Source: Craspedostauros australis
Lineage: Eukaryota > Bacillariophyta > Bacillariophyceae > Mastogloiales > Achnanthaceae
Assembly (NCBI GenBank): GCA_026770025.1
Contig: JAMXDE010000011.1
Coordinates: 2,170,001-2,234,000 of the forward strand
DNA: 64,000 bases
Reading direction: 5' to 3'
Shown piece by piece: positions 1-64,000 of the stretch. Each line of letters opens with the position of its first letter. The stretch's first letter is position 1. The translations under genes and the position numbers were made by a program. The notes under the pieces are model-generated. The model did not search any database, was not told the DNA's origin, and saw only the letters and a list, made by a program, of their open reading frames with translations.

Positions 1-2106
1 CAACAGGGATCGAATCCTGCAGCGCCGGGCATCAAGGCCATCCCGACAGAGAAGTACAGGCTTCTTGCGCTGCCAGAAGACCGCATCTCTCTCAGCGAAA
101 CGCTCTGCTTGGTTCGAGAGAACATCGAGGTGTTCACAGCCACCACGAAAGACGTGGAGGCACCTGCACCAGGTCGGAAGCATCCCGTCCAGGTGGGTCA
201 GGTTGGGTTACGCTGCGTCCATTGCCGACACACGACGAAGGCAAGCGAACGCGTCAAGCGTGCGGTGTGTTACCCATCCTCCATCCGCAGGATCTACAGG
301 ACAGTCATCGACATGAAGCTGGACCATCTGCCACGGTGCAAGTTCGTCCCCGACAGTCTCAAGGATACCCTGCAGGCCATGAGAGCGAACACCACGCGCA
401 GCACGGGCACCACGATGCAGTATTTCATCCGAGCCGCCAACAGCATCGGCATGGTGGATTGCAAGACCGGTGTCCGCATGGTGGATGGAAGCATCGGCAA
501 CGCTTCCGAAATCAACAGCACGAGCACCAGCGTCTTCAAACCCGTCAGAGTGATCTCCAAGGTGAGCGTCCAGGAGCAGCCGGTTGCCGGGGCATCGCCA
601 GGTGCTGCAGGTGCGGGCGCCAACACCCGAACACTTTCCGTGACCAACAGCCCAGGAAGCAGCGGCAGCACCAGCACCAGCGGCCGAGCAAAAAACCGTG
701 CAGGAAGCACATCCGACATGGCGCTGGTCCGCAACGCGTCCATGGCCTCCACCGGCATTGACTCACTATCACCAGGCGCCACCAAGGACACTGGAGCCAA
801 GGCTGGCACGGGAACCGACAGCGACAGCGAAGGCAACATACCACAAGAGATGTTCATGGGCAAAGCCAGCCTATCCCAACCCGAAGACAAGCAGTCGCTG
901 AGCCCGCTGCGTTGCTTCCTGCGTCAGCAGGTGTGCGCCTTCACGGCAACCGAAGAAGACATCGCCGTCCGAACTCCAACCAGCTTCTCCGTCACCGTCG
1001 GCCAGGTCGGCATCGCCTGCGTCCACTGCCTCAACCTTCCGCCCAAGCAGCGGACCAACCGCGCCGTGTGCTTCCCATTCTCCGTCACGCGCATCTACCA
1101 GTCAGTCGCCGACATCCAGCGATTCCACATGCACGAGTGCAAGCAAACCCCGCCCGAGGTGAGGGCAAGATTCATCCAGCTGCAGGAGGCCAGCTCCAAG
1201 GGTTCAAAGGGTCTGGCAACTCGTCAGTACTGGATCACCTCCGCCAAGAAGATCGGCCTGGTCGACACACCCACCGGCATCCGGTTCAACCGCGATCCGG
1301 AGCAACCGGAGGCCAAGCCGTTCTCGCTGGACATCCTCGCGCAGGTGGCATCCAAAGTCAAGACGACGAACAAGCCTTTGGTGATGCCAGAGGACAAGCC
1401 GCGCATCGCCGAGTTCCTCTACGTCGTCATGGCGCAGTTGCAACCGTGCCGTTTCACGGAGGCGGACAGGAACAAGCGTCGCTTGAAGGACGTCGGCTGC
1501 ATCGGCGTCGAATGCAAGCACTGCGCCGGCACGGTGGATGGACGCAAGTTCTTCTGGTCCAGCGTCAGCGCCGTCGAATCCAACTTCGTCTCCGTCCACA
1601 CCCACATGATCGAGTGCAAGGCGGCTCCACCGGAGCTCAAGGACCAACTGACGAGATTGAAGAAACTCCGCAAGCAACAAACGGCAGCGTTGAAGACAGG
1701 ATCTCAGAAGGCCTTCTTCACAAACGTGTGGAATCGATTGCATCAGGAAACCACGACAGTTCCCAAGCAGGAAGACAAGCACAATGAAGACAAGAAGGAC
1801 AAGGAGGAAACTGGTGATGGTGGTGGTCGTCCGGACAGCGTCAAGAAGAAGGAGGCTGCTGATGTGACACCAATCACAGCAACCTCCTCCTCCAACAAAA
1901 ACGAAAGCGAAAGCGAGGTGAACAACAGCAGCACCGACAAGGACAACACGATGATAGAGGTGTCCAAAACGCCATCTTCCGACGTGGAAATGAACTCCGC
2001 CGCTCCGATGGATTCGTCAAAGAAGGAAGGAAACCAACAGAAGGAGCATGATGCCGGTGCATCCTCGGAGGAAGACACCGCCGCCATGATTACAGCTTCT
2101 GTGTGA
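1..2106 (+). CDS. Protein with three tandem C2HC zinc-finger-like repeats (5' end outside window)
   Basis: The frame is open from base 1 to the stop at 2104-2106, giving 701 residues with no credible start, so the gene is truncated at the window edge. It holds three copies of one unrecognised domain, at about residues 29-155, 297-430 and 464-580. Each copy has the segment GQVG(I/L)xCVHC or a variant, a basic stretch, an RIY-type helix and then HxxxC. The putative metal ligands are CxxC followed by HxxxC after 33, 32 and 26 residues. Copies one and two also share a (Q)Y(F/W)I..A...G(M/L)VD tail. Ser/Thr/Ala-rich linkers separate the copies, and the C-terminal 120 residues are charged and Lys/Glu/Ser-rich. 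I associate this repeat with diatom multigene families that have no assigned function. Metal or nucleic-acid binding is inference only. No intron is needed within the window. Confidence 0.8.
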   Translation, partial: QQGSNPAAPGIKAIPTEKYRLLALPEDRISLSETLCLVRENIEVFTATTKDVEAPAPGRKHPVQVGQVGLRCVHCRHTTKASERVKRAVCYPSSIRRIYRTVIDMKLDHLPRCKFVPDSLKDTLQAMRANTTRSTGTTMQYFIRAANSIGMVDCKTGVRMVDGSIGNASEINSTSTSVFKPVRVISKVSVQEQPVAGASPGAAGAGANTRTLSVTNSPGSSGSTSTSGRAKNRAGSTSDMALVRNASMASTGIDSLSPGATKDTGAKAGTGTDSDSEGNIPQEMFMGKASLSQPEDKQSLSPLRCFLRQQVCAFTATEEDIAVRTPTSFSVTVGQVGIACVHCLNLPPKQRTNRAVCFPFSVTRIYQSVADIQRFHMHECKQTPPEVRARFIQLQEASSKGSKGLATRQYWITSAKKIGLVDTPTGIRFNRDPEQPEAKPFSLDILAQVASKVKTTNKPLVMPEDKPRIAEFLYVVMAQLQPCRFTEADRNKRRLKDVGCIGVECKHCAGTVDGRKFFWSSVSAVESNFVSVHTHMIECKAAPPELKDQLTRLKKLRKQQTAALKTGSQKAFFTNVWNRLHQETTTVPKQEDKHNEDKKDKEETGDGGGRPDSVKKKEAADVTPITATSSSNKNESESEVNNSSTDKDNTMIEVSKTPSSDVEMNSAAPMDSSKKEGNQQKEHDAGASSEEDTAAMITASV

Positions 2107-2574
2107 GAGTCGACTGATGGGACGCGTGCGCGCAAACAAAACAACGGGTTGGGGGAGTGAGAGAGAGAAGGGAGAAAAAGGGGCGATGGGATCAAGCGAG
2201 CACGATGCAAATGAGCACGACGCAAGACCACCATGTAAAGCAGCAACCAAGGACAACAGCAACATCCATCACGAGATGAACATGAACCTGAAAATAATGA
2301 ACAGAATGAATGAATGCGATATAGCGGGTGCGACTGGCGACAAACATGCGCAACAAGATCAAGATCAATGAAACAAATACTGGAATGTGATAATCAATGT
2401 AATGTATCATAAATAACATTATACCAACTACAGACACCAACAATGACATCAGCACCAGCAGAAACAACCGCATCGATTCTGCAATAATGCATTCTACTAC
2501 AGTTGCTTAATTTATGAGCTTACTGAATTGCTTGGAGTGACAGACTTACAATCTCGTACCATGCGTATTATTCT
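2107..2574. other. Convergent 3' intergenic region
   Basis: This stretch lies between the ends of two convergent genes. It is A-rich, with short ORFs that look random, and probably holds both 3' UTRs. I see no RNA gene or repeat worth naming. Confidence 0.5.
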
Positions 2575-5403
2575 CTACTGCGATTGTCCATGCTTGAATG
2601 GACAGAAGGGAGATGCACCATTTCCGTGAATCGTCGTTACTGCGTTGGTCGCACTGCTGCCAATGCTACGCGTCGCTGGCGATCTGTGCGCCACAACTCT
2701 GGCCTGCAGGCAACGCTTGCACTTGCACACAGCGGCTTCGACGGTGGGACGTGACCTCCAGAAGAACCCGCGTGGTCTCGTGCTTGCAGACGGTGGTCCA
2801 ACTGATGGTGGATAAGTATTCGTACCTAATCGTGACTGTGATCGCGAGCGTGAAGCCGTGTGGGGGTTTGTTCGTTTGTTGGATGCGTCACCCTTGTGAT
2901 TTCCACGAACGCTGTGAGATGCCTGCTGGAGACGGCGCTGTTGCGGCTGGACCTGCTGAGTCGCAAACTGACGATCATGCTGACGATCGTGCTGATGCTG
3001 ATACTTTGGCGTTTCGTGCTTGGCCGCATACTCTTGACGTTTGATTGATGTTTCGACCGTGAATGACGACACTGTGGACCAGGAGGACGAACCCGAGGAC
3101 GAGGTGAGAACGTGGTTGGGGCGTCTGTGGTTGGAGGTGTTGGCCTTGCGTTCCTGACGGCCGATCGTGATGCTGGCATCGTCCGGCGATAGCTGCAATA
3201 CAAGCGCCTGCGGATGACCAGCCTGGGACGAACCGACGGAGGAAGCCCCCATCGAATCCTGTCGCTGGAGATTGTACGACGATGTCGACGACGAACGTCG
3301 ACGTGCAGGCTGCCTGCGCGAAGCGGAAGCAGCCGACGTGGCAAAAGTGGTGTTTGGTGCGTTGATCTGGCTGAGATTGTCACTCTGTTTGGTCGTGTCG
3401 GAGGATGCAGATCCGGATACCGACGACGACGAGTATGACAAGTCCCGCGACGGCGTAGTTGTGGAATGCAGCATGGATCTGCTTTGGAAGGCGCTTGTGC
3501 ATGACTTGGTAGGCTCCATGACGTTCGCCGTATGTTCGGATCGTCGCGGTGCCGTGTCTATGTTTGTGTCTGTAGCATCCGATTTGTGAGGAGGCGAACT
3601 CTTGGAGTGCGGAGATAACGCGGCATCCTTGGCTTGTTTGATTTCTTGAATGAGACGCACAGGCGATTTTGTGAGGATGTCAGCTTCATCAACCTGATTC
3701 CTCATGGAATTGTCATCTTTGTCTGCATTGGTAGTGACCAGGTGACGATTCTTGCCTGCTGTGTCCGATGGAATAGAAGATGGCACACGCGATACAATCC
3801 TTGCAGTTGCTTGATCGTCTAGATCTGTTCTTGTGTCTCTCCTGGTTTCTGCGCCTGCTGCCAGCTGAATCTGAGTTTGCATTTGCGCTTGTCTTTCTTT
3901 GTTTAGTTGCTGCTGCTGCCGCCGTTCAGACGTCGCCGATATGGAAGACGACTGTTTGGGCCATGCAGCCGCAGCTGCAGTACGGAGCTTGAGTTCTGAT
4001 TCATGTTGATGCGGGGTAGATACTTGCGTTTGTGCTTGCGCTGGTGTTTGTGGAGTAGTGACATCGCCTTCAGGGGTCTCGAGGTTCGACGGCAACTCTA
4101 TGTTGTTTGGTACTTGCATGACTGCCACCTTTGCCGTCTGTGGTGATGCTCCTGGTACTGATGATGCTGATGCGGCTGGTAATGTTTCCGCCTTTAGCTC
4201 TGCTTCTGCTTCTGACGATTCCGATGTACCTGTACTACCACTCATACTTGGATCAACCAAGTTGATGGTGTGGTTGTAACTTTGCTCCCGTTGGGTTTCA
4301 AGTTGATTCCGATGCTGGGAAAGTCGTTGTGGTGTTCGCAGTCCCGCATCAATCCTGTCATACTTGTTGGAATGAGGACGATCGCCATCTTCCTCATCAC
4401 CAGTATCGTCACCAGTATCGTCACCAGTATCGTCAGCAGGAACAACGCCCATGACACGATCATGCGCAACGGCATTTCCTAGTGGCTGGTCTTCGATGTT
4501 GCCAACCTCATCGTCATCATCGTCATCGTCGATGTCATCGAATTGCGCATCGAAGCTGTACGACGTGACGCTTTCGTTGGATTGTTCGGTGTGGTGCGTG
4601 ATATCATGCGTTTCGGCGGTGCTGTTGAGTGCATCCTTGCTGGCTGCATCCATGGCAATTGCGGCTGCATTGATGCCCGACGTGACATCATTCAATTGAG
4701 AAGGAGACAGCCATTCCGAGTCCTGATCCTGAAGCATCTGAGAGAGGTCGAGATGATGATGAGGCTTGGAATGCAAAGATGCAAATAGATCATCCACATC
4801 CTCTTGACCATGTGGATACAAGTGCGATGGCATTTGCGACTGCATTTGGGACTGTACTTGCGACTGTGACTGCGATTGATCAGACACGATGGGCGGCGCG
4901 GAGAAGTCTTCGTCATCGATGCTGTAGGTGTCGCTGATGGAGCTGTACTTGGTCGGTAGCAGCAGTTCTTGTTGCTGGTATCGTTTCTGCTGGTCTTGTT
5001 GTCGTTGCTGTTGCTGTTGTCGAAGCGGAGCGTGGAGTTCACGTTCGTTGACCATGGCTAGGTCACCGTGAGTGAAATCGTGAGCCGGAATTGCGAGATT
5101 GTCCTGCTTGTGAGCCCTGGACGAGCATCTGAGCGCCGAGAGGGCATTGAACAAACCCTTCGATTTGTTCTTCTTTGGTGGTGCTTGTCCTGGTGGCTTC
5201 AACGCAGGCGCAGGCGCAGACGCAGGCGCACACGTAGACATGGACGCAGATGCGAATGTGGATACAGATGCAGACATGGACGGAGATAGAGCCAAGTCGT
5301 GCTTGTTGTTGCCGTTGCCGTTCCTGCTCTTGCTATTGTCGACGCTGATGGGAAATGAGCCATCGCTTCTGCGGGATCGTGGCAGTGACGTGCAGCTGCT
5401 CAT
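2575..5403 (-). CDS. Low-complexity hypothetical protein, 942 aa
   Basis: This is a single uninterrupted ORF from an ATG at 5403 to a stop at 2575. No globular domain is recognisable. The first 80 residues are rich in Ser, Ala and Pro and end in a basic patch (PPKKNKSKGLFNALSALRC). Next come Gln-rich stretches, SQSQ repeats, an aspartate run, three DDTG repeats, and long Ser/Thr/Gln/Arg tracts. The last 60 residues carry a cysteine cluster (CKCKRC) and a terminal CPFKH. The length of the frame and its acidic or Gln codon runs make coding likely, although part of its length could be helped by low complexity. The protein is probably disordered. It is divergent from the J-domain gene and shares a 1.6 kb upstream region with it. 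I do not assign a function. Confidence 0.6.
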   Translation of the reverse strand: MSSCTSLPRSRRSDGSFPISVDNSKSRNGNGNNKHDLALSPSMSASVSTFASASMSTCAPASAPAPALKPPGQAPPKKNKSKGLFNALSALRCSSRAHKQDNLAIPAHDFTHGDLAMVNERELHAPLRQQQQQRQQDQQKRYQQQELLLPTKYSSISDTYSIDDEDFSAPPIVSDQSQSQSQVQSQMQSQMPSHLYPHGQEDVDDLFASLHSKPHHHLDLSQMLQDQDSEWLSPSQLNDVTSGINAAAIAMDAASKDALNSTAETHDITHHTEQSNESVTSYSFDAQFDDIDDDDDDDEVGNIEDQPLGNAVAHDRVMGVVPADDTGDDTGDDTGDEEDGDRPHSNKYDRIDAGLRTPQRLSQHRNQLETQREQSYNHTINLVDPSMSGSTGTSESSEAEAELKAETLPAASASSVPGASPQTAKVAVMQVPNNIELPSNLETPEGDVTTPQTPAQAQTQVSTPHQHESELKLRTAAAAAWPKQSSSISATSERRQQQQLNKERQAQMQTQIQLAAGAETRRDTRTDLDDQATARIVSRVPSSIPSDTAGKNRHLVTTNADKDDNSMRNQVDEADILTKSPVRLIQEIKQAKDAALSPHSKSSPPHKSDATDTNIDTAPRRSEHTANVMEPTKSCTSAFQSRSMLHSTTTPSRDLSYSSSSVSGSASSDTTKQSDNLSQINAPNTTFATSAASASRRQPARRRSSSTSSYNLQRQDSMGASSVGSSQAGHPQALVLQLSPDDASITIGRQERKANTSNHRRPNHVLTSSSGSSSWSTVSSFTVETSIKRQEYAAKHETPKYQHQHDRQHDRQFATQQVQPQQRRLQQASHSVRGNHKGDASNKRTNPHTASRSRSQSRLGTNTYPPSVGPPSASTRPRGFFWRSRPTVEAAVCKCKRCLQARVVAHRSPATRSIGSSATNAVTTIHGNGASPFCPFKHGQSQ
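4396..4440 (+). repeat. 12-nt tandem repeat inside the low-complexity gene
   Basis: About 3.7 copies of ATCGTCACCAGT are present. On the minus strand they encode DDTG repeats in the acidic middle of the hypothetical protein. Confidence 0.85.
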
Positions 5404-5500
5404 GGTCCTTGATCACCCAAAGCGCGAGTATGAACGCAAGTACCGTGCGAGTAAACCTGGTGCCACTTGTGGATGCTGCGAAGCGCACAAGTGTGGGATC

Positions 5501-5560
5501 CAATCAACTCCAATCAACTCCAGTCAACTCTGTATGGTAGAGTCAACTTCAATCAACTCC
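5501..5560 (+). repeat. Cluster of five TCAACTC-type repeats
   Basis: CAATCAACTC occurs twice in tandem, followed by CAGTCAACTC, AGTCAACTTC and AATCAACTCC. The cluster lies about 100-160 nt upstream of the minus-strand gene start at 5403, so it could be 5' UTR or promoter sequence. Confidence 0.7.
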
Positions 5561-5589
5561 GATGTGACGCAGTACGATGCAGTATCTGT

Positions 5590-5614
5590 CCTCTCTCTCT
5601 CTCTCTCTCTCTCT
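5590..5614 (+). repeat. (CT)n microsatellite
   Basis: About twelve CT units lie in the divergent upstream region. On the minus strand this is a GA tract upstream of the low-complexity gene. Confidence 0.9.
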
Positions 5615-6160
5615 GCCTCTCTATCGGTGTGTGTTGCACGAAGTCGACTCTTCAACACTTCAACACCGCAATGATTCCGAAGGGTTGATTGGTGTGTGTG
5701 GGATAGTAGGAGTATTGATACGATGGGAGAGTGGAGGACTCCGATGCCATGTCGTTGATCTCTTCTTTGGTATTAATGGTATTGTAATAGTGCTGTGGTG
5801 TGGTGTGCTTGCCGCTCTTTGTTCGCACACCCGCGCATTCGTCTCATCCCTCCTTTTGGCTTCTTTCGTTTGTCGGTGGGTTGTTGGTCTTGTTTCTGTT
5901 GTGACACATGCCGCAAAATGGCGCTGCGTGACCAAACGCGCACCTCCGTTTTCAAAATATGGACTTGGTTAGTCCTCTTCCAACTGCCTCCGACATTGCC
6001 CTAATTCAACAATCATGTCCTAATAATTGCATTTAGATTCAACGGTCATGTGTGACACATGATGGCTAACTCGTGATTCAGACCGGATTGTTTGGGCGAT
6101 GGGCGAATCCAGAACCGCACGTCTTTGCGTTGTCGACGCGCTGTTGCGCTCTTGTCGTTG

Positions 6161-6172
6161 TTGGCGCGAAAT
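6161..6172 (+). promoter_or_regulatory. E2F-like palindromic site
   Basis: TTGGCGCGAAAT closely matches the palindromic E2F/DP consensus TTTSSCGC read from both strands. It sits in the divergent region about 760 nt from the minus-strand start and 830 nt from the plus-strand start. Which gene it serves, if any, is unknown. A chance match is possible. Confidence 0.3.
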
Positions 6173-6694
6173 TCTTCTTTTTTGGTCTTTGTTGTTGCTG
6201 TCGTCGTTTCTCTCTTCCTCTGTGTCTCCATCACGATCATGTTTGTCCTCTCTTCTCATCGTCGTTCCTTGTTACCCTCAATCAACCTTCTCCCGCATCC
6301 ACAGCAACGATCCATCCATCCATCCGTCGTTCCATCTCTCTCTGTCTGTGTGCATACATACCCCCTTCAATCTCCCCAGACCGCGCAGCCCATCCGCCAA
6401 CGCCTCCTTCTGGTGAGAACAAGGAAGGTTCAAGGAAAACGAGGAAGGAGGTGTCGTCCAAAGAGAGCGTAGCACTGGCACCGCGTTTGTATTGATATTG
6501 CGCCCCAACGTTCTCGACATTCTCAACGCCGTCCACTCTCCCATCTGTCCCATCTCTGCCGACCAACAACACTGCCGGATCGACTCTGCAAACGACAACG
6601 ACAACGACAACCACAACCACAAATACGATTGGTATCGATATTGCGATTAGAGTACGAGGACGGATACGAGCACAAGTAGATCAGACCAATACTC

Positions 6695-6721
6695 CAGAGA
6701 GAGAGAGAGACAGAGAGAGAG
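6695..6721 (+). repeat. (GA)n tract
   Basis: An interrupted GA microsatellite about 285 nt upstream of the J-domain gene start, probably in the promoter or 5' UTR. Confidence 0.85.
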
Positions 6722-6930
6722 CATTCGCATCGTAACCGAAAGGACTCAACCGGAAACCAGCTTGCCTGACCGCACTCCACGGAACTCGCAGATATACTAC
6801 TACACGAGCCAGACGCCTCTCCCGGTCCTCCATCGCAGATTCGTCACTGGACCACAAGTGTGGAGTAGTCCATTACTTCAGCATTATACTCTGCTGAAGA
6901 CAGTTGCGAGGAGAAGCAGCCAGCAGTATC

Positions 6931-6985
6931 CTAATACCGCACCATACCGCACCATACTGTGTCATACCACACCATACCACACCGA
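6931..6985 (+). repeat. 10-nt tandem repeat next to the J-domain start
   Basis: Five degenerate copies of ACCATACCRC lie 20 nt before the ATG at 7006, so they are most likely in the 5' UTR. Confidence 0.75.
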
Positions 6986-7005
6986 TATCAACAAACAAAG
7001 CAACA

Positions 7006-9115
7006 ATGAGGTTCGATCTGGCCTTCATGCTGTGCTGCTGCAAGTCCTTCCTGGGATCGGAGGAAGACGATGGCGGCACCTACTACGACATCCTCGCCCT
7101 GGAGCGCGACGCATCGCAGGATGACATCAAGCGGGCCTACAAGCGCCTCAGCCTGCAGCTGCATCCCGACAAGCTGGCGCAGCGCGGCAAGACCATCACG
7201 GAGGAGGATCAGGCCAACTTCACCAAGATGAAGGAGGCCTACGAGATCCTCTCGGATCCTCACAAGCGCGAGACCTACGACGCCATCGGAGCCAAGGGCA
7301 TGAAGTGGATGGACGAGCCGTTCTCCATGGATCCGCAGGAGATGGCGCACAACTTCGCCAAGTCCTCCGTCCTGGATCGCTCCAAGGTCTTCGCCATCTT
7401 CGTGGTCATTGCCATCGCCATCCTGCTCCTGCCCATCCTCATCTGCCTGCACGTCGATGGCGCCTTCGGGGACGACGCCTCCTGGATGTGGACCCTCACG
7501 CCGCTATGGATTTGGAACGCCTTCATCCTATTCTACCATTCCCGCGTCATCATGATGGGTCCCATCCACCGACCCGAGAACATACCCGAGGAGGAGTGGG
7601 TGGACCCGCTCCCCATGCTCAAGCGCGTTGTCTCGCTGCTGCGATTCCTCCTCATCATGGCCTTCGAGGTGCTCTGCGCTCTCAAGATCGATGCCATCAT
7701 CAACGTCGGTTGGCCGGTGGTCTTCATCCCTCTCATCGCCTGGGAGATCTCCACCGTCTTCAAGAAATGGCCCGCCTCCCAGCTGCGCGTCGTCACCGTC
7801 GAGGATCTCGAGCAGGCCCTAGGCAAGCCGTTCCATGAATTCTCACCCACAGAACGGGACCTCATCGCCAAGCGCTACTCCGTCGTCCCATCCGCGACCA
7901 GCCCAGAATTCGAAGCGGCCAGCAAGATCAAATCCAGGGCGCGACACGATCTCATCGTCAGTTGCTTCCGTCTCTCCTTCACGATCATCCTCCTCGCGCA
8001 GTTGCAATACTCCATGGATTGGAGCTGGTGGATCATCTTCGCGCCCTTTTGGATCCTCTCCGCCCTCCTCTGCTGTGCCAACTTCAATCAGTACGTGGAA
8101 GTGCAGCAGATGGCGGCGGAAAAAGACCCCAGCCTCTTCAGCGACAAGGAGCACGACACGGGCGCAACGACGACAGCAACAACAGCAGCAGCGGGCACGG
8201 CAACACCGACAACGCCCACCAGCGCCACGGCAGACGTCGAAACCGGCGACGCTGTCAAGACTGCGTCCAACGAGGCTTCCACCAACTACGGTTCCGTCGG
8301 CAACAACGGCGATGCCACCCCCATCACGCCCTTGACGGAGGAAGAAAAGGAGGAGCTGCGTGCCCAGGTCATCCATTCCAGCTCCAAGCTCTGCAATAAG
8401 TGCTGTTCGCAAGGATTCACCCTCATCCTCATGATCATGTTCATTTCCAAACTTCAGGGTGCCGACTTTTCCTCGCTTTGGATATTGTCGCCCTTCCTTT
8501 TTGCGGTAAGTCGTCGCTCCATTTGCGATGTCTGTGCGATGTCTGTGCCATAGTGTGTACATTGCAGCACCACAAAGCCACACACCCCTGTGTAGTGCTC
8601 CACTCAATGATTCCTGCATGTCGTTGTCCGGATGTCCACTTTCAATTCCTATCGTCTCACTCGCATCTCCCATAATCTTCATCTCCACCCGCAACTCTCG
8701 CAATCGTATGGTGCATTCACAATGCGACCAATGGCAACCAACAATACACTGACCACGACAGGCCAGCATAATACTGTGCTGTTTGGGTTGCGCCATCTTT
8801 GGCATCACCGAAGTCCCAATTGATGATGTCGAATTTGACACGGCGAACACCGCTGCCAATTCTGCAGCACAGCCGAGCAACGCAGCGGCACCCGTCGGGA
8901 CGCATTATGCACCACCCCAGACTCCATCCACCGACGACGAAAATGACGATTCCACTGCATCGCAATTGCCACCACCTCCGTCGTCGTCGAGCGAGGAAGA
9001 CAACCAGAACAAGGCGACGGCGACGGCAACCTCCGCCCCTGGGCCGATTGATCTGCTGGATTCCAACTTTGCACCGGCATCGCAACCCACAAGCGACCTA
9101 CATGACTTGGACTGA
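7006..9115 (+). CDS. J-domain protein fused to TMEM185-like multi-pass membrane region
   Basis: Two exons, 7006-8505 and 8762-9115, give 617 residues. The start is the ATG at 7006 (context CAACAATG). Upstream in-frame codons encode only the UTR repeat. The intron (256 nt) has GTAAGT and CAG borders in phase 0, and the joined reading FAASIILCCLGCAIFG completes a membrane helix. A Cys cluster (MLCCCKSF) opens the protein. The J domain spans about 25-90, with the HPD motif at 53-55, so Hsp70 recruitment is expected. About eight hydrophobic segments follow (128-250, 318-362, 470-516), with the pattern LKID..I...W..VFIPL and WWIIFAPFWILSALLCC. This resembles the TMEM185/transmembrane Fragile-X-F-associated family. 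The C-terminal 100 residues are Ala/Pro/Ser/acidic. It is probably an endomembrane J protein; the organelle is not determined. Confidence 0.82.
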
Positions 9116-9503
9116 GCAAACAGGTACTGCACTGAGATTCTCTCATGCAGTTGTAAACAATAGTATCCTCGTGATTGTGCATAGATAGACAGATACAGAC
9201 GTAGTTTAACATGATAATGGACACCATCTCCACCTCTTTGAACTCTATCTATACTGGTTGTGGTTGTGACGGAGACAAGCTCGTGCAGAACTGCGCCATG
9301 CACACAGACAACGGATGAGGAGCACTCGATTAGTCATGGTGCTTGCTTAAACTACTATGTGTGTGCACGAGAAGAAGCGTTTCGAGCAGTACAGCAATCC
9401 TACTAGTGTGGTACGAGTGCTCTGCCGCTATACTCGCACCACCGTCATATGTCCTCGTTCACCACGCAATCGAGTTGCGAAGAGCACACAAGTTCTGTCC
9501 AAA
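9116..9503. other. Convergent 3' intergenic region
   Basis: This stretch lies between the stop codons of the J-domain gene and the BRWD-like gene. It probably consists of the two 3' UTRs. No feature was recognised. Confidence 0.5.
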
Positions 9504-12500
9504 TCAAGAAGCATCCCACCCCTCTGGGAGCCTGATACGGAACTTGTTGCAAGTGACCTGGAAGATGTGATTGATCTCGGACCAAAGCTTTCTGCGACGG
9601 CAACGCCAACAACAACAAGCAGAGAAGATGGGCAGGGAGAGAATGGTGAGAATCGCGATGCGTATAGTACGAGCATTCAACAGTCGAATGCATGATAGAA
9701 TGCGGAATGTCGACACCACTCGTACTCACATGGCATGCTCGTAGATGTCCGTGGCCGGTCCGTTGTTGAATTTGCAGCAGTTGGAAAACACCAAGATCAG
9801 GTCCTGCTGGAGCTCCTGGATGGATTCGTAATGGTCCATGCGATCTTCGCGTATCGTTCGAAAGTCCATTGGGTCTCTAATCACTTTGTAATACGTCGTG
9901 GCCAGTGCCGGGTACGTTTCAACCACCGGCGCTGAGAATGTGTCACTTCGATCCAGCGCACACTGTTTCGCGTAGAAAAGCATAGAGAACAGGAGGAGAG
10001 TGTTTGTGATGGATTGTGTATTGTTTTGCATCACATGGCATGCATTTGTTGCATCGTCATTGAGTCGAGGCGAGGAGAATCGATCATTGAGTGCGTATGG
10101 TATGGTACGCAGGACGATCATCAACAACAAGCAAGGTGCAAAGCCAGAAAAGAGTCGGCATCGGGTGAGTGTCAAAAACGAATAGTCGTGCTGCGCTCAA
10201 GACACCATGCAGCGAAGAGCCTGGATGTAAACAGGCACACGGGCCACCGGGCAGAATACACAAATAATGCATCCATGCCATTGGGAACGCATGCAAAGTC
10301 GGCAATACTTACGATCCGCTTCATGATATGTTCGCAAACATCAACAAGTTTATCGTCTTCAATATCTGGCCAAGGTGCCAAGTCGGGAGTGGCGGGACCA
10401 CTTCCTGCTCTGCGTCGCTTTGCTGGATGGGGAGGGGCAGTTGCAGATACTGGAAAATTTCGTTTTCGTTTTCGATTGTGTGATGTGCGATGTCGGTAAA
10501 GTTGTCATGTTTGTCGAGTAGTGACATTCGTGGTGGCGCCATTGTCACGACGACCCATGGTTCATCCAAAGGGAAGCAGTTTGGGGGAGTGGACGCCGGC
10601 ACGTTTCGAACGGAACGGGGTATTTTGAGAGCCTGTGTTAGTTGGGGTCGTGCGGATTCTTTGCAGGATGTACGCATGGTACATCAGGGCATCGTCGAGT
10701 AGAACTATTCGAAATGAATGCTGTGCGGGCAGATGCCAAATGCCAAATCCAACAAGACGAAACAAGCCAAAGATGTCCATCAAAGAGAAACAACGCAAAG
10801 CAATGCAAAGCAACAACTCACCTGCACCCCTCCGTCTTCTCATGCCTGACCTGGTACTGTGCGTTGGCGTCGAGTCTTCTCCTTCGTCCTCATCACCGTC
10901 ATCTTCCTCCTCCACTTCATCGTCCTCATCACCGTCATTTTCCTCCTCCACTTCATCGTCCTCATCACCGTCATTTTCCTCCTCCACTTCATCGTCCTCA
11001 TCACCGTCGCCGTCACTTTCGATGTCACTATCATCGCCATGATCATACTTGGCATGTTGGGGGGCAGCATGATGATCCACACTGTCTTCTTCTTCGTCAT
11101 TGTCGAGCATATCTTCGTCCACGTAGCTGTCTTCGTCGGCATACATCGGCCTCCGTGCGCGGCTGCCTATCCGCGCGCTATGCCTCCGGTGATCTGCCTC
11201 GTCGAGAGCAGATGTGTCCTCCCCATGATTTGCAGCAGAAAGTTCCATTTGTTGTGGTGCAGAAGGCGATAGTCTGGCGCGCTGGGCCCGGCGGGTCTGC
11301 CGACCAGGCGTGTGACCAATCGCTCCCTGAGGATTCGGGCCGTCATCACTGCCGGTGGAATTGCGTTGGCGATGGTCGTCGTCTTCGTTTCGCTGGTCAT
11401 TGCTACCATCTGTGCCGTTCGCAGCAATAGCTGCTGATCCACGTCGAAGTGATCGGCGCGTGCTGCGCATGTTGTGAGACGCACTCTCATTTTGGGACGT
11501 CTCCCCTGAAATTCCATGTGTGTTAGGACCCTCGCTGATGATGTTGGAGTTCATGTTGGTGGTCCCTCTTGCTGGTCTCTTTCGAGCTCCCGTCGTCGGT
11601 GCGCGGGCTCTAGCACGTTTGTTGTTCTTGCTGATGCCGTTGCTACTGCCGTTGCCATTGCTGTTTCTTCGCGGACGAGCGGCGATCTTCCCACCACCGT
11701 CGTCTGAGTCGTCATCCATATGCTCGCTCGCGTCGCTGTCATCATCCTCCTCTTTTCCCTCTTCGTCAACATCGCTGTGGCCATCGTTTTTCTGCGTTTC
11801 CTCCCATTCCTGCTTGGGTTCGTCATAATCGGAGTCGGCCTTGTACTGAGCAGCTTGGCGTCTGGTTGATCGCTGCGGATGGGCACGACCACGCGTGTTG
11901 CGTGACATGCCTGCAATATCACCATTGCCCCACTCCCGCATTGAAGGAATGGATGCGCCCACATGGCTGTCGTCGTCGTCATCGTCGTCGTCGTCATCAT
12001 CTTCATTCGCAAGTCTTGTCGGCATCGATGCAACGGCAGGTACAGAGCGCCGTGTTCGTGGTGGAATTGGTGGAATGGCACCACCCGAGATTGGAGTTGT
12101 ATCATCATCCGTAGTCGTACGTGCCGCATTTCTGCGATTCATCCTTTCGCGGCGAGAACGTGCAGTGGTATTGTATGCCAAATGAGAATCTGGTTGGCTT
12201 CCATGCTCATTATCCACTTCCACTTCCACTTCCACATCCATGTCATCCTCGGCTTCAACGTAGGAGACCGGTTGTCTCCCACGCCGTGCTGCAGCTGATC
12301 GTGTGCCATCCCTGCGTTGCGGAATGAGTGCGAGTGTGTCCTGTCGCTCGTCCCCTGGATCGATGGCGCTTCGGCGTGTCCGAGCCCGTCTACCACGCTG
12401 AGCAGCAGCAACTGCCTGGTCTGGACGCTGGAGTTGTTGGCGCTGTTGCTGCGAACCAGGTTGTCTCCCCTGGCGCTGCGGTAACACGCGACCTGGCTGA

Positions 12501-15500
12501 TGTTGATGCCGTTGCCCAGGCCTTTGAGACTGGCTGCTGCGTGTCCTCCTCGTCCGCCCAGCAGCGGCACCGGTACCGGCACCAGCATCTTGCCGCGGTG
12601 GTGGCATCAAGCTGTGGACATCGATCATCGATTGCTGGCGGAGGAGGGTGTCATAGCCTTCTTCTGTCAGCAGGTTGGAACTTTCATCTTCCGAGAGGAG
12701 CATCAAGGAAACGAAAGTCCGGTAGACCTCGATCATATCCTGAGACAGCGTATGCGCTATTCCATTGAATTTGATACAATTGTCTCGTACCAGCTGGACG
12801 TCAGCGATGGCGCTTAGCTTCGACGAGTAGAAGCCCTGTTGCACCCTGGCGTTGATCTTCAGCAAATTCATGGGAACCTCTACCATCTCCATGTAGTCAG
12901 GGTACTGGTCGAGGTTCAGAGGATGCGCGAAGTACTGGCGGACGGATCCGGAATAATCCATCGCGTTGACCAGGCTGTCGATTGCCAGCTTCTTCTCATC
13001 ATTGGTCAACGATGGGCGCGCGATTGTCGCTCCTTCGACGTCAATCTCCCAAGGGCTGATGTGCTCGTCGAACCCGGTCCCATCGCGGATATGGATCGAT
13101 TCGAATCCGCTCATGGATAGGTGGGTGGAGTTGGTCTCGTCGCTGTTGTGAATCACTTGCACGTATGATTCGTACTGCGCCATCTCTGCGTCTTCCTCGT
13201 CGGACTCCCCATAAAACACCTTCACCGTGAGGCCTTGGTGATTGCCGTTGCGGTTTTGGATGGCAGCCTCGAGAGCGGCTATCCGGCTGGAATACAGACA
13301 GTACGGCACAATGAACTCACTGTACTTGTTCTCAAACTTCGATACTTCGAAGAGGTACCGGGTCTGCACCGGGATGAATGACGCAGCCTGCCAAGGATAC
13401 GCGCGCTCGGCCGAGACGTCCGGAATCCCTGTCACTTCGAGTATGAGAATCGCCACGATACTCGTGCACAATGCTCTGCAAATCATGCATCGTAGAAGAT
13501 TGAGACGGTCCAAAAGGAACAAAAGTGGATGACGGAAGAAAAAAGCAAACGGATGAAGATAGTCAGCCAAAGTTGTGGCGATGCACAGGACCAGCCGGAA
13601 ACACATGACAAACACTGGCAACTTCGCAAGTGGGCAACACATGTAAATCGTGACACACTGCCGCCTGTGGCAATCCCAAACCGATCCTTTCAGCGGGCAC
13701 ATTGCGTCGAACGCAATGCGTCCATCACAATCCGCATGCCAGACTTGGGCATGCCAGTATAGAGGAGGAGGAAGAAGGGCACAGGTGACCGACCAATCAC
13801 TTACCGTCTGTGCCTGATGTAGTCTTCGGGCGGAAAGCGATATCGAATCGCACGAATGACGCATCGCACGACTGGCCAATCCGTTCCCGTGGGCCATGTC
13901 TGCCACGGGATGGCCATGCCAGGGAACTCCTTCAACACCTGCTGGTGGGCACGGGGGATGTACACAACAGTATCACCTGCTTGCGGACAGTACGTCTTGT
14001 GTCCCGTGTACGAGGTGTCGCTTTCCAATCTCATGAGCCATTTTCTGTCCATGTGAGTACTTTCACTCAATCCCTTGGGCATCCTCCAGAAGTGACCAGC
14101 CTGCTCGTAGTCACGAAGGTACGGCCCGCTGGGTGTATTGTTGGTGCTGAGATACTGCAAGAGCGGTGCAACTTCAGACTCAGAGTCGATCTCGGATCCA
14201 TTGTCATCATGATCATTATCGTCGTCATCATCGAATCGACGGCGTTGGCGGCGTCTTCGCGATCGCTGGCGCAAGTTCGAAGGTGAGTTTGAGCTGGATC
14301 GAGTGGATCGAGCACTGCCCGGCCTCTGGGGAGTACGGGATCGTGGTCTTGGGCTGGTCCGGGATCTCGGTTGTGGCCGAGGCCGAGGGCGAGACCGTGC
14401 CGATCCGAGAACACGCCCCTCACCGTTGCGGGTGAGGTCATCCCTTCTTGCTCGTTGCCTCGCTGCTGCTCTCTGCTGGCGAGGTTGCTGAGGGCCGCCT
14501 TCCTCAGTGAGACTTCCGCCGACAGACATTCCTTCGATGTACATGTCCTCCACGACTGTGGCATCGTGGATCAGTTCGTCATCAGACTCGTCAGATCCTT
14601 GCTGCTGAGAAACCGAGGCGCGTCGGGTAGCGGTTGGATCGAATTCTTCATCGTCGGTCTCGTTCGCATCATCATCGTTGTTTTGCTCTCGCAGGATGTC
14701 TTCGTAATCCCTCCAACGATAGTTCGATGAGAGCTGTCTCTGCTGTTCCTCGGAGTGCTGCTGGGTCCCGAATGGAAGCTGGAAGGGGACAGCAATAGGT
14801 GGTGTCGCTTGCTGCGAAGATTGCGGTTGCTTTTGAAGGTACATGCTCCTGCCATCGAAACCGTTGACAAGAATAGTTGAATTTGGGTCGAACTCTCGTA
14901 TGGCACGGCGGATTTTCATGCTGCTATCATGCACGGCTTGTGGCGGGATGCTGTTCCTTGCAAGGCGGTTGGCGCGGATCGCACAGCGGATCCGGCGCGA
15001 TTCCTCGACGTCGACAGGCACTGGACCGGTCAATGACTGGAAGGTCTCCGTGATCTCTGTAGACATGGGTGCGCCAGTATGATTGACCCTCACAGCTCTC
15101 GGTGCCAGATGTGGAGGTCGCTCAGAGCCGCGTTCGATGCAGTATCCGTTGGTATCGTACCGGAGATCATAGTAGTCATTTGCAAAGTACTGCTGTTGGA
15201 TCCAGTACGGCATGGACCTGTCTTGCGTCGATAGCTTGTGGACCATGGAATCGAAGATGCACACCCGACCTTTGTCGTCTGTCAACACAAGGTAGGTGCC
15301 ATCAGGGCTAAAGGAACCATCAAGAAACCCGCAGAGCTTCGTTTGGGTTTTCGCATCATTCCTCACAGGCACGGCGCTGTTGCTCGGCTCGAGTTTATTC
15401 GCATGCGAGAACAGGCAACGACCGCTCTCGCAGTCCCATGCCTTCAGCCAGCCATCCGCGCCTGCTGTGCAGACGATGGAGTCATTGAAGGGGTGAGGCA

Positions 15501-18500
15501 TGATGACAGGGCACTGCATTTGGTGCGCGTTGGCGATTCCAAGCAGGCAATGCCCTGTCCTGCTCTCCCACAAGAAAATGTACTGCGATCCCGGCCGGAC
15601 TTCTGTGTCGCTTTGCTTCGCCAGGATGCACTGCGATGTGAAGATCTTGGAGTCATCCCTCGACCAAACGGCTACATCGCATGAGACCGTGTTGCTGACC
15701 GATGGACCTCGTTTCGCGTTTGCATTTCGGCGACGCCGGTTCGAGCTTCTGCGTTCCTCTTGGCCAAATTCAGGATTCGTCAGATTGATGACGATGTGGC
15801 TGACATTCGCGGAGTCTGAATACGAATGCGATGCCGCCTTCGATCTGGCTGACGCCTTCAGTTTTTGGTCCAAGAACCAGATGCGGACAACGCCGTCCTT
15901 CTGGCTTGCACTGAGGATGCGATCTCCGACGTGAGAGTACACCAGATCGGTGACTGCGCTGGTGTGCCCAACCAATTTGAGGATCGGTTTCACTGGTTGA
16001 TTCGGACGTAGGAGAGACAGAAACATAAATTGAAGTGGCAAGGAGGCAGCAGCAATTTGGGGGCGGGCGAGAGGAATTTTGTGAGTATCGTCTTTGATCA
16101 CTTTCGATTGGCACGACATGTTCATGTTGGTGCCGTGCCAGAGCGCCAAAGGATCTGTCTGTGCACACCACAGATCACATCACATCGCATCGCATCGCAT
16201 CGCATCACGTCACATCGCATCAAAAGGCAGAGCATTCCACGTATCGCACATCACACCGGATGCCACATCCATTCATGAGAAAGGTTGAGCACTTGGAAGA
16301 AAGAGCGAGCAGAACATCGACGTACCATCAACCCCAGAACTTGTCGATCGGGGCTTCCTTGAGCCGTTCAATCCACCAAGAGCACCGTACGCTGATTGAG
16401 ATGTCCTATCGAGTTTCTGGTCGATCAAGGCCACAGCTTCATCGTCACAGTCCTTCCAAACACGACAAACGCCGTCATCGGAACCTGTCACGAAGTAACC
16501 TCCCAACGGATGCCTTGTAACGCAGATCACGCTCACCCTCTTGCGAGAAGAGCGTGTACCAACGTTGCGTCGTTGCTGCTGCTGCTGCAAATGCTGGGGG
16601 TCGTCCGTCCCAGCATCGTGGGGATACTTGACGGCGATCAAGACGCCTTCGTCGATATTATCATTCGCCACGAACTGACCAATCTGAACGTTGTTGTTGC
16701 GTCTGTTTGCGTTGTTGTTGCCTGCAGCCCTTGGAAGTGGAGGGTTGGGTGGTGGCACTGCTGCTGCTGCTGCCGGTAGTGGTGGCACTGCGTTGCGATG
16801 CATCGGCTGCGTCGGACCACTGGGCTGGAGAGGATTTAGCGGACTCAGCGGATTCAGCGGCGGCAGTGGAGGTAGGACAAGTGGCATTGCTGCTGCCGCT
16901 GCTGCTGTCGTACCTGCTGCGTGCGGTAGCAGTGGCAATGAAGGTGGCAGCGGAAGCATGGGAGGTCCTACATTTTGAACTGTGGCTACTCCACCTTGTA
17001 TTTGGATTGGCGCTGCCACCGGCGCAGCGGCTTGAGAAGGATTCGCCGCCATCAACGTTGCCCCGCTGCTGGTGTTGGTGTTGCTGCTATTGCCGCCACT
17101 CGGCGCAGCAGCGTTGGTCGTGACTTCGGCGCCGCTGGGAGGTGAGCTTTGGTTGGGATTGAGATTTACGTTGCCACCATCGGCGCCATCGTTCTTGCTG
17201 GAAGCTTTCTTCTTTGGCTTCAAGAGGGCAAGGTTGTATTCGGGACGACGTCCGACAGTGGAGCCATACCGCTTCAGCGTTGCTTCTCGAACATCCCACA
17301 ATCTCGCGAAGCCATCAGCGCTCGTTGTGATCAGTCGGTATGGGGTCAGTTTCGACCATGAGACCTGAATTGGGGAGCAGGCGAGTGTTACGGAGCAGAG
17401 CAGAGCAGTGGAGAGTATGCATGTTTGTGCATGCGCAGCCACGCATTGAAGCGTTCGTCGTTATTTTTTGGTTCAGCGAGGAGGCACGTCAGCGAATCTC
17501 TTGTTGTCATCGTTTTCATCATTTTCATCGTCCGGATACTGCGTGCTCGTCACACGAGAGAGACAGACAAACTTTCATGCGTTCGCATGAGGCTTCATTC
17601 ATCATGGCATCCAGAGGCAGGGCGATCAAGAAATAAACAGGAAACATGCAAGCAAACAAATGCGGGACATGCATTTTTCACTCACCATGTTGGCTCCGCC
17701 AGTGTGTCCTCTCAATATGGCGATGGGGCATCCATCTTTCAGTCCCCACACACGACAATCACCGTCGACCGAAGCTGTGGCAAGGAAGCAGTTATCGGAT
17801 GAAACGTCAATATCATTGATCACGCCCGCATGGCCGCGCAATGAGCATACCAACACCGCTCCTCGGACATTTGCACCGTAAATAGACGTCTTCTCGATGC
17901 TGCCATCTGGCGTCTTCCTGGCCCGCCTGGATTTGCCCGCTCCCAGATGAAACACCTTGACGAGGAAGTCGTCGGCGCCTGTGACGAAGAAGCGCCCGGA
18001 TCTATCGAATCGCAAGCAATAAACCGGGAAATGCAGATGGACGTTGGTGGTGAGGGCGTGAGATAACCGATTTTGGAAGAAGTTCTTTCGAAGGCCTTGC
18101 ATTCTCACGCCGATTCTATTTTTCCGCCGCGCTCGTTGTGGAAGGAAGGAATTGTCGATGCCTGTCTGACGATGCACCAAGTCTTGAAGGACTGGACTGC
18201 ACATTACGTTGCCTTGTCGCGAATACGGTACCGTGGTCACGGAATGATCGTAGTACGAATTGAATTTCGTGCATTCCTTCCGCAGTCTTTCCAGCTTCGA
18301 CTCCAGCATGCCAAGCTTTTTCTTCTCTTGTTCTTGCTCTGCTTGCAGTGCGTCGAGCTGCCTCCGCAGCTGGGACGCAACTCGCTGGTGAATCGAATCC
18401 GTTGGTGCTGTGGTTGATGCTGCCATGAAAGGTGCTGATGCTGATGCTTGCGCTGATGCTTGCGCTGATGTTATTCGTTTTGTTTTCGGCGGTTGCAATG

Positions 18501-19873
18501 ATCGTGATGTTGCTGATGTCGCCGCTGATGTCGCCGATGCTGGCGCCTTTTGCGACATGGTTGATGTGTTGTGATTCATCGCAAATGCCAAGAGATCCAG
18601 GCCGCTGCTCTGATGTCCTATCGGCAATCTCGTTTGCATTTGTTGTTTCTGTACTTTCGTTTGTTGCTGTTGCTTGTTCGCTCTCATTGGCTTGGCATGA
18701 CCAGCTGTCTTGTTGAGGGAGAGTTGCAGGGATCTTATCTTCTCTTCATTCGTCTGCACCACCTCTCGTTGGTCTAGCATCTGCCGCGTGGCACCCGAGA
18801 CTTCCACCATCAATGACTTGTATTTCGATCGGACCTCCAGCAAGTGAGTTGGTGTGGTGGCCTTGACCAGGCTGGTGCTGTTCGCAATCCGCGATTGCTC
18901 GTTCTCGTCGATCTGCAAGTGGACAGGTCGCTGCAGGCACGATGGGATTGCGTCATTCGTTTCCGCGTCATCCAAAGACCGCATGTGCCTCCCGCCATTG
19001 CTTGTTGCAGCGCCTTGATTATCGCCATCCACATCAATTGCGTTCTGCGCTCGACGTCCATCTGCCGCCTTCCTCGCGCGCTTTTGATCATGCAGTAGCG
19101 GCCCTGCTTCCTTCAGTAGATTCGTTGGCGCCACGATGGTTGCGCAGCGATCTGCTGCCGCGGATGCTGCGGTGGCCGAAGTAACGACCGCCTCGAGATG
19201 ATTCTGGTCCAATCCTCCCCACTTCCGGTTCATGTCTGCGTAGGTAGCTGGCTTTGCGTTGGGTCCCGAGCCGTAGTTGCGAATCGCATCACCTGAGAGA
19301 GATGGCTGTCACGGCCAATTGAAAAGAAAAATGCAGGCAGAGCAGAATGGAGCAGAATAGAGCGCGGGTAGTACCAGTTGCAGCACACAAAATGAATGTA
19401 GAAGACACATGGTGAGAGCGCATTCATGCATGCATTCATGCTTTTGCATGGATCCAACCATCATCAGCCCCCAGTGGACTGCAATCGACATGATTCTCCG
19501 AAAGTTCTCGGCAGGGAACGCGGATGGAATGAATGGAAGATCTTACCCGAAACGCGGTTCCGAAAGCACCCAACTCCGTGAAGGCTGATGCAAGCTCCGC
19601 CGCTGCTCGCCGAATGCGTTCTTGCTGGGCTGCCTGCTCCGGAGTGAGCTTGGCTCCTTCGCCGTTCTCATTGCTTGTGGCCGCAAAGTTGTGCAGATAA
19701 TGAGTGACGAGGAACGGGAGCTCGGTTGATTGGCTCTGTATCCCATGCGATGATGGAATCGCAGGTGTTTGAGATCCCATAACTTGCTGCCGCCCACCAC
19801 CATCGCCATCAACACCGCCTTCGGGCTTCGGGATCGCGCCCTTCGTTCTCGCAGGTGGCTTCGAGTCCTCCAT
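9504..19873 (-). CDS. BRWD/PHIP-type WD40-repeat double-bromodomain protein, 8 exons
   Basis: Exons, 5' to 3' on the minus strand: 19873-19547, 19305-17686, 17364-16326, 15992-13805, 13475-10822, 10449-10313, 9962-9730 and 9591-9504. Together they encode 2761 residues. Every junction has GT/AG borders, agreeing phase and an unbroken domain. Introns are 241, 321, 333, 329, 372, 350 and 138 nt. An N-terminal BRWD-like helical region is followed by a coiled coil. The WD40 propeller spans about 530-1245 (e.g. GHAGVINDIDVSSD...CRVW, GHTSAVTDLVYSH) and has a long Ala/Pro/Asn insertion near 690-890. A BRWD-specific region follows, then bromodomain 1 (about 1880-1985) and a 640-residue acidic/basic linker. 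Bromodomain 2 (about 2632-2755) ends at the C terminus. Both bromodomains keep the acetyl-lysine-binding Asn (KFN). The family reads acetylated chromatin and serves CRL4 ligases. The first splice junction is the least certain. Confidence 0.85.
10884..11010 (+). repeat. 36-nt minisatellite coding an acidic 12-residue repeat
   Basis: About 3.5 copies of a 36-nt unit (TCGTCCTCATCACCGTCATT plus 16 nt) lie in exon 5 of the BRWD-like gene. On the minus strand they encode DEDDEVEEENDG repeats in the acidic linker before bromodomain 2. The copies are nearly identical, suggesting recent expansion. Confidence 0.92.
16176..16221 (+). repeat. (CATCG)n-like pentanucleotide repeat in intron 3 of the BRWD-like gene
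   Basis: A run of CATCG/CATCA pentanucleotides lies inside the predicted 333-nt intron (15993-16325). Its being confined to the intron agrees with the exon model. Confidence 0.85.
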
Positions 19874-21588
19874 CGTTACGCATCTGTCGGATATCTGCAA
19901 TGAGTTGCAACCAGACGCAAACTTTGTTGGGAAATAGAGAGAGAGAGACAGACAGAGAGAATGAATGTGTTCTCTACTTTGTTTGGTAGCTGGTATTCAA
20001 CGAACGCGGCAAGGTGGATGAATGTGATGGATGCATCAACGAATGATTGCAGAGCTTTTCATTCTGTTCCGCAACTGTCGCACGCTCCCCATGACAGCGA
20101 CAAGCATTCAAACTCCACGCCGCTCGAAGTGCCCCAGCGCAACGTGACACTTCGAGAGCCCTTCTCTTGTGGTCCTTCTGGTCGCATCGGGCTGTGCTTG
20201 TCGTGTTTTTGTTTTGAAAATCTGGAACAGTGTCGTAGCTCTTGCACAGTTTTCATGTGACGATTTCAACGAATCAAGAGTGCAAACTACTCGTGTTCGG
20301 CAGTGTTTTACAAAGACGGAGAGATATTTGGGGGCATGTCCAATTTATTTGGGGATATGTGACTGTCTTCCTAGAATTCAAAAATTGTATGTTTGAAAAC
20401 AATAGATGAACAAGAACAGACACAAACCGACAAACAACACAAACATACATTTTGTGATTCAGATGCAAACACACATACAGTCATGCATCAACGCACGTTT
20501 CGGCAACGCACGGTGCATCCCTTGCTTCATCGACACACGCTACCCACCATCCATCTCCGGATGAACAGATGTAGAGACGCAACGCCGAGGCGAACGTGAA
20601 GTCAGCATTCAATGAATAGAATGGTGCGCTCCGACGATGAACAACTGCTCCACTCCATTCTGCTCTACTCGGTTCTGCTCCATCTTGTTTCAGACCACCA
20701 TAGCCATGTCGCCCCCATCACGTTCAGTGTCACGCTCTCACAACACAAGGCCAAGCGGACAAGATGAATACAAACACGAGAACAGCAGCGCAGCATCCTC
20801 TCTTCTGTCAAGTATTATAGGCGTGTGGATTATAATATCATAGAATAATGGATTCCCGAGACTCTGCAACCATTTCCTCTCTCCTCGTGCGAGCTGCATA
20901 GCTGGACCAAACAACGCGTTTCTGCGTGTTGTTGAGACAAGCCAAAGGTACTTCTTTAGCTTTACCATCACACCGCTTACTATTTTCAGTGATCGACTCG
21001 TTCGAATCGCATCAAGCTCGCCTTTTTGTGTCGCGGTGACACCGAGAACAGCAGTGCAGCAACAGCACCACCAAGAACAAGTGATGCTGCGAACAGCACG
21101 CGGCCAGGCACGAAGCAACGCAGCCGAGCAACAAGCAATGGTGGAGTGATCGGTCGCAGCCCGGAGCATCAATCAACAGACAACAACGCGTGAATGTAAG
21201 ACGATGACCATGGGGACGCCCCGTACCAAGATGGGGGATCGACGAGCAAGCAGAGGACAGTGAACGATGGAAGGGAGGAGGTTTAGCGTGACGGTGTACC
21301 TGTGTCTTTCGAGCCGATACTCACCTTGAATTTCTCGTCTGTTGTTCTTGGACATCTCCTCGTTGATTCCGTCGCTGGTGCTGTTGATGGTGCCGTTGAT
21401 GCTCCTGTTGTGTGGCGGTTGATGCCGACAATCAACGTCGACGCCACACCAACCAACACGCGAATGGACGAACGGATCAACAACCACAACCGATACGATA
21501 CGATACCACCGCTACCATTAACGAACGCACAACCTGAACGCAACTGCGACCATCGACGCGACCTTGCAAGAGCAGACGATTTTCCAAG
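19874..21588. other. Divergent upstream region of the BRWD-like and eL32 genes
   Basis: This 1.7 kb region holds a GA tract (about 19937-19962), A-rich stretches (20380-20480) and a CTGCTCTAC motif at 20660. Several antisense ORFs of 60-144 codons show no domain or compositional signature of a gene. It probably contains two promoters and 5' UTRs. Confidence 0.5.
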
Positions 21589-21996
21589 ATGCCGGTCGCC
21601 CCAATCAACAAGAAGACAATCGTCAAGAAGCGAACTAAGAAGTTCGCCCGCCACCAGTCGGACCTGTTCATCAGAATCCGGGATTCGTCATGGCGCAAGC
21701 CCAAGGGTATTGATGGACGTGTGCGCCGCCGCTTCAAGGGTGCCGTCCCAATGCCAAGCATCGGATACGGATCCGACAAGCAGACACGCAACATCCACCC
21801 ACACGGATTCAAGACCGTCGTCGTCAACAACGTCGCCGAGCTGGAGATGCTCATGATGCACAACCGTACATACGCCGCCACAATCGCCCACTCTGTCTCC
21901 TCCCGATCCCGAAAGGAGATCGTCCAGCGTGCTGAGCAGCTGGCCGTTCGCGTCACAAACGCCAACGCCAAGCTGAGAGCAGAGGAGGATGCCTAA
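21589..21996 (+). CDS. RPL32: Large-subunit ribosomal protein eL32
   Basis: A single exon encodes 135 residues, the normal length of eukaryotic eL32. The ATG is at 21589 (AAGATGCCG). Family signatures run the full length: [13 protein letters not shown] near the N terminus, then [37 protein letters not shown] and a C-terminal [17 protein letters not shown]. The protein is a structural component of the 60S subunit that binds rRNA in the cytosol after nucleolar assembly. No internal intron is present. Any intron would have to be in the 5' UTR, which cannot be judged here. It is divergent from the BRWD-like gene and followed 1.85 kb later by PABP. Confidence 0.97.
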
Positions 21997-22489
21997 ACAA
22001 TAGAAAACAAATGAACCAAGAAAAGAAACCAAGCAGCAGCGTACCATGTCATTTACCTGATCGACCGCATCGGGATGATGCCGCAGTGTCAGCAACATCA
22101 TACGATCGTGCCATGAATACAGAACATCCCCATCGTGATTGTCTGAAGTGCAGAAGCCAAAGTTTCCGACAAGCAACATAATGCATCAAAGGATGCACCT
22201 CCTTCTGGGCAAAGTGTAGGCACCAGCATGTCGACGTGAAGTGTGGGACCCAAGAGAGTGAACTTAGCTGCTCCTTGCATCATGTTGAACCGTGGATATT
22301 TCATAGACATGAGCATGTCTTTGATTCAGGCTGCTTGTATCTGCCAAGGTACGTAAACTAAACATGAAGATGCAACTCCAGTTGCAGGAGCACGCCCCAG
22401 ACTCTTACAACCTACGGCTGGCAACACCGCGGTCAATACAGAGACAGTACTCTGCTCTACGTGCATGTGCATTGCTATCGTCCTCTTGA

Positions 22490-22510
22490 TCTATTATATT
22501 ATATAATAGA
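22490..22510. repeat. Perfect AT-rich inverted repeat
   Basis: A 21-nt palindrome has ten-base arms (TCTATTATAT and its complement) around a single central T. It lies about 490 nt past the eL32 stop. It could be a cruciform or a weak hairpin, or only AT-rich chance sequence. Confidence 0.75.
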
Positions 22511-23776
22511 ATACTATGGAATAGCACAAGCTACGAGTATGATGGGGAAGCAATCTCTGTCGGAACATGAACACAGACCAACATGGCGACATCCCACAAG
22601 CAGGTGTCGAAGTTAGCCATGAGCCAACCACAACATCTCATCCAAAGAATTCCATCGGCAATTACGTAATTTATCGCTGCTCCCTTGTCGGAGCTGCGGT
22701 ATTAAATAATTTTTTCATTCCCGTTGCGTCTTCCAATTCACGAAAATCTGGGTCGCCCTCAGCGATGCACATGCTTTACCTCTGTACTAGATTCCATCAA
22801 AAAGATGTGCCTCCATGCTCCACCTGTAAGTTGGCTCCATGGAATACGGAACTTCGATGTGACACGAAATTCAAACCGCGAGCGAAGCGGAGCCACGATT
22901 TCGAAAGAAAAAGCTGACAACAGGAAGGGCGCGCCGGAGTTGAGACATGGATATTTTGAAACGTCGAAAGAGGAAGCGTTGCTGTGTGCATGCGAAGCAA
23001 AACAACGACGCCGGATGCAACACGACACGCAACGAAAACACTGGCTGCGTGAGCGACAATCGTGCGTGCTGCAGCATTCTGACCAATAGCAGGAGGACAA
23101 GGGGAACCACTCATCCAACCAGATCGCAGCGTCGTCACAGACATGGTATGTGCAACGTGCAGCACAAATTTCATCGTAGGCGCCCTGGCTCTGGTTCAGC
23201 ACCTCTTAACCTGTCCTTCCTCACGGCTATTCGTGGCTCGTATCCACTCGTCTCTTCCTCTCCTGTTTCAATCGAGCTTCGTAACGAAACCGTTCCACCA
23301 TCCGCCTTCCTTTCTGTGGCAATACGTGCTTGTTGGTCTCTGTCCTCGTGGCTCGTGGTTGCGTGGACTCCAATCCAACCAACCAACCAACCAGCCATCC
23401 ATTCACCCTCACTGCCTCCACCTCCATCCAAGTTCGCATCATCATCATCAGCAGCAGTAGCATCAGAAGCAGCAGCCTCATCATCCACAACACCTCGCTC
23501 GCACTTGTCAGCCTCACAGTTGCCTCCGCCAAATCGTCGCTGTAGCAACTACTCGTGCAGAAACGCCTCACGCCACAACTTTCGGCCAAAGCAAGCCCGA
23601 CTCAGACCAACCCAACCCAACAAGAGCTCTTGTCACCAACAAGCAACAAGCAACAGCCTCATCCATCCAACCAACCAACCAAACCAACGAACAAACCTCA
23701 CATCTCATTCACCGCTGCTCTATTCAACCTGTACTCGCAGTCTGCCAGCCCACGAGTTCACCTTCAACAACAGCAC

Positions 23777-23848
23777 AACACAACACGCAACACCAAAGCA
23801 AAGCAAAGCAAAACAAAGCAAAGCAACACCAAACCAACAAACTTGAAG
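23777..23848 (+). promoter_or_regulatory. A-rich CAAAG/CAACA repeat leader directly before the PABP start
   Basis: The 72 nt preceding the ATG consist almost wholly of A and C/G in CAAAG, CAACA and CAAAC units, with essentially no uridine except near the start. Animal PABPC1 mRNAs are known to carry an A-rich 5' UTR element that PABP binds to repress its own translation. Equivalence here is inference from position and composition. Confidence 0.45.
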
Positions 23849-26035
23849 ATGTCTGCTGAAACCGCCACGAAGCCAGCCACCGAGGCCCCAACCGGCCCAA
23901 CCAACGTCGCGTCCCCAGCCCCAGCATCCTCTGAGGGAGCCGCTGGACCAAGCCCGCTCTTGCACTCCGCCTCCCTCTACGTCGGAGACCTGGCCAACGA
24001 TGTGAACGAGGGCCTCCTCTTCGAAATCTTCAACGCGGTCGGGCCTGTCGCCTCCATCCGCGTGTGCCGCGACTCCGTCACCCGCCGCTCCCTCGGCTAC
24101 GCCTACGTCAACTTCCATCAGATGGCGGATGCCGAGCGCGCCCTCGACACCATGAACTTCTCCGTCATCAAGGGCAAGCCGTGCCGCATCATGTGGAGCC
24201 AGCGCGACCCCTCCCTCCGCCGCTCCGGGGTCGGCAACATCTTCGTCAAGAACCTCCACGAATCCATCGACAACAAGCAGCTCTACGACACCTTCAGCCT
24301 CTTCGGAAACATCCTCTCCTGCAAGGTCGTCGTCGACCGCGAGAGCGGCAGCTCCAAGGGCTACGGATACGTGCACTACGAGACCGCCGAGGCCGCCAAC
24401 GCCGCCATCGACAAGCTCGACGGCATGCTCATCGATGGCCAGGAGGTCGCCGTGGGAGCCTTCATGCGTCGCAACGAACGCCCGGGACAGAACGACTGGA
24501 CCAACTGCTACGTCAAGAACATCCCCCTCGAGTGGAGCGACACCAAGCTCGAGCAGGAATTCGCCCAGTACGGAGAGGTCATCAGCGCCAGCATCGCCAA
24601 GGGCCTCCGAAAGCCACGCAAGAAGGCACTCAAGCAACCGCCCGCACCAGCTGAAGGCGACGACGAGAAGGCCGAGCCCGCCGATGCCGCCAACTCTGAG
24701 GCAGGCGACGACGCCGAGGCCGACAACACCGAAGATGCCGCCAAGGACGACGCCGATGAGAAGAAGGCCGAGGACAAGTCAGACGACAAGGCCGAGGAGC
24801 CCAAGCAGGAGGAGGAAATCTTCGTCGAAGAAGAACCCGTTCACGGAACCCTCGGCTACGGATTCGTCAACTTCGCCGAGCACGAAGCTGCTGTGGCCGC
24901 AATCGAGGGTCTCAACGGAAAGGAATTCGACACCACCATCGACGGCGAGGAGACCAAGCAAGAGCTCTACGTCGGACGCGCGCAGAAGAAGGCCGAGCGC
25001 GAACGCGAGCTGCGTGCCAAGTACGAGGCCGAGAAGGTCGACCGCATTTCCAAGTTCCAGGGCGTCAACCTCTACGTCAAGAACCTCGACGACACCGTCA
25101 CCGACGACCAGCTGCGCAGCGAATTCGCCACCATAGGCACCATCACCTCCGCCCGTGTCATGCGCGACATGAAGGACGGACGCTCCCGCGGTTTCGGCTT
25201 CGTGTGCTTCTCCACCTCCGAAGAAGCCACACGCGCCGTCAACGAGATGAACGGCAAGCACATCGCCAACAAGCCAATCTTCGTGGCCCTGGCCCAGCGC
25301 CGTGAGGTCCGACGCGCCCAGCTCGAGGCCCAGCACGCCAACCGCGCAGCCGGACACGGCGGTCCAGGACAGCCTGGAATGATGCGCGGTCCAATGGGCG
25401 GCCCAATGGGATACCCAGGCATGCCAATGTACATGCAGAGAGGACCAGGACCTGCCGGCGGCATGCAGCCCGCCTACCCAATGGGCATGCCCCAGATGAT
25501 GGGACCAGGCGGACGCGGTCCAGGAGGCCGCCCAGGACAGTACCCGATGATGGGAGGACAGGCACGCGGCGGCTACCCAATGGGCTACGGCATGATGGGA
25601 CCGGGAGGACGTGGCATGCAGGGCCGCGGACGCGGTGGGCGTGGACCAGGCGGTCCGATGCAAGGCCGCGGACAGCAGCCGGGTGGACAGCAAATCAAGT
25701 TCAACCAGCAGGCCCGCAACGCCGGCACCCCTGCCAACCCACAGCAGGCCGCCCAGCCAATGCCAGCCCAAGGCGCACCAGCCCCAGCGGAGAACGCCCT
25801 CACCGCCGCGGCCCTTGCCTCGGCAACCCCAGAAATGCAAAAGAACATGATCGGAGAGCGACTTTACCCGCTCATCCACGAGTCCCAGCCCGAGCTCGCC
25901 GGCAAGATCACCGGTATGCTCCTGGAAATGGACAACTCAGAGCTGCTCCATCTTCTGGAGAGCCCAGAAGCACTGAACTCGAAGATCTCCGAGGCCCTCC
26001 AAGTGCTGGAGGCCCACCGCACGACCGAGTCCTAA
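23849..26035 (+). CDS. PABP: Cytoplasmic poly(A)-binding protein (four RRMs plus MLLE domain)
   Basis: A single exon encodes 728 residues from the ATG at 23849 (GAAGATGTC). The domain order is canonical: RRM1 (about 41-118), RRM2 (129-206), RRM3 (218-385), RRM4 (406-483), a Gly/Pro/Met/Arg-rich linker and a C-terminal MLLE domain (655-722) with the signature KITGMLLEMDN. The RNP motifs are intact (LYVGDL, GYAYVNF, IFVKNL, GYGYVHY, LYVKNL, GFGFVCF). RRM3 is odd: between strand beta2 and RNP1 (LGYGFVNF) about 80 residues of Lys/Glu/Asp/Ala are inserted (about 252-332). The protein binds mRNA poly(A) tails, contacts eIF4G through the RRMs and recruits PAM2 proteins through MLLE. The A-rich leader suggests autoregulation (listed separately). 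Confidence 0.95.
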   Translation: MSAETATKPATEAPTGPTNVASPAPASSEGAAGPSPLLHSASLYVGDLANDVNEGLLFEIFNAVGPVASIRVCRDSVTRRSLGYAYVNFHQMADAERALDTMNFSVIKGKPCRIMWSQRDPSLRRSGVGNIFVKNLHESIDNKQLYDTFSLFGNILSCKVVVDRESGSSKGYGYVHYETAEAANAAIDKLDGMLIDGQEVAVGAFMRRNERPGQNDWTNCYVKNIPLEWSDTKLEQEFAQYGEVISASIAKGLRKPRKKALKQPPAPAEGDDEKAEPADAANSEAGDDAEADNTEDAAKDDADEKKAEDKSDDKAEEPKQEEEIFVEEEPVHGTLGYGFVNFAEHEAAVAAIEGLNGKEFDTTIDGEETKQELYVGRAQKKAERERELRAKYEAEKVDRISKFQGVNLYVKNLDDTVTDDQLRSEFATIGTITSARVMRDMKDGRSRGFGFVCFSTSEEATRAVNEMNGKHIANKPIFVALAQRREVRRAQLEAQHANRAAGHGGPGQPGMMRGPMGGPMGYPGMPMYMQRGPGPAGGMQPAYPMGMPQMMGPGGRGPGGRPGQYPMMGGQARGGYPMGYGMMGPGGRGMQGRGRGGRGPGGPMQGRGQQPGGQQIKFNQQARNAGTPANPQQAAQPMPAQGAPAPAENALTAAALASATPEMQKNMIGERLYPLIHESQPELAGKITGMLLEMDNSELLHLLESPEALNSKISEALQVLEAHRTTES

Positions 26036-27072
26036 AGAAAACAACAAGTGCTCAAGCATCGCCCTCACGCATGTGTCTGCGTCCAGCTCTTGCATGGTGC
26101 ACAAGGCATGGTATCCCTCCTCGTTAGAAGCCCAACACGCCAACTCAACAACCACGTACATCCATCAATCCATCTATGCCACGACCAACAACGACCCAGA
26201 CACTGACTTTGCTACTGAATCAATACTGTAAAACTAGACCATTGACAAAGAATCTGCAACTGCATCGTCCCAGCTCTCGCAGATTGTGATAGTGCTGCCA
26301 TACAAAGAGGAAGTCGGATACTCTCTCTCTCTCTGGAAAGCATTCTTCTATTACACTACTGATTGTTCTTCCTGCGAACACTCTGCTCCACTCCGCAGTA
26401 GCGACACGCTCTATCACATCCTGCCCATGGCGGGTGGAACAATTGCGTACCCGCACTCCACTTCATGCATCAGGATAGAGTTGAAACGTTGCCATCTGTG
26501 ACATAGATACTACTACTACATGCTCATGGAGCATTACCACGCCCACCCCGCCCAGAGACGAAGCCAAAGAACCGGAATGGCAAGGATGTCAAGCTTTCTT
26601 GCGTCTTCTTCCTGCTGACGTCACATTGACCACAACCATGCGAAGACAAATGGTTGGTGACAAGAGAGTTCGGTTTCATCATTTCATCGATTGTGTACCG
26701 TCGACGTCCAGACGATCTCATTTTTTGTGAACAACCACAAACGAGAGTAGACCCGCAACCAACCAACCAAGTTGATGTCGACCAAACAACAAAGAGACCA
26801 ACCCATCAACGAAAAACGCCTGGAGTGCTGACAGGAGCGCAGATGGAGCCACCCTCCCTCGCTCTCTGTCTCACCTGTCTACTCCACGAATGCTCCAACA
26901 AAGTCTCTTCTCAGGGAGGTGACCAGAAAGGTCATTGTCCACGTACTCTTTGATTGATGCCAATAAGAAACAGTAGGCAGGAGGCAGGAGGCAGGAGACA
27001 ACGAAGAGAGTCACAGCAGAAGCTCGGCCAGTGTATTGTTACTCTACTCAACGAGGAAAGAGTTGTGACAAG
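26036..27072. other. Intergenic region between PABP and the PELP1-like gene
   Basis: This region of about 1 kb contains the PABP 3' UTR and the upstream part of the next gene. A GGCAGGA tandem triplet occurs at about 26976-26997. No ORF with a domain signature and no RNA gene were recognised. Confidence 0.5.
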
Positions 27073-30000
27073 ATGGAAGACCTGTTGCTGGTGAGCGACG
27101 TCAACCCACCTGGACTGAGCAAGAGCAAGAGCAAAGCATTATCATCGAGTGGAAAAGATGGCGCCGGTCAGCGGCTGTTGGCGCTGATCAGGTCCATCGA
27201 AACGAACCAAAAGAAACGAAAGCATGGGGGAAGCGGTGAAGATGGCGATGGCGATGACACCGCCGTGGTCGATGACCACATGCTGCAGCGTGAATTCCAG
27301 CAGCAGACGGAGATGTTGCAGCTGCTGCAGAAGGTCACCGTCACCATTTCGAAATGCGGGTTGCTGAGAGGTGACGTGGAGAGCGCAGAGCTCTACCTCT
27401 CCAAGAAGACCAGCGCCCAGAAAAGTACCGCGGATCGCAAAAGTCACAAACGCAAAGAAGCCCATGCCAATGCGGATTCCATCACCAGCTGCTTGCAGGA
27501 TTCCAACTACATGATGGCTGCGTTGCTTCGTATGTTGCAGATGGAAGGTTCTTCCCGCAACCCCCTCCATCTGAAGATCTACATGGCGGCTGCCGATGTT
27601 CTGACTGCCACCAGCGAGTACATTCCAACGCATGCCCAAACGAGTGCCTGCAGCGTCGTCGAGTACGATCTCCTCTTGGAACACGGAAAGGCGCTGCTGA
27701 CGGCGTTAGTGGACGCCCTTGGTGTTGCCATCCTCCGTGCAGACAACATTCCACATCACGCATCATCCTGCATGGCCATGATCCGCGCGATCACGTCGTT
27801 GCTGACCTTGTTCCAAATCAAAATGTCACGTGCGACATCCCTCTTGCAAAAGATACGTCAAGCTGCATGGCGTCTTGTGTTTGTGCCGCATTGCGGCATT
27901 CAACGCGCGTCTGCCAAGTTGCTTAGCGTGCTTCCCTTGACGGGAGCGGCAGGGCTGTTGCAGAACAATAGCGGCAACACCAACAGCAGTGGCAGCAACA
28001 ATATTACCAACAGTGCAAACAGCAAGACAGCATCCAACGATATTTGGAATACGATGACTGCGGATTGCGTCGTCATGATCGAAAGACTCATCTCAGAGGT
28101 TGCTCCCGTTCGAGGCCTTGGCAGTGGTCCCGACAACGATGCCAATTCATGGAGAGAACAACGAGTGCAATCCTGGCTGGACGTCCTGCGCGCACAGAAA
28201 TCGCACCAACTGCGGGTTCTCCAAGTCAAGGCCTACTTAACGGGCCTCATCTACGTCTTGATCGCATTGCTCCAACATGATTACGGCAGGGCATCCTCCA
28301 ACGCACCCTTCCTCATCGGCCTGAAGATCGACATGGAAGAACTGCTGAATCTGCTGGAAACTCTGCTGTCCTTCTCACTGGCATCGGAGAGTTTGTACGC
28401 ACGGACCAAAAGGCGATTGCGACAGGAGATCATGATGAATGGGATGCTCAGTCCCACGATGATTGCCTGCACTTTAGCAAGTCACGTGAAACGATTGGGT
28501 TATGAACTCCTGGATACCGTGCTGCTGCAATTGGGCGGGCCGACAGCACTGCCATACGCCGCACGCATCATTCGGATTGGATACGCATCGTTGGTCACAT
28601 CCTGCTCGGGCGCCGTCACCTCAATCATCGATCCAGCCAACTCCACCGGCAACGGCAACAACAACGGCAAAAAACAACGACGGTGGTTGCATGAATCCAT
28701 TCCCATGCGTCGAATGGCCATCCAGAGCCTGCGCATCATCGTTGCCTCATTCGGGTACCACGATGGCTCGAACAGTAGCAGCAGCAATCGTAGCAAGAAG
28801 AAGAATTCCACCAACGATGTCGAGCAAGGCACGCGGTTGGTGGCGGGGAGCTTGGTGGAGCAACTTGCTTGCATCAAGCAGTGCGCATCGGACGGCACCC
28901 AATGGGGGTCCTCTCTCGAGCGAACTCAACTCATGTATGTTCCATGCGTCTGACTGACTCAAGAACTGATTGGCAATTGGCTGATTGCCTGTTGACGTTT
29001 ATTATCCGTTTGGTATTGTTCTTGCTCATTGTGTTCCATCGGATTTCTTGGCTTTCTGATTTGTACGTGCATGACGAGTGCGCAACTGCAGGTACTTGCA
29101 GTCACAATCGCATCTTCGACAGAATTGACAACTCACTGCATCTCATCTCGTTCCATCGTTCCGACCATATCAATGCCTCCCATCTCCCAAATGATGGGTC
29201 CTCATTCTCTCTATTAATTACCGCAGTGTCACCGCCGCGGAATGCCTCGTGGCCATCCTGCAATCCTGCAGCGGATACTTGAGCGACGTGACCCGCTCGT
29301 TGGTGGACGGTATCGCTAGAGAAAGTCTGACGCTCGTTGTCATGCACCGGCACCACACGGCAAATAACTCCGTCATGACGAACGCCATCCTCGATTTGGC
29401 ATCCACGTGCCAGCTCACACCGTGGTCGGATGGATCATCCAGTTCCATCTCCGGTGTTGTATCGGAGACTGCACGGCAACTGCTCTCAAGTTGCGACGTG
29501 CGAGTCATTGCCGCAGCACAACGAGCATTGCAGATCTGCAACTTGTCCAGCATGTCCAGAGCACCCCCATTGAAGATGGTCGTGGCCAACCAGTCTCCAG
29601 GTCATGAAGACCACAAAGGTGGCGGTCAGAACATCGGCAGCAAACTGTCGGTCAACGCCTTCCTTAATGCGATGGAGCAGTTCCGAACAAACCAACAGAC
29701 CGAACGGAAGAGATCCGCAGCATCAACATCTGAAGAGACGAGCTCTGCTGCCTCCAAAGGTGCGACTAAACGCCCCAAGTCTTCTGAACTGCCACAGCCA
29801 GAACAAAAGCCTGCGCAAGCTGCCGTTGCAATTGGAGCAAGCAATAATCAAGCGGAATCGAACAGGAGCAAGACGACACTTATCGCGACGCCCCCACAAA
29901 GTGCGAAAAAGGACAAAGCAGGTAACGCCATCAAGACCAAGGTTACCGCCACCGCCACTGCGGTTGCTGTTGTCCCAACGCCAGTTGAAGATGCACCTAT

Positions 30001-30274
30001 TGGAGACGATGATGCATCGCAGGACAACATGATTATCGAAGATGAAATCAACATTCCAGAACGCACCAACAAGGCGCAAGACAGTGACGGCAACGACGAG
30101 GACGACGAGGGCAACTCTGATAATGATGGTGACGATGCGGAAGCAACTACCACCGGTCATCAAGATAGTAATCGGGAAGTTGCCGATGACGATGATGGTG
30201 ACGACGATGACGACGACGACGACGGAGACATGCCAGAGATATTCGATGGGGATGCTGATTCCGACGATGAATAG
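27073..30274 (+). CDS. PELP1/Rix1-like ribosome-biogenesis protein
   Basis: Two exons, 27073-28934 and 29227-30274, encode 969 residues. The 292-nt intron has GTATGT and CGCAG borders in phase 2 and joins TQL to IVTAAECLVA in frame. The start is the ATG at 27073 (AAGATGG). An earlier in-frame GTG at 27031 is unlikely. The first 650 residues are predicted helical repeats with segments resembling the RIX1 domain of PELP1, e.g. KIRQAAWRLVFVPHCGIQRA and the MEELLNLLETLLSFS region. The last 80 residues form an acidic tail ending in a long Asp run and DADSDDE, as in PELP1. In animals and yeast this protein belongs to the Rix1/PELP1-TEX10-WDR18 (Rea1/MDN1-linked) complex for 60S maturation in the nucleoplasm. 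The assignment rests on remembered family patterns, so another HEAT-repeat nucleolar protein is possible. Confidence 0.65.
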
Positions 30275-30565
30275 AACAGGTGTGGTGCTTGGAAAGAGCT
30301 TTGTTGGATCCGTTACCGTTCAGCTACATTATCGTGAGAGTCTCCATTACGAGTATTATGGTGCAAATGTATGGCACAACAGGTGACGAAATAGTACTCT
30401 GGCGGATGCCATGTGTGAACCTACGTATATGTGTTTGGAGAGAATGTACAGAGTGTGGTATTGCTCATAACTCAGAATGGAAAAGTATGCACTGAGCGTG
30501 AAGTCCTCTACGTGCTCGCACAAGGCCTCAGATCTCTTCAATTGACATGCCTGCTCCTTGCTCCT

Positions 30566-33500
30566 CTACGTTGCGCCTCGTTGTGTTCGGCTTAATTCAC
30601 GTGTGTTGTAGGAACCGCAGCTGGAGCACTTCTGCCCAACAAAGTGATAGTTGCATTGCCCTGTTTTTTCGCAGTCCTGGCAGTAAATGGTGCTCACGAG
30701 CGACATGTACATGATCGGCATGGGCTGGGTTCGGATGGCAGTATCCAGCAGGGCAAAGTAATCCTTCATGTCCTCCATGGAACGGCAGCACAGCGGGCAC
30801 GTGTAGCTCTGACGTCGGAATTGTGTGAAGCAGGACAGGTGCATCACGTGTCCGCATTTCAGCCCACGCAGCGGCTGTGTCGATTGGAATAGACTCTCGT
30901 GACAGATCGGACACGATCCCTGCAATTTCTGTGGAATGCAGCGGTGATTCTTGTCGGTGAGGAGGACGCAGGCATTGCACCGCATGCAATGACGATAGTC
31001 GATGCCGAGTCCTTTCCCCATTCTGCATGTATTGCAGTATGGACAGTGGAAGATTGGGCGCGGCCTGTCGTCGTATAGATGGCAGATCTTGCAGAAGTAC
31101 TTCGCGAATGATTTGCTGTTGAGTTCGCATTCAGTGTTGATGCATCCCTTGTCTGCTGGCTGCAGCGTGTTGCACTTCATGCACATGACTTCGCTGACGG
31201 CGTAGCGATCGAGCTGTTCGTCTTGACTTCCGCTGGGCAGCTCGCGTTCCTGATCGCAGCAAAGTCGGCAGGTGTACAACTTACCCGACTTTGGGTGCCG
31301 GAGTTTGCAGGCTCTGGCGTAATGCGGGCAGCCAAGGACGGCGCCGGTCGTTCCATCGTGGTGGGTGGGCGCGAGTTCGGATGACGAAAACAGTGGCATC
31401 GTTCCGACTTCGGAACAGATCATGGGGTCGCTGAACGGATTCCGTATCTGAACGGTTGCGCCGTCAATCTTCTTAAAGTACCTTGACGGGGGAGTGTCTC
31501 TTTTCATTTCTGTCACGGGCGATCCACTGCAGTCATCGCCATTGTTGTAGATTATTGAGCACAGGATACAGCAGAGTAAGCATCGTATTAGAAAAAAGAA
31601 GCGAGGTCAGTTGATGCGGCGTAAATAATCGAATCGGCATTGGAGGAGACGAAGCCAAAATCAAATCAAACCAATCCCTCGCAATGACCCTCCTTGCGAT
31701 GGATGGTCGTGGGTGTGGGTTTGCCCATGAGCATGGTCGTTTCTGTTGACTTACAGAGCCGTCACCAGATGGCTGCAATCGCCGCCTTCGTGCTTTGCCA
31801 TGATCTGCTTGTCTCGAATCTTCTGCTTGACTCTCTGATTGTTCTTCCAGATCGAATCGCGCAGTCCTTGTATGGTGGTGGTCTTCTGCTGCGAGGATAG
31901 ATTTGAGTTGGAGGCAATGGCACGAATGAGCTTTTGCAACTCGGTCTGGCTGGTGACATCATCTTTGTTGGATTGTTTCATGTTGGGGAGTTCGGGGTTG
32001 ATGTTGGCATCGACGCTGGGTAAATCTCTCTGGTGTTGTTGTGGGCTATTGTGTTCCTGTTCGCGTTGCTCCAGCTGATGCTGTCGTGATGGATGCGCGT
32101 TGGTGGATGATGCAGTTGATGCATGCTTGGCCCTTTTGGCTTGTGTTTCATCGTTATGTCCATCGTCGTCCAGAGGTCGTTTCTGTTGGGCGGCAACGAC
32201 AACGGCAACAGCGTCTGTGGCCGTGCTGCTGTCACTAACACTGACGTTGTCACTGGCGCAAGAAGCGTCTGTTTTCGTCGCACCTGTAAGCGCTGGGTGT
32301 TGATCATCGCTGTCCATCCAGCCGGACATGGACAGCCAGCGGTCGAAGAATGTTCCCGACATGGCCCGCTTCATGTTGGAGACCATCTCGGCTCTGTCCT
32401 TGCTATTGAGACTTTGCACTGCCATGGTCATAATTTGACCGACGACCTCCGATGAACGCTTGCCCATGATCTGACCGACGAGTTCATCGATCTCCGGTTT
32501 CGACAGATGCTTGATCACCAACTGCAATTGATTGTTTGGAGTTGGGGACGACGCAATGCATCCATTGGTGGCAAACGGGTGAGATCATTGCGACAACTGT
32601 ATGCGCCAGGAAAATTAAAGCAGAGGATACTTGTTGCGAAGCGCACCATCACATCATGCCCAAACATGTAAGGATACAATAACAACACCACCAACGCCAA
32701 CAAAAAGCAAGCATGGAGTCTGCCTGTTTATCCAAGGGATCGCTGCCGGGCGGATGCAGCCATCGAATTTTCTTCTGGACCCGCAAAAAGGACCATCTCT
32801 TTGTTCTGTGCAATGCCACGCAATATCAGAATTGTTGTTGCTGTTGCTGTTGGTATTCGTGTGCATACGAGATCCGACGAGACTTACCGGCATACACTGC
32901 TGCTCTTCCTTGCGGAGATGGATGAGGAGATGCTGGCACAACGTTTGTGATCGATCTTGGACGGAGGCGATGAGGGTCTTTACGGATTCGGGTTGCACCT
33001 GTTTTGTTTTTATGAGTTCTTTGCGCAAGTCGGTGAGGAGGCGATCCATTTCTGAGAACATACGTTCCTCATCTGCATGATCCTCCTCGTATTCTTCCTG
33101 CTCAATGACACCCGTGGGTTGCTGTTTTTGTTGTTGTTGTTGTTGTGGCTGCTGTTGCTGTGATGGTGTTGGATCTTGCGTCGATTGGTCCGCCGGCGAG
33201 CTGGCAACAGTACTGGCGGTCGCCGATGCATCATTCGTTGAATGCATCCCACTGTGGCTGTGGCTCCCATGGTGATGCTCATGATGTTGATGCTCATGAT
33301 GATGCTCAATATCGTCATAGTTCGGTTCATGCTTTGGACTGCCTGTGATCAACCCTTGCGTCTTGAGCTTCAACGCTGGCCAGATGAACTCATCCTCTGC
33401 GGCAGAATGCGCACGAAATACACTCCAAATCACCTGGAATCTGGCGCTGACTCTGCGTTCCAAGTCGACGATGTCTTGCATGCTCTGCTTGGGCAGTTGT

Positions 33501-34232
33501 TGTGATTGTGATTGTTGCTGTGATTGCTGTTGCTGGACCAGCAGATCGTTCATGCCGGACACATCGTTGGCCAGGGTCTTGAGAGCACCGCGCAAACAAT
33601 CGTGCAGATGGATGATCTCCACCAGTGCGCAGTCTCCAAACACATCGCTGTTGGGGCCATCGCAGGGTGGTGGCCCTGGTGCTGGTGCTGTCACGACGCT
33701 CATCGCTTTCTTGGCTTGGAGTTGCGTCACGTTTATGAACACAGTACTCTGGTCGTACCGGCGTACGAATAGATGGAAGTTGTATTGTTGTTGGTGCGCT
33801 ATACTGCTCTGCTTTCTTTTCTTCGGCACGTTGTTTCGTCCTTCGTCTGTCGTCCTTTGTCCTTCGTTATCGCTGTCTGTTGGTGGTACGTCTTGGTTAC
33901 TTCCATGATGGGAGGGCAATGCCGCTGTCGACTTTGGAATCACTGCAATGATTGGTGTACGTATTATATGATGGCTTCCCTCTTGATGGCTTGGTTTGAT
34001 CCATCTACTGCTGCGAGTAGTCGTATTGGGGTACCAAGCACTCTCTGCGCTGTCAGCATTCCACGTTACCGATACGGTTCTGTTTGGACGATTCTTGTGA
34101 TCGCTCGTTGTCTTGTCGCAAGAACATGCTCTCCTCGCAAGCCCACTCGCATTTCACCGCGGAGTCGTCTCCGTGCCCCCCACTCCTTGTTGTCGGTTTC
34201 TTTCCGCTTTCGGCGCTATTTTTTGTTGACAT
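30566..34232 (-). CDS. Hemerythrin-CHY-RING iron-sensor type E3 ubiquitin ligase (BRUTUS/HRZ-like)
   Basis: Exons on the minus strand are 34232-34070, 33942-32888, 32521-31755 and 31526-30566, giving 981 residues. Introns are 127, 366 and 228 nt. Phases agree at all junctions. The first donor (GTAACG) is weak, so exon 1 is the least certain. A single hemerythrin domain (about 164-406) keeps all candidate ligands: IHLHD, HSAAEDE, DHADEE and HLLIHLRKEE. Its helix 2-3 loop is enlarged by a His-rich block (about 264-288) and Gln tracts. The C-terminal third holds a CHY finger (from C728), a CTCHY finger, a RING finger (about 867-908; CPICHES, CGHVMHLSC, CPLC) and a zinc ribbon. BTS/HRZ proteins in plants bind iron and ubiquitinate regulators of the iron-deficiency response. 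That role is inferred here from architecture. Confidence 0.86.
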
Positions 34233-34633
34233 CACAGCCACCCAACCAAAATAGACCGCACAAGAGAGACGATTCATCCAAACAGCCCTGTTTGTTCCCT
34301 TTTGTCGCGTCAGTCGCGCGCCGGTTCTCACGAAGCACTCATTCATCACGTGTTGGTTTGTGCGTCGCACGCTCCAGAACCCGGATGTACATCCGACAGG
34401 CTTCTTTTGTGCCCTGTTTGAGCCTTTCGAGGAGATTCGGAAGATCCAACTCTCCCTTTACGGCTATTGCATGGGACTAGACAGAGACTAGAAAACACAC
34501 GCGGAGGAGTGCACCTCAACATAACACAATGCAGTACAGTGGCACACTATGCTACCAGACATTCCTCGGATCCGACCAGCATCATGACTATCATAGCATG
34601 GTAGGATATTTAATGTTGTACAGCACACGCAGT
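34233..34633. other. Short intergenic region between two minus-strand genes
   Basis: These 401 nt lie between the predicted start of the hemerythrin ligase and the stop of the CABIN1-like gene. They should hold the promoter of the former and the 3' UTR of the latter. No specific element was recognised. Confidence 0.5.
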
Positions 34634-37600
34634 TTAGGTCGTTGTTGTCTTGGCCTTCTTGGTGGCGGTTTGGTGGTTGCCTTCGAGCTCATCGCTGGAA
34701 GCCATCTGGATCATGAATCGCAGCGTGCTGGGATTTCCGGGCGGCACGGTCAGCTTCACGCGCTTCGTGATGGTGCCGACCTTCACTGTGGTCAGGAAGG
34801 TGTCGCCCTCGGCGAGATCGGGAGGCACAGCCACCTCGCACGGCACCTTCGTCTCATCCTCCGCCTTGCGCTTGTTGTTCGAGCCGCCCGTCGAGGCCTT
34901 CTTCGAAAAGAAGCCGGCGGTCAGGTTCGGGAATTGGCCGCTGGCGTGGGCGATGCTGGCCTTCAGCAGCGCTAGCTTGTGCCCGCCGCCGGACCAGTCG
35001 TTCATGGATTCACCCTCCCCGCCCAAGGATGACGAAGACGACGACCCGCCGGTTGCGCAGAATACTTGCACCAGCAGGTCCACCTCGTTCAACGGACTCG
35101 TCTTGTACCGCCACGCCCGGCTCTTTTGAATGTCGGCAACGGTGCAGTGCATGCGCAGCCAACAGGCGTACGCATGCTTGAAGATCGTGAACAACGTCCC
35201 CTGGTTGGCCCCATCGATGCTCTGCATCAGAACCTTAGCGAAGCTGCTGTTCGCCTCGCGTTTCACGTGGCGAAGGAACGTCATGCATCGGATGGAGTCC
35301 GAGGCGATGAGCAACGGTTCACGTATCGACCCCTTATTCTTCTGCAACGAATCCCTGCAATGGAAACGCGCCGGGAGATCTGGCTTGGCATGGTAGGCCC
35401 ACTTCAAGAATGTTTCTGCCTCCGCTCGTCGGTTGCAAAGGCGCAATGCCTCCAGGTAGGCCGAGATGTACTTCCCACGTAAAGAGTCATACTTGCGGAC
35501 GGAATTGTTCACGATCTGGAACGGCGATGGTTCGGATGCCGAGGTCACCCAGACAGCGCACAATTGGGTTCTGGAATTCATGGCGCAAAGTCACACGTGT
35601 GGAGAAGGCAAACACGAAGAGAGAGATCGCGAATGGATGGATTGGTGGATGGTTACGTGATATTGTGTGAGGTAGGAGTACACGAAGTGAACAGCAACAG
35701 ACATTGCGCTTCCATTCAGAGCATTACACAGTTTAACAGAGCACCGTACATGGCAGTGCCTTGGCAGCTGTACCTGCTTCGTTCTCTGCTTACCTCTTCT
35801 TGTCGAATAGCGATGCGATGATGCGCTCGGCACTGTTTGCGACGGGCATCGATACATCCAGGCCACAGAGCATCTGGCCTTTCGGAGCGACCAACGAGCT
35901 TAGACTTCCTTTGGCCCAACCGTTGACAGGATCATGCAGAACCGGTGCCCACATCAATGCCTGCGCATGTCTGTACACCGATCGATGAAAGAATTGCTGA
36001 TCTTTGCGGCATTTGGCCAGCGCTGCCACGATGTCAACAAGGACTGCCCAAACTCGATCTCGGGTGCTGGCAACATCGCCGATATCATCCTGACGGCTTC
36101 TCTCGCTCTCTTTATTGTCGTTGTCGTTGCCTTTGTCGTTGTCGTTGTCAACGTTCATGCCAGTGCTTTTGTCATTGTCGCCATCACTGGCATTGCTGCC
36201 ATGCCCTTCCTCTTTCTTGCCTGCCTCTTCTCCTGCTTTCGCTTCGGCACTTTCTGTGTCTCCTTCCTGCTCTCCTTTCGTTTCTGTTTCATCCGACTTG
36301 CTTCCCTCCTTTTCTTTCGTTCCCGTCTCTTTCGTGCTCTCTTGCTTTTCATCTGCGTCTGTATCTCTGTCCTTCATTTCAACGTCGCCCGTACCCCCTT
36401 GCTCCTTTTCTTTCGCTTGACTTTCATCTGTCTTTCCTTCGTCTTTCTCTTTCTCTTCCTCCTTCGTTTCAACAACATCTGATCTATCAGGCTTCTTTTC
36501 TTCCAGCGTGCTCGGAGTGTCACCAGCGTGACCTTCATCAGTTGTGGTCACATCAGCTTCACGCGTGCTATCGTCACTTTCCTTCACTTGTTCCTGATTG
36601 CGGTCACCATCCTTAGTGCTCATGTCCATGGTATCAGCTCTGCCTGCCCCCTCCTTTGCATCATTTTTCTGGTCATTTTTCTCGTCAGTATCACCTGCAT
36701 CATCCATCTTCACGTCTGTATCAGCTGCGGGCTTGTCAACTGTCTTACCCTTACCCTTACCCACACCCTCGTCTTTTGCCTTGCTGTCTACCTTGCTGCT
36801 TGGTTTCTGGAACCAGTGAAGCTCAGCAAGCCTGAGGGCCTCTTCTTCGGCAACGCCATAGATGTCCTCATGTTGCAACGCTGCTTGAATGAGACACTTG
36901 AGGCGCGTCGCATGCAGTCTATAGAATATCTCCATCGAACCATGGCCACTCCCGCCTGCCTGATCCAACAGGGTCCCGCCATCGGCCTCAATGCCTATCG
37001 CCTGCTTCAAGGCCGTGGCGTACTTGGTCAACGCGACTGCCATTTTGGATTCATATTGTCGACGCGAATCTGGATGAGTCGGAAATACTTCGCGTTTGTA
37101 GGTTGCGGCAATCTTCTCTTCGCATTTCCCGATCATCATGTCGAGATCCCATGTTTCGTGGACGTCGTCGTCGTCATTATCGTTGTCCCCAGCCGTATCA
37201 TCCACAGCGTCAGCTGCCTGCTGGAAGGCAGCCTTCGCTGCTACTGCCCATTCACGTTTCTCGGCATCTGTAATGATGTTGAGGGGGTAGCCGTACCTCT
37301 GCGATGCCATGATCATGGAGTACAACGCAATTCCGAAAGTTTCGCACACTTCCGAAAGCATGGTTTGCTCCTCTTCGTTACCATCCTTTGGCTTCTTGCT
37401 CCTGTCTTGCTTCTGCCCTGCCTCTTTCTCCTTCTTCTCTTCCAGCTGCTTTGCCTTCGCCTTGGCTTTTTCATTCAGGATCAGGACGGTGATGCACAAG
37501 CATCTATTTGAGAGTGTGCGCAGCGCGTGGACGAACATCCCACCCCAGATAATATGCCAATCCGCCTTGGCAGAATTCTTGAGCTGGCCAATGACTGCCC

Positions 37601-40600
37601 GATCATTGCGCTGCCTCGTCGCCTCAGTTCGAGATGTGGTAATAGCCATTGCTGTCGCCATCGCCGTTCCCGTGCCTGATGTTGACTTGCGTGCTTCGTG
37701 TTCAACATGATCGAGAATATTCTGCAGGGACGCCTGGTCGGACCAGTGATATTCCACGTACGGGCGTAGATTGGATCCCACGAACGAAACGCTGTTTTCT
37801 CGCTGTTCGGTTAGTTCTGCCATCTGCACTGCCACCAAGTCATCATGAGCGAGGAATGGCTTTCGCAGTCTCCTGGTGTTCTTGGGAATGGAGAAGTTGC
37901 TCGATCGGCCAGATCCCTTCATGAGGCCGACTCTATCCGCGATGAGCTCGCTCTTCATTCCGAGGCACTGCGCGGCACGGTACCAGCCCTCTGGGTTGCT
38001 CAGATCGCGCTGGCACAAGTCCTCCAAGATCATGTGGAACTTCTTGTTCAGCTCATCTTCCATCTTGGAAGTGATTAAGTACTCATCTGCCACACCTCCG
38101 TCGAGTTTTGACTTCAACGTATCACCTGTCACCGACGGCAATGGTCCCTTCGCCAGCTCTGCGCAGATCCCCTTTTGAACTGTTCTGATTTCGTGCTGAT
38201 CATCGTCAGATGATGATGCTCTGTCCTTGTTGGCGGCGAGCAGATACTTGCTGATGTCTGGCACACATTCGGCGATGTGGTCAGGGTTGGACATGAACTT
38301 GGTGATTTCCTTCGGTGCATCCAAAACGCAGCTCGTCCCGAAAAGGAATTTCTTCACGATGCTGCTGTTGCTGCTTTCTTCGAAAGGTGGAAGAACAGCC
38401 GAAATCACCTCCAACGCAGCTTTCGGTGGCGACCGTCGCCCTGACGAATATGCCCTGACGATGCAGCGATACAGCTGAGCAGCCGCTTTGGTGCTTTCAA
38501 GCACGTGGTTCTTCGACGCGATTTGATTGGAAAGTGTCGTCGGTCCTGTGTCGGACCCAGTGCTCAGATGGCTGCGCTCGTGCACCAATCGGAATCCGAA
38601 GATGAGCTGGTACGCCTTGTGCAGGGAAGTGTCAAGTCGATCGCCGATCGTTTGTGTTCGGTAGGGGAACGATTGTGCCCAGATACCTGTAGGGTGCGCA
38701 TGGTCTTCACCGTCACCATTGTCAGCGTCGTCATCATCATCGTCGTCATCATCTTCAAAATTCGTGAGAAGCGTATCAGCGAAGAAGTTGAGCACCCTGA
38801 TCACGGCAAGGGGAAGGATGGGGCCATGGCGAGCGGATTCAGGTGTGTCCGTCAACACCAGCGATGTGGCACGTTTTTCGTCAATCCTATGAAAGGCATT
38901 GGTGATGGTCTCGACGGCATGGCAGATTGCGCGAAGCAACTCCTTTCTATCCCACGCCTTTTGATCTCGTCCACTTCTTCCGCCAGTACCCTCGTCGTCT
39001 GCTTGTTCGTGGTCGCTACCATCGGACGAACCATGATGAACGCTCGAATCGGAATCGTAGAACTCAGACAGACCGATGGAATCAGCGGGCGTGGTGTCTG
39101 GTTGGTGTTGTACCAGCGGTGACCGTGGCAGTGGCGAGGTTGCATTCGGATGCATCCCATTCAAGGATCGGGAACTGGCCATGGAACCGCACGTCGCAAT
39201 GAGCAAGACGGCCAATGGTTCGCGGAGATGATACGTGATGGTGCGATCAAATTGGGTCGTTGGATTCGATGTCGACGTATCGCTCCGGGGGCAGCAATAA
39301 TGCCACAGCCAAACAATGCTGTCGCAGAAGTGCCTGATCTCCGCTTCCTCCAACGGTTCACATCGGTTGGATTGTGTGTCGGGAGAATCCGAAGATGCGC
39401 CTGTGTCGCCATCTGGTAGAACGGACAGCAAATGGGACCTCACCAATCTGCCATCGACCAGCTGTGATAGGTTTGCGGACAGCAATGATCCCAGATTGAT
39501 CGAGACGAAGGCAATCAGCTGAGCCTTCTGCACGCATGCTTGCTGCAGGGCAGATCGCTTGTTTCGATTGCGTTGACTCTTGAGCAAGGCCTGAAGGCCT
39601 TTGCGACACTCCGAGATCGTCCTCAGCATCCACTTGGTATATGAACGTGCAATCTCCTTTCTGTCAGGCTGGCCATCCTCCTGGCCGTCCATCTTGACGT
39701 CGTCTGTTTGTTGTGACTCATCCTGCTGCTGCTGCTGCTGCTGCTCTGGTTCTTGCAAAAGCATGAAGTTCGCAAAGGCATGGATTCGTTGCAGCAGATA
39801 CACGTCCCTGCCATTGTTTTGTTCTCGCACATGCCCCATCTTGATTTGCGATGTGCAGATCAGCGTGAATGTGATGTCGATGATTTTCAAGGCGTCGGTC
39901 GTTGCGATCGAGCACCCCCGCAGTGATTGCGTACCAGGCGTCTCCCCGGTTCCACCTCCGCTCGCGTGCTCCACCAACCGATCCAGCAGCAAGCCAAGCA
40001 AACCCACGTACTCGTTGATGCGAATGTTCGTCCTGCGTCTGTCGATACTGCGAAAGTCGCTGTCCTCGTCGTCCTCATCGCTACCGCCACTCGCATCGCT
40101 GTCGCTGAACCCATTGTTCGATGACCCATGGCCGGTGGGATGTTCCTCCAGAAGGCTCATGAGCTGTTCGTTGATCGTCACGATCAACCCGCAGAGCGTT
40201 TCCACAACCTTCGGTGCATTGGCGGGGCTCATCCTGAGGCTGACGACCAGGATCGTCAGAATTGACAGTTCGGAGCGCTCTGCCAGCTTTGGCAAGTCGA
40301 TTTCTGCGACGGGGAGCTCCACCTGCAAGATCTTCTTCGATTGCGACGATGGCGTGCTGTTGTTGATGATCGTGCTGTAGTCCACCAGCAACACTTCGCC
40401 ATACATTGAAAGAAATTCGTGAATCAGCTCGATATGCTTGCAGTCCGCCTTTTCTTGCGTTGCTTTGTATCGCTGATGCAACATCTCTCCGATCTCATCA
40501 AACTCCTTCATTATGCCAGTTCGGTAGATGTCCACATCAGGGGCATCTGCGCTTTGCGATCCATCCCCTGCCTTTTTCGCCGCGAGCTGGGACAGAGCCT

Positions 40601-43142
40601 GCTGGAATCGCTCCCGCACCTCCGACACGATGGACGATGCCTGAATGTCGTCCCGACATTTGGTGAGCGAGTCAACGGAAAGCTCTCTCCAATGAGCCTC
40701 CGTGCGTCCAGGAGATACAAGGTGCGGCGTGGCAAGCACAATGTCTGCTCCTTTCATCACGTCCAGGGCATCGTCGATGTACTCCAACCCGTAGGTCTCC
40801 GCTACCTTGGCTTCGGCAAGGTCGTTGCAGATGCGGCCTCTCCAAAAGTAGAAGTGCGCCGCCAGCCAGTAGCAACGGACCTGGAGCTTCGTCCATCTAC
40901 GAGCCATGCTGTGGTCGGATGTGAGATCGCCGACTGTATCGTCGGAGCGGTGTATGATGGAAACCAGCTCGGGAACCACAAGCGACACGATGCTGGCATA
41001 ATCATCGAACATCACATCTGTGATCTGATGACGATCGCAACTGCGGAGCATGAGCTCGGCGCCAAGCAAATCGATAGCGAACAGCTCGATGGATCGCTGT
41101 GCCGATTTGGTTGCCTCGATTGGTTTGAAGTGGATCGGAATGAGGCCATCGCCCAATCCTCGTCGGCTGATGATCAGATCGAAGCATGAGACGACAGTGG
41201 AAGTCAGCACGAGTGATCCACTGGGATCGACCATGTAGACGTCTTCCGTGTACAGCGCAACGTGCGAGAGGAATTTGGAAAGCAGGTTGAGTGGGTCTGA
41301 TTTGTGCTCGTTCCAGTGCTGGATGAAGGTCGTTAGCGAAGAGTCGCTGATTCGTTCCATGGCTTCCTTGATGTGCAAGTACGATGTGTGGTGCAGCCTC
41401 CCTCCTACTCGGTACCGCTTGTGCACTAGTGATAGTTTGGATGACGGAGTGATGGTTTTGAACTTGCCGAGATAAGATCGCTGCGGTGCGCAGGCCTTCA
41501 TCGACTTCATGTGCTGGTCTTTTGATGCGTGCAAGGTTGCTGCCAAGAAGCACTGCTCGACGGAGGATCGCTTGCTCTTCCTCTCTGCAATCTTGTTGGA
41601 CGCGATTAGTTGCGATTTGAGTCGCTTGGATGATCGGTTCGATCGTTGCAAACTCCGAGCGAGCTGCTCATCGTTCTGGATTGACTGTGCAGTCGCTGCT
41701 GCTGTCGCCGCCGCTGTGGTAGTTCGGGTAGTGTTTGCTCCCGCTGCCGCCGCCGGTGCTGCTGCTGAGGACGATGATTGGGTCTGACTTGGCTCACCAT
41801 CCTTCCTTGATGAATCGTTGCCACTTTGGGATGAGTTTGTCGGTTGCGATCCGTTCGTGGACGGATGAGGTGCGGCTTGATTCGTCAGCCTGTTGTTGGT
41901 GAGGTCGTCGACGGCTGATAAGGCGGGGTTGACAGATACGGACAGGGTTCTGCAGGTTGATTGGAGCGTTGCCACTGAGGCACCGTCAAGATACTTGCAG
42001 ATGGTTCCCAAGATCAGCGACGGCATGGCAAGTATCAACGGGAGTTTGAGATGAATCATGGGCGAACCTAATCGATCAGACTGTGGCTCTTTGCTCTTTT
42101 GATGATGATGCCCGCCGATGGCTGGATTGTGGTTGTGCTCGTGGCCATCCCTGCAGGTCTTGGAGATCAACCGTCCAAGGATCGACCATGAGTAGCGCGG
42201 GATCTGCACCGTCATCGTGTTCGGCGCAGTGTCCTCATCAGGAGGGTAGGCAACGTATGATTCTGGCCATTCATCCTTGCTGAATTGCTTGAGGGCCTTC
42301 AGGATGGTTCGGTTGGGCGGCAGGTGCGGTGGTAGGCATTGGCTGCCGCACTCCAGCGCGTAACGTTGCATCTTCTTGAAGCGCCTCTGCTTCGAAAACG
42401 AACGCCCCAAGTTGCAAGAAATGGTCTCCATGCTGCGTGCCGTGCATGCCAACTTCAACCACACGATCGGGTCTGAGTCATCAAGGCACGAAGCGTCGTA
42501 CAGAGCAGCAAGTGCCAATGAGTGTGAGTCTTCTTTAGCCTCTCCACTCCAACAAGATATCTGTTTCGTCTTGAATGTTGCAAACGTGCACACGACTCCC
42601 TTGTCCAGTACTCCCTGCTGTCTTGGCGCGGTGCTTTCCTTGCCCTCAACTTGGCTTTGAGTTGATGGGGCCGTGTTTGACGATGTGGCGCCTGTTCCTG
42701 CGTCTGTCGTTGCGCTCATTTCAGTTGTATTCGCAGCGGTGGTTGCGGGAGCAGAGGGGCCTCCGCAACAGCTCTGCAGGAGGTCCGAGTAGTTCACCAA
42801 TGCAAGATATGCTACCTCCCGAATCTTCGATTTGTGCGCGTTGGATGATACCAGAGGCGGCGCGTTGCGCACAACATCAAAGATCTCCCACCTTTGAATG
42901 ACCGTCGTCGCATCGTCAGGCCGCGGCTGTGGCTGTTGATCGGGGTGTGGCTGCTGCTGCTGCTGTTTTTCGCGCTGTCGAAGATCATAGATCGTGCCTT
43001 GCAGCGCAGGAGAGCATTCCGTGACCAACGGGTCCAGCAGAACGCCCTCTTCCAGCGACTTTCGGGCCGATATAGCAGCCCGTTGCATCAATGCCACCGA
43101 CGCCTCCATGTCGAAAGCTGCTGCTTCGTCTCCATCGACCTC

Positions 43143-43179
<37 letters not shown>

Positions 43180-43415
43180 TGCTGTTCATGTCCTGAGACT
43201 GCCGCTTGCAGCTGATTCAACGCGCCGATGCATTGCATGGCGACCAAATATGCCTTGCTCAGTCGGGATATCGCAGCTTCCACTGTCTCCGTTGCCACCC
43301 GGCCCTGGCGTCTGCCTTGCTGTTCTGCAAGCTTCGCGGCATCATCATGTCCTGCGGCTCCACCAGCGACACCTGGATGGCTCCTCTTTTGCTGATTCGC
43401 GCCCTCCCACACCAT
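34634..43415 (-). CDS. Giant CABIN1/Hir3-like protein, 2852 aa
   Basis: Two exons on the minus strand, 43415-35794 and 35570-34634, are joined across a 223-nt GTAAGC/CCAG intron in phase 2 (DKK-R-TQL). The ATG at 43415 sits in a strong context (GACCATGG). The frame extends 24 codons further upstream without an ATG. The N terminus has a poly-Gln tract encoded by CAG repeats, then TPR-like helices (VAYLALVNYSDLL, DPIVWLKLACTARSMETI). Long helical regions follow, with DLSNPEGWYRAAQCLGMKSE near residue 1850. About 330 Lys/Glu/Asp-rich disordered residues precede a final helical segment with SVYRHAQALMWAPVLHDP. The overall plan matches CABIN1/HIR3, the scaffold of the HIRA H3.3 chaperone complex. 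I base this on scattered TPR-like motifs, so it is a tentative family call. No catalytic domain is visible. Confidence 0.6.
43146..43177 (-). repeat. (CAG)n repeat encoding poly-glutamine
   Basis: About ten uninterrupted CAG codons on the minus strand encode a Gln run near residue 80-95 of the CABIN1-like protein. The tract is pure and therefore likely length-variable between alleles. Confidence 0.92.
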
Positions 43416-44395
43416 GGTCACACTCTCAGTCGTTTGTGCGTCAAGATGCGCTCGGCTGCCGCTGCTGCCACCCGTGATTACCAACAAGTGGTACGGATGG
43501 AGTTGTGTTGCCTCTGTTTACCCGTCCATCGGGGATGTGGAGAGCGTGTTGCGATGGGGCAGTGCAGTGAATACGACCTATTTCGCGTCCTCTCTGTTTT
43601 TGTTGGATTTTGGTGTGGGGACTCGATTGTGGCGCGTTCATCTCAGTCATGTTAGTCGACAGTTATACATGACTGACCAATTGCGTTGAATGACCCCAAA
43701 CGTGCGCTACTTCGTCGATTCAACGGAGTTACGTCACGCAACGAAATGATTCTGTTGTCAACGTCGGCATCAGTTCGCGCCACGCATGGGCCAATCAGAA
43801 CTGAGCATCGCATGTCAAAAGGCTGATTTCGATTCTTCGCTTGATGTGGAAAGAAAGCGAACAACGAAACACGCACCCATCTCATCAACACGACGTCACA
43901 GATTCATGCAGTAACCCCAACGCAACTTGAATCTTTCATTCTGTTCTCGGAAGGGAAGAAGAAGGAACAAGAATCGCAGAGAGAGAGAGAATGGGAAGGA
44001 GGGAGAGATGACGACAACGACGACGACAACGACAATACGATACCTGCAACATCAAGGAGGGACACACAAGGGATGACGAACATGGCAGCAACGAAGCACA
44101 ACTGCAAAGACAACCGCAATGACGACACGAATGCGCAAGAAGTGCATTTGCAGATCACACTTCAAGTCATAAATTGAAGACGAGCCAAAGTCGAAACGAA
44201 AAGAGACACAAGACAGAACAAGACTGTTTCGAAACTCTTGGGCTCAACCAATGCACGAGCAGAGAAAAAGCAACTGAAACCCGTCCGCAGCTAAACCCAC
44301 ACACAACTCCAAGCCCGAGATCGAGATCGAAGCCAAGGGTCAGCATCCTCCTTCCCAAACACAAACGAAGACACGTCCACTCACCCACCACCACC
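43416..44395. other. Divergent upstream region of the CABIN1-like and URC1-like genes
   Basis: These 980 nt lie between two start codons on opposite strands. They contain a short GA tract (43978-43991) and CGA/ACG-rich runs. The frame of the plus-strand start is open back to 44174 but has UTR-like composition. No further gene was recognised. Confidence 0.5.
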
Positions 44396-46349
44396 ATGCC
44401 GCCAATGGAGACATTAGAGCCGCTTGCCCCGCGCGATCCATCGCCCGAGAGGCAGTCGAAGAAAGCACGCTTCCAGAAAGGTACATCAACATGAGTGCCA
44501 TTGCATGTTTGTGCGCATGAATGCGTCAGGTCAATGAGAAGCACCGTTCGCCAAACTCGACAACGTTCTCCGATGACCGACGGCGCAACTTCAGTGAATT
44601 GCGGGGTACATTACGAGTGTATTGCGGGAGCATTGAGAGCAGCAGCGATGGTTGCCATGGAATGAATAGTCTCTCTTGCCTCTCTCCATGTCATCATTCC
44701 AACCATACCATGTCTCCAAAGAAACGCAATTGCTGGCCCGACTGCGGTTGTTCTGCATGTGAGCGGTGGTGTCATTGGTCACATGTCTTTTCGCCCACGA
44801 TTGATGTCACTCGGTTTTTGCGACGCCATGCCGCTTTCCCCGCGAAGTTTTCTCATCTCAACACATCGACCATTGTCGCCACTGTCACCACCGGCGCCAT
44901 TGCAATTGCTGCAATCGCCATTGCATTGCATTGTACGACGGTTCTCTCATCTGTTGCAATGACCCGCTCCACCCACTCGTGATGGCAGTCCCTGAGCCTG
45001 AAATCACCACCAAGGATCACATCCCCCTCACAACGCACACGGATGCGTTCGGAGTTGATCCCGTTCCTGTCTCATGGGGCCATCCCAACGCCTCTATCCG
45101 CGCTCCCATCATCTGCACCGTGAGGCATTCCTCGCAGCGCAATGCCATCGGCGCACACCAGGGCAGCTACTGCGTGTACACCGGTCTAGCAGTCGCGGCC
45201 AGAAAACTGAATCCAGAGTACGTCCCCAATTTGAAATTGACCTCTCCTGTCTTCAAGATCGGGCCGCACCCGTCCTGGTCAGATCCGACGAAGATCGCTG
45301 CAATGGACCCCTTCGGCCACATGACCACGGAGTGCTACGGTGATTGGTTGGATAAAGGGTGGGATATCCGCCCCACCATCGCCGTGACGCAGGCGCACAT
45401 CGACCTGCCAGAATGCAAGGAAGCCATCCGGACTGGTCGCATGAAACCAGATGGCAAGATCTTGCTGCCCAGCGGGCAGTCCATTTGCTCCAAGGCCGCC
45501 ATCGAGCCGGTTTGGTACTTGCCCGAAATCGCACGACGGTTCCAAACCACGGAGCAGCACCTGCGCCAATCCATCTTCCGCATGACCAACGGCATGTACC
45601 CCGAGCTGATCTCACGTCCGGACATCAAGGTGTTCCTTCCACCCATCGGCGGCCTCACCGTGTACATTTGGGGCGACCCGGACACCATCCCCGACGAGGA
45701 CATCGAGCTGACGTGCCGCGTTCATGACGAATGCAACGGCAGCGACGTGTTCGGCAGCGACATTTGCACCTGCCGTCCTTATTTGACCCACGCCATCGAG
45801 GAGTGCATCAAGACGGCGCAGCGTGGTGGCTGCGGCATCGTCATCTACTACCGCAAGGAGGGACGTTCGCTCGGAGAGGTCACCAAGTACCTCGTGTACA
45901 ACACGCGCAAGCGTCAGGTCGGTGGAGACAGTGCCGCCAACTACTTCTCCTGCACGGAGCAGGTAGCGGGCGTGCAGGACACGCGGTTCCAGGCCCTCAT
46001 GCCGGATCCTCTGCACTTCTTGGGCGTCACCAAGATCCACAACTTCATCTCCATGTCTGACATGAAGTACAACGCCATCGTCGAGACGGGCATCAAGATC
46101 GTGAATCGCGTGGAGATTCCACCCGAGATGGTGCCTGACGATGCGCAGGTGGAAATCACAGCCAAGGTCTTCCATGGCTACAATGCGGGCGAGGCATACA
46201 AGGGCATTGGAGAGGATGAGCTGAAGGCAACCAAAGGGCGCGAATACGCGTACGATGGCAAGCAGGATGGTGATGCTACTACTGTTGCTGCTGCTGCTAC
46301 TGCTGCAACCGAGAAGGAGGACGTCAGCAGCAAGGAATCCAAAAACTGA
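44396..46349 (+). CDS. URC1/GTP cyclohydrolase II-like enzyme
   Basis: Two exons, 44396-44480 and 44989-46349, encode 481 residues. The 508-nt intron starts GTACAT and ends GGCAG in phase 1, joining FQK to VPEPEIT. The start at 44396 is in CACCATGCC. The protein has an N-terminal region of the URC1 type (TVRHSSQRNAIGAHQGSYCV) and a GTP cyclohydrolase II fold. The zinc triad is kept (DECNGSDVFGSDICTC), as is the catalytic loop IYYRKEGRSLGEVTKYLVYN. VAGVQDTRFQALMPD and SMSDMKYNAIV match URC1 rather than bacterial RibA. Fungal Urc1p is needed for uracil catabolism by the URC pathway. Riboflavin-type GCHII activity is an alternative but less likely. No plastid or signal peptide is evident. The last 30 residues are Ala/Thr/Lys/Glu-rich. 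Confidence 0.85.
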
Positions 46350-47223
46350 TGGAAGGGGAAGGCAGAGAGAGAGAGAGACAGAGGAATGGGTGCTCCTTGC
46401 AGATGAAGCACCGCAGTATTGGTATGGCTTGATGGGCCTGGACAAGGTGCAATCATTGTCTTTTTCTGCTTGCTACAGCCGCTGCTGCACATTTTGGAAC
46501 TGCATAGAGTAGAGCAACACCGGTACACGTACGAGCACGTAGGAGTACCATACACACAAACAAACACAAACGACCGCAGGCCATCTGCAATGAAAAGAAA
46601 CGAATAAAAATAGACGTGACCTTGCTACGGGTGCAGTACACTGCTTGTATGCACCAATGATGCTGATCGTACTGTCTCATGTGTTCGTTGTCATCTTCGT
46701 GATGCGCTGTGGCAACACCTGTGGATTATCGCGTGTGCGAGTAGAGTTGAATGGTCCCGCCTGCATCACCGACACAGCATCTGGACAGGTGCCGCCCGAG
46801 CGACCTCGATCAGCTTGGACACATCGAACTTCGCAATGATGCGGAGAGAAGCTCGTCCACTGTGTCACAAGTACTTGTAGCTCACATAATACATGATGTG
46901 GAATAGCTCGTGCTTCACTATGGGATGTACACAACAAATGATGTGATAGGATTGGCTGGATGTAAACGATTCTATTTCAATGCAGCATGGTGTGCCATAC
47001 TGGCAGAGCATTCTATTACTACCAGTCAGGTGATTCCGCTCCGAGCTCATGCAACAAGTGTTCCTTTTACACTACTTGTCCACGCGATCATCATGCGCAA
47101 GTACGTGCCCTACACGCCTTCATGCAGGTAGGGTATGTCATATGGCTTGTGTCCATCGTGGTGCTGTGCGAGAAGGAGGAAGAAGCATCGGGGCTGAGAT
47201 CCAGGTTGATGTTGTGCTGGGGC
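46350..47223. other. Convergent 3' intergenic region
   Basis: These 874 nt lie between the stops of the URC1-like and LHC genes. They hold a short GA tract (46366-46380) and a GAGTACCATACAC element at 46543 that recurs past the carrier gene. No coding potential was recognised. Confidence 0.5.
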
Positions 47224-48550
47224 TTAGAAGTAAAGTCCACCAACCCAGTCGTTCACGATGTCGAGCATGGGCTTGTCGAAGATGGCGGTGGCGGAGACAA
47301 GGGCGATGATTCCGACCATGGCCAGACGTCCGTTGATGATCTCGGCCTCCTCAGTGATGCCGAACTTGAGTGCTGGCAAGTAACCGAATGGCTTTTCGTT
47401 GCGCTCGGCGGACTTCTCATAGTTGTCGTGATTTGGGTCCAAGAGGAGGGAGTCTCCGAATGGAAGTGGGCAGATGGTGGCCATGAGGGAGATGGCGAAG
47501 AAGTGGGCGTTGGCGGCGAGGATGATGGCACGCTGGGTGGAGATGGTGGTCTTTCCAGAGATGGTGGCGAGGGTGCCCCATGTCTTCAGGTCGACGAGCT
47601 GGTCGGCTGGTGGGAGGAGGCCGTGTCCCTGTGCGTAGGCGGTGGCGCAGATGAAGACCCATCCGAACATGGCGTGGCGTCCGTTCCACTTCTCAGCGTG
47701 GACGGATGGTCCCCATCCCCACTTGGCGAGTGGTCCGAACTGCTTTGCCCAGTCCTTCTGTGCCTCCTCGTACGTCTCGGCTGGGAGGAGGTTCAGGGAG
47801 CTGTGGTGCGCATGTACGGCAGTGGCATGAGATGGGATTGTATCGTATCGTATCGCGTTGGTGCGTGTTCACGCAGTTGCGTGGAGGACACGCCATTGTG
47901 ATGGGTCATCGAAAAGATCGTACACCAAACAAGGAACGACGTGCAACGTAGAGTGAAGTGCGCAAAGTTTGGAGAGATGGTGATGGTTGCGAATGTCGTT
48001 AGCTTTGTTGCAATGTGTGTTTGCATGTTCTCTCGAGGGAGGATTGAGAGGTTGCGAGCACGGAATCAGCATTGATTGCATGTCTTTCAAAATCACTCAA
48101 CAGGAGGAGGTGTCACCACCTGGCTCCTTGTCCTCCCGTTGATCATGCTCGTTGCGCGGTACGTTGCGCGGTCCCTTTGCTTGGATGTTCCCTTGTTCTT
48201 GACGAAACCCCACCATCATCATCATCATCTTGATGATGGCTGATTGCGCCGTTTTTCTCCATCGGTTGGCCATGGTCGAAAAAACGGGTATCCGTATCTT
48301 CAAACCTCAAGTTGGCATCCGAAAAACTCCTGCACGCAACCACAAGAACACACGTATTAGCACAGACACCATGGCGCAAGCCAAGACATCGGATCAAGAT
48401 GTTGACGGATTCCGAGGCATGAACACCGATCCTGAAGGGATCTCGCATCCGCGGCACTAACCTGGACTTCTGGGCATGCTGCACAGGAGCGAAGGCGCTG
48501 GCAACACCAAGGGTGAGGAGGAAGGTGAAGATGGTCTTGAGCTGCATCAT
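47224..48550 (-). CDS. Plastid light-harvesting (LHC superfamily) protein, possibly RedCAP type
   Basis: Exons 48550-48462 and 47800-47224 on the minus strand encode 221 residues. The 661-nt intron has GTTAGT and CACAG borders in phase 2. The N terminus (MMQLKTIFTFLLTLGVASAF) is a signal peptide, and APV follows it, matching the ASAFAP motif that routes proteins into secondary red-lineage plastids. The mature part has three membrane helices. Helices 1 and 3 carry chlorophyll-ligand motifs EKWNGRHAM and EIINGRLAM. Helix 2 is STQRAIILAANAHFFAISLM. The helix 1-2 loop contains LKTWGTLATISGK, and the PLPFGDSLLLDP segment follows helix 2. These features recall RedCAP proteins more than typical fucoxanthin-chlorophyll proteins. 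The protein binds chlorophyll in thylakoids. The subfamily is tentative; LHC membership is secure. Confidence 0.9.
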
Positions 48551-49280
48551 CGTGACGGTCTGGAGATATGCAAAAAACGGTGTTTTGTGGTTGTCAAGCT
48601 GGTTGTCAAGGTCTGGTCATCAGGCTGGTTGCTGTGTTGGTTGGCCTGAGAGCGCGGTGTTTGCCGCGGTTTGTGCTTGATGGTTCTTCGTTCATCATCT
48701 CGACACCAGTTTTGCCGTTTCCGTCTTTTGTTCCCTCGTGAAGGCAGACTCGTGTCTCGCTTCCTTCAACCGGACCCGATCATCGAACACTTCGACTCCA
48801 ACGTCATGACCAAAACTGCAACACGTCACTCACACGGGACAGAATAGAGAATGAGCTCGCGGTGTTCCGAACAAGGCCATCATCGACTGAATCGACTGCA
48901 TTGTTCGATGGTTGGCAGTTTCGGCGATCTTGGCCTCTTTTCTCGACCAATCGCGCAGTCACACAATTCCGCCAACATCACGGCACAGAGAAACAGCCAA
49001 CCACCCGAACCACCCGAACCACCCAAACCAAAAAAGGAAGAGAGGAGGACGGAACCGAAAAAAGGGAACGGTGAAGGAAGGCTGCCGAAACCCTCGCCCA
49101 AATGACGCAATCACACAATCCCCAACGCCTTCCGTCATTCGAAAGCATTGCAGCCAGCAGCATCACCGCCAAGAGAGCAACGACAGCAACAACAAAGGCA
49201 TCATCAAGCAAACGTCGCAGACCGTCTGTTGCTGCGTACTCTCTAAATTCACGTAGAGCGTACCATTCGCACAACTCACA
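48551..49280. other. Divergent upstream region of the LHC and carrier genes
   Basis: These 730 nt lie between two start codons on opposite strands. They include CCGAACCAC-type short repeats at 49003-49025. No light-response element can be assigned by eye. Confidence 0.5.
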
Positions 49281-50420
49281 ATGTCTGCGAGCAACAACAA
49301 CAATGGTAGCAATGGCAGCAATGGCAACAATGGGACCAAGAGCAGCATGCATCGTTCCACGGAGGCGGCGAAACAGTTATTCTGCGGCGGCATCGCCGGG
49401 TCGATCGCCAAGACGGTGACTGCGCCGTTCAGTCGCCTCACAATTCTGTTCCAGGTGCATTCGCTGGTCACGACGAGACTCGATCGTCCCAAGTACGCCG
49501 TCACGCTGAGCGGCGGCTTCCGCAAGATCGTGGAGCGTGGCGGCATCGCGTCGCTGTGGAAGGGCAACATGACGTCCGTGCTGCACAGATTTCCGTACTC
49601 GGCCATCAACTTTTACGTGTATGAAAACACCCTGGATGCGTTGGATGGGACACGGCGGAGTCACCATGAACAAACGGAAACCATGGGACATCTGGCGAGG
49701 AGGGTGACGAATCGCGTCATGGGTCCCGAGGAGAGAAGGCTCAACAGCAACGGCAGCAGCAGCCTCGCGTCATCGTCATCTTCGTCGTCGCCTGCAGACA
49801 CCTTGGCGATTCACAAGTTCTTGGCAGGAGCAGCAGCAGGCAGCGCAGCGTGCGTGGCGTGCTACCCGCTGGACTTGGTTCGAACAAGACTGACGACGGA
49901 GCTGGAGGGAAGGGAGCACTACAAGGGCATCACGGATGCATTTCGGAAGATCATGCGATCGGAGGGCGTGCTTGGGTTTTACAGCGGCATCGCCCCGACG
50001 CTGCTGGTGGCCGTGCCGAACTTCGCCATTTCGTACTCGGTGTACGGCACGCTGAAGGAGCACGCGCTGGACGACGACCTGTTTTACAACCTCCGCAGAA
50101 TCGACGCCGATTCCGGCGAACCGAAGCTTGGTTTCCTGCTCACCGTCATGTGCGGTGCCATGAGCGGCATCTTATCCACGTGCTTGACGTTCCCCATGGA
50201 CACGATAAGACGCCGCATGCAAATACAGAGCCTGCACATCCCCGAAGCGGAAAGGCTGAACTCGATACAGCAGTTCCGTCACATGGTGAAGGTCGAAGGG
50301 CTGAACAGCGTGTACCGTGGATTGACGCCGGAATTGCTCAAAGTCATGCCGATGGTCAGCACCATGTTCGTTGTCTACGAGTGGTCCAAGGAAATGTTGG
50401 ATGTCAAGCACAACAGATGA
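49281..50420 (+). CDS. SLC25-family mitochondrial carrier
   Basis: A single exon encodes 379 residues, starting at the ATG at 49281 (CACAATGTC). It has three tandem repeats of about 100 residues, each with two helices and a carrier signature: TAPFSRLTILFQ, YPLDLVRTRL and FPMDTIRRRM. Repeat 1 has Ser where PX(D/E)XX(K/R) normally has an acid, as in some plant carriers of the APLARLTILFQ kind. WKGN, FYSGIAPTL and YRGLTPELLKV are the usual second-helix motifs. A Ser/Asn-rich insertion (about 150-172) separates repeats one and two, and the N terminus is Asn/Gly-rich. The fold places it in the inner mitochondrial membrane. By overall pattern it is closest to plant substrate carrier B or SLC25A42-like coenzyme A carriers. 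The substrate cannot be fixed from sequence alone. Confidence 0.92.
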   Translation: MSASNNNNGSNGSNGNNGTKSSMHRSTEAAKQLFCGGIAGSIAKTVTAPFSRLTILFQVHSLVTTRLDRPKYAVTLSGGFRKIVERGGIASLWKGNMTSVLHRFPYSAINFYVYENTLDALDGTRRSHHEQTETMGHLARRVTNRVMGPEERRLNSNGSSSLASSSSSSSPADTLAIHKFLAGAAAGSAACVACYPLDLVRTRLTTELEGREHYKGITDAFRKIMRSEGVLGFYSGIAPTLLVAVPNFAISYSVYGTLKEHALDDDLFYNLRRIDADSGEPKLGFLLTVMCGAMSGILSTCLTFPMDTIRRRMQIQSLHIPEAERLNSIQQFRHMVKVEGLNSVYRGLTPELLKVMPMVSTMFVVYEWSKEMLDVKHNR

Positions 50421-51046
50421 AGCGGGGATCACGACTCGTGGACGGATCAATGTCGCCATATGTACGAGTACCATACACGCAAGCAAGCATTGGGCATGGT
50501 ATTAGTATGCTCCTTCCACCTACCCCTAATCGTCTCTTTAGAGAGCAAGGTCGAGCAGAGCGCTCGTCCTCTGCTCTGCTCATGCATTGTCCGATAAGAT
50601 GATTGTATTGTACTTCTACCACACCATCCTTGTTGCAGTCCTATCGCCGAAACCAAACATATTATATTATATGCAATTCACGTGTGTGTTTGTGTCGACT
50701 CCCTTCATCTCCGTCACTGTTACTGTATGTTCGAATCCGAAGGAAACGTCTGCAAAGTTTGGTGTTTGGGTGGATTGTCCACTTCTACGCTCGAGTTGTA
50801 GAGTTTTGGTTTGGAACAGGCCTTTCTTTTAGACTTCGAAATCAGCATAGAATAGACGACAATGATCGTGTCCAAAATGGACAGATCATGCGTGACTCTG
50901 GGTTGATGAGCGATACTGTTAGCCTCTCTCTTCTGTGACCTCCACACTTCTGACGATACACGACGGAATGTGATGGGACAGACACGAGTCAGCAGCTACT
51001 TTTTTAGCAAGAACACCGTGGAAGCAAGAAGCCCGATTGGATCCAC

Positions 51047-51078
51047 GGCGCGAAAGCGCCAAGGTTGAATCTTGGCGC
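51047..51078. promoter_or_regulatory. Hairpin/inverted repeat built of E2F-like sites
   Basis: GGCGCGAAA (51047-51055) is followed at once by GCGCCAAG, a 7-nt loop and its perfect complement CTTGGCGC (51056-51078). All three elements resemble the E2F/DP consensus TTTSSCGC. The site is about 780 nt before the start of the UIM protein gene. Confidence 0.4.
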
Positions 51079-51146
51079 AAGAAGTTGTACTAAGTGTTTG
51101 TACTGCGGACTCTGCGCCGTGAGCAGAGTTGAAATTGCTCTCACTC

Positions 51147-51154
51147 TTTGGCGC
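51147..51154 (+). promoter_or_regulatory. E2F-like site
   Basis: TTTGGCGC is an exact match to the E2F/DP consensus, 70 nt downstream of the E2F-like inverted repeat. Together they form a cluster of four sites within about 110 nt. Confidence 0.35.
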
Positions 51155-51859
51155 ATGGTGTTAGCGTTACGTCACGCGCTGCGTGTGCAACCATCACCAC
51201 ACGCATCACGCGACGAAATCACGACAAATCACGACAAACCACGACGAGAGCACCAACAAACATGACAGAAATGGATCGACGCGAACCAGACAGACAAAGT
51301 GCGCCTGCGCGACCGTGCCCTGAGAAAAGTGCGCAGAGTTGGATCTTTGTCGTCGGTTGGAAGGAAACCACTGTTCGGTCTTGGTGGTGGTGGCTCTCGT
51401 CGACTCTCTGCTCTACGCGGCAACCGTAGCCATCGCCGTAGCCGTCGCAACACACAACAACACCAAAACGCAACCGAAGCGAAAGGAACAACTCACAACG
51501 CCGATGCGAACGGAACAATCTCTCTTCCACGAACCGCGTCGTTTCACGTCACATCACACCACATTGCTGTTGCCGCCTCCTCGCGACCTCGATCACTATC
51601 ACAATCTCTGTAAACCCAGCTCCGCACTTGGAGGCACACAAAGCAACCAAGCCAACAACAACGAAGCGCCCATCTCACCCATCATTGGAGGGAGCAAGAC
51701 AAGGCAAGGAAGTATAGAAAAGAAGAGAGCCAGCATCGAAATATACTAGATAGCGTCATCAAACAAGCGACGATAGCAGATAATCCAATTCATCCGCACG
51801 AGAACAGGAAGCAACCAAGCAACAAACGAACGGCCTAAAGCACGAACAATCGAACGACC

Positions 51860-54800
51860 ATGGCGAGCCCTGTCCAATTCCCCGTCTACCAGATCGACTT
51901 TGCAGCAGTTGCTGCAGGCAAGAGAGTTGCATCCACAAAGCGCCGAATCCGATGGTGAGTTTTTGCTGTTGCATGTTGCGCTGTGCTCGTTGGACCACTC
52001 CGGCCATGGTTGTAGCGCATGGCGCGTGCGGAGATGGTGGAGAGAACACGAACGCCGACGCGAGACGAGAACAGTCCCTCCTGATGCGCTCCTGCGCCAC
52101 CACTTTCTCTCTCCTCCTCCTCTCTGTCTCTGCGCATGCGAACTGGACGAGGCTGAACACCGTTGTTGTGTGAACGTTGGGATGGCGACAATGGCATGCC
52201 ATACCATGCTATACGGTGCTCCCACTGATGTTCACATGACATCAGCATGCGACTACCCCAATGGACTCTCGGCTCTGCCAATGTGTCCCCGAATTGGATT
52301 CCTCCCAAACCGCGAATTGAACTGTGCGGATCCTCCACTCTGCATGCGCTGTTGGCAACCTTGATGTTCACAACAACCACGGCAACAACAATTGTAACAA
52401 CAAATGTAACAACAACTGACGATTGATCACATCCTGAACCCAATGCAATCCCCGTCGCCTAATTCTACCCACTCCACGCACGTCAATATCATACCGGCAT
52501 CGACATCGACACCAACACAAACAATTGAAACAGGCGCTTTGGATTCCCGAACAAGACGGCATTGGCTGAAGGCAAGACGGGAACCGCCTGCCGAGGGGAA
52601 GAGCATGATGTCACCATCGTCTGGTCCGTCACATCCGGTAAGCGCCATGTGTCCATGGACGGTCGGGAAATTCACTACTCCGCCAGCAGATCTGGCGTGC
52701 TTGACTTCAGCTGGACGACTCGCGGAAATCACGTCATGAAAATCTTCGCCCATGCATCACCACCGTTGTCTCCAACTCCAGGGTTCCGCCAGTACGACCT
52801 CATGATCGACGGTCAGTCCTTCTTCGGCATGCCCAAGGTCTACGAGTTGGGAATCCGCGGATCCATTCCAGGCCATTCCAGAGTCCCTGGATCTACCGGT
52901 TACAACGGCGCAACCAGCCCAGCGAGCGTGGGCGGAGGCGGCGGCTCACGTATGTACGATTTGGATCGTGGTCAGTACCTCGCTTCCCCAAGGTCCCGAG
53001 ACGAGGAGGATGCCGAATTGCAGCGCGCCATTCAGGCCTCGTTGGAGGAAAGCCGAAAGCACCTGGACCAAAAGCAGGCATCGGATGCAAGATCCACCGT
53101 GACAGCTCCGGCACCAACCGCCGGCGCGGCCGATCTGCTGGGATTTGACAGCCAACCACCGGCTCCGGCACCAGCGACCATGTACGCGGGTGCGCCTGCC
53201 CACGTTCCGGCACCCATGCCGCCTGCTGGACCTGGACCAGGTGCACCGTACGACATGCAATCCACCACGTCGTTCAACAGCGGATTCAGCGCCCCACCGA
53301 CCTTCTCGGCACCCCCAACCTACCCGGCGCAAACCCCGTACCAGTCGCCACCGCCAATCCAGCAGGCTGCTCCCGTCGCATCTCCACAGGCAGGTGCGCT
53401 GGTCCCAGCCCAGGCACCGCCGAATTACTACAACTCTGCGCCTGTTCCAGCCCCCGTCCAACCTCTGCCACCGACACAGCCACCTGCGATGACGTACGCC
53501 CCAGCCCCAGCACCCTTCGCTGCTCCAGCTCCTGTGCAAATGAGTGCACCGGCACCAGTGCAGGCCAATCCAAACTTTTTGGAAACATCGGCACCAACAG
53601 GCGATGTCTTCGGACTCCAATCTCCGCCACAGGATGATCCATTCGCCCCCAAGCCGCCGCCCCCTCCGACGCGTGATGATATCACCAACGCGGTAAGTTC
53701 TCCATTTTCCAAATTCAATCGGTTGTATTTGTTCGCACTTCTGCAGAATGCAAACATCGGCACAAGCGCTGCAGTTGCAGCATGAAACGAATCAGTCTCC
53801 GATATCTCACCTTCCTCTTCCGCACTTTGGACTTTGGACTTTTCCTTCCCGATGTTTCGTCTCTGGTTTCTTCATGCAACACACTAATCTGCACGACTCT
53901 CCAACATTCTTGTAAATGACAATCACAATCGGCTGGTCTCGACGATTATCATATTTTCCTGCTCGTCTAATGCGTCACAACTGTTATGGCGATCAACGGC
54001 GAATGCACCATGCAACTGGGCAATCTCCACCATGGCCTGATGGAGCCATCACAACGATGATGATAATGACGACGACGAAAACAAATTCGAATGAAATGAA
54101 ATCAATTCATGACGAATACTCTGCAACGGACCAATTACGACGTCTTCGATGGCCTGTGTTGGTACGGACACACCATTCCGTACTCTACACCTTGATTCCG
54201 CGATTCGATCTGTACACATTCGACACAATCACAGATTTTGGGAGCCTACTCCGGGTCTGCGCCAAACACACCAGCAGGTGGAGTCCCGCCACCCAACCAA
54301 TTCGCAGCACCTGTTCCAGGACAGCCAGGGTACAACCCGGCAGCACCTGGTGTTGTCCCCAATGGGATGCCACCGCAGCAACAGCATCCAGTCGCTAATG
54401 GCGGTGGCCAGGTGTTGTCCATGAACGCATTGGAGAAGACGCACGACGACAAGCCTCTGTCAGAATTTGAGCGTGCGATGCATAACCTGGTGAACGTCGA
54501 GCACATCGACCAACCAGCCGAAGGCGAAATCAAATTGACCATGCTGAAGAAGGAGGAAGAGACGAAGCAAAAGCCTGGCAAGAGCAGGCCCAAGCCACCG
54601 GCGCTCAGCAACATGATGGGAGAGGGAGCGACGCTGAGCCAGATCAAGGACGTCAAGCCCGAATCCTCTCAGAAGAACCCGAATGACATCATGAGACCGC
54701 CACCGGCAAACCTCTTCCATCCAGGTGCCGTCAACGCGGGTGCACTCGTCGTCCATGGACAGGGACCACCACCGTTGCAGCAGGCCACAGGGTTCGGGCT

Positions 54801-54921
54801 GGGTGCCATGATGCCAAACGGCGGATTCTCTCAATCTCAGCAGGCCCCTCCAATGATGGGAGGGTACCAGCAGCAGCAAGCATACCCTCCTCAGCAGGGC
54901 TACCAGCAAGCATACCGCTAG
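51860..54921 (+). CDS. FAIM-like domain protein with UIM and Pro-rich tail (putative adaptor)
   Basis: Exons 51860-51954, 52534-53692 and 54235-54921 encode 646 residues. Introns of 579 and 542 nt have GTGAGT/ACAG and GTAAGT/ACAG borders in phases 2 and 0. The first junction restores IRWRFGFPNKTALAEGKTG. The first 130 residues look like a beta-sandwich related to FAIM proteins (WSVTSGKRHVSMDG, DLMIDGQSFFGMPKVYELG). A ubiquitin-interacting motif follows at about 188-205 (DEEDAELQRAIQASLEES). Then come DLLGFD and DDPF motifs of the kind bound by clathrin and adaptor ears, in a Pro/Ala/Gln-rich region of about 250 residues. A conserved-looking segment is KPLSEFERAMHNLVNVEHID near 465-490, and the tail is rich in Gln/Tyr/Pro. 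It may be an endocytic or ubiquitin-sorting adaptor; this is inferred from motifs. Confidence 0.78.
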
Positions 54922-55487
54922 CTCTCACATTCAATGCAGGAGGCAACCGAAGCAACCAGCAGTAGTAGTAGCAGCTGCAGCGCCCATAGTGCGATAGCAA
55001 CAACGACGTTGTCGCTGATCACCGCCGGACCAAAACAGGAGCAAAGAACAAACACGCGATAAATTGGGAAACAAGCGAGAAGGAAGGCCTTTCGCACGAG
55101 CCGTGTCGTGTCGCGGCATTGTTGCGTTCCGCTGTGTCGGTCGACATCATGTTTGGCGACACGACGGAATGTTCGAAGCAGCAGCAGATGGGAATGCTTC
55201 GTTGCTCTGGCTGTATCAATGTGAAGGGATGCTGACGACGAGTGGAATGAGGTTAAATGAAATGAAGCAAGCAGACAAAGCAAATGGCCAAACAAGCAAA
55301 TACACAAACAGCACGCACATGGCCGAAAGGACAAGCACCAAGAAAATTGCACCCTCAACAAGGCAAACGAGTTAGAATGAATGTCAAAATGAAGCAGACT
55401 ACCTTACTCCACCATTTTCATAGCGCATTCCACCAACACTACTTTGCTCTACCGATATTCTGACTCATCTCTCCATTACACTCCACT
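54922..55487. other. Convergent 3' intergenic region
   Basis: These 566 nt lie between the stops of the UIM protein gene and TAF7. They are probably 3' UTRs. No element was recognised. Confidence 0.5.
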
Positions 55488-56615
55488 CTACATCAAGTTG
55501 AACTCATCGTCGTCGTCGAAGTTGAATTCGCTGAGGAAGGTGTCATCCACCATGTTGGCCAAATCTTCCGTCTCCATCATGCTGGCCGCGTACGTGATGT
55601 CATCCATGGGCTCAGTACGTGGTGGTTTGGAGGCATTGACCTTCTTCTTCGTCGATGGCGCCGCCGCGGCGGCTGCGGCCTCGATGTTCTTCTTCTCCTT
55701 CTTCCTTCTCTTGGATTCCTTCTTGGCCGCTGCCGCCTCCTTCTTCTTCCGCTCGGCCTCCTCGCGGGCGATCTCGTCCTCTCGCATTGTCTTGATGGCG
55801 TCCGCTTCGATCCACAGCTCGGGGTGTTTGGACACCAGCTCGTCCTCCGCATCTATCGTGATGCCAGCAGCCTGGTTGCCGTGCTCGTCCATCCACGGTT
55901 CATAATCCACGACCTCCTCGACCACCTCCTCGAGGACCTTGTTCGCACTTTGCGCGGTCGCCAGCGATGGCACCTTGTTACGCTTGCCCGCCTCCTTCGA
56001 TATCTTCTGCATGAGCTCCAGCATCTCCGACTCGACGTCGCTGACCTCCGCCCGCGGCGGTGGAATGGCCCTGTGCTCGCGCTGGGAGAACTTGCGCTCC
56101 ACGACCCGGCGCATCGGCGGGGTGAGGCCGGAATGGTAGTACGAAGGGTACCCGTCGACCTTCGGGATCGCGTCGGACTCATCCAGGGCCATGCTGTCCT
56201 CGAACACGATGAGCATCTGCGCGACGTCGCTGGTCTTGTAGTACATGACGTGATCGTGCGTCTTGTGCAGCTCGATGGGACATGGGAGGTTGACCAGGCG
56301 CGCTGGATACGTCGCGCCGTCGCAATGGAAGTTCCACAGAGTCGATCCCTCCTGGGTTGGTTCGCAGGTGACGCCATCCAAGTCCAGCAACGTCTCCTTC
56401 GAGCTGTTGCTGTTGCTGCTGCTATTGTTCCCACCACCACCGCTGCTGCCCATCCTGCTGCTGGAGGCACCTCCGATGCCACCGGATCCTCCCTTCATGG
56501 TTGACGCATGGCGATCCTCCCGTTCCTTGATCTTGTCACGCAGACGCGTCTCCAATCCAGGCACGAGGATCCGCAGAACCAGCACGCGACCTCGGATTGG
56601 CTGCCGTTCGTTCAT
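55488..56615 (-). CDS. TAF7: TFIID subunit TAF7
   Basis: A single exon encodes 375 residues. The first ATG is at 56615. The frame continues 15 codons upstream only to a TTG, so the ATG is preferred. The N-terminal half is the TAFII55/TAF7 domain: RGRVLVLRILVPGLETRLRD, then a Gly/Ser/Asn insertion (about 38-72), then FHCDGATYPARLVNLPCPIE, MYYKTSDVAQMLIVFED and YYHSGLTPPMRRVVERKF. The last three are the diagnostic segments (LVDLPC, KTADICQML, HGLTPPMKNVRRRRF in other taxa). A Lys/Glu/Ala-rich helix with poly-Ala lies at about 295-335, and the C terminus is acidic (FNFDDDDEFNLM). TAF7 binds TAF1 in TFIID and restrains its activity until the initiation complex is complete. It acts in the nucleus. 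Confidence 0.93.
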   Translation of the reverse strand: MNERQPIRGRVLVLRILVPGLETRLRDKIKEREDRHASTMKGGSGGIGGASSSRMGSSGGGGNNSSSNSNSSKETLLDLDGVTCEPTQEGSTLWNFHCDGATYPARLVNLPCPIELHKTHDHVMYYKTSDVAQMLIVFEDSMALDESDAIPKVDGYPSYYHSGLTPPMRRVVERKFSQREHRAIPPPRAEVSDVESEMLELMQKISKEAGKRNKVPSLATAQSANKVLEEVVEEVVDYEPWMDEHGNQAAGITIDAEDELVSKHPELWIEADAIKTMREDEIAREEAERKKKEAAAAKKESKRRKKEKKNIEAAAAAAAPSTKKKVNASKPPRTEPMDDITYAASMMETEDLANMVDDTFLSEFNFDDDDEFNLM

Positions 56616-57762
56616 CTCTTGTGTTATTCCTCTACTGGGATCTGCTGGGACCTGCTCCAATCTGCTCTCTTCTTCTCCAGTACAGCGTGGAATGCTCGAG
56701 AGTCCTTAGAGTATCGTAATGGCGCACACGAAGTTGCAATCCCGGATGTTGTCAGCTGTCATCTATGGTTCCATCGTGGTTGCATCCCCCTTGCTTCACG
56801 ATGATGGAGTGCACGTGCGAGTGCGAGTATGTCCAACTGATCGCTCTGCTCTGCCTCTCCAAGGTTCCTGTTGTTTGCTCTCTTGATGAGGTTGTGGGTT
56901 GCGTGTTTGCGATTCTGCCTGATGCCACAACGCACAAACACGACTGCCGCCTCTTGTGTCGTGCCGTTTGTTGTATGGATGGAGAAGAAGGTTTATTTAG
57001 ATAATATGTATTTACCGGTGATCCAATACGAGCAGAGTGTCCTTTTGTATCAATCGAATGTCCAACAAAGACAATCCTTGTCGTCGAATGTCTCTGCGCG
57101 CGGCATCCAGAGGTTATCGTATTCGTACGCGATCAAAACAAAAGGGAAGCTGTGCAAGCATTCTATTATATGATATTGAATAGTATTAACCGTGCACAAG
57201 GATTCCACAAGGAGCAATCTGCACATTGCTCTGCAGCGTTTGCCTCGTTGGATTCCACATCGCATCCTGACCCACTGCACGATATTGGATTGCAGTGATC
57301 TCCAAAGCAATCAAGAGCGTCATATCGTGCTCTATCATATTGCGTTCTATACCATGGTGATCTACTCCATTGCAACTTGCGCTCCATCAACTACACATCG
57401 CGTAGTTGCCGCCATTTTGGAGATTGGCGAAATCGCCAGATCTGCATCCATTGATTTGTTGCTATTGCGCCGTGGCTTTTTGAAAATTCGTGTGTGTGAC
57501 GTGCCAAATCCGCAAGTATGATAAGGGCTTGAGTGAGTGCAAGGCACAACAGAAGCATCCAACACTCAGTCTTGGACCTTGATCCAAACCTCCGAATGTG
57601 GTATATGAGAGTATTGTGTAACATAGTAAGACGCAGTGGGGACGCAGCGTGCTATTAAGAACTTAGGGGAACTACTGTACAACTTCTCGAGATAGAGAGG
57701 AGGAAGAGAGGAAGGGAGGAGGCCGCTCGTAAATCACAAGAAAACATGACAACGGCGCTTCA

Positions 57763-58371
57763 TCATTGCCGCCGACGTGGTTTGGTCGGTGTTCGTTGGT
57801 GCATGTGGTGCGCTTGATTGTTGCTCGTCAGTGACAGCGGTTTGTCCGTTGCTGCATTGAATTTGAAACTCTTGCGCTGCCGTGCGCCATGTATCATCAA
57901 TACATGAATATAGTGTAACGCCCAATCCATGCCATTTGGATATATAGTTTTGTCTGAAGAGACATTCGTAGGACGTTTCATGCAATTGAAATCTGCGTGA
58001 CTGGCGTCCGACACTCCGCTCTGCTCGTGGACAGCTGTGTTGGTGTAGCTAGCGTGTCGTTCTTTGTTGCTGCTGTCACTGATGTTGCTACTGTTGTTGT
58101 CGTTCTTTGCGACTGCTTCGTCTGGCTTTTGGGTTTGTTTGTGTCTTTGGTGGGTTGTCTGTCTGTGTATGTGTGCGTCTTTGCTCGTGGAGCGCAGGTA
58201 CTTGTAGCACGACAAGCGACAAGTGTGGGAACGAGGGAGGAGAAGCGGAAGCTGAAGGAGGAAGCGGAAGAGCGAGAGAGCAGAAAGGAAGGAGTCGCAT
58301 CGAGAGACCATCTTCGTCAATGCAGCTGTGTTGGCCACCGTTGCGACCGTTGCTCCTGATACCAACGACAT
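57763..58371 (-). CDS. Uncertain ORF, 202 aa
   Basis: The ORF starts with ATG at 58371 and is the longest in the 2.3 kb intergenic stretch. It encodes a hydrophobic Leu-rich N-terminal third (ALSLFRFLLQLPLLLPRS) and a polar Asn/Ser/His/Lys-rich remainder. I recognise no domain. Plus-strand ORFs of 120-139 codons overlap it, which suggests that sequence composition rather than selection keeps the frames open. It could also be the 5' UTR of the FAM13-repeat gene on the other strand. Confidence 0.15.
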   Translation of the reverse strand: MSLVSGATVATVANTAALTKMVSRCDSFLSALSLFRFLLQLPLLLPRSHTCRLSCYKYLRSTSKDAHIHRQTTHQRHKQTQKPDEAVAKNDNNSSNISDSSNKERHASYTNTAVHEQSGVSDASHADFNCMKRPTNVSSDKTIYPNGMDWALHYIHVLMIHGARQRKSFKFNAATDKPLSLTSNNQAHHMHQRTPTKPRRRQ

Positions 58372-58591
58372 CAGAGAGAGGCAACGAAGACATCGACCTC
58401 GGCCCCAACGTTAACATCAGCAGCAACGTTGACGTTAACAACAACGGCAGCTCCACATCTCTGGAGAACGAACAGAACAGAACAAAGCAAAGGAAGCAAT
58501 CAAGCAAGAAGTCTCTGCGGAAATAGACGACGGAGGCAGCAAAAGCACCATCTTGCGAACGGCTCCCGTTGTTGACTCAGGTTGTTGACTA

Positions 58592-58620
58592 TTCTACTCT
58601 GCTCTACTCTGCTCTACTCC
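58592..58620 (+). repeat. 10-nt CTCTACTCTG tandem repeat
   Basis: Almost three copies of a CTCTACTCTG unit lie about 340 nt upstream of the FAM13-repeat gene. The same CTGCTCTAC core appears singly in three other intergenic places in this window. Confidence 0.8.
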
Positions 58621-58957
58621 ACCCAACCGTGTTGTCACCAATTCATCACCTGCTGGCAACGACGAGAGACTTCCAGAGCAGCAGACAGCATCTTGGAAGG
58701 ATCGATCCGCCCAAGTCGATCAACCAACCAATTAACCAGGCAACCAATTAACCAACCAACCAAGAATATCCGTGGTCTCCACGATACGCACGTTCAGCGT
58801 GATCCTTCCTCTGTTCGCAGAGTCACGGGATAGCAATACTAGTGGTGAGCAACAGCAACAGCAACAGAATCCACGCCGAACATCCTTGCATTGGGTTCGT
58901 TAGCGGCAGCATTAGTAGCAACGCAGCAGCATCGTCCGCCATCCGGACCTTGCGCTG

Positions 58958-61900
58958 ATGATGGCATTGAACTCCGGAACGAGTGCGGAAGCGGCGAGCG
59001 GCGGCCCTGCTCGGACGACGACTGCCACATCCGTCTCTTCCAAACAACGCGGGCGACGAAGGTCCAAAGGAACAATCGCAGGCTTTGCATTCGGTGCGGA
59101 GGCCCGGGATGGACGGCAAGCCGGAACGGGAGCGGGCAATGATGGAGGCCAGAACGGAAAGGAAACGAGCGGGGGATCCACCAACTCCACCGTGGCCTCA
59201 GCGCTCTCCACCTCCGGCCAAGGCACGCAGACTGCCCTCACCAACGACTCCACCACCCAAGCCCCAGCATCCATGTGCCATTCGGCCCGTCTGGCTCTGT
59301 TGGCGTGTCAAAACGCACTGCAGCTGGGAGCCAGGACGCAGCTGGGGCTCTGCCCGCCAGGCCGTGCTCGGAGGAACCTGCATGCGGCGTTGCGCCACAG
59401 CAAGAACGGCAAGGCTGGCAAGGGCAGCAAGCAGAAAAGCGCCACAGTGTTGGCTCTGCAAGCTGGAGGCCAAGGGGCCGCTGATGGATACTTCTCGCTC
59501 GAGCGCATGCTGGGGGCCCAGACGTTCGATCAGCTGCTCTCAGGAGAAGCGGACTTTTTGGCCAACACAAGCGCCAACGCTCTTGATGCCAACAGCGACG
59601 AGGAGGCCAGCAGCGGGGATGAGGATGACCTCACCGACATCGACGACCTCCTCAACGACAACTCCAGATCGCTCAATGACGAAGGCAAGTACAAGGTGCT
59701 CAGGGAACCGCTCTTCACACCCACCGGCGCAGACCCCTCCGCGGGCGCAAATGCTGGAACGATGGGCGCCATGGCTCCCAACGGACTCGGCAAGCTGCCC
59801 TTCAATCGGAGGAAGATTATGTTTTTTGATTCCAGCACGGCAAGCGATCATGCGGCAGCCCGCACCTATTTGTCGGTGGAAGCACGCAAGAGCAAGCAGA
59901 GGGAGGTTCTTTTGCTAACGCGTTATCTTCGGCGGATGCAGAGAGAAGAGAAGCAAAGAGTCAAGAACAACCTGGGAGGCAGAGCGGCTGCCGGCGATTC
60001 GGATCTCAGCGATCAGGAGAATGACTTTCAACGGGAGAAGAACCTGGCTGCCACCGGCATGTCGCGGTTCGAACAACCCATGACACCGGCCATCGCGTCG
60101 GCGCTCCTCGTGGAAAGTCTGTCAATGAATCCGGTCGAAAGTTTGGAAGGAATGGCGAAGTGCTACGAGGGGATAGTGCACGCCGGTGTGGCAGTGCTCG
60201 AGATCGGACATCACGACACTGCATCCCCGCTGGATGGCCAGGACAAGATGCACCGAGAGAGATCAGACATCGTGGCCGTGCTCACCATCCTGCTCATCAC
60301 ATCCCTCGAGCAGCCGTCCGGCGAGGCACTCCTGGCGCTGGCGCAGCTCCGCAGAATGTGCGGCACACCTCGGTACCAGCGTCGTTTCGTGCAACGCATC
60401 GCACCCTCGCTGGTACGTCCACCCAGGGGTGCCGTGTGGTGCCTGCGTCATCAGAATGATATGGAACCGATCCTCGCCGCCGTCGAACTCATCTTGGATT
60501 CCGCATCGCAAATCTTCTCCAAAGGATGGTTCGAACGGGGGAAACTCATGCTTGCCGACTCAAAACGTGCAGAGACGCTCAATTCGGCGGCCACGCAGCT
60601 CAGAAATCTCGGAGGTGACCCCTCAGACGGACCCACCCTTGGATTGACAGGCCACGGCCACGGCCACAGCATGCGAAGAAGCAACAAATTCGGCGCGGCA
60701 TCATCGCACGGAAGGGATGGTTCGAATGGACCTGAAGCGCTCGCGGAGTGGGAGGTCATCGCGCTGGACAAGCAAATCACGGTTTCCATCACGCGCATAA
60801 TATCCACCGACTGGTCCAGCATCCCGCAACCAAACGAATTGAACAGGTCCGGATCCTACCACCATCGCCTCATGAAGTCGTCGTCCTTTGCGCGGCGCAA
60901 TTCGAGCGGATTCGCATCGCAGACATCCGAGGGCAGCTCACGTGGCATTCTGTCGACACCACTGAGTCCAACGCGTCCAAGAACCAACGTGACACCGACG
61001 ACTCCTCCAGCGCTCAACTCGTACTCGCAAATGACAACAACCGCGGCAGCAGCCACCGGATCCGCATCGGCTCAGGCAGATCCAGCCGCAGCCGCGACCA
61101 GCATCCCCACCCTTGCGAGACCGGCAGATATGGACCAGCAGAGCAACCCGACGACATCCGCACCGTTCACAACTTCCCTCAAGCAGTCTCCGTCAACAAG
61201 ACCAGATCAAATCACGGACGTCCAAGTTGGGGTCAGCGGCGGCTTGGGTCAAAACAAGATTGACACCGTCCCAGCACCGCCAAGCCAGATCAATCAATTC
61301 GGCGCCAACACACCTCCACGATCGCCGCGGCGCGAGAGGACGCCGACCTCCATGTCATCCGATCCGCTTATGCGGCCAGCGCAAAATTCCCTGGGTTCGG
61401 TCTCATCACCGACGCCATCACGGTCATTCGAAAACGATGCCAAGAATGGATTGAATGCAAGAGGACAGTCTGCGTCATCAACGTACGCATCCCCTGCATC
61501 GTCACCATCGCCCGCCGCCAATGCGCCGTCCGCAAAGGGGGCAACAACGCCAACGCAGACGGTTCCTTCCACAGAGAACGAGCGGGCACCATTGTCACCG
61601 TCATCGCCTCACACCGGTACGTCTGGCCCCGACATGGCGTCATACAGACCTGCTTCGTCCGCATCTTCCGTTGCATCTGCTTCCACCATGGGATCGCAGC
61701 CAACCAACTACAGGATGCTCACATCCACGGCCGCCGAACGCAAGCGAACCGTCGCCGCGTGTCGCGCGCTCAGGTCGCAAATCATTCGTTTCGAAGAGGC
61801 GTTCATGCAGCTTCACGGGCGACCTCCGCGCGGAGCGACAGAGCGCGCACCTCTTGCATCGACTTACGCTCAGTATCGCGAGTGGAAGAAGGCCATCCGC

Positions 61901-62932
61901 GCGGATGCCGCGTGCCGTATCGTGGGTCTCGTGAGAGGCTTCCTTGCTCGTCGGCGTCTGTTCCGCAGCAACGACCCTGCCAAGGTTCGATTCATCGCAA
62001 CGCGCAGAGAGCGCCTTGGTCAAAGAGCCATGCAAGGTCAAGACCACGTCATGGCGCAGCTCGCCCTGCCCGCGGATATCGGAGATCCTGGAATCGAGAT
62101 GCGGAGCATGGGCGGTTCCACCGCCAGCATCACGTCTTTCGGCTCCGATTCGCTTCGGTACGATGACGATGGCTCCGTCAACAGCTCGGGCTCCGGAATT
62201 CCCCGCAACAGCAGCTCCAAGCGTCGATTGCCAGACCGGCCGGATGGCTTCCCCATGTCGCCGGCGTCCCGACCGTATTCGTCGCAGCCAGGCAAGCCTT
62301 CGTCTCCCGCACCAGGCGACGAGGACCTTGCACAGCTTCCCCTTCACAGTCTGCAGGCTCGCAAGCGGGAGCTGAAGCAGCAGCTGCGGCAGTACGACAT
62401 GGCCTTTGCCCGTCGACATGGCCGCATGCCAGTCAAGGCGGAGAAGGAGCCCATCCGTCACCTTTACGAAACCTACAACACCCTCAAGAGCTTGATCACC
62501 ACCAGGGGGCAAGAAGGCCCTGGCGCGTCGTCTCCAGTTGCCATGCAGCAATCGCCGTCTGGCAGAATGTCGCCGCAGAGCATCTCGCCCGCATCAGGGA
62601 AGGATATCGGCGGTCATGAAGCATCGCGCATGCGCCTCCGGCGTCCAAAAACGAGCCCATCTCCGGTTGCCGACGCGATCGCATCGCCCCCGGTACCAAT
62701 GTCATCACCCACGCCCACAGGCCAAGACCTCGCTTCCCTGCGTGCCGAGAAGGGCAGACTTCATCAGATGCTGCGTTCGTACGAGAGGGACTTCTACCGC
62801 GAACACAACCGCCAGGTGTCGAGCTTCGCTGACATTCGGCCTGTGGCTAGTGAATACCGCAGGTACAAAGAGATCAAACGGGCGATCGAAGCAGTCCGGC
62901 AGGAGAGCGGCGGCAGCGATAGCGACCGGTAA
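58958..62932 (+). CDS. IQ-motif protein with three FAM13-type C-terminal repeats
   Basis: A single exon encodes 1324 residues. Two ATGs in tandem start it (58958, 58961). The N-terminal 370 residues are Ala/Gly/Ser-rich with an acidic patch (SGDEDDLTDIDDLLND). A helical region at about 375-545 is unrecognised. A Ser/Pro/Thr-rich disordered segment runs to about 930. Three copies of a FAM13-like unit follow, of the form L..K..L...L...D..F...HGR.P....E..P....Y..Y...K..I, at about 936-985, 1131-1180 and 1259-1316. The third has HNRQV in place of HGRxP. An IQ-like motif (IVGLVRGFLARRRLFR) directly follows copy one and could bind calmodulin. Animal FAM13 proteins carry one such unit. The function is unknown; it may be a signalling or cytoskeletal scaffold. 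Confidence 0.83.
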   Translation: MMALNSGTSAEAASGGPARTTTATSVSSKQRGRRRSKGTIAGFAFGAEARDGRQAGTGAGNDGGQNGKETSGGSTNSTVASALSTSGQGTQTALTNDSTTQAPASMCHSARLALLACQNALQLGARTQLGLCPPGRARRNLHAALRHSKNGKAGKGSKQKSATVLALQAGGQGAADGYFSLERMLGAQTFDQLLSGEADFLANTSANALDANSDEEASSGDEDDLTDIDDLLNDNSRSLNDEGKYKVLREPLFTPTGADPSAGANAGTMGAMAPNGLGKLPFNRRKIMFFDSSTASDHAAARTYLSVEARKSKQREVLLLTRYLRRMQREEKQRVKNNLGGRAAAGDSDLSDQENDFQREKNLAATGMSRFEQPMTPAIASALLVESLSMNPVESLEGMAKCYEGIVHAGVAVLEIGHHDTASPLDGQDKMHRERSDIVAVLTILLITSLEQPSGEALLALAQLRRMCGTPRYQRRFVQRIAPSLVRPPRGAVWCLRHQNDMEPILAAVELILDSASQIFSKGWFERGKLMLADSKRAETLNSAATQLRNLGGDPSDGPTLGLTGHGHGHSMRRSNKFGAASSHGRDGSNGPEALAEWEVIALDKQITVSITRIISTDWSSIPQPNELNRSGSYHHRLMKSSSFARRNSSGFASQTSEGSSRGILSTPLSPTRPRTNVTPTTPPALNSYSQMTTTAAAATGSASAQADPAAAATSIPTLARPADMDQQSNPTTSAPFTTSLKQSPSTRPDQITDVQVGVSGGLGQNKIDTVPAPPSQINQFGANTPPRSPRRERTPTSMSSDPLMRPAQNSLGSVSSPTPSRSFENDAKNGLNARGQSASSTYASPASSPSPAANAPSAKGATTPTQTVPSTENERAPLSPSSPHTGTSGPDMASYRPASSASSVASASTMGSQPTNYRMLTSTAAERKRTVAACRALRSQIIRFEEAFMQLHGRPPRGATERAPLASTYAQYREWKKAIRADAACRIVGLVRGFLARRRLFRSNDPAKVRFIATRRERLGQRAMQGQDHVMAQLALPADIGDPGIEMRSMGGSTASITSFGSDSLRYDDDGSVNSSGSGIPRNSSSKRRLPDRPDGFPMSPASRPYSSQPGKPSSPAPGDEDLAQLPLHSLQARKRELKQQLRQYDMAFARRHGRMPVKAEKEPIRHLYETYNTLKSLITTRGQEGPGASSPVAMQQSPSGRMSPQSISPASGKDIGGHEASRMRLRRPKTSPSPVADAIASPPVPMSSPTPTGQDLASLRAEKGRLHQMLRSYERDFYREHNRQVSSFADIRPVASEYRRYKEIKRAIEAVRQESGGSDSDR

Positions 62933-63478
62933 ACGACCGCACATACACGAGTATTTCGCATTGCCGCAGCAAAGCGCAGCGCATTAAGATTGCCCGTACT
63001 TTCCAGAGGGTGCATCACAACACAACAGAGCCTGGAATGGCATGGCACGACATAACATGACACGATAAGACATGGCATAGCATGGTATGAACGACAAGAA
63101 AATGAACAACAACGAGATGATCCCATTCTACCCCCTTTTTCCTCTCCATACAGAATTAGAACATGATAGAATGACATGACTACATTTGCAACAGTTGAGA
63201 GTGCTGTTGCCTTTGCATGAAACAATGTCCTTGTATTGCCAGCACGATGAAGGACTCAGTTGGAGATCATCAGAGTACGTGTGATGAGGATTGGAGTGTT
63301 TGGAGTGTTCCAAGGCGGAGTCGTGTCGTTTTTTTTTGGTGCGCATGGTGGATCTTTTTGGCTGTGGTCGTCGTGTGGCTCATACGACTTGTGCTGGTGA
63401 TGTTTGACGTGCCAATGATGGGTACGGATCTTCCAACACAAAAAGATCGCAAATCGTCAACGGTTTGGCATTCCGAGT
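62933..63478. other. Intergenic region after the FAM13-repeat gene
   Basis: These 546 nt contain degenerate ATGGCATGGCA/ATGACAYGATAAGACATG repeats (about 63030-63092), probably in the 3' UTR, and a T9 run at 63331-63339. A 154-codon plus-strand ORF beginning at 63217 overlaps the downstream gene in another frame and looks like a shadow. Confidence 0.45.
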
Positions 63479-64000
63479 ATGGAGATGCGATGCCTCACAT
63501 CTCTTTCGTCGTTGCTGCTGTTGCCATGGTTGGATACGATCCAAGCCTTTCCCAATGGCATATTTGTACGAGTGCAAGTGTCAATAAGACGTCAGTTTGG
63601 TCTGAAGGCAACACGCCGATGCAAGCCCGCACGGTCAGCAGGAGCAACCACAACGAGGCTTCGATGGAGCGCACGTGCTGATTGGCACACTGAAGACCAT
63701 GCCGGAGACAAGGACTGCGTTGACGTGATCTTCATCCAAGAAGACGCAAACGACGATTTCGACCTCACGTCACCGCGGGGATGGCTGGAATGGCATGGAA
63801 GGAACGGAGGTGCCTACACGGCGATGCTATGCATGTATGACATCTCTGAAGATCGATGGACATGCCAGGGATTGGATTTCCACCTGGCAAGATTGGTGCA
63901 ATCCTACGATGCCCTGATGCAGAAGCACAACTCAGCTGCCACGCCATTGCCTGAAGCGATCATTCATCAAGCTAAATTCCAATCGCAAAAGATCATATCG
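63479..64000 (+). CDS. 5' part of an unrecognised secretory or plastid-targeted protein (runs off window)
   Basis: From the ATG at 63479 the frame is open for 174 codons to the last base of the window. The N terminus (MEMRCLTSLSSLLLLPWLDT followed by IQAFPNG) has the shape of a signal peptide. The AF-P step at its end resembles the cleavage motif of secondary plastid proteins. An Arg/Thr/Ser/Ala-rich stretch (about 37-68) then resembles a transit peptide. The remainder is mixed and globular in character, with segments DCVDVIFIQEDANDDFDL, RGWLEWHGRNGGAYTAMLC and LDFHLARLVQSYDALMQK. I do not recognise the family. A TCAG acceptor-like site at 63592-63595 raises the alternative that only the part after it is an exon. 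The 3' end lies outside the window. Confidence 0.6.
   Translation, partial: MEMRCLTSLSSLLLLPWLDTIQAFPNGIFVRVQVSIRRQFGLKATRRCKPARSAGATTTRLRWSARADWHTEDHAGDKDCVDVIFIQEDANDDFDLTSPRGWLEWHGRNGGAYTAMLCMYDISEDRWTCQGLDFHLARLVQSYDALMQKHNSAATPLPEAIIHQAKFQSQKIIS

Follow-up and report, generated by a model that had tools for sequence, protein, structure and literature searches.

A protein encoded at the start of the window (the 64,000-nucleotide stretch that we analyzed, C9:2170001-2234000 of a 74.8 Mb genome in 90 contigs) contained three divergent copies of one domain, and the same domain formed a homologous family of 42 copies at 28 loci of this genome, 27 of them besides the window gene. Four predicted metal ligands (Cys, Cys, His, and Cys) and one Gly were the only residues kept throughout the family. 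The domain, which is apparently unnamed, very probably binds zinc, as the invariance of the ligands strongly suggests.

Three copies of one domain in the window gene

The window gene and its parts are listed in Table 1. Its reading frame (frame 1) had no start within the window and was open at the 5' end; in the genome record, the frame was 1574 residues long and started at L031:3382, which lies 2.6 kb before the first base of the window (L031:6001), with its first Met at residue 10. The full protein had an 890-residue N-terminal tail that was rich in Pro, Ser, Gln, and Ala. The part encoded upstream of the window also included the stretch PPKRTKVGRPS, which looks to us like a nuclear signal together with an AT-hook core (GRP). 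Scans of the window for Rfam families and tRNAs gave no match.

Table 1. Parts of the window gene, in window positions
Feature	Positions	Strand	Remarks
C-terminal 701 residues and stop codon of the 1574-residue open frame	1..2106	+	ORF and genome record; remainder upstream of the window
Copy D1, subtype A	52..510	+	Predicted ligand codons Cys 214-216, Cys 223-225, His 325-327, Cys 337-339
Ser/Gly/Ala/Thr-rich low-complexity linker, D1 to D2	511..858	+	Composition
Copy D2, subtype A	859..1320	+	Predicted ligand codons Cys 1018-1020, Cys 1027-1029, His 1126-1128, Cys 1138-1140
Copy D3, subtype B	1366..1815	+	Predicted ligand codons Cys 1513-1515, Cys 1522-1524, His 1603-1605, Cys 1615-1617
Acidic low-complexity C-terminal tail	1816..2103	+	Net charge -11, last 100 residues

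The original prediction, which was made from the window alone, held that one protein carried three divergent copies of a domain in which a CxxC...HxxxC ligand set and the preceding GQVG or GCIGVE strand were kept, and both statements proved to be correct. The spacing between CxxC and His was 33, 32, and 26 residues in D1, D2, and D3, respectively, and that between His and the last Cys was 3 residues in all three. The strands preceding the ligands read GQVGLRC, GQVGIAC, and GCIGVEC, and the identity to D2 was 40% for D1 and 23% for D3. A profile built from 30 uninterrupted copies outside the window gave the cut-out copies scores of 147 (D1), 159 (D2), and 113 (D3) bits, whereas the best score among 2000 shuffled window copies and reversed ORFs was 9.4 bits. 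The three window copies are not products of chance. The ligand motif by itself was dropped as evidence: the pattern C..C.{20,45}H.{3,6}C was found 137 times in forward ORFs and 54 times in reversed ORFs (1674 ORFs from overlapping loci). Because the motif was this frequent in reversed ORFs, the evidence for the family is the similarity of the whole domain.

Copies of the domain in the genome

A protein search of the genome with the window frame found at least 40 places, and extra searches with a copy of subtype B (at least 14 places) and a distant copy of subtype A (at least 39 places) added no further locus. An iterated profile search of the family loci yielded 52 non-overlapping matches, namely 33 uninterrupted copies and 19 partial matches. 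Eighteen of the latter paired into nine copies, each of which read through once a GT-AG intron was removed; the 19th, a short piece from the N-terminal part of the domain, lay close to the C1:2766888 copy, whose own first residues were missing. Copies were collected by whole-domain similarity, a procedure that could catch a copy in which a ligand was lost and might miss very decayed ones.

The introns of the nine split copies are predicted gene models that were chosen by score. In five of these models (three on C8 and two on C1), the best-scoring intron was in phase 1 and lay directly after the Tyr/Phe-Tyr/Phe-Pro run that precedes the long helix, and in the C53 copy it lay one codon earlier, also in phase 1. 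The introns of the C29 and C49 copies were placed a few residues later and in phase 0, and the C29 donor (GTCCGT) looked poor. The C18 intron was located elsewhere, and it may instead be an insertion because the frame was open even when it was kept.

Most copies were found near the C-terminus of their protein, behind long low-complexity tails. When the N-terminal regions of the family were pooled (11,587 residues), they consisted of 10.9% Ala, 10.7% Ser, 10.0% Pro, and 9.4% Gln. An origin from a virus, phage, plasmid, or prokaryote was rejected: there was no match in viral contigs, prokaryote contigs, phages, or plasmids, with the viral and prokaryote contigs scanned by short peptide patterns that detect close relatives only.

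Invariant residues, subtypes, and selection

In an alignment of the 33 uninterrupted copies, the sole invariant columns were Gly51, Cys54, Cys57, His90, and Cys94 (numbered by D2, the first row), and mean column identity was 29%. Inclusion of the nine split copies left this set unchanged: these columns, and no others, were invariant in 42/42 copies. Thus, the earlier proposal of a fold under selection around CxxC...HxxxC was borne out by the whole family. The proposed spacing of 26 to 33 residues applied to the window copies, but the family was looser: the second Cys and the His were 26 to 41 residues apart (32 in half of the copies, 21), and the His and the last Cys were 3 residues apart in 26 copies, 4 in 11, 5 in 4, and 7 in 1. 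The 42 copies are not fully independent because they include two near-identical pairs, one being C7/C16 and the other the C1 copies at 1.85 and 1.99 Mb.

A tree of the 42 copies separated subtype A (30 copies) from subtype B (12 copies) with support of 100/99, and the A and B profiles aligned with each other over 126 columns (probability 98.4%, E 6.5e-15). Placements inside the tree were unsure since long branches meet, as the program warned. D1 grouped with both copies of the C1:463399 gene (91/86), D2 fell within A without a resolved position, and D3 lay within B, adjoining a copy of a C8 gene (89/89). On these placements, we rejected a recent tandem duplication within the window gene. The copy order was AAB in the window gene and AA, ABB, AB, ABAB, AB, AB, ABA, and AB in the other multi-copy genes, with an A copy directly followed by a B copy in eight of the nine. 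Single-copy loci carried a lone A (17 loci) or a lone B (two loci). The start of the gene outside the window, the other loci, and the assignment of D3 to a different subtype than D1 and D2 all went beyond the original prediction.

Both subtypes were basic, with a mean net charge of +7.3 for A (n = 30) and +9.8 for B (n = 12). A net charge of at least +5 was found in 35/42 copies, compared to 12/61 non-domain windows taken from the family ORFs, a set that may include overlapping windows. Substitution rates were compared in pairs of relatives of the window gene, with the window gene itself excluded. The C7 and C21 domains gave a dN/dS of 0.14 at a dS of 1.58, which is near saturation, and purifying selection has acted in this pair. 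For C7/C16, dN/dS was 0.44 in the domain and 0.39 in the part before it, and the two halves of the C1 pair gave 0.37 and 0.28; these four values were based on few changes.

Predicted fold and putative zinc site

AlphaFold models of D2 (pLDDT 66.7, pTM 0.60) and D3 (pLDDT 72.7, pTM 0.66) were built on only three alignment rows. Both started with a helix, a strand, a helix, a strand ending at the first Cys, and a very short strand, and both ended with a long helix that had the His at its end or close to it, the Cys, and two helices. The order of elements was nearly the same in the two models, apart from one additional 4-residue helix after CxxC in D2. In the arrangement that we propose, one side of the zinc site would be formed by the Gly-x-x-Cys-x-x-Cys turn that closes a short strand, and the other side by the His near the end of the next long helix and the Cys a few residues on. 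Two more helices would finish the module of about 130 to 150 residues.

Comparison with known families

No Pfam family matched over its cut-off inside the domain, either in the 33 uninterrupted copies or in the 19 long ORFs scanned, which represent 18 of the 28 loci. NCBIfam searches of two family proteins returned nothing near cut-off, and matches to PDB sequence profiles were weak (best E 0.041, MqsA). These searches agreed with the original prediction in that no curated family matched the domain over its cut-off. None of the open-licence papers listed in our literature searches described the domain in its title or abstract opening, and no open-licence paper contained both "diatom" and "GQVGIRC."

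The sole Pfam match over cut-off in the 19 long ORFs was to MRG (PF05712), a separate chromatin domain that was found outside the family domain and in only this one ORF. The match covered residues 661-723 of a 1008-residue frame in the C9:1369870 gene (L076:368-3394, minus strand) and scored 48.9 bits (cut-off 22.8). MRG and a B copy shared one open frame, and the C-terminal third of MRG alone was matched.

By ligand pattern, the zf-C3HC (PF07967) and NuBaID_C or Rsm1 (PF08600) modules of the BIR-like clan appear to be the closest named relatives, with all sequence scores below cut-off. They have the set and order Cys-x2-Cys...His-x3-Cys in common with the diatom domain, in which the four ligands were kept in 42/42 copies and the His-x3-Cys spacing in 26/42. 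They also resemble it in that two different modules occur within one protein and in the build of the zinc site, which combines a strand turn with a helix and is a prediction for the diatom domain. In PMC9586977, the zf-C3HC module of yeast Pml39 is given as C-x2-C-x34-H-x3-C and its Rsm1 module as C-x2-C-x16-H-x3-C, and the 34-residue spacing is close to that of the diatom domain. As it was stated, the claim that no named family has this spacing was not supported.

These likenesses raise the possibility that the domain is a diverged BIR-like module that would make protein-protein contacts, for example in nuclear pore or chromatin complexes, and would not bind DNA. We consider this unlikely. 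Two of the nine B copies searched matched NuBaID_C weakly (best E 0.045), and the ORF with the C53 B copy scored 15.8 bits (E 0.016), but every score was below the 20.2-bit cut-off. Plectin (E 0.018), SOK (0.025), Cytochrome_CBB3 (0.026), and E6 (0.036) matched single copies about equally well, so the NuBaID_C matches may be due to chance. The family profile aligned with the genome's own zf-C3HC protein with the four ligands in register, but the probability was 3.4%, and the score of 22.3 was barely above the best of 60 shuffles (20.9). Moreover, genome searches with the NuBaID_C and zf-C3HC profiles listed no family locus; zf-C3HC was not among the matches of the 33 copies, and its three genome places were all outside the family loci. 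When simple patterns were used in place of fold positions, further BIR-like features were rare: Rxx(S/T)-aromatic/aliphatic in 1/42 copies, Gly-aromatic within 25 residues before CxxC in 11/42, and an aromatic residue two places past the last Cys in 3/42 (two Phe and one Tyr). Given the scores below cut-off, the largely missing features, and an alignment hardly better than shuffles, the domain may work like a zf-C3HC/Rsm1 module, but we do not file it as one.

It is quite improbable that the domain is a BED-type or other C2H2-like DNA-binding finger derived from a transposon. In BED fingers, CxxC sits on a strand turn and the next helix carries His-x(3-5)-Cys/His. The diatom domain is predicted to have such a turn and helix, with His-x3-Cys at the helix end, and its many scattered paralogs would suit a mobile origin. 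However, the D2 and D3 models had extra helices before and after this unit, zf-BED (PF02892) was absent among the matches of the 33 copies at E up to 1, and the 11 places listed in a genome search at E up to 10 included no family locus. The 19 long ORFs had no transposase match, and the copies were mostly old and divergent, apart from the two near-identical pairs. A zinc module that binds RNA or is purely structural, and that has no direct part in transcription, seemed slightly less probable still. The basic charge would suit RNA equally well, but no RNA-related Pfam family matched the 19 long ORFs at E up to 0.1, and one family member contained the MRG match.

Proposed role

We put at about even the chance that the domain is a basic CCHC module, stabilized by zinc, in nuclear regulators that bind DNA or chromatin. 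In this model, the family proteins would be regulators that act in the nucleus, with the basic modules binding DNA or chromatin and further factors brought in by the Gln/Pro/Ser-rich tails. Work on nuclear DNA or chromatin is suggested by the basic charge, the C-terminal placement behind low-complexity tails, the stretch resembling an AT-hook and nuclear signal, and the one MRG match. A nuclear location of the proteins is likely; direct binding of DNA by the module is plausible but slightly short of an even bet.

A more far-reaching idea, which we offer tentatively, is that the domain represents an unnamed class of zinc-dependent DNA-binding domains, with two ancient subtypes that work in A-B pairs. 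A family of about 28 transcription regulators in this diatom would have arisen from it, and surveys limited to known DNA-binding domains would miss them. Algal transcription factors are sorted in surveys according to DNA-binding domains that are already known, and one survey that used known factor and domain databases reported heat shock factors as the largest family in the diatom Phaeodactylum (PMC4827209). If the domain binds DNA, such surveys would leave 28 candidate regulators uncounted; for scale, the heat-shock-factor domain had 118 exon-level matches in the same genome. In public proteomes, members of the family may be present under the label of hypothetical proteins. The domain alignment provides a ready profile, exact residues for mutation, and small constructs for expression.

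Other features of the genome and window

The original prediction associated the domain with diatoms. This stood for the host, which is very probably a diatom (silicon transporters and many heat-shock-factor domains), and we presume that the domain is associated with other diatoms as well. The silicon transporter family (PF03842) had 88 matches in the genome, which is unusually many for a diatom. Thirty-two of them scored over 760 bits and were near full length, and 28 of these 32 were without internal stops; sites included C2:977655-1028778, C9:2024068-2025684, C11, C24, C37, and C61.

The genome's own zf-C3HC protein (C25:90957-91220, 36.8 bits; L069:1447-2697), presumably ZC3HC1/NIPA-like, had two CxxC...HxxxC-like sites and was separate from the domain family.

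Within the window, minus-strand frames with WD40 repeats (17629-19308, 16276-17460, and 13804-16179) were followed by a bromodomain frame (10565-13972). These frames looked like exons of one gene (10565-19308), which we assume to be BRWD/PHIP-like. On the plus strand, a 1337-residue frame (58919-62929) matched Drc1-Sld2 (DNA replication) at 25.7 bits, just below the cut-off of 28, and a single open frame (6898-8550) contained a DnaJ domain and a Tmemb_185A match.
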